Source: Phytoactinopolyspora halophila (GTDB lineage: Bacteria > Actinomycetota > Actinomycetes > Jiangellales > Jiangellaceae). Taken from it: 40,752 nt of DNA. Numbering within the stretch: position 1 is the stretch's first letter; every line of letters begins with the position of its first letter. Below the pieces are notes generated by a model, which saw only the letters and a program-made list of their open reading frames with translations, searched no databases and was not told the DNA's origin. The stretch covers positions 1-40,752 of the forward strand of contig NZ_QMIG01000042.1 in assembly GCF_003287285.1 (NCBI RefSeq). Direction: 5' to 3'. Shown here in pieces: positions 1-40,752 of the stretch. The position numbers and the translations under genes were made by a program.

Positions 1-66
1 GACCGCGCCTACGTCCGCGACGAGGCTGGCCACCAGCGCTACACCACTCTATGGGGCACTACTAGC
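1..66. other. Left flank of CRISPR array 1 (no recognisable leader)
   Basis: This 66-base flank is GC-rich and open in frame 1 (reading DRAYVRDEAGHQRYTTLWG) into the first repeat, so it may be the end of a gene truncated by the window edge. It shows no A/T-rich leader and no similarity to the bases just before array 2, which end AGGTCAAAAAG. Sixty-six bases are too few to decide between a gene end and a short leader. Confidence 0.3.
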
Positions 67-706
67 GTGCTCCCCGCGCACGCGGGGATGATCCGAGCTC
101 GATGGTCCGCCTAAGAGCAGAAAAAGCGTGCTCCCCGCGCACGCGGGGATGATCCATCGCGATTTGTGGCAGCCAACACGCGGATCCAGTGCTCCCCGCG
201 CACGCGGGGATGATCCGCATGGTTTGTCGAAATCTGAATATGGCATGTGGTGCTCCCCGCGCACGCGGGGATGATCCGCACCGGGACCGCAAGCACACCT
301 ATATGCGCACGTGCTCCCCGCGCACGCGGGGATGATCCTCCCAGCGAGGGGTGGGGGAGAAGCAGGCTGCCGTGCTCCCCGCGCACGCGGGGGTGATCCC
401 ACTTTCCCCTGCGGTCACAGGCACATCCCGCAGTGCTCCCCGCGCGCGCGGGGGTGATCCCATGACGGTGCGGCAGGACCTCCACTTCGACGAGTGCTCC
501 CCGCGCACGCGGGGGTGATCCGTCGACCAGGTTCCCCGCCGTCACGCACAGCCCGTGCTCCCCGCGCACGCGGGGGTGATGGAAGCGGATAGCGCGCTTT
601 ATTGGGACGATCGCCGTGCTCCCCGCGCACGCGGGGGTGATCCGACGGAAGATCCCGCTATCGCGCCTGGTCGGCACCGTGCTTCCTGCGCACGCGGGAG
701 TAGTGC
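67..706 (+). CRISPR. CRISPR array 1, type I-E, 11 repeats / 10 spacers
   Basis: Repeats of 28 nt (GTGCTCCCCGCG, central CA, then CGCGGGGATGATCC) start at 67, 128, 189, 250, 311, 372, 433, 494, 555, 616 and 679. Spacers are 33 nt, except the last, which is 35 nt. The palindromic CCCCGCG/CGCGGGG core and the 3' handle ATGATCC are those of type I-E repeats read left to right, so transcription is on the + strand and the leader side is left. The first five repeats are identical. From 372 onward the repeat has GGGGGTGATCC instead of GGGGATGATCC. The repeat at 433 has CGCGCGCG in the centre, the one at 555 ends GATGG, and the one at 679 is strongly degenerate (GTGCTTCCTGCG, ending GTAGTGC). This is the expected decay at the leader-distal end. 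Confidence 0.97.
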
Positions 707-756
707 GCGCGTGTGTTGCCCGCGCTGACGCCAGATGTAAATGCGCGACTAAGAGC

Positions 757-789
757 ATAACGTGAAGCGTTAATAACGCAGAGCGTTAT
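757..789 (+). promoter_or_regulatory. Palindromic operator upstream of higB
   Basis: Nested inverted repeats precede the toxin gene: GCGTTA-A-TAACGC at 767-779, TAACGC-AGA-GCGTTA at 774-788, and outer ATAACG (757-762) with CGTTAT (784-789). Such TAACGC/GCGTTA palindromes directly upstream of higBA are typical of HigA-bound autoregulatory operators. The function is inferred from position and symmetry. Because the antitoxin, which would be the repressor, is frameshifted here, this operator may no longer be bound by its own cognate protein. Confidence 0.6.
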
Positions 790-798
790 AGTGCTATC

Positions 799-1080
799 GT
801 GCTGCTCTCGTTCGGCGACAAGGACACCGAACGCGTGTGGAACAGACTGCGCTCACCACGACTCGATCCAACCCTCCGACGTGCTGCGCCACGCAAGCTA
901 CTGACCCTTGATGCGGCCGAGACGCTCGCCGATCTACGGATCCTGCCCGGCAATCGGCTCGAGCAACTACGTGGAGAGCGGCGCGGCCAGCACAGTATTC
1001 AAATCAATCAGCAGTGGCGAATCTGTTTCCGTTGGACTCCGGCCGGGCCGGAAGACGTGGAGATCGTCGATTACCACTGA
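799..1080 (+). CDS. higB: HigB-family toxin (RelE/ParE superfamily mRNA interferase)
   Basis: This 93-aa protein starts at GTG (reading LLSFGDKDTERVW) and ends in the family-typical QWRICFRWTPAGPEDVEIVDYH region. The order of conserved blocks (SFGDKDTERVW, LRILPGNRLEQL, GERRGQHSIQIN, QWRICFRW, VEIVDYH) is that of the host-inhibition-of-growth HigB family, ribosome-dependent endoribonucleases that cleave mRNA. Length is normal and no lesion is visible. The gene sits between CRISPR array 1 and the 3' end of the cas operon, on the opposite strand to the cas genes, with its operator at 757-789. Its partner gene begins 14 nt downstream behind a clear AGGAGG. The toxin therefore looks intact while its antitoxin does not. 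Confidence 0.9.
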   Translation: MLLSFGDKDTERVWNRLRSPRLDPTLRRAAPRKLLTLDAAETLADLRILPGNRLEQLRGERRGQHSIQINQQWRICFRWTPAGPEDVEIVDYH

Positions 1081-1093
1081 AACAGGAGGAACC

Positions 1094-1389
1094 ATGACAA
1101 GCACGGACACCCCAATTCACCCAGGCGAGATCCTTGTTGAGGAGTACCTGAATCCCATGGGATCAGCCAGCACAAGCTGGCCGTTTCGATCGGCGTTCCA
1201 CCGCGGCGACTCAACGAGATCGTTCATGGTCACCGGCGCATCACGGCCGGCACGAGCCTGCGGCTGGCTCGGTACCTCGGCACATCAGAGCAGTTCTGGC
1301 TGAATCTGCAAAGCAGGTACGACCTTGAGATTGCACGTGATCATCTCGGATCAGATCTTGACGCCATCCGACCGAGAGCGAGCGCATAG
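1094..1389 (+). pseudogene. higA: HigA antitoxin, frameshifted
   Basis: The start is ATG at 1094 after CAGGAGGAACC. The first 23 codons read MTSTDTPIHPGEILVEEYLN-PMG, the normal HigA (XRE-family HTH antitoxin) N-terminus. At 1159-1161 the frame changes. A one-base deletion in the G run explains it, because adding one G restores ISQHKLAVSIGVPPRR, then LNEIVHGHRRITAGTSLRLA, and runs through SEQFWLNLQSRYDLEIA to a stop at 1387-1389. Without the correction the frame drifts into unrelated sequence and ends at 1303. The protein made from this sequence would lack the DNA-binding helix-turn-helix and the toxin-binding region. A sequencing or assembly error at this G run is possible. Confidence 0.85.
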
Positions 1390-1587
1390 AGTCGCGCAAC
1401 ACACCTCCTGTTACGTTTGCCCTACCCTATAGGTGATGGCCAGGGCCGATTCGACTTCTTCTGGGCTGCCTGACTGAACGGGCGTGGCGACTCAGCGGTC
1501 CGGTTTCTATGAGTGCCCGCCGACACGCGGTCACGTTGACAGCCTCCGTCAGCTGGGATTCGTCATTGACAGCAGCTGATCAGAACG
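1390..1587. other. Intergenic gap where cas1-cas2 would normally follow cas6e
   Basis: This segment lies downstream of cas6e and downstream of the higA remnant. I looked on both strands for Cas1 or Cas2 fragments and saw none. It contains only short, unremarkable open frames. Confidence 0.5.
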
Positions 1588-2268
1588 TCACCAGGATCGA
1601 TGCGGAGGTGCCAAGGTCACCAGGCCACAGCCATATGATTTCGCCGGACCAATGCCAGCACAGAGAGCCTCCACGAACGCCGACGGATCTGTAATAACCA
1701 GGTGCCCGTCGAAGCGCACGGGATCTACTGTCACCTTGTTATGCCGCCCGTTCCCCTGGTAACCGGTGAGGCGAGGACATGGCGATGGCGCCAGGTCCGG
1801 GCGGGCGTCGGCACCCGTGGGTATGGTGAATCCGTTCTGCGTACCACGGTTCACGAGCCAGCTGATCTGCTCCTCGGGATCTTTGAGTGAGTATCGCGTA
1901 TCGGCTCGGCGCTTCTCGCCGGGCTCTGGCTTTCTGCGACGCGTCGGATTCGCTATGAGCCGGAAGGACAGAACTCGCCCTGACTTTAGGGTGTCGAACG
2001 TAGTGCTGAGCTCACGTACGTCAGCGGGTCGTTTGAGATATTGGTCGAAGCCGTCCCAGTTGGGTTGAGTGCGACTTTGCACGTAGAGCGTGTACCCCAC
2101 GTTTCCGTGGTCCAGCCGCCAGAGCACGCCATGCTGCTCACGGGTGGCGCTGCCCTCCGGAAGCTCCGGGAATCCAGACATGATGGTGCGGTGCATCTGG
2201 TGAATATCAGCGTAATCGCGCCGGAACGCGTGCGCCGTCGTGTCGGGAATGAGTCTGCTCAAATACAC
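1588..2268 (-). CDS. cas6e: Cas6e (CasE/Cse3) crRNA-processing endoribonuclease
   Basis: This 226-aa protein belongs to the Cas6e family, which cuts the pre-crRNA at the base of the repeat hairpin and stays bound to the crRNA 3' stem-loop as the head of Cascade. The N-terminus MYLSRLIPD is typical. The motif DIHQMHRTIMSGFP carries the expected catalytic histidine; His26 matches the position used in the Thermus homologue. The C-terminal glycine-rich loop GIGPAKSYGCGLVTLAP (about 205-221) is the conserved RNA-binding signature of the Cas6 superfamily. Its start overlaps the end of cas5e by 10 nt. It is the last gene of the Cascade operon; cas1 and cas2, which usually follow, are missing. Confidence 0.95.
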   Translation of the reverse strand: MYLSRLIPDTTAHAFRRDYADIHQMHRTIMSGFPELPEGSATREQHGVLWRLDHGNVGYTLYVQSRTQPNWDGFDQYLKRPADVRELSTTFDTLKSGRVLSFRLIANPTRRRKPEPGEKRRADTRYSLKDPEEQISWLVNRGTQNGFTIPTGADARPDLAPSPCPRLTGYQGNGRHNKVTVDPVRFDGHLVITDPSAFVEALCAGIGPAKSYGCGLVTLAPPHRSW

Positions 2269-3002
2269 GACTGTTCTCCCGCGATCATCGACTCGGTCAG
2301 TACGACCTCACCACGACACACCGACCGGGTGTAGAAGCGCCGGTCACGGCTACGGAACGATACTGGCACATCGTGTCGTGGCTCGGCTCTCGCATCCGTC
2401 GGCCGACCGTCGACGAGAGTGCGTAGCCGACGGGCATTGCCGTCACGTAGATCTCGGACTGCCTTATCGCACTCCTTCTTGCTGTTCTCCAGCCACACAT
2501 GCGACTCGAGCACTCCCTCGACGCGTCCCTCCGCCACGCCGAGATACGAGTCATCCGGTGACGGCCCGACGAGCGGGCGCGCAGGCACGAATGCCTTCCG
2601 TCCTAGGTAGACGGGCCAGTGCGGTTGGTTCAGCGCCGCATGTATTCGGAACAACGTGTCATGATGCTCTGACTGGACAGCGACGAGGAACAACGCATCA
2701 GCAAGATAATAGCGGTGACTGACCACAGTGCGGTGATTCTTACCTTCCGTGTTCGGCACGTTCGAGACCGTGTGGTAATCGCGTTCCAGAAGACCTTCAC
2801 GATCGACGCGAACGCCAATCTCCAATTGGGCCAGGGCCTGAATCTTCTCGTCGTCGTCCCGGTCTATGCCGAGTGCGGCAGCAACCACCCCGACGACACC
2901 GGACTTGGTCGGTTCACGCGCCGTGTCCCTGCTCGTGAATCGAGAACGGACACCCCACGACTGCATCGGAGCATCCAGGCATAGCGCAAGTGTGTAAGGC
3001 AT
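2259..3002 (-). CDS. cas5e: Cas5e (CasD) Cascade subunit
   Basis: Cas5e caps the 5' handle of the crRNA in Cascade. The start chosen is ATG at 3002, which gives 247 aa beginning MPYTLALCLDAPMQSWGVRS, the canonical Cas5e opening. Translation further upstream (to 3239) is antisense to cas7e and not family-like. The next conserved block, FTSRDTAREPTKSGVVGVVA with AAALG following, is present. The start lies 2 nt after the cas7e stop (TGA-CG-ATG), so the two are translationally coupled. Length is normal for the family. Confidence 0.95.
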   Translation of the reverse strand: MPYTLALCLDAPMQSWGVRSRFTSRDTAREPTKSGVVGVVAAALGIDRDDDEKIQALAQLEIGVRVDREGLLERDYHTVSNVPNTEGKNHRTVVSHRYYLADALFLVAVQSEHHDTLFRIHAALNQPHWPVYLGRKAFVPARPLVGPSPDDSYLGVAEGRVEGVLESHVWLENSKKECDKAVRDLRDGNARRLRTLVDGRPTDARAEPRHDVPVSFRSRDRRFYTRSVCRGEVVLTESMIAGEQSCI

Positions 3003-3004
3003 CG

Positions 3005-4150
3005 TCACGACAGAGCCGAGGTCAGCAGCCGATGACGGAAGTCGTCCAGCGTCAACGCGGTCTCGCTGTCCGACAGAGGAGCGGTGTCGGCACTGATCGA
3101 CGCACCGACGACCTCGCGGAGCTCGTCGGTGCCGTAAAACTCGCGCAGCTTCTGGAAATGCGACATCAGGTTCGTGGTGGAAGTCCGCATGATGTCGCTG
3201 CCCGTGACCGGACGCAGGAAGGCATTGGCCAAATTCCAAGCTCCACGTTCACGTACTGTCCCGAGCAGAGTCTCCGGCATCGTGCGCGCAGCCGTAGTCG
3301 TCTGCTTACCACTGGGCGTGGCATGGACAAATGCCGAGAGCCACGCTCCAGCTGCTTGAGCGACGAGCTCGTCGTCGCCCTTGAGGTTGTTCGCGAGCTG
3401 ACTCAGATCCACGTTGGCATAGCGGTAGTAACAGGCGGCGTTGAAGTCGATCGTGCCGATCATGTCCGCACCCTGCTCATCGTCACGCTTCAGATCATCA
3501 ACGGCGGTGTAGTAGTCGAACTCGGTTGCCACGGCGTGCGTCGATATCGCATGAGCCACCTGGGACGCAGCATCGACGTTGAAGTCCGTGTTGTCTGCGA
3601 TCATCCGTCCGAACAGCGCGATATCTGCGGCACGACTCGCGTCGAAGATTCGTTGAGCTTCGGCGGCGGTCTCCTTCTCCGGTTTCACCTTAGAGATCTT
3701 GGTAGCCGCGTCGTCGGTCTTCTTCTCTTTCTTCTTCGCCTCCTCAATACCGGCTGCCAGAGCGTCCCAGTTGTCGTCGCAGAAATCGGTGAGCAGGGTC
3801 ACCGCGTCGCGACCGACAAACAGCAGATACTGGGTTAGCCGATTCCTTTCCACCCCAAACCCAAGTGAATGCAACCCAGCAGCAACGATTTCCTGTGCGG
3901 TCTCGGAGTCTCGGCCCCGCTCTACAAGAAGCTCACTTGCCGCTGTGACCAGGCGTTTCGTACGAGTCCCGACATTCTCGTCATCCAGGCCATAGCTGGT
4001 GAACAGCTGACGAGCTGAACGCTTCAGGCACTGACTGGAAATTCGACCACGCGGCACGCCACCAAATGTCACACTCTTGGGCTGACCAAGATCGTCTCGA
4101 TTCAAGTTACTCGCTGGGAACGACTGCAGCAGGTGTAATTCGATGATCAC
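3005..4150 (-). CDS. cas7e: Cas7e (CasC/Cse4) Cascade backbone subunit
   Basis: Six copies of Cas7e form the helical backbone that holds the crRNA spacer in type I-E Cascade. The 381-aa protein begins MIIELHLLQSFPASNLNRDD, followed by GQPKSVTFGGVPRGRISSQC and LKRSARQLF, the diagnostic Cas7e N-terminus. Near residues 140-165 a lysine-rich insert (EEAKKKEKKTDDAATKISKV) lies in a region of variable length. The start overlaps the cse2 stop in an ATGA arrangement, so expression is probably coupled to cse2. Confidence 0.96.
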   Translation of the reverse strand: MIIELHLLQSFPASNLNRDDLGQPKSVTFGGVPRGRISSQCLKRSARQLFTSYGLDDENVGTRTKRLVTAASELLVERGRDSETAQEIVAAGLHSLGFGVERNRLTQYLLFVGRDAVTLLTDFCDDNWDALAAGIEEAKKKEKKTDDAATKISKVKPEKETAAEAQRIFDASRAADIALFGRMIADNTDFNVDAASQVAHAISTHAVATEFDYYTAVDDLKRDDEQGADMIGTIDFNAACYYRYANVDLSQLANNLKGDDELVAQAAGAWLSAFVHATPSGKQTTTAARTMPETLLGTVRERGAWNLANAFLRPVTGSDIMRTSTTNLMSHFQKLREFYGTDELREVVGASISADTAPLSDSETALTLDDFRHRLLTSALS

Positions 4151-4764
4151 GTGGCGCTCTCCTGTAGTTGCTCGGCAACAGAGGTTTCGTTTGTGTCGTA
4201 GGTGGTGTTGCTTTCCCGATCAGGACGGTGGAACTGTCTCGCCCACCTCATCCGAACGTCGCTGGCACGCTCGTCATCGGCGTTAAGAAGGACGAGGAGA
4301 TCTCGCAGCAAATGGTGGAAGTTGACCGGTAGCTCGTGGGCGTCGAGCATCTGCAAGCTCGCCCGCACGTCTTGGGAAAGTCGATCGGTGTCGGCCGTGA
4401 GAAGCTGCTGCATACGCCGTTGCGCTGACGAAGCGTATTTGCCGTCGTTCACCTTGGCAAGTTTTCCTAACGCTGCACACAACGGTAGCCGCGACTTGCC
4501 CGGATGTGGTCGAGGATTGAGCGCATACAGTCCGGCGACCATGAGCCAAACCCTTTGTTCCTTTTCTGGCGGGTCATGGCGAAATACCAGTTCATACGCT
4601 CCGTGCTCGTACCGATCCGCGACCGCGACCCGCCGGAGTTGAGCAAGCGTCTTGCGTGCGTGCGCCACTTGATGCCGTTGATCCGACGACAAGTCTTTCC
4701 CCAGTTGATACAGGCCCTCAACCAGTCGGTGTCGTCTCTCGACCAGGGTGAGTTCACCCATCAA
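4147..4764 (-). CDS. cse2: Cse2 (CasB, Cas11e) Cascade small subunit
   Basis: Cse2 forms the dimeric 'belly' of type I-E Cascade and stabilises the displaced DNA strand of the R-loop. The 205-aa protein is helical and charged, with the ARKTLAQLRR, LYALNPRP and LCAALGKLA blocks, and ends near INFHHL-like motifs (PVNFHHLLRDLLVLLNADD) typical of the family. It overlaps cse1 upstream and cas7e downstream, each by 4 nt in an ATGA junction. Identification rests on these motifs together with its conserved position between cse1 and cas7e. Confidence 0.93.
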   Translation of the reverse strand: MMGELTLVERRHRLVEGLYQLGKDLSSDQRHQVAHARKTLAQLRRVAVADRYEHGAYELVFRHDPPEKEQRVWLMVAGLYALNPRPHPGKSRLPLCAALGKLAKVNDGKYASSAQRRMQQLLTADTDRLSQDVRASLQMLDAHELPVNFHHLLRDLLVLLNADDERASDVRMRWARQFHRPDRESNTTYDTNETSVAEQLQESAT

Positions 4765-6419
4765 ACCCCCTCGTAAGGCAAGATAGATTTCATCTTGTCG
4801 TCGAAATCGTCACACAGGCCATGCAGGCGACCCCGAAACCACTCGTAATGCTTGGCCACGGCGTCTAGCTGTCGTACCCGACGTTGCTGAACGGCCACTG
4901 CCCACCGATCAACAGCAACTGAAGCGACGTTTCGAACCGTATCCTTCCATTCGAGCACCAACGGCTCCCGGGATGACGCGTTCAGCGCGGCATAACCAAG
5001 ATTGCTCAGGAATTTGTCGAACTCTGGGGCGAGCCGTGGCCAATAGTCCTGCTCGAGACCGACGTTGTATGGCGCATTGCGCTTCTCTCTTGCCGAATGC
5101 TGTGCGCTTAACGATTCACGCCACCGGTCGACCAACTTTTTGATGGCCTGACCGACGTCGTCTGCCAGTTCCACACAAATCCCGATCAGGGCACCGTTGG
5201 CCCAGCTATCCGTCTCGACCGCTGCATGCTCCGAGTCGCTATATACCTTCTCCGCCCGCAGCAATGCGGCCGGCGCCGGGAGCTGTTCCTGCAGCCAGGT
5301 CTGCACCGATCCGCCGCCCGAGTCGTCGAGCTGCTGACCGAAGACGCGTATCGTGAATACCTCGTTCGTGGGCAGGAATCCATCGGCCAGGCGATCTGCT
5401 ACGTGGTTGAGCACATGCGGCCGGATATGACCAAAGTCATCTTCCGGGATCAACATTTCCCGGGCATGTCGCCAGATACCCCGCAGCCTGTGCAGCTGAA
5501 TCGGTTGCCATTGGCGCTGCTCATCACTACTACGCCTGCTGCGCCTCTCAGGCTGGTGGAAGGCTGCCATCTTCTCAACCCAGTGAAGCTGCTCTTCCAT
5601 AGCATCGCCCGGCGTGATCACAGCACCGTCAACTGTCGCGCCATCCTCATCGGACGTCCGATGTAGTAGTACTCGCCGCGATTGCCAGGTCAAGACATCC
5701 AGCCAGCCCTTTGTCACTCGCTTCTCGGGCTCCGGCGACGGAGGCTCAGCTTCCCATGAAGGACGATCTGCGGAGGACGTGTGCTTTGGTTCGTTCGCAT
5801 CGGGTTCATGGAGCACAAGGTTGAGCAACAACGTCTCTTTGAGAGTGTCGCCTTCGACCACCACCGTCCCAAAATTGTTGCATGGCGCCCGCTGCGACTG
5901 TTTCACCTTTGTGAACGGGGTCTTGAGCCCGCCGGGATCGTATGCCTGTACCGTAACCAGCCACCGCGCGGCTTCGGCCGCGCTGAGAACGAGGCGTTCT
6001 CCGGCGGTCGTCTGGTCGAACAGCGTCGCATTGTTGCCAACGGCCCGGAAATGTACGAGCTGAGCGGCTGACCGTGCCTGCAGGTCGGCCAGGGCAGGGC
6101 ATTGGAAGAAAGGCCGTTCGTCGTCGAACAGGTCAAAGGCACGGGCATGATCATCGAAGTAGGCGTCAATCCGATCTTCGGGAAGCGACTCCGCTGACCA
6201 CAACCGGCGCCATTCGTGTCTATTGCGAGGCCCTTCAACGACTCGATGCAACACCGCGATCAACAGCCGATGCAGTGCTGCCGTGACCGGTGGCGCCTCC
6301 GCGTCTACCCACCGCAACTGATGCGCTCGCCGCAGCACGTCTCGTAGTCCGAGCTCCAGCGCATGGCCATCGCAATCGACGACCGGCACCCACGGCTGCT
6401 CGGTAAGCCGGTAGCTCAA
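4761..6419 (-). CDS. cse1: Cse1 (CasA, Cas8e) Cascade large subunit
   Basis: Cse1 recognises the PAM and recruits Cas3. I place the start at TTG 6419, behind AGGGGGG, which gives 552 aa beginning MSYRLTEQPWVPVVDCDG and matches the usual Cas8e N-terminus. The open frame extends back to an ATG at 6524, but those 35 codons run through the pseudo-repeat/pseudo-spacer element and are not family-like. Typical Cse1 sequence follows: LRDVLRRAHQLRW, TAALHRLLIAVLHR, FDLFDDERPFFQ, and a helical C-terminal bundle. It is the first gene of the Cascade operon. A 5' leader of roughly 165 nt, counted from the predicted promoter at 6593-6622, contains the crRNA-like element. Confidence 0.94.
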   Translation of the reverse strand: MSYRLTEQPWVPVVDCDGHALELGLRDVLRRAHQLRWVDAEAPPVTAALHRLLIAVLHRVVEGPRNRHEWRRLWSAESLPEDRIDAYFDDHARAFDLFDDERPFFQCPALADLQARSAAQLVHFRAVGNNATLFDQTTAGERLVLSAAEAARWLVTVQAYDPGGLKTPFTKVKQSQRAPCNNFGTVVVEGDTLKETLLLNLVLHEPDANEPKHTSSADRPSWEAEPPSPEPEKRVTKGWLDVLTWQSRRVLLHRTSDEDGATVDGAVITPGDAMEEQLHWVEKMAAFHQPERRSRRSSDEQRQWQPIQLHRLRGIWRHAREMLIPEDDFGHIRPHVLNHVADRLADGFLPTNEVFTIRVFGQQLDDSGGGSVQTWLQEQLPAPAALLRAEKVYSDSEHAAVETDSWANGALIGICVELADDVGQAIKKLVDRWRESLSAQHSAREKRNAPYNVGLEQDYWPRLAPEFDKFLSNLGYAALNASSREPLVLEWKDTVRNVASVAVDRWAVAVQQRRVRQLDAVAKHYEWFRGRLHGLCDDFDDKMKSILPYEGV

Positions 6420-6461
6420 CGTCCCCCCTCTACACGATCGAGGGATCAAGATATCCGTTCC

Positions 6462-6505
6462 ATCGCGATGAGCCAACACCCCCGCTGACGCGGGGAGATC
6501 GCGAT
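6462..6505 (-). repeat. ATCGCGAT inverted repeat enclosing pseudo-repeat 2
   Basis: The self-complementary octamer ATCGCGAT occurs at 6462-6469 and again at 6498-6505, on either side of the pseudo-repeat hairpin in the cse1 leader. In RNA the two copies can pair and extend the GCGGGG hairpin into a long stem. In DNA they could be a regulator's half sites. Either role is inference; the sequence symmetry is exact. Confidence 0.55.
6473..6500 (-). repeat. Pseudo-repeat 2 (degenerate I-E CRISPR repeat in cse1 leader)
   Basis: On the minus strand this 28-nt segment aligns without gaps to the array repeat at 19 of 28 positions. It keeps CTCCCCGCG and GCGGGG, hence an intact CCCCGC/GCGGGG hairpin with loop GTCA. 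It has lost the 3' handle, reading GTGTTGG where the array has ATGATCC or GTGATCC. It is in the same sense as the cas operon transcript. As the 3' end of a crRNA-like RNA only the hairpin is needed, and that is the part preserved. Confidence 0.85.
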
Positions 6506-6532
6506 AAGTGCATATCCGCCACACCTATACGC

Positions 6533-6559
6533 GGATCACCTCCCTGAACCGGGAGACAC
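6533..6559 (-). repeat. Pseudo-repeat 1 (degenerate I-E CRISPR repeat in cse1 leader)
   Basis: On the minus strand this 27-nt segment begins GTG and ends GGTGATCC, the latter identical to the 3' end of the array 1 variant repeats. Between them the hairpin arms have changed to CTCCC/GGGAG around a 6-nt loop. The part that would become the crRNA 5' handle (GTGATCC followed by G) is perfectly preserved, while the stem is shorter than in the arrays. This complements pseudo-repeat 2, where the hairpin is kept and the handle is lost. Confidence 0.8.
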
Positions 6560-6569
6560 CATCAGCATA

Positions 6570-6603
6570 CACGCCGCGAATGGCGAGCAACACCTATACG
6601 CTT
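6570..6603 (-). promoter_or_regulatory. Predicted target of the pseudo-spacer: AAG PAM plus 12-nt seed match
   Basis: Reading the minus strand from 6603, AAG is followed by CGTATAGGTGT, which is the start of the pseudo-spacer (G at 6601 through T at 6590, 12 contiguous matches). The next base mismatches, the two after it match, and only those 2 of the remaining 20 positions agree. AAG is a strong PAM for the best-studied type I-E system. If the G is counted as the last base of the handle, as in Escherichia coli, the first mismatch falls at position 12, a flipped-out position that does not need to pair. The site covers the predicted -10 box and start point of the cas operon. Confidence 0.75.
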
Positions 6604-6622
6604 GGTTCTGTGGTACTGTCAG
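6593..6622 (-). promoter_or_regulatory. Predicted promoter of the Cascade operon
   Basis: On the minus strand, CTGACA (6622-6617) lies 18 nt before TATAGG (6598-6593), a reasonable sigma-70-like pair, giving a start near 6586 and a leader of about 165 nt before the TTG of cse1. The -35 lies in a palindrome GTCAG-CA-CTGAC at 6618-6629, which could bind a regulator. A separate promoter here is expected because the gene immediately upstream (6662-6808) is on the other strand, so cse1 cannot simply be read through from cas3. Promoter calls by eye in high-GC DNA are uncertain. Confidence 0.5.
6611..6619 (+). promoter_or_regulatory. Extended -10 element upstream of the small membrane-peptide ORF
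   Basis: TGG-TACTGT on the + strand fits an extended -10 (TGN TAnnnT) and would start transcription near 6626, about 36 nt before the TTG at 6662. There is no good -35. The region where a -35 would lie (about 6588-6596) is inside the pseudo-spacer target site, so Cascade bound there could block both divergent promoters. Confidence 0.35.
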
Positions 6623-6661
6623 CACTGACGAGCACGAGCCGCAATGTCCCGGGGGGAAATA

Positions 6662-6808
6662 TTGTTTAAAGATCGGCGCAGTAGATGGTCGGACAGACAC
6701 CTTCCGGCGTTCCGCCTGTCGGTCACCGCCGAGGTGTCTCTCGTCATGTGGATCTTCCTGTTCCTCGTCGTCGGACTCGTGGCATGGGGGCTCCTGGGGG
6801 CAACGTGA
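6662..6808 (+). CDS. Small single-TM membrane peptide in the cas locus
   Basis: This 48-aa open frame starts at TTG 6662, preceded 2 nt earlier by a strong GGGGGGAAA ribosome-binding site. The N-terminal half is basic (FKDRRSRWSDRHLPAFRLS) and the C-terminal half is a single hydrophobic helix (VMWIFLFLVVGLVAWGLLG). It is convergent with the Cas3 C-terminal-domain gene (ends 21 nt apart) and divergent from cse1, so it occupies the cas3-cse1 intergenic region alone. I recognise no family. Its size and composition are like small membrane peptides, including type I toxin peptides, but toxicity is speculation. A shorter form from ATG 6746 (20 aa) is possible. It may not be translated at all. Confidence 0.45.
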   Translation: MFKDRRSRWSDRHLPAFRLSVTAEVSLVMWIFLFLVVGLVAWGLLGAT

Positions 6809-6829
6809 CACTCGCCCTGCTTACATAGC

Positions 6830-7204
6830 CTAGGTCTCGGTTTCCCATATACGCAGGCCGAACACAGGGTGATATTCGAGTCTGACGGCGTCGATGGATG
6901 CACCGTCGTCGTCGAGTACGAGCCGCCGATAGTCGTACAGCCACCCAGACTGAGAAAACGGTCGGGGTACCGGAAGCCCTTCCAGTGCTCGGTAGGCATC
7001 AATATCAATGTCTACCGGGCACGTCAGGTGGACAGCTGAACGCAGGGCGGCGTCGATCTCGCCAGCTGTCAGTTCGTTCTCTTCGGTCAGATCCAGCGCA
7101 ACTCCTTCTAACGTGCGCGGATGCGGCGAATCGGAGCGCAGGATGACGACATCGATATGCCGCTCCAGCTCGACACTCTCTTCGGAGTCGTCTGGCACAG
7201 TCAT
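6830..7204 (-). CDS. Probable detached C-terminal domain of Cas3
   Basis: This 124-aa protein starts in an ATGA overlap with the stop codon of cas3. From memory of full-length actinobacterial Cas3 proteins, its layout (IDVVILR near the start, an ALRSAVHLT strand, then FSQSGWLYDYRRLVLD and LEYHPVFGLRI at the end) resembles the small accessory C-terminal domain that follows the helicase domains. The 821-aa cas3 product ends before such a domain. I therefore read it as a Cas3 split into two translationally coupled chains. The alternative is an unrelated hypothetical protein. The split could be natural or the result of a mutation near 7201-7240, where the cas3 frame ends in a low-complexity RRDRRDRRDGS tail. 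Confidence 0.55.
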   Translation of the reverse strand: MTVPDDSEESVELERHIDVVILRSDSPHPRTLEGVALDLTEENELTAGEIDAALRSAVHLTCPVDIDIDAYRALEGLPVPRPFSQSGWLYDYRRLVLDDDGASIDAVRLEYHPVFGLRIWETET

Positions 7205-9666
7205 GATCCATCCCGTCGGTCGCGACGGTCGCGGCGAGTGCGGCCGGGGTTCATCGGTTGTTCCGTAAGGCGCGTTATGGAGTCGTCACACCGTAGCGGT
7301 GGAATGTAATAGTGTCGCGCATACGCTTCGTCACGTTCCTGCTGCTTGCTATAAGTCTTCGCGGCTTGATCGAAGCGACGCTCCAGCCCTTCCGGCGCCG
7401 GCTTCGAAGCGACGTAGACGTCATGCACCAGCTTCGACGTCTGGCTCGGAAGCCGCAGCGACGACACGTCACGCAGCTCTTGCCAGGTACGTAGCAATGG
7501 TTCGTGCGGATAGACGACATGAAGTCCTCGTGGAAACGAGGGGCCGTTCTTACCAATAGGTGGTTCAAGTAACCCCAGAGTTGGGACCTGACAACCCCGA
7601 ACTTCGGGTGGGCGATGGTGCCGATGCACTCGGCCCACCCGCTGGATCAGCACGTCTATCGGACACAGGTCGCTGACTAGCAGGTCGAAGTCGATGTCGA
7701 GGCTGTGCTCCAGGATTTGTGTTCCGACGACGATAGCGTGGGGGCGTTGCTCTGAGGTCTCGCCAAAACTCTCTCGAAGCCACCGTTCGATGTCTGTGCG
7801 CTGGCCCTCTGAGGTCATGCGGGTCAAGTAGACGAGTGTCGGCGGCTTCTCCCAATCGGCTATCGCCTGCTCAATCCTCGTGTACATATCCTCGACACGA
7901 CCGACGAGGTTACAGATGACCAGGGCACATCCGCCCTGCCCAATCCGTTTCTCGAGCCACGTGGTCAACTCGTCGTCTGCCAAGTGATCAACTTCCACCT
8001 CGCGATCAGCGTTGACATCCGAAATCGCAATCGGCCGGGAAACGGGCTCGCCGACCGTGCCGGCCCACGTCACTTGCCAACCGCCAGGTACCTGAACCCG
8101 AGAAGCCTCGACCTCATTGGGTAACAGCCTCTGGCTCCCCGCCTTCCACTGAGCAATCAGCTCTGCGCGACGATCTGCTGGAAGCGTTGCCGAGAGCAAG
8201 ATCACCGGGATCCCGAGTCGACCGCACCACCACATAAGGCGGTACAGCAGAGTCGAACTGTAAGTGTCGAGTGCATGGACCTCGTCGACCAGGAGGACCT
8301 TGCTCGACAATCCGGCCAAGCGAACGTACACATGGCGCGACATGATGCTCGCCTGAAGTGACTGGTCCCAGGTGCCGATACCAACCGGGAACAGCAGGCC
8401 ACGCCGACGGGTGAAGAACTCCTTCTCCACATGCATGGGTGCATCGTCGTCCAGGCCAACCTCCGACGGGTCGAGCCGAGCATCGTCGAGCTCCTTCACA
8501 GCCGTGCTGTAGACGAGCTTGGGCGAGTACTCCATCCCCAGGTCATGCGCGGCGTCGCTCAGCTCGCTATGCATGCCGTTGGCCGTGGCCCGCGTTGGCA
8601 ACGCAATGTATCCACCGGAGAGGTCGAGACGGCGCACCAGCGTGGCCATGGCCTGCACTCCCGCTTTGGTCTTGCCCTCCCCGGTTGGCGCTTCGATCAC
8701 GAGCACCCCTGCGGAGTCCTGCTCGGCGACCAACGACTCGACAGCCAGATGCAAGGGCCGCGGGTCGTGGATGGCTGGAAAGAGTTGCCTGAACCTTGTG
8801 TCCTCCGGTGGCCTCCACTTCCGCCAGCGCAACCTCCGACCCACAACATCCTGGGCCTTCTCACGTGCAGACTCCCGATACGCTTCCAGATCATCTACGG
8901 GGAATCCGGCGTAGGGGAACTTTGTGTCATCCGACGCGATCCAGTCTGATACCGAAGTCAGCGCGATCAGACCCACTGCTGCCGTCGCAACATCCAGCGA
9001 CGTCTCGGCCCAGTTAGCTTCGGCCGGCTCGCCCAACGACCACAGTTGTATGAGAGCGGTGACCAAGTCATCTCGCCATTGGTCCCATCGGTGCCCGCCA
9101 TAGTGTCCACGTCTATCTTTCGCTGCGAGATACTTGTCAGACGCGATCAAGTTGCCGTGATGACCACCGATCCCGTGTGCGATCGCCGCTGTGACGTCAG
9201 CTGTGGCTCCCCATCGGCGCAGGGCATCACGGAAATAGACAGTAGTGAAATCCCCGTGCTTGATATCAACACGTCCCTTTTGCGCAGCAGAGACGAGTCT
9301 CTCCAACTCGCCTTTCACCTGGTCGCCGAACGAGGCGACGGCAAGATCCAACCGTTTCGCCTGAAAGACTGGGCTGCATTTACCCAGGTCATGAAGGCCA
9401 CATAGCACAGCCACCCAGGACGGAACGTGCCCCAGTGGGCCAAGTCCCGTTTCAAGCTCACGGCGCATGGTCGGACCCAAATATACGTCGTAGAGCTGCT
9501 CCGCCACCGCCACAGTATCGATCATGTGACACACCAGCGGATGCGGCACTGACCCGCTCCCGGCCTTACCCCAGGCTGCTGTGACGGGAACGCTGACAAC
9601 AACCTCCGACAGAGATCCCACCCCCTGCGCAACGTTCACCGAATCCGGAGGCCAACTTACGGCCAT
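7201..9666 (-). CDS. cas3: Cas3 HD nuclease-helicase (type I-E)
   Basis: Cas3 is recruited by Cascade and unwinds and degrades target DNA. The 821-aa product has an N-terminal HD nuclease domain (His42/His47 in HPLVCHMID, LCGLHDLGK with His92-Asp93, then HGIGGHHG). It also has a superfamily 2 helicase: Walker A IEAPTGEGKTKAGVQ, Walker B LLVDEVHALDTYSS, motif III LLSATLP, and motifs V-VI GTQILEHSLDIDFDLLVSDL and DVLIQRVGRVHRHHR. The final residues (NPGRTRRDRRDRRDGS) are low-complexity, and the accessory C-terminal domain seems to be encoded separately at 6830-7204. The gene diverges from CRISPR array 2 and is separated from cse1 by a gene on the opposite strand. Confidence 0.96.
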   Translation of the reverse strand: MAVSWPPDSVNVAQGVGSLSEVVVSVPVTAAWGKAGSGSVPHPLVCHMIDTVAVAEQLYDVYLGPTMRRELETGLGPLGHVPSWVAVLCGLHDLGKCSPVFQAKRLDLAVASFGDQVKGELERLVSAAQKGRVDIKHGDFTTVYFRDALRRWGATADVTAAIAHGIGGHHGNLIASDKYLAAKDRRGHYGGHRWDQWRDDLVTALIQLWSLGEPAEANWAETSLDVATAAVGLIALTSVSDWIASDDTKFPYAGFPVDDLEAYRESAREKAQDVVGRRLRWRKWRPPEDTRFRQLFPAIHDPRPLHLAVESLVAEQDSAGVLVIEAPTGEGKTKAGVQAMATLVRRLDLSGGYIALPTRATANGMHSELSDAAHDLGMEYSPKLVYSTAVKELDDARLDPSEVGLDDDAPMHVEKEFFTRRRGLLFPVGIGTWDQSLQASIMSRHVYVRLAGLSSKVLLVDEVHALDTYSSTLLYRLMWWCGRLGIPVILLSATLPADRRAELIAQWKAGSQRLLPNEVEASRVQVPGGWQVTWAGTVGEPVSRPIAISDVNADREVEVDHLADDELTTWLEKRIGQGGCALVICNLVGRVEDMYTRIEQAIADWEKPPTLVYLTRMTSEGQRTDIERWLRESFGETSEQRPHAIVVGTQILEHSLDIDFDLLVSDLCPIDVLIQRVGRVHRHHRPPEVRGCQVPTLGLLEPPIGKNGPSFPRGLHVVYPHEPLLRTWQELRDVSSLRLPSQTSKLVHDVYVASKPAPEGLERRFDQAAKTYSKQQERDEAYARHYYIPPLRCDDSITRLTEQPMNPGRTRRDRRDRRDGS

Positions 9667-9840
9667 CCGAAGCTCACTGAGCGATCACTAGCTCAAGCAT
9701 CATAGTTGCCGCGTACTATCGGGAACATCCCAACGAAGCCATTAGCACACAGATTGCCGGGCAGCACGCTAGCCTTGGCCACTCGACACTTGGTAACCAA
9801 AAATCCCATGATCGGCACATAACGCACCAGGTCAAAAAGG
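9667..9840. promoter_or_regulatory. Shared intergenic region: array 2 leader and cas3 promoter
   Basis: The 174 nt between the divergent cas3 gene and array 2 must hold the array leader on the + strand. The segment next to the first repeat is locally A-rich (AACCAAAAATCCCATG, then AGGTCAAAAAG), as leaders often are. For cas3, a TATGAT -10-like box lies on the minus strand at 9704-9699, about 33 nt before its ATG, but no good -35 is visible. Confidence 0.5.
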
Positions 9841-11517
9841 GTGCTCCCCGCGCACGCGGGGATGATCCGGACCGGCAGTCCTGCTCCTGACGGCCGACGC
9901 CGTGCTCCCCGCGCACGCGGGGATGATCCGCGTCCAACGAGCGTCCAAGTATCGTCCAATCGGTGCTCCCCGCGCACGCGGGGATGATCCGATCACCCCT
10001 CAATAGATCCACCCCTGAACTGGGTGCTCCCCGCGCACGCGGGGATGATCCGACCTCGATGCCGGCGGCCGCCTCGTCGAGCCCGTGCTCCCCGCGCACG
10101 CGGGGATGATCCGGTCCCGACCATTGCTGACATCTCCGCCCCAACGTGCTCCCCGCGCACGCGGGGATGATCCGGATCTGAAGAAGCTCGACCGGGAGCT
10201 ACCCAAGTGCTCCCCGCGCACGCGGGGATGATCCACCGGCCTGGTCCTGGAGGTTCGCCAGCGCCTCGTGCTCCCCGCGCACGCGGGGATGATCCCAGCA
10301 AGGCCGCGAAGCTGCTGACCGCCGTCGAGTGCTCCCCGCGCACGCGGGGATGATCCGCGGGCGGGATTGCCACGAGGCAGCCAGCCCGGGTGCTCCCCGC
10401 GCACGCGGGGATGATCCCTCGTCCGAGCGCTGAACATCCACGCCATACAGGTGCTCCCCGCGCACGCGGGGATGATCCCGAGAAGGCCCACGCCAAGATC
10501 ATCAATCTGGAGTGCTCCCCGCGCACGCGGGGATGATCCTGTGCGTACCGGGACTGGCGCGCGCCCGCGTGCGTGCTCCCCGCGCACGCGGGGATGATCC
10601 ACAGCGTCGAATTGGTTCCCTCGCCGCCTGTCAGTGCTCCCCGCGCACGCGGGGATGATCCTGTTGAACCGAACGCGGTTCAGCGTGGCCAGCCGTGCTC
10701 CCCGCGCACGCGGGGATGATCCGGCGGCTGGTGGAGGTGGTCGCGTGAGGGGCATGTGCTCCCCGCGCACGCGGGGATGATCCGAGGAGATGGTCGAGTC
10801 ATATGCGCAGGAGAGAGTGCTCCCCGCGCACGCGGGGATGATCCCGCGGACGCTTAGATGACAGTAAGCCACACCGGCGTGCTCCCCGCGCACGCGGGGA
10901 TGATCCCACCACTGGGGAGGATGCATGATCCAGGATGAGGTGCTCCCCGCGCACGCGGGGATGATCCTTTGACACGATCTGTCGAATCACTTCTGCTGAT
11001 GTGCTCCCCGCGCACGCGGGGATGATCCATGTCGGTCAACGTCCGCATGTGCATAAAACGCGTGCTCCCCGCGCACGCGGGGATGATCCCCTCAGCCGTG
11101 CCGTCGCGAAATCGGGTCCGGGAGTGCTCCCCGCGCACGCGGGGATGATCCTCCCGTAAACTAACATCTAGATCTCTTGCCCGGGTGCTCCCCGCGCACG
11201 CGGGGATGATCCTGTTGTTTTGCCCTGGCCAGTCGGACCGATCAGGTGCTCCCCGCGCACGCGGGGATGATCCTTCAACGTCGCCTGAACCATTAAAATC
11301 ATATACGTGCTCCCCGCGCACGCGGGGATGATCCGACTGAAATCCCGCTGTCCTCATAGTTTTGGCCGTGCTCCCCGCGCACGCGGGGATGATCCGTGAC
11401 GTGGGGTAGGGGCGGTCGAGCAGCATGTGTGCTCCCCGCGCACGCGGGGATGATCCCTCGGACATGATCATCACCTGTAGACCTCTCGTGTGCTCCCCGC
11501 GCACGCGGGGATGATCC
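9841..11517 (+). CRISPR. CRISPR array 2, type I-E, 28 repeats / 27 spacers
   Basis: Twenty-eight 28-nt repeats begin at 9841 and recur every 61 nt, with two 34-nt spacers (after the repeats at 10817 and 11062); the last repeat is 11490-11517. As far as I can read, all copies are identical: GTGCTCCCCGCG, CA, then CGCGGGGATGATCC. The first five repeats of array 1 have the same sequence. The orientation is + with the leader at left (9667-9840). No degenerate terminal repeat is visible, so the trailer end is either recent or truncated. Spacers often start with G. The uniformity suggests the array has been maintained or recently acquired, although no adaptation genes are in the window. Confidence 0.98.
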
Positions 11518-11954
11518 GCCTACGCGAGTGCTTCTCGCCAGAGATGGGTCCGTGTGGAGTTTAGGTTGAGGGGTGTGCGGGAAAGAGGTCGCCATAGTGG
11601 CCTGAATTCCACGCAGGCGCTGCGAAACACCACATCGATCATGAACCAGCGTGTCCGCGACAACCGCCGGGCGCCCCCGATTCCCGGCACACACGGGAAT
11701 CGATCATCCAGGACGCATTACACGAGGTGCTCCTCTACACGACCCCGCTGGATGGAACGAGGCCGGTGGGGCAGAGCGCTAGATATGCGAAGGTCCGGTG
11801 CCGTCCGTAGCTGGACAGACGACGCCGGACCAACACAAGCTCGAATGATGCAGTACCGGGCGACCCTTGAGGGTCGTTGGAGCAGATCCGACCGCTTCCG
11901 CCCCACGTCCCGCCGCATGCTCGCCACGGCAGGACCCGTCAGCGATATGCAGTA
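11518..11954. other. 437-nt stretch without a convincing gene
   Basis: Between array 2 and the IscA-like gene I see no complete gene. One + strand frame near 11695-11805 reads SIIQDALHEVLLYTTPLDG and then RPVGQSARYAKVRCRP before a stop. It looks more protein-like than its surroundings and could be a gene remnant, but I cannot name a family. Other frames are low-complexity arginine-rich shadows. Confidence 0.4.
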
Positions 11955-12251
11955 TCAGGACTCCGGCTGCATGCCGAGCATGAACTGAACCTCGCCCTGC
12001 TCGCTGATCTCGGCGTCCAGGGCCTTGTCGTCGAGCTGCTCGGCGGCGGACGAATCCATCATCACCTTGGTTCCCTGGGCATCGACGACCTGATCCCCGG
12101 GCTCCGGTGCATCGGTGACCTGCAGCGTGAAACCCTGGCTACCGTCGTCACCCGTCGTCGAGGCGATCCGTAGACCCGTATCCTCTGACATCCCGGGCTG
12201 CGAGGTCAGGTGACGAACGGCGGTCACGGCTTGATCGGTTAGCATCAACAT
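11955..12251 (-). CDS. HesB/IscA-like protein without cysteines
   Basis: This 98-aa protein begins MLMLTDQAVTAVRHLTSQPG and follows the HesB/IscA fold pattern: an N-terminal helix, GLRIAST, FTLQVTDAPEPGDQVVDAQG, then MMDSSAAEQLDDKALDAEI and a final strand. A-type iron-sulfur carriers normally use three conserved cysteines. None is present here, as is usual for a distinct actinobacterial subgroup, so a role in carrying Fe-S clusters is doubtful. It stands alone, with array 2 and an empty stretch on one side. The true function is unknown. Confidence 0.75.
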   Translation of the reverse strand: MLMLTDQAVTAVRHLTSQPGMSEDTGLRIASTTGDDGSQGFTLQVTDAPEPGDQVVDAQGTKVMMDSSAAEQLDDKALDAEISEQGEVQFMLGMQPES

Positions 12252-12512
12252 TTGGGCGCTCCTTGCGCTCGTTCGTGCCTTGCAGTCATGTCACGCCAGA
12301 GAATGGCGCCAGACACCCCCAGCAGCTCGCGATCCAACTTTGCCGTCCAGGGCCGAAACCAAGGCGTGCAAATAGGTGGAGCCACAAAGAGCGACTTCTT
12401 CCACCCTGAACGTCGATACCCATATCTCGCAAGGAGAATCGCCGCGTCGGCACAACAACCAGAGTGATCATTCACACTCTTGCCCGAACGTGCCTCCGGT
12501 GAGAGGGTCCGC

Positions 12513-13043
12513 TCAGTCGTCGCCGCCCCGCCGCACAAGCCGTCGCCACCAGGGACGATGCCGGCCCGACCGCTCCGCAGCCACCGGCGGATCAGCGGGC
12601 TGGCCCGGTCGGGCGGGCTCGCCCGGTCGGGCAGAACGATCCTCATGTCCATCGCGCCACTGCTCGACGATCCTCTCGACATCGACGAGGGAAATGGGGA
12701 TCTGAGGACCCGACGGGGCGCGCATGTACTCGACGATCTGTTCGTTCAGATTTCTGACGACGTCACGTACGGCGTCCTCGGAGGGCAGGTCGCGCACCGT
12801 CTCCGGGAGGCGGTCGATCTCTTTGCGCAGCTTCAACGGGGTCGGCAGCACCGCATCGGTCGGCAAGCCTTCGCGCTCCAGCTTCTGCTTGACCCACCAC
12901 ATCTCGTCGTGGGCCTTGCCGAATTCGGGAAGCGGTTTGCCAGCGCCGGGAAGGTTGTCGAACTCGCCGCGTTCCTGGGCTTCGCGGATCTGCCGCTCGA
13001 TCCACGATTCGAAGCTCATTCCCGACGGCTTGCGCTCGGTCAC
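12513..13043 (-). CDS. DUF1992 (DnaJ-homologue C28-like) protein
   Basis: This 176-aa protein starts at GTG 13043 (MTERKPSGMSFESWIERQ). The block FESWIERQIREAQERGEFDN, followed by LPGAGKPL, is the signature of DUF1992, the conserved domain of DnaJ homologue subfamily C member 28. WWVKQKLEREGLP and LRKEIDRLPETVRDLPSE complete it. The last 30 residues are proline/arginine-rich and encoded by GC-rich repeats (GCCCGGTCGGGC occurs twice near 12600). An open frame continues upstream of the start as an antisense shadow of ccdA and is excluded. Cellular role unknown. Confidence 0.85.
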   Translation of the reverse strand: MTERKPSGMSFESWIERQIREAQERGEFDNLPGAGKPLPEFGKAHDEMWWVKQKLEREGLPTDAVLPTPLKLRKEIDRLPETVRDLPSEDAVRDVVRNLNEQIVEYMRAPSGPQIPISLVDVERIVEQWRDGHEDRSARPGEPARPGQPADPPVAAERSGRHRPWWRRLVRRGGDD

Positions 13044-13168
13044 ACACCCATTGTCCACCACAGAACGGCGTGCGGAAGATGGCACCGCGTGGAGCTGCGT
13101 TCCCGTATACAGACTGCGGGAAGCACACGATCTGGGACGGCCACACCGCCTACCGAGTACTGCTGCAC

Positions 13169-14050
13169 CTACTGGACCGACTCCTGCAACTCCTGCGACG
13201 CCTGATTCTTGCGCCTGATTCGCCGGGTCACGACGAACGCCAGGGCGAGCAGAACGGCGGCGACGATGGCGAAGCCCCAGACTCCGACCGCGTCGATGCT
13301 GCGGGACATCCAGTTCTGAATGCTCTCGCCCACACCGATGACCGGATCGTCGACGGCGCCACCGCGCAGTACCCGGATCTCGTACCAGCCGTAGTACGCC
13401 ACATACCCGCCGGCGACGAGCAGGAGTCCACCACCGAGACGCGGGACAAGCCTTCCTGCCCTGCGCAGCCACGTCACCATCGTCGTCTGGGCAAGTGCCA
13501 CGGCCAGTGACACGGAGACCACGACCAGTCCCATGCCCAGCGCGTACGTGCCGAAAACGGCGAGCCCACCGAGAAACGAGCCGGTCCGGAAACTTGCCAC
13601 GACAGTGGCGAGGAAGGGAACGAACGTGCAGGTCAGCGAGACGAGCGCGTACGTGACTCCGAACGTTGCCATGGATCCGAGGGAGCGTGTGAGCTCGGGC
13701 CCGCGCACACCGAACCGCATTCCGGGAATGTTTCCACCGGCCAGCAACCAGATGCCCAAGCCCAGCAACAACACCCCGAGCACGACGGTGAACCAGGGCA
13801 GGTATCGCTGGACGCTGCCGATGTTCGCCACGCTCGACAGGAGCAAGCCGAAGGCACCGAAAACGGCCGCGAACCCCGCCGTCATCGCACCCGCGAACCC
13901 GAGGGCACGCCGGACGGCTGCCGGCCGATCCGGCGAATCGTCGCCCATGACCAGGAACGACGCGTATGCCGGCAGGAGGGCGAACCCACACGGGTTCACC
14001 ACGGCCAGCATCCCAGCCGCGGCGGCCAGGGCGATCGGGAGACTTTCCAT
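13169..14050 (-). CDS. ccdA: CcdA/DsbD-family thiol-disulfide membrane transporter
   Basis: This 293-aa membrane protein is of the CcdA/DsbD transmembrane family, which passes reducing equivalents across the membrane to extracytoplasmic thioredoxin-like proteins. It has about six long hydrophobic segments plus one more near the C-terminus. The two functional cysteines are in MLAVVNPCGFALLPAY and in SLTCTFVPFLATV (usually GC-TFVPF). The start lies 2 nt after the stop of the lipoprotein thioredoxin gene, so the pair is an operon and probably a redox couple. The C-terminus ends in an arginine/lysine patch and a glutamine-rich tail. Confidence 0.88.
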   Translation of the reverse strand: MESLPIALAAAAGMLAVVNPCGFALLPAYASFLVMGDDSPDRPAAVRRALGFAGAMTAGFAAVFGAFGLLLSSVANIGSVQRYLPWFTVVLGVLLLGLGIWLLAGGNIPGMRFGVRGPELTRSLGSMATFGVTYALVSLTCTFVPFLATVVASFRTGSFLGGLAVFGTYALGMGLVVVSVSLAVALAQTTMVTWLRRAGRLVPRLGGGLLLVAGGYVAYYGWYEIRVLRGGAVDDPVIGVGESIQNWMSRSIDAVGVWGFAIVAAVLLALAFVVTRRIRRKNQASQELQESVQ

Positions 14051-14052
14051 GC

Positions 14053-14748
14053 TCAGCTGGCCAGCTCAGCGGCCTGGGCGGACAGATCCTCCGGGCTGAG
14101 CGGCCCGCGGTGTGTCACCTCGCCGTCCGCGTCAACCAGGGCGAACGTGCTCTGTTCAGCGATCTCGAAGAGGATCCATATCTCGCCGTCCTCGTCAGCG
14201 AGGTGTGGAAGGTCTTCGGTGTTGGTCCGCTCGATGAAGTCGCGCATCTCCGGCTCTCCACCCAGGCTCGCCACGCCGACGACGTTGAGCTCGCCCTCGT
14301 GCTCCTCGGCAACGTCGAGCACGTGCGGGGCTTCGGCCATGCACGAGGAACACCATGGTGCCCAGAACCAGAACACCGACGGCTGTCCCGCCAGTGTCGC
14401 GCCGTCGAAGCTTTCACCGTCCACCGTCGTTGCGGTGAATTCGAGCTGCTCCGGGACCGGCGCGTCCTCAGCATCAGTCTCCGCCGACTCGCCGCCGCCC
14501 GCAGCCTCGTCGCCCCCAGATTCTGCGCCGTCTTCCGGCTCGTCGCGCTCGCCGGTCTCCTCGTCCTCGCCGGCTTCCGCGTCCTCCGCTGAGTCGTCGA
14601 CCTCTCCTTCCGGCTCGCTGCCCGCTTCGCCGGAAACCTCGTCGGAGCCTTCCATGTCGGCCGACTCCACGGCGTCATCCGAACCACACGCGGCCAGCAC
14701 GAGCGCTCCTGCTGCCACGAGCAGGGCAAATCTAGATCGGCGCAACAC
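14053..14748 (-). CDS. Lipoprotein thioredoxin (TlpA/ResA-like)
   Basis: The start is GTG 14748, 6 nt after AAAAGGAG, giving 231 aa. The N-terminus is a lipoprotein signal (RRSRFALLVAAGALVLAAC, lipobox LAAC). An acidic, low-complexity linker of about 80 residues (EGSDEVSGEAGSEPEGEVDD and similar) follows. The C-terminal half is a thioredoxin fold with the active site WAPWCSSC and the downstream LADEDGEIWILFEI and STFALVDADG strands. It would be anchored to the outer face of the membrane and reduced by the CcdA protein encoded immediately downstream. Confidence 0.88.
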   Translation of the reverse strand: MLRRSRFALLVAAGALVLAACGSDDAVESADMEGSDEVSGEAGSEPEGEVDDSAEDAEAGEDEETGERDEPEDGAESGGDEAAGGGESAETDAEDAPVPEQLEFTATTVDGESFDGATLAGQPSVFWFWAPWCSSCMAEAPHVLDVAEEHEGELNVVGVASLGGEPEMRDFIERTNTEDLPHLADEDGEIWILFEIAEQSTFALVDADGEVTHRGPLSPEDLSAQAAELAS

Positions 14749-15042
14749 CTCGAACTCCTTTTCAACTCGAACGTATGACCACGGTGCCGGACGAGCCCCG
14801 CTCAGACCGTGAGCGCGCTCACCGAGCAGCCATGGATCTCGTGGACGCCAGCAACCGTGCGCCCCGAACATCATGTGCCCTCTGAACGAACGCGGACCAG
14901 TGACAACTCCCACCAGCAGGGATCCGTAAGGAAGCCTTAATCTCGGCCGAACTCGCCGAGCGCCAGATCCTCGACTTCGGCATCTTCGCGCCGATTCCCG
15001 AACCGCTTGCCTCGACCGGGCGAGAACCGGTTGGATCGGCTC

Positions 15043-15717
15043 ATGGCGACCCGCCCGCTAGTCATCGCGTTCGATGTCATCGAGACCTTGTTCCCGCTCG
15101 AACCGATCCGTCAGCGGCTCATCGACGCCGGGCAACCTGGCCACCTTCTCGAGCTCTGGTTCTCTCGCCTGCTACGTGATGCGTTCGCTCTCGTCGCCAC
15201 CGGCGGCTACCGCCCGTTCGGCGAGATCGCCACCAGCGCGCTGCGATCGACCGTCGGTCCCGGCGTCGACGACGCGACGCTGCGCACCGTTCTCGGGGGA
15301 TTCTCCGAGCTCGAACCGCATCCCGACGTCGTGCCCGCAGTGCGGCTGGCCGGTGAGGCCGGGGTGCGGATGGTGACGCTGACCAACGGCTCGGCGCAGA
15401 TCACCTCGCGGTTGCTCGAACGTGCTGGGCTCGACGACGACATCGAGCAAGTACTCTCGGTGGACGACGTGCAACGGTGGAAGCCCGCCCCAGAGATCTA
15501 CCGGCACGCGGCCTACAGCACCCACGTGCTCCCTGAACGGGTGGCGCTGGTCGCCGCCCACGCCTGGGACACCCACGGCGCCCACCAGGCCGGGCTGGCC
15601 ACGGGCTGGGTGGCACGGCTCGAAGCCACCTTTCCAGACATCTTCTCCGCGCCCGACGTCACGGGAAACGATCTTGTGGAGGTGGTGCGGGGCCTGCTCG
15701 CCCTGCCCACCGAGTAG
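15043..15717 (+). CDS. HAD-superfamily hydrolase, haloacid dehalogenase type II-like
   Basis: I place the start at ATG 15043 (224 aa, MATRPLVIAFDVIETLFPLE). An upstream TTG at 15007 would add 12 residues. The nucleophile Asp11 lies in AFDVIETLF, motif II is LTNGS, the lysine motif is WKPAPEIY, and motif IV is AAHAWDTHGA. This layout is that of (S)-2-haloacid dehalogenase-like proteins, which act on small halogenated acids or phosphoesters. The substrate cannot be told from sequence. The usual acidic second Asp of phosphatases (DxD) is absent (DVI), which favours the dehalogenase subgroup. It is convergent with the DUF222-HNH gene. Confidence 0.82.
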   Translation: MATRPLVIAFDVIETLFPLEPIRQRLIDAGQPGHLLELWFSRLLRDAFALVATGGYRPFGEIATSALRSTVGPGVDDATLRTVLGGFSELEPHPDVVPAVRLAGEAGVRMVTLTNGSAQITSRLLERAGLDDDIEQVLSVDDVQRWKPAPEIYRHAAYSTHVLPERVALVAAHAWDTHGAHQAGLATGWVARLEATFPDIFSAPDVTGNDLVEVVRGLLALPTE

Positions 15718-15744
15718 GACCAGAACTCCGGCATCCGCCGGCGA

Positions 15745-17019
15745 TCAGGCGCCGGTCTCCGGCCCGGCGCGAGGTGGCGACGCACGAGTGGCGTCGACGA
15801 GCCTGGTGACGATCTGGCTGATCGATTCGGGCGGCTCGGACGGAACGGGTACTCCGTCGGGGTCCACGAACCTGAACCGTCCCGGGCCGAGTATCTGAAT
15901 GTGCCAGCCACCCTCGTGCACCGTGGTGTGGTGCTTGCGGCAAAGCAGGATCATCTCGTCGACGTCCGTGCGCCCGCCCCGGGCCCAGAAGACGACGTGG
16001 TGCACCTCGGACCATTCGACGGGACGGCGGCAACCGGGAAAACGGCACCCGCCGTCTCGCAACCGCAGCCCCTTGCGCTGCGCCGTGGTGGCGGTTCGTT
16101 GCGAACGGCCGACATCGAGGGGCCGCGAATCGGGCCCGACGATGATCCGGCTGACCCTGGCGTCACACGCGAGGCGGCGCACGGCTTCGCCACGCAGCAT
16201 CGACCCATCGGCCAGCGTTCCCGTTCCGCCGGAGCGCGACTCCAGAGTGGCCAGATCGGTCACCACGACGACGTGGGAGGACTCCCCGGCCTGGCTAGGA
16301 ACGTCGCCGTGCGCCAGGGCCCGGCGGCAGAGCTCCACCAGGGCGTCGGCGCGGCGCTGCGCGGGAGTGCGAGCGTCGTCGGGACCGGCAGGTCTGGACA
16401 GTGCGTCGATCGCGGTGCCCACCACAGCTCCATGTTCCGAGCCGAGCACCCCGTCGATGGCGTACGCACCGTCGAACGTCGACGCGAGATCGAGCCAGCG
16501 GCCCTCGTCCCGCTTCTCCGCCCGCTTGACCGCACGCGTGTCGTCCACCGCAGCGCCAAGGCCACGCAAGGCGGCACGGAGCCGGCTCGGCTCGTCGGCG
16601 CGCGCGGCCTCCACCAGCGCATCCTGGCAGCCGGCAATGACCTCGCTTCCCAGCAACGCGGTCGCGTCCGTGATCGCGCCCGCGTGCGGGACCCGGATCG
16701 TGCCCTCGATCAGCGCGTTCTCGACGACCGGCAGGTCCGTCAGCCGCCGGGCGATCTTCAGCGAGCGGCTAGTCTCACCGGGCGCGACATGAAGCTGGTG
16801 CCGGACCCACGCGCGGGTGGACAGCGCGGAGGTCGTCTCGCTGATCCCCCGGGTGTCGAAGGTGCGAAGCCTCGTCAGATATGCCGCCTCCGCTGCGTCA
16901 GCGAGCTTGCGCAACGCCACCAACTGGTCCGTGACCTCGGCATCGGAGAGCTCACCGACCGGCGACGCGGCCAGCTCCCGCACCGCTTCGGTCAGGTCCT
17001 TGAGCAGCTCCGAACTCAT
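15745..17019 (-). CDS. DUF222 / HNH endonuclease (REP13E12-like)
   Basis: The start is ATG 17019 (MSSELLKDLTEAVRELAAS), giving 424 aa. The first ~280 residues are the helical DUF222 domain; the C-terminal part holds an HNH nuclease module: CRFPGCRRPVEWSEVHHVVF, then GGRTDVDEMILLCRKHHTTVH. Such proteins are common and multicopy in actinomycetes, often associated with REP13E12-type repeats or mobile DNA. No repeat borders are visible around this copy. Target and role unknown. Confidence 0.88.
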   Translation of the reverse strand: MSSELLKDLTEAVRELAASPVGELSDAEVTDQLVALRKLADAAEAAYLTRLRTFDTRGISETTSALSTRAWVRHQLHVAPGETSRSLKIARRLTDLPVVENALIEGTIRVPHAGAITDATALLGSEVIAGCQDALVEAARADEPSRLRAALRGLGAAVDDTRAVKRAEKRDEGRWLDLASTFDGAYAIDGVLGSEHGAVVGTAIDALSRPAGPDDARTPAQRRADALVELCRRALAHGDVPSQAGESSHVVVVTDLATLESRSGGTGTLADGSMLRGEAVRRLACDARVSRIIVGPDSRPLDVGRSQRTATTAQRKGLRLRDGGCRFPGCRRPVEWSEVHHVVFWARGGRTDVDEMILLCRKHHTTVHEGGWHIQILGPGRFRFVDPDGVPVPSEPPESISQIVTRLVDATRASPPRAGPETGA

Positions 17020-17104
17020 GTTCCTGAAGCTATCGGATGGCACCGACAGACTCGGACGCCATTCGAGAGCTAAACACAGGCAAGCGAGCTGAAACTGCAA
17101 GGAA

Positions 17105-18514
17105 TTACTGAGCAGGAGACGCGTCGAGCGGCAGCTTCAGCAAGGCATTCTCGATCAATTCGGGAAGCGCGGGATGGATCCAGTACTGTCCACGCGCCAT
17201 GGTTCGAGCGTCGAGACCGAAGCTCATCGCCTGGATGAAAGGCTGGATCAAGGTCGGAGCCTGCGGGCCGAGAATGTGTGCGCCCAGCAACGTCCCGGAC
17301 CGGGGATCGGCCAGCACCTTGGCGAATCCGGTCGTGTTCTCCATCGCCCATCCGTAGGCGACATCGGAATAGTCCTGGGTGGCCACCACGTAGTCCAGAT
17401 CGCGCTCACGCGCCGCCTGTTCGGTCAGGCCGACGGCGGCGATCTGCGGGGAACTGAACACGGCATGCGGGACGAACCGATGATCGCTGGCGACCAGCTC
17501 GTCGGGATACAGCAGGTTGTGCTGCACCACGCGCTGCTCGTGATTGGCGACGTGCTTCAACGTCCACGGCGACGAGATGTCACCGAGCGCCCAGATCCCG
17601 TCCACCGTCGTGCGCTGGTACTCGTCGACGACGAGATGCCCGCCATCGCGCGTTTGAAGGCCGGTAGCGGCCACGTCGAGCTGGTCGGTGTTCGGCCGCC
17701 GGCCCGTCGCGACGAGCAGCACGTCCGTTTCGAGCACCTCTTCTCCGCGCGGGCCTTCCAGCTGAAGCCGGCTCACCTGGCCGTCCTGTTCGGCGTGCAC
17801 GACTTTGGTGTGCAGCCGCACGTCCCATCGATGGCGAGCGAGCTCGGTGAAGCGCGCCGAGATGCCGGCGTCCTCGGCGCGCAGCAGCGAACCAGAACGG
17901 GCCACCACGGTGACCTCGACCCCCAGCGAGCTGAACACGTGCGCGAACTCGGCCGCCACGAAGCCGCCACCGAGAATCGTCATTCGCCGCGGAAGCTTCT
18001 CCAGGCGCATCACCGTGTCGCTGGTGTGATACGGCAGCTCAGCGAGGCCGTCGATATCAGGCACGACGGGGCGGCCACCGGCAGCGACGACGATCTGATC
18101 GGCCGTGATGGTTTCCGGCACTCCCCCGTCCTCTGGAGTGATCGTCAGCTCCTTGTGACCGCTGAAGACGGCATTTCCGAGATACACGGTGACGTTCCGG
18201 TTGTCATCGTGGCCGATCCGGTACTCCCTGCCGCTCTCGGCGATCGGATCGATGCGGCCGAAGATCCGGTCGCGGATGTCTCTCCACCGCACGTGATCCA
18301 GGGTCTGATCGACGCCGAGCTTCGCGGCCTCGGCCGGCGTGCCGGCGACGTCGGCGGTGTAGACGAACATCTTGGTCGGTATGCACCCCACGTTCAGGCA
18401 GGTACCCCCGAAGCGCCCGCGTTCCACCAGAGCGACGTCCCAGCCGGCGAACCGTTCGTCCAGGATCGAGTTACCCGACCCGGTACCGACGATCACCACA
18501 TCGAAGTGCGGCAC
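17105..18514 (-). CDS. mtr: Mycothione reductase
   Basis: This enzyme reduces the disulfide of mycothiol with NADPH. The start is GTG 18514, 5 nt after AAGGAGG, giving 469 aa beginning MPHFDVVIVGTGSGNSILDE. The order is: FAD-binding GTGSGNS, redox-active disulfide GGTCLNVGCIPTK, NADPH-binding GGGFVAAEFAHVFSSLG, second FAD block DGIWALGDISS, and the dimer-interface C-terminus IHPALPELIENALL with the catalytic His-Glu pair. The GTGSGN start and the overall pattern separate it from glutathione reductase and lipoamide dehydrogenase. Its presence indicates a mycothiol-making actinomycete. Confidence 0.93.
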   Translation of the reverse strand: MPHFDVVIVGTGSGNSILDERFAGWDVALVERGRFGGTCLNVGCIPTKMFVYTADVAGTPAEAAKLGVDQTLDHVRWRDIRDRIFGRIDPIAESGREYRIGHDDNRNVTVYLGNAVFSGHKELTITPEDGGVPETITADQIVVAAGGRPVVPDIDGLAELPYHTSDTVMRLEKLPRRMTILGGGFVAAEFAHVFSSLGVEVTVVARSGSLLRAEDAGISARFTELARHRWDVRLHTKVVHAEQDGQVSRLQLEGPRGEEVLETDVLLVATGRRPNTDQLDVAATGLQTRDGGHLVVDEYQRTTVDGIWALGDISSPWTLKHVANHEQRVVQHNLLYPDELVASDHRFVPHAVFSSPQIAAVGLTEQAARERDLDYVVATQDYSDVAYGWAMENTTGFAKVLADPRSGTLLGAHILGPQAPTLIQPFIQAMSFGLDARTMARGQYWIHPALPELIENALLKLPLDASPAQ

Positions 18515-18757
18515 GCGCACCTCCTTCCACATGAATTGGCCAATACGCCGGCAACAACACGGATGGCGCGGCCGATTTCAATATCGTGTCATGTCGCTAA
18601 CGTTCTCGGACCGGCGTGGCCGGGTGTCCGGCGCAGCGGGTATTTGCCGGTGTCCAACGCCGGCGCTGGCACCTGCTCGGCAGGCTCGCTATCGTCGCCG
18701 CCACCTACGCTGGGCTGTGCGGTGTCATCACGTGGCTCGGCATCCTCGCGTCGTTCG

Positions 18758-18773
18758 TTCCAGTAAACTGGAA
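18758..18773 (+). promoter_or_regulatory. MerR-type palindromic operator
   Basis: TTCCAGT-AA-ACTGGAA is a perfect palindrome with 7-nt arms, followed by GGTTCAG, lying 36 nt before the MerR-family start codon. Metal-responsive MerR regulators bind such palindromes inside promoters with a long -35/-10 spacer, so the gene is probably autoregulated. Confidence 0.75.
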
Positions 18774-18809
18774 GGTTCAGCGACCATCACGGTACCAGGC
18801 GAGGCACCC

Positions 18810-19202
18810 ATGCTCATCGGCGAGATCGCCCAGCGCACGGGAACGACGACGAAGACCTTGCGCTTCTACGAGGATGCGAAGCTGCTTCCCGCGCCGCAAC
18901 GGACGCCCGCCGGCTACCGTGACTACTCGCCCGACGTGGTCGATCGCATCGCCTTCATCCACGATGCGCAGAAGGCAGGCTTCACCCTGCGCCAGGTCGG
19001 GCAGATCCTCGATATCCGCGACGGCGGTGAATCGCCGTGCGTACACGTCGGCCACCTTGTCCACCAGCGTCTCGAGGAGGTCGAGCAGCGCATCACCGAG
19101 CTCGAACACACCCGAGACCGGCTTGCCGCCCTGGCCCGGCGAACGCGGGAACTCGACCCGGCCGACTGCGGCGGCTACTGCACCATCATCGAGGCGACGT
19201 GA
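18810..19202 (+). CDS. Heavy-metal-responsive MerR-family regulator
   Basis: This 130-aa protein begins MLIGEIAQRTGTTTKTLRFY, the MerR winged-helix N-terminus, followed by YEDAKLLPAPQRTPAGYRDY and a dimerisation helix (LEEVEQRITELEHTRDRLAAL). Likely metal ligands are Cys in GESPCVHVGHL and a C-terminal pair in DPADCGGYC, as in metal-sensing members (ZntR/CadR-like). The metal cannot be told. No efflux pump lies next to it; the next gene is a small lipoprotein, beginning 5 nt downstream. Confidence 0.87.
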   Translation: MLIGEIAQRTGTTTKTLRFYEDAKLLPAPQRTPAGYRDYSPDVVDRIAFIHDAQKAGFTLRQVGQILDIRDGGESPCVHVGHLVHQRLEEVEQRITELEHTRDRLAALARRTRELDPADCGGYCTIIEAT

Positions 19203-19207
19203 TCGCC

Positions 19208-19696
19208 ATGGATAGGCTCGGGAGAATGCTACGAGCCGTCATCGTCGCGGTAATGCTCTTCCTGGCTGGCTGCTCCTCCGACGGCGAGGGTGACACCGGC
19301 GCGCCAGAGACAGACTCCGGATCGCCCGCTGCGGACACCGGATCGTCGCAGGACGAGCCCAAGACATCCGGGGAAGACCCCGACGAGCAGCGGTACCCGG
19401 ACGTCGTCGACGCCACCGCGCAGCGCGACGGCGATACGTACTCGTTCACGGTCACGATCAGCTCTCCCTACGACACGCCCGACCGCTACGCCGATGGCTG
19501 GCGCGTCGTCGACGCGGACGGCACCGTCTACGGCGAGCACACGTTGATGCACGATCACGCCAATGAACAGCCGTTCACCCGGACGCAGAGCGACGTCGAG
19601 ATCCCCGACGACGTCGACGAGGTGACAATCGAGGGACGTGACCAGGAGTACGGCTACGGAGGTGCCACCGTCACGGTCACGCTGCCGGAAGAGTGA
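19208..19696 (+). CDS. Small secreted lipoprotein, unknown function
   Basis: The start at ATG 19208 gives 162 aa; ATG 19226 is an alternative closer to a GGGAG. The signal peptide MLRAVIVAVMLFLAGC has a clear lipobox (LAGC), followed by a low-complexity acidic/serine linker (about 60 residues). A beta-rich domain follows: SFTVTISSPYDTPDRYADGW, RVVDADGTVYGEHTLMHDHA. It begins 5 nt after the MerR gene, so it may be co-transcribed and metal-regulated. The HDHANEQPF histidines could bind metal, but this is speculation. I recognise no named family. Confidence 0.7.
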   Translation: MDRLGRMLRAVIVAVMLFLAGCSSDGEGDTGAPETDSGSPAADTGSSQDEPKTSGEDPDEQRYPDVVDATAQRDGDTYSFTVTISSPYDTPDRYADGWRVVDADGTVYGEHTLMHDHANEQPFTRTQSDVEIPDDVDEVTIEGRDQEYGYGGATVTVTLPEE

Positions 19697-19901
19697 CGCA
19701 CGTCGCCACTCACGCGGCTCGTGCCAGGCCCGCTCCCCCGCCCCAGGCCTGATGCCCGCCAGATCCGTGATGGTGATCACGGCTGGGCCTTCGGCGAGGG
19801 TGCACGACGTTGAAGCGATGCGCTGGTTGCTCATCGAGAAGCGGCGGACATGCTGCTTGCTCATCACGCACACGATCGCTTCGTCGATCGGCTCGGAGCG
19901 C

Positions 19902-21191
19902 TCAGCGCCCGACGACGTCGATGCGGTTCCCGCGATCGTTGAAGAAGAGGAGGGCCTCGGTGTCCACCGCCACGGACAGCGGCTCTCCGGTCTTGATGTG
20001 CGGATACGGCGCGAGCCGTACCGCTACCTCGGCCGAGCGACGCAGGTGCCGGCCAGGTGTCTCGCCGTCGGCGGTGGATGTCGTCTCGTCGTCCGAGCGG
20101 CCCCCGTTCCGGCTCCAGCGCGACGCCCAGCTACCGAATGGCCGCCTCCACCGGTTTCCCAGCACCTGCTCCGCCTTGGTGGTTCCCACCTCGTCCGGCG
20201 CGATCGCGGAGGCACGGATGTCCAGGAAGGCCAGCGTCTCGTGTCCGTGATGCTCCAGGGTCCGCACCTTCCCGGCCAGTTCGTTGCTCGCCGTTCCGGG
20301 AGTGACCGGGGTCAACGCCTCGGCGCGAATTCCGACGATGATCCGCTCGTTGTCGTACCGCGACAGGATTCGCGTCCGGGAGTGCGCCCATGGCAAGCTC
20401 AGGGTCTGCTCGCCGATGTGCAGCTCGATATGGCTACCTTCATGCGCGTCGACCTTCGCGACCGCGAGGCAGATCCGCGGGTTACCCAGGAACGACGCCA
20501 CGTAGATGGTCGCCGGGCGGTTGTAGACAGCGGCCGGAGTACCCACGTCCTGCAAGACTCCCCGGCGCAGGATCGCGACGCGGTCCGCCATGGTCAGCGC
20601 TTCGGTCTGGTCATGTGTCACATAGATGACCGTCACGCCCAGCTGCTGCGCCAGCCCACCGATCTCGTTGCGTAGCTCCGCGCGTTGCCCGGCGTCCAGA
20701 TTGGACAGCGGTTCGTCCATGAGGAACAGGTCGGGCTCGCGGACGATGGCCCGGCCCATGGCGACCCGCTGGCGTTGGCCACCTGACAAACGCTGCGTGC
20801 GACGCCCGAGAATGTCCGCGATACCCAGCGCGGACGCGGCGTCGCTCGTGCGGCGTTCGCGCTCCTCCGGTTCGATCCCCGCCATCTTCAGCGGGAACCC
20901 GATATTGTCACCGACGTTCATGTGCGGGTAGAGGGCGTAGTCCTGGAACACCATGGCGATGCCCCGGTCCCTCGGCGCCAGCCCGTCCGTCGGCTCTCCG
21001 TCCAGATACACGGTGCCCCTGGTCGGATCGTCGAGGCCAGCCACGATGCGCAACAAGGTCGACTTCCCGCAGCCCGACGGGCCGAGGAGGACCATGAACT
21101 CGCCGTCGGCCACATCCAGGCTCACATTGTCGAGCGCGGTCGTGCCGCCGTCGAAGACCTTGGTCACACCCTCCAATGTCACGTCAGCCAC
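19902..21191 (-). CDS. MalK/UgpC-type ABC transporter ATP-binding protein
   Basis: The start is GTG 21191, giving 429 aa beginning MADVTLEGVTKVFDGGTTAL. The nucleotide-binding domain is complete: Walker A LGPSGCGKSTLL, Q-loop VFQDYALYPHM, signature RLSGGQRQRVAMGRA, Walker B DLFLMDEPLSNLD, and H-loop IYVTHDQTEAL. A C-terminal regulatory (TOBE/OB) region of the MalK type follows. It carries an arginine/serine/threonine-rich insert of about 45 residues (near PFGSWASRWSRNGGRSDDE). Such ATPases often serve several sugar importers in actinomycetes, and no permease or binding protein lies nearby here. Confidence 0.9.
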   Translation of the reverse strand: MADVTLEGVTKVFDGGTTALDNVSLDVADGEFMVLLGPSGCGKSTLLRIVAGLDDPTRGTVYLDGEPTDGLAPRDRGIAMVFQDYALYPHMNVGDNIGFPLKMAGIEPEERERRTSDAASALGIADILGRRTQRLSGGQRQRVAMGRAIVREPDLFLMDEPLSNLDAGQRAELRNEIGGLAQQLGVTVIYVTHDQTEALTMADRVAILRRGVLQDVGTPAAVYNRPATIYVASFLGNPRICLAVAKVDAHEGSHIELHIGEQTLSLPWAHSRTRILSRYDNERIIVGIRAEALTPVTPGTASNELAGKVRTLEHHGHETLAFLDIRASAIAPDEVGTTKAEQVLGNRWRRPFGSWASRWSRNGGRSDDETTSTADGETPGRHLRRSAEVAVRLAPYPHIKTGEPLSVAVDTEALLFFNDRGNRIDVVGR

Positions 21192-21643
21192 GGTCGACAC
21201 ACCCCCAACGCTCGGCTGCCCCTTGCAGGAGAACGGGATCACAAAAGGGGCAAAACCACAATGATGGTACCGGCTCCTGGACACTGAGAAAATGTCTCTG
21301 GCGTTACGCCATGGCCACGACCGTACGCTTTGCGGCCCGATTTTGAGGCACGGTCGCGGGTTTCCCAGAAGAGATCCTTCGGATTGTGCACACGTCGTCG
21401 CAGGCGCAGGCGGCTCACGTCGTCGTGCACACCGGGAAGTTCACACCCTTCGGCAACGTCGTGCTGCGCAACGGAGTTGGGGTTCCGGTGTCTTCCGTAG
21501 CGGGAGCGGCGGTATCCGGCCGACGGTTGAGCCAGCGTCTCGCCCGCAAAGAAACCGACATTGTCGAGGTCATGGCCTTGATGATGTCGGTTTCTCGCCC
21601 GCATGCTGAGCCGCACCGATGCTCGGCGGGGGCATGATCAGGG
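21192..21643. other. 452-nt gap with an inverted repeat but no clear gene
   Basis: Between the ABC ATPase and glnE, both minus, no convincing gene is seen. The right part holds a 12-bp perfect inverted repeat and an 11-bp direct repeat (annotated separately). Short + strand frames across the region have no recognisable domain. Confidence 0.5.
21538..21603. repeat. 12-bp perfect inverted repeat inside an 11-bp direct repeat
   Basis: AGAAACCGACAT (21550-21561) and its exact complement ATGTCGGTTTCT (21584-21595) flank a 22-nt loop. TCTCGCCCGCA occurs at 21538-21548 and again at 21593-21603, so the inverted repeat sits within a direct repeat. The arrangement resembles a remnant of an insertion-sequence end or a recombination site, or a large hairpin. 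No transposase is present. Confidence 0.7.
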
Positions 21644-24600
21644 CTAGTTCCCGTAGAAGATCCGTTCGAATACGGCCCGCGCACGGCGAGACGTCCGCCG
21701 ATAGCCGTCCAGGAATGCCGCGCTCTCGCCCGGGCCGTGCCCCATCACCCGCGAAACCGCCGCGAGGGTCTCCGGATCGGCCGGGATCTGATCCGACGGG
21801 CGCCCCGTGACCAGGACCGTCGCGTTGCGTATCGCCGATGCCTGCCACCACGCGTCGCGCAGCACGCGTTGATCGGAGGTGGACATCAGCCCGGCATCGA
21901 CCGCCGCGTCGAGGACGTCGAGCGTCGCGGTGGTCCGCAGCTCGGGGACGTCCCCCGCGTGACGTAGCTGCAACAGCTGCACACACCACTCGACGTCGGC
22001 GAGCCCTCCGGGCCCCAGCTTCAAGTGGGTCGACGGATCGGCTCCACGGGGCAGCCGCTCCGACTCCACCCGGGCCTTGATCCGGCGCACCTCGCGAACC
22101 TGCGCCTCGGTCAGGCCGCGTGCCGGCCAGCGCACCGGATCGATCAGCGCCTCGAAACGCCGCAACAGCTCCGGATCGCCGCAGCACGGCGCGGCCCGAA
22201 GCAGGGCCTGACGTTCCCACACCTCGGCCCACCGCTCGTAGTAGGCCGCGTAGGACGGCAGGGTGCGCACCAGTGGCCCCTGCCGCCCCTCCGGGCGCAG
22301 ACCGGCATCAATGGTGAACGCCGGCTCCGGCGACGGCAGCGCGAGCAGCCGCCGCATCTCGTTGGCCACCGCCGTGGCGGCCTTCGTCGCGACCTCGTCG
22401 CTCACTCCCGGGTGGGGCATGTGCAGGAAGAGCACGTCGGCGTCGGACGCGTAGCCCATCTCCCGCCCGCCGAGCCGGCCCATGGAGATCACCGCGAATC
22501 GCGTCGGGAGTTCCTCACGCCGCTCCTGCTCAACGGCGCGTACCGCCACGCTCAGCGCACCAGCCAGCACCGACTCGGCGATCACCGTCAGCGACTCGCC
22601 GACCTCGCGCACCCCGAGCAGGTCGACGAGATCGGCCACAGCGGTACGAAACGACTCGCGACGGCGCATCGCCCGCACGACGCCGATGGCATCGACCGGT
22701 TCGTCATGACGCTCCACCCCGGCCGTGACCTCGGCCTCCAGCTGCGCGCGGCCACGCGGCACCAGCTCGGAATCACCGGCCAGCATGGCCACCGCCTCCG
22801 GCGCGCGCATCAGCAGCTCCGTCGTGTACCGGCCGGACGCCAGAACGCGTGCCATCCGCTCGGCAGCCAGCCCGTCGTCTCGCAGCAACCGCAAGTACCA
22901 GGGTGTCTCCCCCAATGCCTCGCTGACCCGGCGGAACCCGGACAGGCCGGCGTCAGGCTGCGGGCCGTCGGCGAACCACGCCAGCAGGACCGGCAAGAGG
23001 GTTCGCTGGATCGCCGAACGGCGCGACACTCCCCTGGTGAGCGCCTCGATGTGACGCAGCGCCCCGGCCGGGTCGGTGTAGCCGAGCGCTTCGAGCCGGG
23101 CGAGCGCCGCCTCCGGGCTCAGCCGCACACCCTCGGTAGGCAGGCTCGCCACAGCCGAGAGCAAGGGGCGGTAGAAGAGCTTCTCGTGCAGCCGGCGCAC
23201 CTCACGCGTCTCACGGCGCCACCGTTCGGTGAGCTCGTCGACATCGCGCAAGGCCAGCGAGCGTCCCAACGCCCGCAACTCCCCCGGCACCTCGGGCATC
23301 ACGTGCGTGCGCCGCAGGCCGCGCAATTGGATGCGATGTTCGAGGGTACGCAGGTAACGGTATGCGCGATCGAGCACGGCACCGTCGTCGCGACCGACGT
23401 AGCCGCCGTCGGTCAAGGCGGCCAGCGCATCCAGCGTCGTCGCCGAGCGCAGCCCTTCGTCGGTCCGCCCGTGCACCAGTTGGAGCAACTGCACGGCGAA
23501 CTCGACATCACGCAATCCACCCGGGCCCAGCTTGAGCTCGCGCTCGGCTTCCTTCGGGCGGATGTGGCTCTCGACGCGTTGCCGCATCCCCTGCACGTCG
23601 GCGACGAACCCGTCGCGGCCCGACGCGTTCCACACCAACGGCTGGGTCGCGGCCACGAACTCCTCTCCCAGCTCCCGGTCACCCGCGACCGGACGGGCCT
23701 TCAACAGCGCTTGGAACTCCCAGGTCTTCGCCCATGTTTCGTAGTACTTGAGATAACTCGCCTGGGAACGCACCAGGGGTCCGGCCTTGCCCTCCGGGCG
23801 CAGCGCGGCATCCACGGGCCAGATGGTTCCTTCTGCCGTGCGCTCGGAGCATGCGCGCATCACCGTCGTCGCCAGGACGGCCGCCGTGTGCAGTGCCGCG
23901 TCCGTAGCATCGCTGTCGTGCGCGTCCTTCTGGTCGTGTGATGCGGCCTCGATGGCTGGTTCCGCGACGAACATGACGTCGACGTCGGACACGTAGTTCA
24001 GCTCGCGTCCCCCGCACTTGCCCATGCCGATCACCGCCAGCCGGCAGGGTGACGCGGATTCGGGTAGCTGCGCGCGGGCGACCGCCAACGCCGCCTCCAG
24101 CACGGCCCCCGCCAGATCGGACAGCTGGGTACCGACGGTGGGGATCTCGAGGCCGGCTGTCAGATCGAGCGCCGCCAACCCGAGCAACTGGCGCCGGTAG
24201 GCGATCCGCAAGGAATCGATCAGCACGCCATAGTCCCCCCGGGCCTCGGGGGTGCTGGATGCCGGATCGGCCCCCACCGTGCGGAGTATGCGGGCGCGCA
24301 GCTCCTCCGGGCCTGCGAGGGAATCGGCTGTCGCGACGAAGAGCTCGTGGAGATCATCAGGATGGCGCACGAGGTGATCGGCGAGCGCCGTGCTGAAGCC
24401 GAGCACCGCCAGCGTGCGCAACGCAGCGTCATTCCCGGTGCGCACCCCGTGCAGCAAGACGTCACGATCGCTGCCCGGAGGGAGCGCGTCGAGTAGCCGC
24501 CCCAGATTGCGCACGGCCAGGTCGGGATCGGCCACGCGGGCGAGCAACGCGAGCAAGTTCTGTTCCGGCTCGTGCACCTCGGACGGCAGCGCGTCGAGCT

Positions 24601-24688
24601 CGCGCTCAGCGGCCTCCGTGTCGGTGAACCCCGCACGGGCCAGCGCGGCGCTTCTGGTGGCCAGTCGGCGTGGCGGTCGGGTGGTCAC
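21644..24688 (-). CDS. glnE: Bifunctional glutamine synthetase adenylyltransferase/deadenylase
   Basis: GlnE attaches AMP to and removes it from glutamine synthetase, adjusting nitrogen assimilation. The 1014-aa protein has two homologous nucleotidyltransferase halves. The first carries GMGKCGGRELNYVSDVDVMF and the second SMGRLGGREMGYASDADVLF, each followed by the conserved helical region with LKLGPGGLRDVEFAVQLLQL and LKLGPGGLADVEWCVQLLQL. Length is normal for the family. It starts ATG at 24688. glnA2 lies 2.8 kb upstream on the same strand; in mycobacteria these genes are immediate neighbours, so the aldehyde dehydrogenase and crcB pair between them look inserted. Confidence 0.96.
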   Translation of the reverse strand: MTTRPPRRLATRSAALARAGFTDTEAAERELDALPSEVHEPEQNLLALLARVADPDLAVRNLGRLLDALPPGSDRDVLLHGVRTGNDAALRTLAVLGFSTALADHLVRHPDDLHELFVATADSLAGPEELRARILRTVGADPASSTPEARGDYGVLIDSLRIAYRRQLLGLAALDLTAGLEIPTVGTQLSDLAGAVLEAALAVARAQLPESASPCRLAVIGMGKCGGRELNYVSDVDVMFVAEPAIEAASHDQKDAHDSDATDAALHTAAVLATTVMRACSERTAEGTIWPVDAALRPEGKAGPLVRSQASYLKYYETWAKTWEFQALLKARPVAGDRELGEEFVAATQPLVWNASGRDGFVADVQGMRQRVESHIRPKEAERELKLGPGGLRDVEFAVQLLQLVHGRTDEGLRSATTLDALAALTDGGYVGRDDGAVLDRAYRYLRTLEHRIQLRGLRRTHVMPEVPGELRALGRSLALRDVDELTERWRRETREVRRLHEKLFYRPLLSAVASLPTEGVRLSPEAALARLEALGYTDPAGALRHIEALTRGVSRRSAIQRTLLPVLLAWFADGPQPDAGLSGFRRVSEALGETPWYLRLLRDDGLAAERMARVLASGRYTTELLMRAPEAVAMLAGDSELVPRGRAQLEAEVTAGVERHDEPVDAIGVVRAMRRRESFRTAVADLVDLLGVREVGESLTVIAESVLAGALSVAVRAVEQERREELPTRFAVISMGRLGGREMGYASDADVLFLHMPHPGVSDEVATKAATAVANEMRRLLALPSPEPAFTIDAGLRPEGRQGPLVRTLPSYAAYYERWAEVWERQALLRAAPCCGDPELLRRFEALIDPVRWPARGLTEAQVREVRRIKARVESERLPRGADPSTHLKLGPGGLADVEWCVQLLQLRHAGDVPELRTTATLDVLDAAVDAGLMSTSDQRVLRDAWWQASAIRNATVLVTGRPSDQIPADPETLAAVSRVMGHGPGESAAFLDGYRRTSRRARAVFERIFYGN

Positions 24689-24806
24689 AGTCTCGAACCT
24701 ATCGCGTCCGTGGTCGCGACGACGCCACCCGGAAGCCGCCGGGATGTCCCGATCTGGGGCTTCAGGAAACGGTCGATATCGGCAATACTGCGCCGAACTC
24801 AGCCGA

Positions 24807-24822
24807 ACGCACCATAGTGCGT
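24807..24822. promoter_or_regulatory. Palindrome in the glnE-aldehyde dehydrogenase intergenic region
   Basis: ACGCAC-CATA-GTGCGT is a perfect inverted repeat in the 291-nt gap between the divergent glnE and aldehyde dehydrogenase genes. It could be a regulator's operator or a short hairpin; no regulator gene is adjacent. The rest of the gap shows nothing recognisable. Confidence 0.4.
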
Positions 24823-24979
24823 AACGCGTGTGACCAACTAGGATCCCAGCGTCGCATGACTGTCATCCTGAGTGACCAAATGAGCACATACAAGGCGGAG
24901 ATGGTCGGTATCACGCCACCACATGGATAGCGTATCCAGCGCTGTGATGGGGCGTGACGCCGGTCACGGGGAGTTGTTG

Positions 24980-26497
24980 ATGAAGCTGGTCGAAAGTGTG
25001 AACCCCAGGACGGGAGAGCCTGCGGGGCCGGGGGTTTCGGAGACCCCTCCAGCAGAGCTGAGCTCTGCGCTCTCCCTCGCGAAATCGGCCGCGCGCCGGC
25101 TCGCGGTCGAGCCGATCACCGAACGTGCGGCTCTCCTGCGGGCTATCGCCGACCGTCTCGACGATCGCGCAGAAGAGCTGGTCCCACTGGCCGACACCGA
25201 AACTGCCCTCGGCAAGCCACGCCTGACCGCCGAGCTGACCCGGGCGACGTTCCAGCTGCGGCTGTTCGCCGAGACCATCGAGGAAGGTTCCTTTCTCGAC
25301 GTCACGATCGACACGCCGTCCCCCAACGCGGCACCGGGGCCACGTCCCGACCTGCGCCGCCAGCTCGAACCACTCGGCCCTGTCCTCGTCTTCGCCGCGA
25401 GCAATTTCCCGTTCGCGTTCGGCATTCCCGGCGGAGACACCGCATCCGCCCTGGCGTCCGGGTGTCCGGTGATCGTCAAGGCACACGAGGGCCATCCCGA
25501 GTTGTCCCGGCGCGTCGGTGAGATCATCAACTCGGTGGTCGCGGACCACAACCTGCCGGCCGGGATCTTCACCGTGGTCTTCGGCCAGCAGGCCGGACGC
25601 GACGCCGTTGTCGACCCGCGGATCAAGGCCGCCGGGTTCACCGGTTCCACCAATGGTGGGCGCGCGCTGTATGACCTCGCCACCGGCCGGCTCGACCCCA
25701 TCCCGTTCTACGGCGAGCTGGGCAGTATCAACCCCACCGTCGTCACCAAGGCTGCGGCCCGGGCGCGGGGAACCGACATCGCCACCGAGTTCGTCAACTC
25801 GTTCACTCTCGATCACGGCCAGCTGTGCACCAAGCCCGGGCTACTCTTCGTACCGGTCGGGCACAAGCTGGACTCCGCGCTGGCCGAAGCCGTCAGCGTC
25901 GTACCGCCCGCGCCGATGGTCAACGCTCGCGTCGCCGAGTCGTACGCGAAACTCAGCGCGGAACTTTCGGCGCACTCCGAGGTGCGCAGCCTCATCACGC
26001 CACGCTTGCACACCGAGCCCGGGGCGTGGGGCGTTCCGTGCCTGTTCGTCACGTCCGCGGAGAGCTTCACCGAATCCGCCGAGACGCTGGCCGAGGAATG
26101 CTTCGGTCCGAGTTCGCTGATCGTCGAATACGCCAGTACCCACGAGCTGATCAATGCGTTGCAGGCCATCGAAGGCAGCCTGACCGCCACCATCCACGGC
26201 GAGCAGTCCGACCTCCAATCGCTGGGGCCGGTGCTCGATGTCCTGCGTCCCCGTGCCGGGAGGCTCATCTGGAACGACTGGCCGACGGACGTGCCGGTGG
26301 CATGGGCAACCCAGCACGGCGGCCCGTGGCCGTCGTCGACCAATCCCACGCACTCCTCGGTCGGCGCCTCGGCGATCCGCCGGTGGATGCGGCCCGTGGC
26401 CTACCAGGCGTTTCCGCAAGAGCTGCTGCCAGAGTCGTTGAAGGACGGCAACCCGCTGGGGGTGCCCCGCCGCATCGACGGCGCCATTCGCCGCTGA
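24980..26497 (+). CDS. Aldehyde dehydrogenase, 2,5-dioxovalerate (alpha-ketoglutarate semialdehyde) type
   Basis: I place the start at ATG 24980 after GGGGAG (505 aa, MKLVESVNPRTGEPAG); ATG 24923 would add 19 unlikely residues. The core includes PLGPVLVFAASNFPFAFGIP, GCPVIVKAHEGHPELSRRVG, NAD-binding GFTGSTNGG, the catalytic glutamate in FYGELGSINP, and the nucleophile Cys in LDHGQLCTKPG. This pattern, with FPFAFG and GQLCTKPG, is that of alpha-ketoglutarate semialdehyde dehydrogenases of sugar-acid or hydroxyproline breakdown. No other gene of those pathways is close by, so the physiological substrate is open. Confidence 0.85.
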   Translation: MKLVESVNPRTGEPAGPGVSETPPAELSSALSLAKSAARRLAVEPITERAALLRAIADRLDDRAEELVPLADTETALGKPRLTAELTRATFQLRLFAETIEEGSFLDVTIDTPSPNAAPGPRPDLRRQLEPLGPVLVFAASNFPFAFGIPGGDTASALASGCPVIVKAHEGHPELSRRVGEIINSVVADHNLPAGIFTVVFGQQAGRDAVVDPRIKAAGFTGSTNGGRALYDLATGRLDPIPFYGELGSINPTVVTKAAARARGTDIATEFVNSFTLDHGQLCTKPGLLFVPVGHKLDSALAEAVSVVPPAPMVNARVAESYAKLSAELSAHSEVRSLITPRLHTEPGAWGVPCLFVTSAESFTESAETLAEECFGPSSLIVEYASTHELINALQAIEGSLTATIHGEQSDLQSLGPVLDVLRPRAGRLIWNDWPTDVPVAWATQHGGPWPSSTNPTHSSVGASAIRRWMRPVAYQAFPQELLPESLKDGNPLGVPRRIDGAIRR

Positions 26498-26513
26498 TCA
26501 CGCGAGGATCAGC
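26493..26513. terminator. Possible bidirectional terminator hairpin
   Basis: GCTGATC-ACGCGAG-GATCAGC is a perfect 7-bp inverted repeat overlapping the aldehyde dehydrogenase stop codon. It lies 6 nt before the end of the convergent crcB gene. There is no T-run on either side, so termination is only suggested by position. Confidence 0.4.
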
Positions 26514-26519
26514 ACGCAC

Positions 26520-26885
26520 TCACGCGGGAATCAGCAGCCAGCCGGCGGCCGCTGCGGCCAGACCGGCGACGACGTTCCCGGCGACGTTTCCGAACGCGTG
26601 CCAGCGCGCGCCGTCCTCAAGCAGCCGGAGCGTCTCGAACCCGAACGTGCTGTACGTCGTGAGCGCGCCGCAGAAGCCGACGCCGAACAGCGCCAGCATC
26701 TCGTCGTCCAGATGATCACGTACCCACCCGGCCATCAGCATCCCGAGAAGGAACGAGCCGACCACGTTCACCGCCAGGGTGCCCCACGGGAACGTCGTAC
26801 CGAAACGCGCCCGGATGAACCGGTCGGTGAGATACCGCAGCGGCGCACCCAGTGCCGCACCCACCGCCACCAGGAGCGCCGTCAC
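26520..26885 (-). CDS. crcB: CrcB/Fluc fluoride channel subunit 1
   Basis: This 121-aa, four-helix membrane protein is of the CrcB/Fluc family, which exports fluoride passively as a dual-topology dimer. Key motifs are GAPLRYLTDR, GTLAVNVVGSFLLG (the conserved Asn), and FGVGFCGALTTYSTFGFET with the TTYSTF phenylalanine-box motif. It follows a second crcB gene on the same strand. In Gram-positive bacteria two such genes often encode the two halves of an antiparallel heterodimer. No fluoride riboswitch is seen. Confidence 0.92.
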   Translation of the reverse strand: MTALLVAVGAALGAPLRYLTDRFIRARFGTTFPWGTLAVNVVGSFLLGMLMAGWVRDHLDDEMLALFGVGFCGALTTYSTFGFETLRLLEDGARWHAFGNVAGNVVAGLAAAAAGWLLIPA

Positions 26886-26967
26886 CGATCCTCCGTATCA
26901 TCTCTCGCGCGTCTGCCTCGTCGTCGGCCGCAGGCTCACCGTAGCTGACCCGTGGCTCACCTGTGGC

Positions 26968-27441
26968 TCACCCGCCGCTGACCCGTCGTGCGCGCCATGC
27001 CCGCGTCAGACGGATGCCGCACCACACCGCGGCCAAGGCCGTGACCGGGGTCGCCACCAGGTACCCGCCAGCAGCCACGAACCGGTCATCCACCAGCATT
27101 TGATGCGTCTCCACCGCGTAGGCGGAAAACGTCGTGTACCCGCCAAGAACGCCCACGCCGACGAACGGCCGCAGGAGCGGATGCGGCGCCGCCATCTCGG
27201 CGATCAGCGCCATGAGCACGCCGATGAGAAGGCATCCCGTGACGTTCGCGACGAGCGTCGCCCATGGAAACCCCGCCATGCCAGCAATGTCAGAATTGCC
27301 AGCAATGTCGGCATTATCAGAACTGCCGGCACCCGCATCGCCACCGAGGCCTGGCAACACGCTCAGCCCGTATCGCGCCTGCGCACCGATCACTCCCCCG
27401 GCGGCTACCGCCCCGAGGACCGGCACCTGCCGCCCGAACAC
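26968..27441 (-). CDS. crcB: CrcB/Fluc fluoride channel subunit 2 with repeat-encoded insert
   Basis: This 157-aa protein starts at GTG 27441. It has the same motifs as its downstream partner: GGVIGAQARYGLSV, WATLVANVTGCLLIG, and GVGVLGGYTTFSAYAVET. Between the first and second helices there is an extra stretch of about 25 residues, GAGSSDNADIAGNSDIAGMA, encoded by imperfect 18-nt repeats (GCCAGCAATGTC units on the + strand, about 27280-27330). The gene starts 28 nt after the stop of glnA2, so the order glnA2-crcB-crcB may be one transcript. Confidence 0.9.
   Translation of the reverse strand: MFGRQVPVLGAVAAGGVIGAQARYGLSVLPGLGGDAGAGSSDNADIAGNSDIAGMAGFPWATLVANVTGCLLIGVLMALIAEMAAPHPLLRPFVGVGVLGGYTTFSAYAVETHQMLVDDRFVAAGGYLVATPVTALAAVWCGIRLTRAWRARRVSGG
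27280..27330. repeat. Short tandem repeat inside crcB
   Basis: Imperfect 18-nt units starting GCCAGCAATGTC (two copies) plus a third, more diverged ATCAGAACTGCC unit encode the DNADIAGNSDIAG insert of the upstream crcB protein. The unit length is a multiple of three, so copy-number changes would keep the frame. Confidence 0.6.
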
Positions 27442-27469
27442 CGGATGCCCGTCCGTGCCCTTGGCCGGC

Positions 27470-28798
27470 TCACAACACGGGCAGCATGATGTCGCGCTCG
27501 TACTGGGTGACCTGGCGCCGGTAGGCGTTCCACTCCTGACGCTTGTTCCGGAGGAAGAACTCGAAGACGTGCTCCCCGAGCGTCTCGGCGACGAGCTCGG
27601 AGCCCTCCATCACCCGGATCGCCTCGTCGAGCGACGTCGGCAGCGGGTCGATCCCCAGCGCACGCCGCTCGCGTTCGGTCAGCGCCCACACGTCGTCCTC
27701 GGCTTCGGGGGGCAGCTCGTAGCCCTCCTCGATGCCACGCAGCCCGGCCGCGAGGATCATCGCGTAGGCCAGGTAGGGGTTGCACGCGGAATCGAGCGAG
27801 CGGAACTCCACCCGCACCGACTGGCCCTTGCCCGGCTTGTACATGGGCACTCGCACCAGCGCCGAGCGGTTGTTGTGTCCCCAGCAGACGTAGGCTGGAG
27901 CCTCTCCCCCGCCCTGGAGGCGCTTGTAGGAGTTGACCCACTGATTGGTGACGGCCGTGATCTCCGGAGCGTGCCGCAACAAACCCGCGATGAACTGCTC
28001 CGCGGTCTTCGACAGCTGGTACTGCATGCCGGACTCGAAGAACACGTTGCGGTCCCCCTCGAACAGGGACACGTGGGTGTGCATCCCCGAACCCGCGTGC
28101 TCGGTGAACGGCTTGGGCATGAACGATGCGTACATGCCCTGCGACAACGCCACCTCCTTCACCACCGCGCGGAACGTCATGAGATTGTCCGACGTCGCCA
28201 GCGCGTCGGCGTAACGCAGATCGATCTCCTGCTGGCCGGGCGCCACCTCGTGGTGACTGAACTCCACGGAGATGCTCATCTCCTCCAGCATGGTGATGGT
28301 GTCCCGCCGGAAATCCTGGGCGACGCCGTGCGCCGTGTGGTCGAAGAACCCGCTGGCATCCACTGGAATGGGCTCGCTACCCGGCTGTGGCGGCTCCTTG
28401 AAGACGAAAAACTCGACCTCGGGATGGGTGTAGAACGTCAGACCCCGCTCCGCCGCCCGGCTCAGCGCCCGCTTGAGGACGTGCCGCGGATCGGCATAGG
28501 AGGGGGAACCGTCCGGCATCGTGATGTCGCAGAACATGCGTGCCGTCGCTGCCCGCCACGGAAGCACCTGGAACGTCGACGGATCCGGTTTGGCCAGCAT
28601 GTCCGCCTCGTAGACACGCGCGAAACCCTCGATCGCCGAACCGTCGAAGCCAATGCCTTCCTCGAAGGCGTTCTCCAGCTCGGCCGGCGCCACGGCCACC
28701 GACTTGAGATAACCCAAGACGTCGGTGAACCACAACCGCACGAACCGGATGTCGCGTTCTTCCAGCGTTCTGAGGACGAACTCCTGCTGCTTCTCCAC
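27470..28798 (-). CDS. glnA2: Type I glutamine synthetase, GlnA2-like
   Basis: This 442-aa protein begins MEKQQEFVLRTLEERDIRFV and has the type I glutamine synthetase layout: DGSAIEGFARVYEADM, THPEVEFFVFKEP, EFSHHEVAPGQQEIDLRY, HAGSGMHTHVSLFEG, NNRSALVRVP and VEFRSLDSACNPYLA. The length and the N-terminus match mycobacterial GlnA2 rather than the longer GlnA1. The GYELPPEAEDD loop, where adenylylation occurs in GlnA1, keeps a tyrosine before LPP, so control by the nearby glnE product is conceivable. Some actinobacterial relatives of this family act on polyamines instead of ammonia. Confidence 0.93.
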   Translation of the reverse strand: MEKQQEFVLRTLEERDIRFVRLWFTDVLGYLKSVAVAPAELENAFEEGIGFDGSAIEGFARVYEADMLAKPDPSTFQVLPWRAATARMFCDITMPDGSPSYADPRHVLKRALSRAAERGLTFYTHPEVEFFVFKEPPQPGSEPIPVDASGFFDHTAHGVAQDFRRDTITMLEEMSISVEFSHHEVAPGQQEIDLRYADALATSDNLMTFRAVVKEVALSQGMYASFMPKPFTEHAGSGMHTHVSLFEGDRNVFFESGMQYQLSKTAEQFIAGLLRHAPEITAVTNQWVNSYKRLQGGGEAPAYVCWGHNNRSALVRVPMYKPGKGQSVRVEFRSLDSACNPYLAYAMILAAGLRGIEEGYELPPEAEDDVWALTERERRALGIDPLPTSLDEAIRVMEGSELVAETLGEHVFEFFLRNKRQEWNAYRRQVTQYERDIMLPVL

Positions 28799-28896
28799 GC
28801 TGCACAGTGTGCCTCACAGAGATGTCCACCACGTAACGCCCCGCCGTTGTCCGCCATATGACGTCGCGCAGCCAGCACACCGATAGGCTCGGTGGT

Positions 28897-30723
28897 GTGC
28901 CGCAGATCAGACTCGCGCTCGCGCAAGTGAACCCGACGGTCGGCGCGCTCGACGCCAACGCCGAGCTCGTCGTCCGGATGACCGCCCACGCCGCCTCGCA
29001 GAACGCCCATCTGGTGGCGTTCCCCGAGATGGTGCTCACCGGTTATCCCGTCGAGGATCTCGCATTCCGGCGGCCGTTCGTCCACGCATCGAGGAACGCT
29101 CTGGAGCGGCTCGCCACCCGGCTCGACGACGAAGGGCTCGGCTCGATCGCCGTCGTCGTCGGCTATCTCGGCCGCGACGACACCACCGCCGATCAGCCCC
29201 AAGTCGGCCGCCCGAAGGGTTCGCCACAGAACTGCGTAGCCGTTCTCTATGGCGGGCGCATCGCCCTGCGGCAAGCCAAGTATCACCTGCCCAACTACGG
29301 CGTGTTCGACGAGTTCCGCTACTTCGTGCCCGGCAACCATCTCGACATCGTCCGGTTGCACGGTGTCGACATCGCGCTGGCGATCTGCGAAGACCTGTGG
29401 CAGGACGGTGGCCCGGTGTCGGTCACCCGGGAGGCCGACGCGGGACTCCTGCTCGTCGTCAACGGATCGCCATACGAGCGTCACAAGGACGACACCCGTC
29501 TCGAACTCGTCCAGCACCGCGCCCTCGATTCGCGAGCAGCACTCGCCTACGTGAACATGATCGGCGGGCAGGACGAGCTTGTCTTCGACGGGGACTCCCT
29601 CATCGTCGACGCCGACGGCGAACTCCTCGCGCGGGCACCGCAGTTCGAGGAAGGCTGCCTCGTCGTCGATCTCGAGCTACCGGAAGCGACGGCGGCCGCT
29701 CCCGATCCGTGGGGCTCGGCCGACGGCTATGTCGGGAGTTTCCGCGTGCGCCGGACGACGCTCACCACCGCGCCGTTGCCCAGCTACGCGCCCGAGCCCG
29801 GTGTCATAGCGCCCGCACTGTCCGAGCAGGCCGAGGTCTATGCCGCCGTCGTCACCGGCCTGCGCGATTACGCACTCAAGAACGGCTTCTCCAGTGTCGT
29901 ACTGGGCCTGTCCGGCGGCATCGACTCCGCGCTGTCCGCAGCCGCCGCCGTCGACGCGCTCGGAGCGGAGAACGTCCACGGTGTGTCCATGCCCAGCGAC
30001 TACTCGTCGGAACATTCGAAGTCCGACGCGCACGAGCTCGCCGAACGCACCGGGCTGAACTATCACGTCGTTCCCGTAGCCCCCATGGTGCGGGCCTACC
30101 TCGACAACCTCACCTTGACCGGGCTGGCCGAGGAGAACCTGCAAGCGCGGATCCGTGGCATGGTCCTCATGGGCATGTCGAACCAGGACGGCCACCTCGT
30201 GCTGGCCACCGGCAACAAGAGCGAGCTGGCCGTGGGCTACTCGACGATCTACGGCGACACCGTCGGCGGATACGCGCCGCTCAAGGACGTTCCGAAGACG
30301 CTGGTGTGGGAGCTGGCCCGGTGGCGCAACACCGTGGCGAAGGATCGAGACGAGACGCCACCCATCCCGGAGGGCTCGATCGAGAAACCACCGAGTGCCG
30401 AGCTCCGTCCCGGCCAGCTCGACTCGGACTCGCTGCCCGACTACTCCTTGCTAGACGACATCCTCGACCACTACGTCGAGCAGGATCGGGGCAGTGACGA
30501 ACTCGTCGATGTCGGGTTTCCGCCAGAGCTCGTGGCACGCGTACTGCGCATGGTCGATGCTGCCGAGTACAAGCGGCGCCAGTACCCGCCGGGGCCGAAG
30601 ATCACCCAGCGCAACTTCGGACGTGACCGGCGGCTACCCATCACCACGGCGTGGCGCGAATTCGTCGAGACGAACACGGCACCGTCCACCGAGGAGCCAC
30701 CACCACCGCCGCCACCGGCATGA
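28897..30723 (+). CDS. nadE: Glutamine-dependent NAD+ synthetase
   Basis: This enzyme makes NAD+ from deamido-NAD+, using ammonia from glutamine. I place the start at GTG 28897 (608 aa, MPQIRLALAQVNPTVGAL); an ATG at 28858 would add 13 residues, and no clear Shine-Dalgarno decides. The N-terminal nitrilase-like amidase has the Glu-Lys-Cys triad: Glu44 in FPEMVLTGY, Lys in RQAKYHLPNYGVF, Cys in LAICEDLWQDGG. The C-terminal synthetase domain has the ATP loop LGLSGGIDSALS (about residue 338) and ATGNKSELAVGYST. The protein ends in a proline-rich tail (EEPPPPPPPA). It diverges from glnA2. Confidence 0.94.
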   Translation: MPQIRLALAQVNPTVGALDANAELVVRMTAHAASQNAHLVAFPEMVLTGYPVEDLAFRRPFVHASRNALERLATRLDDEGLGSIAVVVGYLGRDDTTADQPQVGRPKGSPQNCVAVLYGGRIALRQAKYHLPNYGVFDEFRYFVPGNHLDIVRLHGVDIALAICEDLWQDGGPVSVTREADAGLLLVVNGSPYERHKDDTRLELVQHRALDSRAALAYVNMIGGQDELVFDGDSLIVDADGELLARAPQFEEGCLVVDLELPEATAAAPDPWGSADGYVGSFRVRRTTLTTAPLPSYAPEPGVIAPALSEQAEVYAAVVTGLRDYALKNGFSSVVLGLSGGIDSALSAAAAVDALGAENVHGVSMPSDYSSEHSKSDAHELAERTGLNYHVVPVAPMVRAYLDNLTLTGLAEENLQARIRGMVLMGMSNQDGHLVLATGNKSELAVGYSTIYGDTVGGYAPLKDVPKTLVWELARWRNTVAKDRDETPPIPEGSIEKPPSAELRPGQLDSDSLPDYSLLDDILDHYVEQDRGSDELVDVGFPPELVARVLRMVDAAEYKRRQYPPGPKITQRNFGRDRRLPITTAWREFVETNTAPSTEEPPPPPPPA

Positions 30724-30778
30724 CCGGGGCTTGACGGTCAGGAGGAACTGACTTCGATACTGAGACGTGCATCTATTC

Positions 30779-30796
30779 GCCGTTTTGGCGGCTTTT
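30779..30796 (+). terminator. Possible weak intrinsic terminator after nadE
   Basis: GCCG-TTTTGG-CGGC followed by TTTT lies 56 nt after the nadE stop and before the next + gene. The stem is only 4 bp (GC), so the call is tentative. Confidence 0.3.
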
Positions 30797-30839
30797 CCGC
30801 ATCTCTCGGCATCGAAGTGACGTGACGACAGGAGCCATC

Positions 30840-31214
30840 ATGCCCATGCCCCGATGGTGGACACAGATCAACAAACGGGTGTTCAACCAACGTGAAATCA
30901 GGCATGGGAGGCGTCCCATTCTCTTCCACACCGGAAGGAGATCGGGCACGACCCACCTGACACCGCTCGATGCGCACGCCGTCGATGACGGTTACGTATT
31001 CATCCTCGTTTACGGCTCCGAATCCGATTGGGTGCGGAACGTGCTCGCCGAGGGGCGGGCACGCCTGAGGATCGAAGGACGGGACGTCGAACTCTCCAAC
31101 CCTCGGGTGATCGGTGACGACGAGGCGTGGCGGCTCCTTCCAGACAGCGTAAAACGTCCGCCACGCTTCCTGCGCATCAACGAATACCTGCGCATGGACC
31201 TGGCGGACCGCTGA
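30840..31214 (+). CDS. DDN/nitroreductase-family deazaflavin (F420)-dependent protein
   Basis: The start is ATG 30840, 6 nt after AGGAG (124 aa, MPMPRWWTQINKRVFNQREI). The pattern RRPILFHTGRRSGTTHLTPL, followed by GYVFILVYGSESDWVRNVLA and the C-terminal FLRINEYLRMDL, is that of the small split-barrel DDN family, whose members bind cofactor F420 and reduce or protect against quinones and nitro compounds. The exact substrate is unknown. Confidence 0.82.
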   Translation: MPMPRWWTQINKRVFNQREIRHGRRPILFHTGRRSGTTHLTPLDAHAVDDGYVFILVYGSESDWVRNVLAEGRARLRIEGRDVELSNPRVIGDDEAWRLLPDSVKRPPRFLRINEYLRMDLADR

Positions 31215-31251
31215 ACCCACCCGGCCCACGCCGGACTCGATCAGCTACGAG

Positions 31252-32271
31252 TCACTGGTCGAGCAGGCCCCGATGCTCGGGCGGAAGATCCTGATTCTCC
31301 GACGGCGGGGGCGGCGGTTGTTTCGCCTCACGCCCAGATGAAGCCGGCTGCTCGGCCTCCTCCGCCGCGTCTGCCTCCGCATGGTCCGCATGGTCCGCCT
31401 CGTTGGCATCGCCGCCCTCGCCCGGGTCTTCGGGAGCAGTGCCACCATCGGCGACCTTCTCGGTTGCGGATTGTGGCCGGGTGCCCGCCTCCTCGCCGGC
31501 GCCCGAGCTCACGGTAGCGGCCCCCATCGCAGGAGCCGTCATGCTCGCGGGCGCCGTCGCCGAGGCGACCGCGGCGGGCTCGGGCTCCGCCTCGTCCACG
31601 TCAGCCGCAGCCGTGTCGTCGTCGGCACCGATGACGAACTCGTAGATCAGCCAGGCGATCGCCGCACCCAGCAAGGGGCCGACCAGCCACGATGCAATCC
31701 CGGACCACTCGCCGCCGACGACGGCCGGGCCAAAGGCTCGCGCCGGGTTAAGCGCACCACCCGTGAGGTCCCCGATAGCCAGGATGCCCCCGGCGTACGC
31801 GAGCCCGACAGCGAACGGGTAGACCGAGAGCGGGGCGCGCGGATCGACGATGGTACCGAAGACGGCCAACACCAAGACCACCACGACGAACGCCTCAAGT
31901 ACCAGGGCACCGACGACATTGATCTCGCCTCCGCTGGCCGGTCCCGGAACGCCGGAAGCCACCAGATCCCGGCTCGTCGTGAACAAGACGACGAGCGCGG
32001 CGACGATGCCGCCGATGAGCTGCGCTGCCCAGTAGATCGTTGCACCCACCACGTCGATGCGTTTGCCAAGAAAGAGCGCCAGAGTGACGGCTGGATTGAA
32101 ATGCCCGCCGCAGACATGTCCGAGTGCTGCCACCATCACCAACACCGTCAACCCCTGCGCCAGGGCATACGGCGCGACCTGGTTGCTGGTCATGGACAGG
32201 ACCGCGACCAGCGTCAACGCGAAGGTTCCGATGCCCTCCGCGACGGCATTACGAACCCACATGTGGGGCAT
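31252..32271 (-). CDS. Aquaporin/MIP-family channel with long acidic tail
   Basis: The start is at ATG 32271 (339 aa, MPHMWVRNAVAEGIGTFALT); a TTG at 32304 could add 11 residues. Six membrane helices and both pore loops are present: GGHFNPAVTLALF and GGALNPARAFGP (NPA boxes, with Arg after the second). The selectivity-filter histidine and other residues fit a water-type channel more than a glycerol facilitator, but this is not certain. After helix six a disordered tail of about 115 residues, rich in Ala, Glu, Asp and Pro, contains repeats such as ADHADHAEADAAEEAEQ and ends PEHRGLLDQ. Confidence 0.9.
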   Translation of the reverse strand: MPHMWVRNAVAEGIGTFALTLVAVLSMTSNQVAPYALAQGLTVLVMVAALGHVCGGHFNPAVTLALFLGKRIDVVGATIYWAAQLIGGIVAALVVLFTTSRDLVASGVPGPASGGEINVVGALVLEAFVVVVLVLAVFGTIVDPRAPLSVYPFAVGLAYAGGILAIGDLTGGALNPARAFGPAVVGGEWSGIASWLVGPLLGAAIAWLIYEFVIGADDDTAAADVDEAEPEPAAVASATAPASMTAPAMGAATVSSGAGEEAGTRPQSATEKVADGGTAPEDPGEGGDANEADHADHAEADAAEEAEQPASSGREAKQPPPPPSENQDLPPEHRGLLDQ

Positions 32272-32362
32272 TGACGACCACTCCAGCTTTGGCAGGTGAG
32301 ACAATCGCGAATGTCAGGGGGACCCGTTACGGGCCTCGAGGCAACTCTAGGAGCTTCTTGTC

Positions 32363-33199
32363 ATGGCTGACGAAACGACGCGCCTGTACGGCGGCGATTA
32401 CGGACGCCGCATCACCATCCGCGACCTTCACCGAGCGAAGGAACGCGGCGAGCGCTGGCCGATGCTGACGTCGTACGAGATGTACACGGCGCAGATCTTT
32501 GACGAGGCCGGCATCCCGGTATTGCTCGTCGGAGACAGTGCCGCCAACAACGTGTACGCGCATCCCGACACCGTCCCGGTCACGGTCGACGAGATGATCC
32601 CGCTCGCGCGGGCGGTCGTCCGCTCCACATCACGGGCGCTGGTCGTGTGCGATCTCCCGTTCGGTTCCTACCAGATCAATCCCGAGCAGGCACTGGCCAC
32701 ATCCATCCGGATCGTCAAGGAGACCGGTGCGCAGGCCGTCAAGCTGGAAGGTGGGCAGCAGGCGGCCGAGTCGGTACGACGTATCGTCGACGCCGGGATC
32801 GCCGTCATGGCGCACGCCGGCTTCACGCCGCAGAGCGTCAACGCGCTGGGCGGCTATCGCGTCCAGGGCCGCGGCGAGCAGGCCGAGGACCTGATCGCGG
32901 CGGCCGAGGCGTTCGAACGGGCGGGGGCGTTCGCCCTGGTCCTGGAGATGGTGACCGCCGAGGTCGCCGCCGAGATCACCAAGCGGCTCTCCATACCCGT
33001 GATCGGTATCGGCGCCGGGCCGTACTGCGACGCGCAGGTTCTGGTCTGGCAGGACATGGCCGGCATGAACGCGGGAGATGCTGCGCGATTCGTCAAGGCT
33101 TTCGGTGACCTTCGCGCGGCGCTGACCTCGGCAACGCAGGACTTCGCCGACGACGTCATCAACGGGCGGTTCCCCACTGAAGAGCACGCTTACCACTGA
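32363..33199 (+). CDS. panB: 3-methyl-2-oxobutanoate hydroxymethyltransferase
   Basis: PanB makes ketopantoate in pantothenate/coenzyme A synthesis. The 278-aa protein starts ATG at 32363. Conserved blocks are MLTSYEMYTAQIFDEAGIPV, LLVGDSAANNVYAHPDTVPV (Mg2+ ligand Asp), MAHAGFTPQSVNALGGYRVQ, the catalytic Glu in LVLEMVTAEVA, and PVIGIGAGPYCDAQVLVWQD. No other pantothenate gene is adjacent. In Mycobacterium panB is also close to glnE and glnA2, so this neighbourhood is partly conserved. Confidence 0.96.
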   Translation: MADETTRLYGGDYGRRITIRDLHRAKERGERWPMLTSYEMYTAQIFDEAGIPVLLVGDSAANNVYAHPDTVPVTVDEMIPLARAVVRSTSRALVVCDLPFGSYQINPEQALATSIRIVKETGAQAVKLEGGQQAAESVRRIVDAGIAVMAHAGFTPQSVNALGGYRVQGRGEQAEDLIAAAEAFERAGAFALVLEMVTAEVAAEITKRLSIPVIGIGAGPYCDAQVLVWQDMAGMNAGDAARFVKAFGDLRAALTSATQDFADDVINGRFPTEEHAYH

Positions 33200-33288
33200 T
33201 GCCGGTCAACGTGCCCGAATGACCATGTTTGGGTCTCTTCGCGAACATCGCCGGTGCAGGGGCGATACAGCGCAGGGACCTGCCAAAC

Positions 33289-33335
33289 TTGTCAGTCTGG
33301 GGAATCGTCAGTCTGGGGAATCGTCATTCTGGAAC
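33289..33335. repeat. 16-nt tandem repeat between panB and the SDR operon
   Basis: GTCAGTCTGGGGAATC occurs twice in tandem, followed by a third partial unit GTCATTCTGG, just beyond the convergent ends of panB and the SDR gene and running into the last codons of the SDR gene. It may have arisen by slippage and could extend the reading frame of the SDR tail. Confidence 0.65.
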
Positions 33336-34172
33336 GTCGCGGCGCGCGCCGAACGGGCCGCGGAGGCGCTCGGTGATCTCCCACAACCGTCGTGCGTCTT
33401 CGACGTCGTAGGAGGCATTCGAGGATGACGTGGGCTGGAACTTGTCGTAATACGCACCATTGACCAGGTCTGAGCCGGCTGCCAGGCGGACTACTGGCTC
33501 GGCACCCTTCCTCGCCGGCGGAAGCATCGCCGTGAACAGCATCACCCGAACCCGCGGGAAGTTACGACCAAGGTCGGTCCGGATCATCCCCGGATGCAGC
33601 GCCACCACGGTGAGTTCCGGGTGCCGCCGGTGCAGCTCGTAGGTGAACAGCAGGTTGGCCAGCTTGGTCCGGCTGTACACCAGGAACGGGTCGTAGCTGC
33701 GCTCGCTTTGCAGGTCGTCGAACTGGAGACGGACCGCTCCGCTGCCACGCAAGGGCGCCCGGTGGCCTTCCGAGTTGACGTTCACCACCCGCCCGTCGCC
33801 GCGCTGTAGCTCCGCCAGCAACGCGCTGGTCAGCGAGAACGGAGCCAAGTGGTGCACGGCGAAGTTCATTTCGATGTCCTCGTCAGTGGTGATCCGCCGG
33901 GGCAGCATCACGCCAGCCCCGTTGACCAGCGTGTCGACGCGATCCACCACGGACCTGACCTGCGCGGCAGCACGTTCGACGCCCTCGGACGTGGACAAAT
34001 CCTCGACGACGACGTGTGCCCGAGGCACTGCCCGCGCCAGGTCCGCCGCTCGGGACGGGTCGCGGCCGATGAGCACCATCCGGTGTCCCGCTCGGGCCAG
34101 TTCCACCGCGGTGTGCCGGACGAGACCGGACGTCGCGCCGGCGACGACGATAGTCCGACTCGAGCCCCTCAT
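33324..34172 (-). CDS. Short-chain dehydrogenase/reductase (retinol dehydrogenase-like)
   Basis: This 282-aa SDR has the nucleotide motif VVAGATSGLVRHTAVELA (a variant of TGxxxGxG, lacking the last glycine), NGAGVM in place of NNAG, serine in VNVNSEGH and the catalytic YSRTKLANLL, so the Tyr-Lys pair is intact. The pattern resembles the retinol dehydrogenase/WW-domain oxidoreductase-like SDRs. Its start overlaps the stop of the upstream SDR gene by 4 nt, so the two are one operon, probably controlled from the padR intergenic region. Substrate unknown. Confidence 0.85.
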   Translation of the reverse strand: MRGSSRTIVVAGATSGLVRHTAVELARAGHRMVLIGRDPSRAADLARAVPRAHVVVEDLSTSEGVERAAAQVRSVVDRVDTLVNGAGVMLPRRITTDEDIEMNFAVHHLAPFSLTSALLAELQRGDGRVVNVNSEGHRAPLRGSGAVRLQFDDLQSERSYDPFLVYSRTKLANLLFTYELHRRHPELTVVALHPGMIRTDLGRNFPRVRVMLFTAMLPPARKGAEPVVRLAAGSDLVNGAYYDKFQPTSSSNASYDVEDARRLWEITERLRGPFGARRDVPE

Positions 34173-35026
34173 GCGCCCGCCTTGATGCCGGACAGCCCGA
34201 AGGCCCGCAGGACCATCGACTCGCGCACCCCGGCCGGGAGGTGGGAAAGCAGACCCATCACGCGCGCATCCCTGGTGGCCGCATAGCGCCGCTTGGGCCG
34301 CCGTGCCTGCACGGCCTTGACGATTGTCCTGGCCACGGCTTCAGGTGGACTGGTGCTCTGCTTCTCGGTGGCCCGGGCGACGGCGGTCAGGTGCGGCCCG
34401 TACAGTGCCGCTCGCGCTGGGTCGGTGTTCGCCAATGCACTGCGCGCTGCGGCCTCGGCCTTGGCGAAGATTTGCGTCGCGATGGCGCCGGGCTCCACCA
34501 GGGTGACAGGAATCTTCCACGCCGCCAGCTCCCCGCGCATGGCCGTGGAGAGCGAGTTCAGCGCTGCCTTGCTGGCGCTGATCGGCCCCAGGAAGGGCGC
34601 CGTGACCCGGGCGGTGGGCGCGGTGACGTTGACGATCCGGCCGTGGCCTCGGCGTAGCAGCGGAAGGAACGCCTGCGTGACGTAGGCGGGGCCGAACGTG
34701 TTGACCTCGAACTGTCGACGCAGCTCTTCCGGAGGGACCAGCTCGAGCGGCCCCTGGACGATCACACCGGCGTTGTTGACCACTGCCCGCAGCCCTCGAT
34801 CCCCCACACCCTGGGCCACCTGCTCTGCGGCGAGCTCGACGTTCTTCGGGTCGGTGACATCCATCTCCACCATGCGAACTCCAGCGACGCCGTCGAGCGC
34901 GCCGCCCTGATCATCGCGGACCGTCGCAAACACGGTCATTCCCTGATCCGCGAGCGCACGCACAGTCGCGACTCCGATTCCACCAGATGCTCCTGTCACG
35001 AGGACGGCTCCATCGTTCGAGGCCAT
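34169..35026 (-). CDS. SDR-family protein with the catalytic tyrosine replaced
   Basis: This 285-aa protein has a classical N-terminus (VLVTGASGGIGVATVRALAD), NNAGVIVQGPLE, and NVTAPTARVTAPF. At the active site the usual YxxxK reads GPISASKAALNS: the tyrosine position is Ile (ATC codon, clear in the sequence) while Ser and Lys remain. Either the reaction uses another residue or the protein has a non-catalytic role. It is the first gene of the SDR operon and diverges from padR across a region with three ACATGT boxes. Confidence 0.85.
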   Translation of the reverse strand: MASNDGAVLVTGASGGIGVATVRALADQGMTVFATVRDDQGGALDGVAGVRMVEMDVTDPKNVELAAEQVAQGVGDRGLRAVVNNAGVIVQGPLELVPPEELRRQFEVNTFGPAYVTQAFLPLLRRGHGRIVNVTAPTARVTAPFLGPISASKAALNSLSTAMRGELAAWKIPVTLVEPGAIATQIFAKAEAAARSALANTDPARAALYGPHLTAVARATEKQSTSPPEAVARTIVKAVQARRPKRRYAATRDARVMGLLSHLPAGVRESMVLRAFGLSGIKAGA

Positions 35027-35049
35027 AACCGCATCACCTGTTCTCTCTT

Positions 35050-35083
35050 ACATGTAAATAACGACATGTTCTAAGGTACATGT
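35050..35083. promoter_or_regulatory. Three phased ACATGT boxes: PadR operator
   Basis: ACATGT occurs at 35050-35055, 35064-35069 and 35078-35083, exactly 14 nt apart. The spacing creates two overlapping ATGT-N8-ACAT sites (35052-35067 and 35066-35081), a known form of PadR-family operator. It lies between the divergent padR and SDR genes and probably controls both. Confidence 0.8.
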
Positions 35084-35150
35084 CCGATTCTGAAAGTCCC
35101 AGCTGGGCGTGTCAAGATGAGAATCCGGACCACGCACGAATGGAGACTCG

Positions 35151-35786
35151 ATGTCGCTGCGTCATGGCTTGCTCGGACTGATCGCCGAGGGTCCCGCCAG
35201 CGGCTACGACCTCGCCCGGCGGTTCCAGGAGGTGCTCGGCGCGGTCTGGCCGGCCCAACACCCCAAGATCTACGCCGAGCTCAACCGGCTTGCTGACGAG
35301 GGATACATCGAGGTCGAGAGCATCGGGGCACGCGGCCGCAAGGCCTACCGGATCACCGACGCCGGCCTGGCCGAGGTACGCAGCTGGCTCATCGAGACCG
35401 ACGTCGATCACACGATGCGGCTGCAAACGCTGCTGCGATCGGTATTCTTCTGGCTGATGCCGCCTGACGAGCTACGGAAACATCTCGCGCGGGAGGCGGC
35501 GTACTTCAGCAAGGCGGCCGACTTCTACCGCGAGATCGCCGAGGCTAAAGATCGCGGGGACTACGGGGACAGCCCGCCAACCCAGTCGCTGCGGATCGCG
35601 GCTGAGGCAGGCGTCCGTCTCCACCAGGCGCTCGCCGAATGGGCGATATGGGCGCAGTCCGCACCCCTCGTCACCGAGGAGACCCAGGGCGACGCTCATG
35701 CCCGACCGGGCGTCGGCACCGCACCCGACGATGGCACCTCGCCCGACGATGGCACCTCGCCCGACGATGGCACCGAGCGCACCTGA
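35151..35786 (+). CDS. PadR-family transcriptional regulator
   Basis: This 211-aa protein begins MSLRHGLLGLIAEGPASGYD, followed by QHPKIYAELNRLADEGYIEV and RGRKAYRITDAGLAEVRSWL, the PadR winged helix. A C-terminal helical domain of the Vir_act_alpha_C type covers about residues 90-180. The tail contains three PDDGTS-type units encoded by a 15-nt repeat (near 35727-35772). ATG 35151 follows GGAG. It diverges from the SDR operon with operator boxes in between and is the likely ligand-responsive repressor of those genes. Confidence 0.9.
   Translation: MSLRHGLLGLIAEGPASGYDLARRFQEVLGAVWPAQHPKIYAELNRLADEGYIEVESIGARGRKAYRITDAGLAEVRSWLIETDVDHTMRLQTLLRSVFFWLMPPDELRKHLAREAAYFSKAADFYREIAEAKDRGDYGDSPPTQSLRIAAEAGVRLHQALAEWAIWAQSAPLVTEETQGDAHARPGVGTAPDDGTSPDDGTSPDDGTERT
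35727..35772 (+). repeat. 15-nt tandem repeat at the padR 3' end
   Basis: Three copies of the unit CCCGACGATGGCACC (with TCG between) encode PDDGTSPDDGTSPDDGT at the C-terminus of the PadR protein. The repeat keeps the frame. Confidence 0.7.
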
Positions 35787-35798
35787 GCAGGCCACAGG

Positions 35799-35999
35799 TC
35801 AGGAGCCATCCCAGCCCTTCCCCCACTCACGCTCCTGCTCGTCGGCGCGTTCCATCTGTTCGGTACGTTCCCGCGTGCGCGTGATGGCGTCGGCCGCCTC
35901 CTCGTACGTGTCGTACGGGCCGAGCCGGCGGTCGTTCGGGCAGCCGCGGCCCTCCTCGACCTGCCCGTGTTCCAAGCACCAAAACCACGATCCGCTCAT
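35799..35999 (-). CDS. Small conserved actinobacterial protein, unknown function
   Basis: This 66-aa protein begins [20 protein letters not shown] and has [16 protein letters not shown] and a charged C-terminal helix. I recall proteins of this type (WFWCLxH, then C, then GPY and an alanine-rich helix) as widespread hypotheticals in actinomycetes. The two cysteines and the histidine may bind a metal. It is convergent with padR. Confidence 0.7.
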
Positions 36000-36116
36000 G
36001 TCCGCCTCCTACTCGGCGCTGCCCGGCTCGTCCCGACGACGCGTCGGTGCCGCGTCATACGGCCAGAACTCCCCGCCCTCGGCAGAGCACCCCGTCACTG
36101 CCTAGACTGGCCTGCC

Positions 36117-36965
36117 GTGAGTCCTGTTGTCCCTGGCACTGTATCGCCCGAGCGGGCGGTGCCGGCATCCATTCCGCGGCCCGAGTACGTCGGCAAACGC
36201 AGCCCCGAACCGTTCACCGGTTCGGAAGTCAAAGACGCCGAAACCATCGAACGCATCCGCGCCGCCGGCCAGCTCGCGGCACAGGCGCTGCAAGAGGTCG
36301 GCAAGCACATCGAGCCCGGTGTCACCACCGACGAGCTCGACCGGATCGGCCACGAGTTCCTCTGTGACCACGGCGCGTACCCGTCGACACTGGGCTACCG
36401 CGGCTTTCCCAAGTCGCTGTGCTCCAGCGTCAACGAGGTCATCTGTCACGGCATCCCCGATTCCACGGTGATTGCCGACGGCGACATCGTGAACATCGAC
36501 ATCACCGCCTATCTCAATGGCGTGCACGGGGACAACAACGCCACCTTCCTCGCCGGTGACGTCGACGAGGAGAGCCGCCTGCTGGTCGAGCGGACCCAGG
36601 AAGCGCTCATGCGTGGCATCAAGGCGGTCAAGCCGGGGCGTGCCATCAACGTGATCGGCCGGGTGATCCAGTCCTACGCGAAGCGGTTCGGCTACGGCGT
36701 CGTCCGCGAATTTACCGGGCACGGTGTGGGCGAGGCGTTCCATTCCGGGCTCGTGATTCCGCACTACGACGACCCCGGATCGACGATGATTATGGAGCCG
36801 GGCATGGTCTTCACCATCGAACCGATGCTCAACCTCGGTACTCACGAGTGGACCATGTGGGACGACGGATGGACGGTCGTCACCAAGGATCTGCGCCGGT
36901 CGGCACAGTTCGAGCACACGATTCTGGTGACGGACGCGGGAGCCGAGATCCTCACCCGTCCCTGA
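36117..36965 (+). CDS. map: Methionine aminopeptidase, type Ic
   Basis: This enzyme removes the initiator methionine from new proteins. The start is GTG 36117 (282 aa, [18 protein letters not shown]). An N-terminal extension with proline motifs ([10 protein letters not shown]) is as in mycobacterial MapB. The five metal ligands are in [20 protein letters not shown] (two Asp), [12 protein letters not shown] (His), MVFTIEPML (Glu) and AQFEHTILV (Glu). HGVG and the substrate-pocket [13 protein letters not shown] are also present. It stands next to an MFS gene with no obvious coupling. Confidence 0.95.
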
Positions 36966-37167
36966 TGATCGGCCAGCCTGCATGGGCCTCCGTCCGCATG
37001 ACTGCACCATTCCCGGGCGCGTGACCTGCGCCGTCCCCCGACGCGTGGCCTACGCGATCTCGGGCGTGGCACAGCTCACGGACGCCGCCACGATAAACCT
37101 GAAATAACGATACGACCCGGAACGTCATCATCTGTGTCGCTGGCTCACGACGTAGGGACACAGAATC

Positions 37168-38763
37168 ATGGAAACCTCGACGGCCATCAAGGCCGGTCGG
37201 CGCGAATGGATGGGCCTCGGCCTGCTCGCGCTTCCGACGATGGTGCTCGGACTCGACCTCACCGTACTGCACCTCGCCGTACCCGCACTCAGTGCCGAAC
37301 TCCAGCCCAGCAGCACCCAGCTGCTGTGGATCACCGACATCTACGGCTTCATGATCGCCGGATTTCTCATGACCATGGGCTCTCTCGGCGACCGGCTCGG
37401 ACGCCGCCGCCTGCTGCTGATCGGCGCCACTGCCTTTGCCCTGGCCTCGGTGATCGCCGCGTACTCCACCAGTGCCGAGATGCTTCTCGTTGCCCGGGCA
37501 CTGCTCGGTGTGACCGGCGCGACGCTGATGCCGTCCACGCTGTCCCTGATCAGCAACATGTTCACCGATCCGAAGCAACGTTCGTTCGCCATCGCCGCAT
37601 GGATGATCAATTTCATGATCGGTGGCGCGGTCGGGCCGCTGGCCGGCGGCATCATGCTCGAACGCTTCTGGTGGGGATCGGTCTTCCTGATCGCCGTGCC
37701 CGTCATGGCCGCGCTCCTGCTGTTCGGCCGGATCCTGCTCCCCGAGTACCGCACCAGCACCGTTGCGCGCATCGACGCCACGAGTGTCGCGCTCTCTCTG
37801 GTGTCGATCCTCGCCATCATGTATGGCATCAAGGAGTTCGCCAAGGGCGGCGAGACCTACATCGCGCTCCTCACGCTCGCGGCCGGGCTCGTCGTCGGCG
37901 GGTTCTTCATCCGCCGGCAGCGGAACCTCGCCGATCCGCTGATCGACCTGGCCCTGTTCCGTCGCCGCGCGTTCAGCACCGCACTCGGCACCCAGCTGAC
38001 CGGGCTGCTCGTCATGGCCGGAACCCAGTTCCTGATCCTGCAATACATGCAGCTCGTCTTGGATGTGTCTGCCTTGCGAGCCGGCGTGCTCGTCGTGCCC
38101 GCCATGCTGCTCTCCATCGTGACCACGCTGCTCGCTCCCGCCATCGCGCGGCGCGTGGGACACGGCGCCGCGATCAGCGCGACGCTCGTGCTCGGAGCCG
38201 CCGGGCTGCTGGTGATCACCCAGGCATCCGCCGACTCCGGACTCGTCGTCGCCACGGTCGGCTTCAGCATTCTGATGTTCGCCATCAACCCCGCCATCGC
38301 GCTGACGTACGACCTCGTGATCGGCAGCGCTCCACCGGAACGCGCGGGATCGGCGTCGGGCATCGCCGAGACCGCGTCCGAACTCGGGCTCGCCCTGGGT
38401 GTGGCCATCGGCGGGAGCGTCGCCACCGCCGTCTACCGCAGGCTCGTCACCCCCGGCACGCTCCCGGACGGCCTCCCGCCCGACGCCAGCAGTGCTGCCC
38501 AGGAGACGCTGGGCGGCGCGACCGAGGCGGCCGCCGACGTGTCCGGCGCGACCGGTGACGAGCTGCTGGCTCTCACCCGGGATGCATTCACCCAGGGAGT
38601 ACACGTGGCGAGTGTGGTCAACGCCGGTCTCGTCATCGCCGCGGCGGCGCTTGCCGCCGTGCTCCTGCGCCGCAAAGGTGCTCAGCCCGGCGCAGAGACC
38701 GCCGAGCCAGTGGAGCAGCCGGCATCCGACCCGGCATCCGGCCAGCTCCCGACACCGAGCTGA
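37168..38763 (+). CDS. MFS multidrug exporter, DHA2 (14-TM) family
   Basis: This 531-aa protein has about 14 membrane segments. Motif A, GSLGDRLGRRRLLLIG, lies in the loop after helix 2. The N-terminal TVLHLAVPALSAELQPSSTQ and LLWITDIYGFMIAGFLMTMG are typical of the EmrB/QacA group of proton-driven drug exporters. The final 40 residues are proline/alanine-rich and cytoplasmic. No regulator is directly beside it; the tetR at 39636 controls a different divergent gene. Substrate unknown. Confidence 0.92.
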   Translation: METSTAIKAGRREWMGLGLLALPTMVLGLDLTVLHLAVPALSAELQPSSTQLLWITDIYGFMIAGFLMTMGSLGDRLGRRRLLLIGATAFALASVIAAYSTSAEMLLVARALLGVTGATLMPSTLSLISNMFTDPKQRSFAIAAWMINFMIGGAVGPLAGGIMLERFWWGSVFLIAVPVMAALLLFGRILLPEYRTSTVARIDATSVALSLVSILAIMYGIKEFAKGGETYIALLTLAAGLVVGGFFIRRQRNLADPLIDLALFRRRAFSTALGTQLTGLLVMAGTQFLILQYMQLVLDVSALRAGVLVVPAMLLSIVTTLLAPAIARRVGHGAAISATLVLGAAGLLVITQASADSGLVVATVGFSILMFAINPAIALTYDLVIGSAPPERAGSASGIAETASELGLALGVAIGGSVATAVYRRLVTPGTLPDGLPPDASSAAQETLGGATEAAADVSGATGDELLALTRDAFTQGVHVASVVNAGLVIAAAALAAVLLRRKGAQPGAETAEPVEQPASDPASGQLPTPS

Positions 38764-38871
38764 CATCCTCGGTCGTGACGGCGCCCGACAGCGCGGCATG
38801 GCCGTTGCGCGCATCCGTCGTCGTGGAGGTCCACGGCGAGGGCCGGCACTGCCGAAACGGATCCCCCGCCG

Positions 38872-39540
38872 CTACGCTCGCTGGAGATCCGCTTCGGCGC
38901 GGTCCTTCCACGCGGCGAGCGTCGCTTGCATCATGCCGGACATCGTGCCGTCGACGAAGTTCGACAGGAACGGGCGGACCAGACCTGCCGTCGGCTGAAA
39001 CGAGTACGTCCATGTCAACTGGGTTCCATCGTCGACGACCTCGTAGGTGAACTCCGCCACCGCATGGCTGATCGCGAGCCGCTGCGGGAGGTTGGTGAAG
39101 CCCCAAATCATGTACCGGAACGTCTCCTTGGAGTCCACGAGGACTTCCTCGGCCACATAGTGCCCCGTCTCGAACTCTACCCGCCTCCGGTGACCCGCAC
39201 GATCGGTGTTCGGATCCCAGTTTCCGCGCAGGTTCTCCGTGTCCTTTATCGCGGGAAGATCGTCGGTCCCTTCGACCAGGTCACTCAGATCGCGCTGGGG
39301 ATCATTGACCCAGGCGTAGAACTCGTCGCGTGGGACGCCGATAAAGATCGTTTCGGTGTGGCTGACATAGCCCTCGGCCGCGAGGTCCGGATGTGGGCCC
39401 GCAAACTCCGGCGGCGATGACGGTGGCGCCGCCACTCGCGTCACCACAACACCACCGATGACGATCAGCACGGCGAATCCCGCAAGCACCGAGAATGTCA
39501 TCTTTCGCCTCCTGCTCAGTCTCTGCCACCACTGACGCAT
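38872..39540 (-). CDS. Membrane-anchored SRPBCC-family protein
   Basis: The start is ATG 39540 (222 aa, MRQWWQRLSRRRKMTFSVLA). One N-terminal membrane helix (TFSVLAGFAVLIVIGGVVVT) is followed by a domain with ETIFIGVPRDEFYAWVNDPQ, VEFETGHYVAEEVLVDSKET and a final helix, matching the START-like SRPBCC (polyketide cyclase/lipid transport) fold. It diverges from tetR with two operators between them, so it is probably the TetR-regulated gene. Ligand unknown. Confidence 0.82.
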   Translation of the reverse strand: MRQWWQRLSRRRKMTFSVLAGFAVLIVIGGVVVTRVAAPPSSPPEFAGPHPDLAAEGYVSHTETIFIGVPRDEFYAWVNDPQRDLSDLVEGTDDLPAIKDTENLRGNWDPNTDRAGHRRRVEFETGHYVAEEVLVDSKETFRYMIWGFTNLPQRLAISHAVAEFTYEVVDDGTQLTWTYSFQPTAGLVRPFLSNFVDGTMSGMMQATLAAWKDRAEADLQRA

Positions 39541-39558
39541 GTCGATCTTTCCCGCTGG

Positions 39559-39605
39559 GTTGACATTGTCAACTACGTGTATCAAGTCAGGTTGACAGTG
39601 TCAAC
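39559..39605. promoter_or_regulatory. Two TetR-type palindromic operators
   Basis: GTTGACA-T-TGTCAAC (39559-39573) and GTTGACA-G-TGTCAAC (39591-39605) are perfect 7-bp-arm palindromes with centres 32 bp apart, in the gap between the divergent SRPBCC and tetR genes. Each contains TTGACA, which may also serve as a -35 box, so bound TetR would block both promoters. Confidence 0.85.
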
Positions 39606-39635
39606 CTGGCGGCACCAGTGCGATACGGTCAACAC

Positions 39636-40196
39636 ATGAGATCAACGCGGGAAAGGCTGATCGACGTGGCAGCCGAGCTCGTCGACCAGGGTGGGGCGGC
39701 GGCAGTGACACTGCGAGAAGTCGGCACGCGCGCGGGCCTCTCGCACAACGCCCCGTACAAACACTTCTCTGACAAACAAGACCTTCTCGCCTCCGTCGCC
39801 GCGGCCGAGCTCGACACACTTGCGCAGCAAATGAGAGGGGCAGCTGCCGGCCACTCCACCGGGCGAGCCAAGGTACACGCCTGCGCGCTCACCTACGTGC
39901 ACTGGGCACAGGCCCATCCGACACGTTTCAAGCTCACCTTCGGCCCTTGGGGCGACGTTCCACACGCCGAACTCGGCCACGCCGCCGAGGCGGCCACGCA
40001 GGTCATACACGAATGCGTAGGCGTGGCCATCGACGACGGCACTCTCATCGGGGACGCCAGCTACATCACCACCCTGGTGTGGGCGCTCGGCCACGGCGCC
40101 ATCGACCTCAGCCTTGCCGGTCACCTCCGCAAGAAGCCCAACTCGCCGACCCCTGAAGATCTCGTCGGTCACCTCCTCACCCGCCTCGCTGGCTGA
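39636..40196 (+). CDS. TetR-family regulator
   Basis: The start is ATG 39636 (186 aa, MRSTRERLIDVAAELVDQGG). The helix-turn-helix is AAVTLREVGTRAGLSHNAPY with YKHFSDKQDLL. The C-terminal domain contains YVHWAQAHPTRFKLTFGPW, like the WHG group of TetR proteins. It diverges from the SRPBCC gene and has two palindromic operators upstream. Its own start lies 31 nt after the second operator, so it is very likely autoregulated. Confidence 0.9.
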   Translation: MRSTRERLIDVAAELVDQGGAAAVTLREVGTRAGLSHNAPYKHFSDKQDLLASVAAAELDTLAQQMRGAAAGHSTGRAKVHACALTYVHWAQAHPTRFKLTFGPWGDVPHAELGHAAEAATQVIHECVGVAIDDGTLIGDASYITTLVWALGHGAIDLSLAGHLRKKPNSPTPEDLVGHLLTRLAG

Positions 40197-40335
40197 CGCG
40201 ACCTAGCCTCGACAGCTCACCGGCGCGGGAACCGTGGCCGACCGCGCCCGATGCCATGCTGCGTGCCTGGAACGCGGCGAGCTGACATGGCCGGTCGTGA
40301 CCGAGACCGGCAGCGCGGTATCCTCGGATGTAGCG

Positions 40336-40718
40336 GAGGACGAGCTGGCCGGGCGGCCGCGTCGACGCTGTGTGCAGCGTCGCCGAGGAAAGTCCGGACT
40401 CCACAGGGCAAGGTGGTGGGTAACGCCCACCCGGGGTGACCCGCGGGAAAGTGCCACAGAAAGCAAACCGCCGGCATGCCCCGGCATGCCGGTAAGGGTG
40501 AAACGGTGGTGTAAGAGACCACCAGCGTCTTGGGTGACCAGGACGGCTCGGCAAACCCCACCTGGAGCAAGGTCAGACAGGAAGCGTTCGAGGGTGGCCC
40601 GCCCGATGCTTCCGGGTAGACCGCACGAGGCTGTCGGCAACGGCAGTCCTAGATGGATGGCCGCCGCTCCCGCATCGTCGGGAGGCACAGAATCCGGCTT
40701 ATAGGCCAGCTCGTCCTC
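40336..40718 (+). ncRNA. rnpB: RNase P RNA, bacterial type A
   Basis: This is the catalytic RNA of RNase P, which matures tRNA 5' ends. Helix P1 is a perfect 15-bp pair, GAGGACGAGCTGGCC (40336-40350) with GGCCAGCTCGTCCTC (40704-40718). Hallmarks in order are GAGGAAAGTCCGGACTCC, GGGTAACGCCCACC, CAGAAAGCAAACCGCC, GGTAAGGGTGAAACGGTGG, AGACAGGAAGCGTTCGAGG-like P15-17 region, CACAGAATCCGGCTTATAGG near the 3' end. Size (about 383 nt) and GC content fit actinobacterial RNase P RNA. It appears complete. Confidence 0.96.
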
Positions 40719-40752
40719 TCACCTGCACCGACAGACGCCGACCCAGCCTCAC

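Follow-up and report, generated by a model that had tools for sequence, protein, structure and literature searches.

The type I-E cas locus of the window, i.e., the whole stretch of 40,752 nucleotides from Phytoactinopolyspora halophila analysed here (contig NZ_QMIG01000042.1), contains ahead of cse1 a one-spacer mini-CRISPR that is very probably a type I-E CreR, by which Cascade would repress its own cse1-cse2-cas7-cas5-cas6e operon, and a prophage of the same genome contains a guide fitting the same site. Together with similar cases in other viral contigs, the sequence comparisons tilt slightly towards phages or phage-like elements carrying CreR mimics, i.e., guides that would make the host Cascade silence the cas operon at the site of the host's own self-repression. 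The element ahead of cse1 by itself adds a member to the known CreR class; the prophage guide is the weightier of the two, its copy of the guide being the less expected and new part.

The mini-CRISPR ahead of cse1 and its target site

The cas locus is organised as follows:

67-709, plus strand: canonical I-E array, with a degenerate last repeat
1588-4764, minus strand: cse2, cas7, cas5 and cas6e, downstream of cse1
4761-6419, minus strand: cse1 (Cas8e), with a putative TTG start at 6419 behind GAGGGGGGA; the open reading frame opens at 6524
6473-6500, minus strand: second degenerate repeat of the mini-CRISPR, GATCTCCCCGCGTCAGCGGGGGTGTTGG, 19/28 identical to the array repeat, with a hairpin
6501-6532, minus strand: guide (spacer) of 32 nt, read from the sequence, beginning GCGTATAGGTGTGGCGG
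6533-6560, minus strand: first degenerate repeat of the mini-CRISPR, GGTGTCTCCCGGTTCAGGGAGGTGATCC, which would supply the 5' handle of the guide; weak hairpin
6569-6600, minus strand: target protospacer, matched by guide positions 1-11 and 13-14
6593-6622, minus strand: weak promoter-like pair, CTGACA (6622-6617) and TATAGG (6598-6593), at 18-nt spacing, 9/12, within or adjoining the target
6601-6603, minus strand: AAG PAM of the target, from sequence and genome pattern search
6830-9666, minus strand: cas3, read in two frames that overlap: 7201-9666 with HD and helicase, 6830-7204 with the C-terminal domain
9841-11520, plus strand: canonical I-E array on the upstream side of cas3, with an approximate end

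The repeat of the arrays reads GTGCTCCCCGCGCACGCGGGGATGATCC. Alignments of cse1 homologues start in most rows at residue 31-37 of the open reading frame, the two overlapping frames of cas3 correspond to a frameshift or a split gene, and none of the ten proteins of the window that were tested proved to be Cas1 or Cas2. Between cas3 and cse1, the plus strand also exhibits a hydrophobic open reading frame of 20 amino acids (6746-6808), MWIFLFLVVGLVAWGLLGAT, with a GAGGTG motif recognised by eye upstream. In the left array, a spacer at 278-310 (family D9) has TATAGGTGTG (reverse strand) in common with the guide of the mini-CRISPR, perhaps by chance or perhaps because the spacer stems from an element in which a guide of this kind resides. 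Contig C7 harbours another I-E locus, recognised by a Cse1 of 32% identity and by arrays whose core repeat is also that of the window arrays, and the effector complexes of the two loci may share guides; at C7, a cas3-sized frame overlaps the cse1 frame, leaving no space there for a mini-CRISPR ahead of cse1.

The two degenerate type I-E repeats around a 32-nt pseudo-spacer, which the sequence-only reading had placed in the cse1 leader, were borne out at the base level, i.e., a mini-CRISPR with repeat-like flanks sits beside cas genes. The hairpin of the second repeat has a z of -2.72, equalled by three of 200 shuffles, and that of the strongly degenerate first repeat a z of only -1.53, equalled by 18 of 200. 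The first 12 nt of the spacer were likewise correctly reported to recur at 6601-6590, where AA stands ahead and gives the PAM AAG, this being the single further copy in the window. Searched throughout the 5.04-Mb genome, AAGCGTATAGGTG, i.e., AAG plus ten seed bases with at most one mismatch, occurred once, as did the reversed pattern taken as a control.

With the G after the 28-nt repeat counted as the PAM-derived base, guide and target match at positions 1-11 and 13-14, mismatch at 12 and match nowhere beyond 14. The earlier count of two matches among the 20 bases past position 12 is right in number, but these are not scattered: they are positions 13-14 and as such directly lengthen the seed past the flipped-out position. 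At the level of the seed (1-5, 7-11), the guide is hence complementary to a site with a PAM, of which the promoter status is tentative. As to TATAGG, previously predicted to be the -10 of the operon, the weak CTGACA-N18-TATAGG pair stands at 9/12, but a consensus promoter scan of 6380-6900 found no promoter; the promoter is as such the weak point in the CreR assignment of this element.

In Escherichia coli type I-E, 5 bp are enough for Cascade binding, interference needs more than 18 bp and the base at each sixth position flips out (PMC5904413). In a haloarchaeal Cre system, function drops ~10,000-fold whichever of positions 1-5 and 7-11 is altered, and positions 6 and 12 can be changed, being dispensable for repression (PMC8501985). 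Pairing at 1-11 and 13-14 fits both the experimentally needed positions and the I-E binding rules. Some caution is nonetheless called for, since off-target binding of Cascade by the seed alone left transcription unchanged in E. coli (PMC5904413), and pairing alone thus does not imply repression.

The guide could conceivably be the antitoxin of a CreTA-type module silencing a small toxic gene, e.g., the short hydrophobic frame at 6746-6808, which lies nearby and has its GAGGTG motif; given that the target is located more than 140 bp upstream of this frame, within the sense promoter region of cse1, and that the scan of 6380-6900 found no promoter for the frame, such a module appears extremely unlikely. 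The suggestion of the sequence-only reading that the small plus-strand gene might be repressed as well found no support. For a CreR, the transcription, processing, loading, binding and repression that we infer would proceed as follows. Cas6 would cut both degenerate repeats and release a guide of ~60 nt (about 6539-6480), which would load into Cascade and pair via positions 1-5, 7-11 and 13-14 with the AAG site in the promoter region of the operon; this pairing would be sufficient for the binding of Cascade and insufficient for cutting by Cas3, and Cascade would repress its own synthesis until competing crRNAs or a Cascade inhibitor relieved the repression. As the guide has the same orientation as the operon, guide and Cascade may share one transcript.

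Recurrence of guide and site in related type I-E loci

The 5' side of I-E loci was screened in two sets taken from among the Cse1 matches listed, namely (i) 60 I-E loci of the same class, which with the window and C7 make 62, and (ii) an additional 40 loci of the genus to which genome G198 belongs, presumably Streptomyces, under unchanged criteria. A match required guide positions 1-5 and 7-10, located after a repeat-like hairpin and outside dense arrays, to recur within 450 bp beside AA; as a control of register, offsets 24-59 were compared, offset 29 being that of the window element. In the first set, offset 29 gave 14 matches in 14 of the 62 loci, offset 27 gave 11 rows (eight from the tandem locus L143, two from L118 and L127 in a shifted register and one other), and every remaining offset gave 0-5 rows. 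In the second set, seven loci matched at offset 29 and 0-2 at each of the 35 other offsets. Looser guide-target screens, one with at least 1,382 rows and others swamped by array repeats, were superseded by this offset-controlled test.

Altogether, 21 of the 102 loci matched, i.e., 20 distinct loci once L149, a near-duplicate of L144, is set aside. Position 11, which was unused in the search, matches in 19 of these 20 and position 13 in 12, and positions 6 and 12 match in five and four, respectively, which is near chance. The seed sequence varies from locus to locus together with its AA-PAM site (20/102), including in L117, a locus of the window's own family with a different seed and mismatches at 6 and 12 within it. 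Such co-variation is what the sequence-only reading had proposed as a check, and the locus-specific pairs in 20 distinct I-E loci support its proposal that Cascade represses its own synthesis. The spacers of the 21 loci measure 32-34 nt in eight cases, 21-22 nt in seven and 14, 15 or 26 nt in three, and in the three remaining loci no second repeat was found. In L144, L149, L154 and L161, the CreR-like element has a first-repeat stem CCCAGCC...GCTGGG instead of CCCCGC...GCGGGG. Across 392 genomes of its genus, the guide of G198 was found in G198 and G569 only, the site in G569 having no repeat ahead.

No match by this criterion appeared in 81 of the 102 loci, including that of the nearest Cse1 homologue (43% identity). 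Regarding close relatives, the genus is represented by one genome, searches of the family and order returned, besides the window itself, Cse1 at 27-32% identity, and two contig scans for related loci gave none and one locus, respectively.

The missing counterparts, along with a first repeat so degenerate that its hairpin is not unusual, would suit a decayed remnant of an ordinary array with a seed repeated by chance and no regulation. A remnant of this kind is highly improbable in view of the AAG-preceded match being unique in the genome, of the 20 loci sharing register and pairing pattern under a clean offset control and of a second guide in the same genome fitting the same site. Alternatively, the repeats could act in the mRNA, where binding or cutting of the cse1 leader by Cas6 would tune the stability of the messenger or its translation, leaving the seed match a secondary role; they do lie in the sense leader, ~54 nt ahead of the inferred cse1 start. 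This possibility, which is very unlikely, leaves the guide-target match unexplained, and 13 of the 21 guides in the screen are antisense to cse1. The assignment to CreR is therefore based on the layout, the unique site, the Cre-type pairing and the reappearance of such pairs, with seeds that co-vary, in 20 loci. With 20 of 102 loci under a strict criterion, the screen further points to frequent use of RNA-guided self-repression among these I-E systems.

Guides in a prophage and in other viral contigs

Two stray repeats on contig C13 surfaced in a search of the genome for its own repeats and belong to a mini-array on the minus strand (C13:84058-83920) in which three repeats enclose spacers of 34 and 21 nt, the former beginning GCGTATGGGTGTCGC. 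The mini-array sits between endolysin and phage integrase genes, with a major head protein gene ~8 kb away. IMG/VR lists the region as UViG_2831851512_000001, of which 13,756 bp are 100% identical to C13, both probably representing the same strain. The first guide matches the cas target of the host at 1-5, 7-11 and 13-14, i.e., at 12/12 pairing positions beside the AAG, and differs at 6 and 12, which are the two non-pairing seed positions; as such, it is a guide fitting the host CreR target, as expected of a phage CreR mimic. No other copy of the seed was found in C13:53000-92790, nor another AAG-preceded near-copy in the genome. The likeliest role of the prophage element would be to use the host's switch to keep cas expression down, the benefit to the phage being conjectural.

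I-E repeats were found by scanning in 38 viral contigs, the C13 region included, and L100 and L105 were left out of the guide set for their longer arrays and, in L100, also cas genes; in a search with ten Cas proteins, cas genes were found only in L100, outside the guide set. Guides of only 20-21 nt account for 25 of 92. Mini-arrays with periods of ~49-50 nt (21-22-nt spacers) occur in L078, L081, L085, L088, L095, L101, L104, L111, L113 and plasmid L217, and some of these elements hold two or more similar guide variants. Of 32 plasmid records, ten were inspected and five of these examined for repeats: four have ordinary arrays, and the mini-array of L217 gave no match at 11/12 or better.

Against cas loci generally, the 89 distinct viral guides are not enriched (105 matches vs. 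111 and 111 in two controls). The 12/12 class, with eight rows vs. 0, 0, 1, 1 and 0 in five controls, is the sole class standing out, next to 15 rows vs. 11, 11, 11, 8 and 17 for 11/12 and 85 rows vs. 116, 93, 116, 91 and 73 for 10/12; five of the eight rows stem from a single guide that matches the same cas3 site across different genomes. The 12/12 row of L099 on L211 was not counted as it overlaps repeat-like sequence. Separately, in L091 (IMGVR_UViG_2895989556_000001, ~1164-1218), a contig with tail genes, a mini-array guide matches the DEAH-box coding region of cas3 at 23/26 bases with AAC in two genomes and at seed level in further genomes.

Against the CreR targets themselves (19 sites after L149 and L181 were dropped), four pairs reach at least 11 of the 12 pairing positions, while shuffled guides average 0.0085, four pairs were not attained in any of 2,000 shuffles and a five-base shift of the guides left no pair. 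The pairs are the C13 prophage on its host (12) and, against the target of genome G515 (locus L182), L081 (12), L088 (11) and L111 (11). Since the prophage match had been noticed beforehand, the blind part of the test is the L182 group, and since L081 and L088 are clearly related, the pairs amount to two or three independent events. The guide of G515 and that of L081 agree at 18 of 21 bases, and a similar repeat follows each. The evidence for the viral status of these contigs is mixed: all are in IMG/VR, L111 has phage-family matches, L088 has ParB and RNA-ligase matches and is similar, over a small part (9%) of the query, to a Streptomyces plasmid of 154 kb, and the one protein tested in L081 gave no match. 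The elements other than C13 are best called phage or phage-like plasmid.

For the prophage element only, its RNA could instead serve as a Racr-like decoy or be directed at a different virus, in which case the match to the cas target would be incidental. Both Racrs and mini-arrays of one virus against another are established, the viral guide set lacks enrichment for extended cas-locus matches (105 vs. 111 and 111), and none of the 104 parsed host spacers, a subset given the 162 repeat matches counted in the genome, matches C13:53000-92790 over more than 18 nt, so that no self-targeting calls for an inhibitor. Neither prophage spacer had a significant match among 50,697 phage records, one 23-nt match in the second-spacer region having an E of 0.04; other viral contigs were covered with a seed pattern. 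The 12/12 pairing beside AAG at a genome-unique site, a seed with no other copy in C13:53000-92790 and four guide-target pairs at 11/12 or better vs. 0.0085 expected speak against this account, which is possible though rather doubtful. The mimicry of CreR finds its support in two sets, namely this genome with its prophage, and G515 (L182) with L081, L088 and L111. If true, it would constitute an RNA anti-CRISPR working through guided transcriptional silencing rather than as a decoy: the phage would feed extra guides into the loop as a counter-defence, leaving Cascade intact but scarce. It would also account for viral contigs having mini-arrays with guides of 20-21 nt (25/92).

Relation to known RNA-guided systems

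The primary paper on CreR reportedly appeared in Cell Host and Microbe in 2023. CreR RNAs repress cas genes of types I-B, I-E and V-A via partial complementarity to the promoter and respond to the crRNA load and to anti-CRISPRs (PMC12737573, PMC13131331, PMC12948488). Like the window element, CreR is a guide derived from a mini-CRISPR with limited complementarity to a cas promoter; CreR is described as repressing cas genes, which is predicted from sequence for the window element, and the available review descriptions of CreR hold no counterpart to the prophage copy. The abstract of a 2024 review of CRISPR in mobile elements names complete systems, solitary repeats and mini-arrays directed at related viruses, and the review never uses the word CreR (PMC11656645). 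In a literature collection largely devoid of subscription papers and preprints, no paper on phage-borne CreR mimics was found by title or abstract start.

CreA, of the CreTA system in type I-B haloarchaea, shares with the window element two degenerate repeats, one spacer and pairing at 1-5 and 7-11 with 6 and 12 free, but represses a toxin RNA gene, whereas the window element targets a site before cse1, where no toxin was identified. Racrs are, like the prophage element, phage-borne RNAs derived from repeats and aimed at the effector of the host (PMC10651486). They consist of solitary repeats forming aberrant complexes, whereas the prophage guide would work through its spacer and the element is no solitary repeat without array, having three repeats and two spacers; the Racr survey excluded arrays and mini-arrays (PMC10651486). 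Inter-virus mini-arrays resemble the prophage element in being mini-arrays in a virus that use the host effector (PMC11656645), but they target related viruses, whereas the prophage guide fits the cas site of its host, with complementarity at seed level only.
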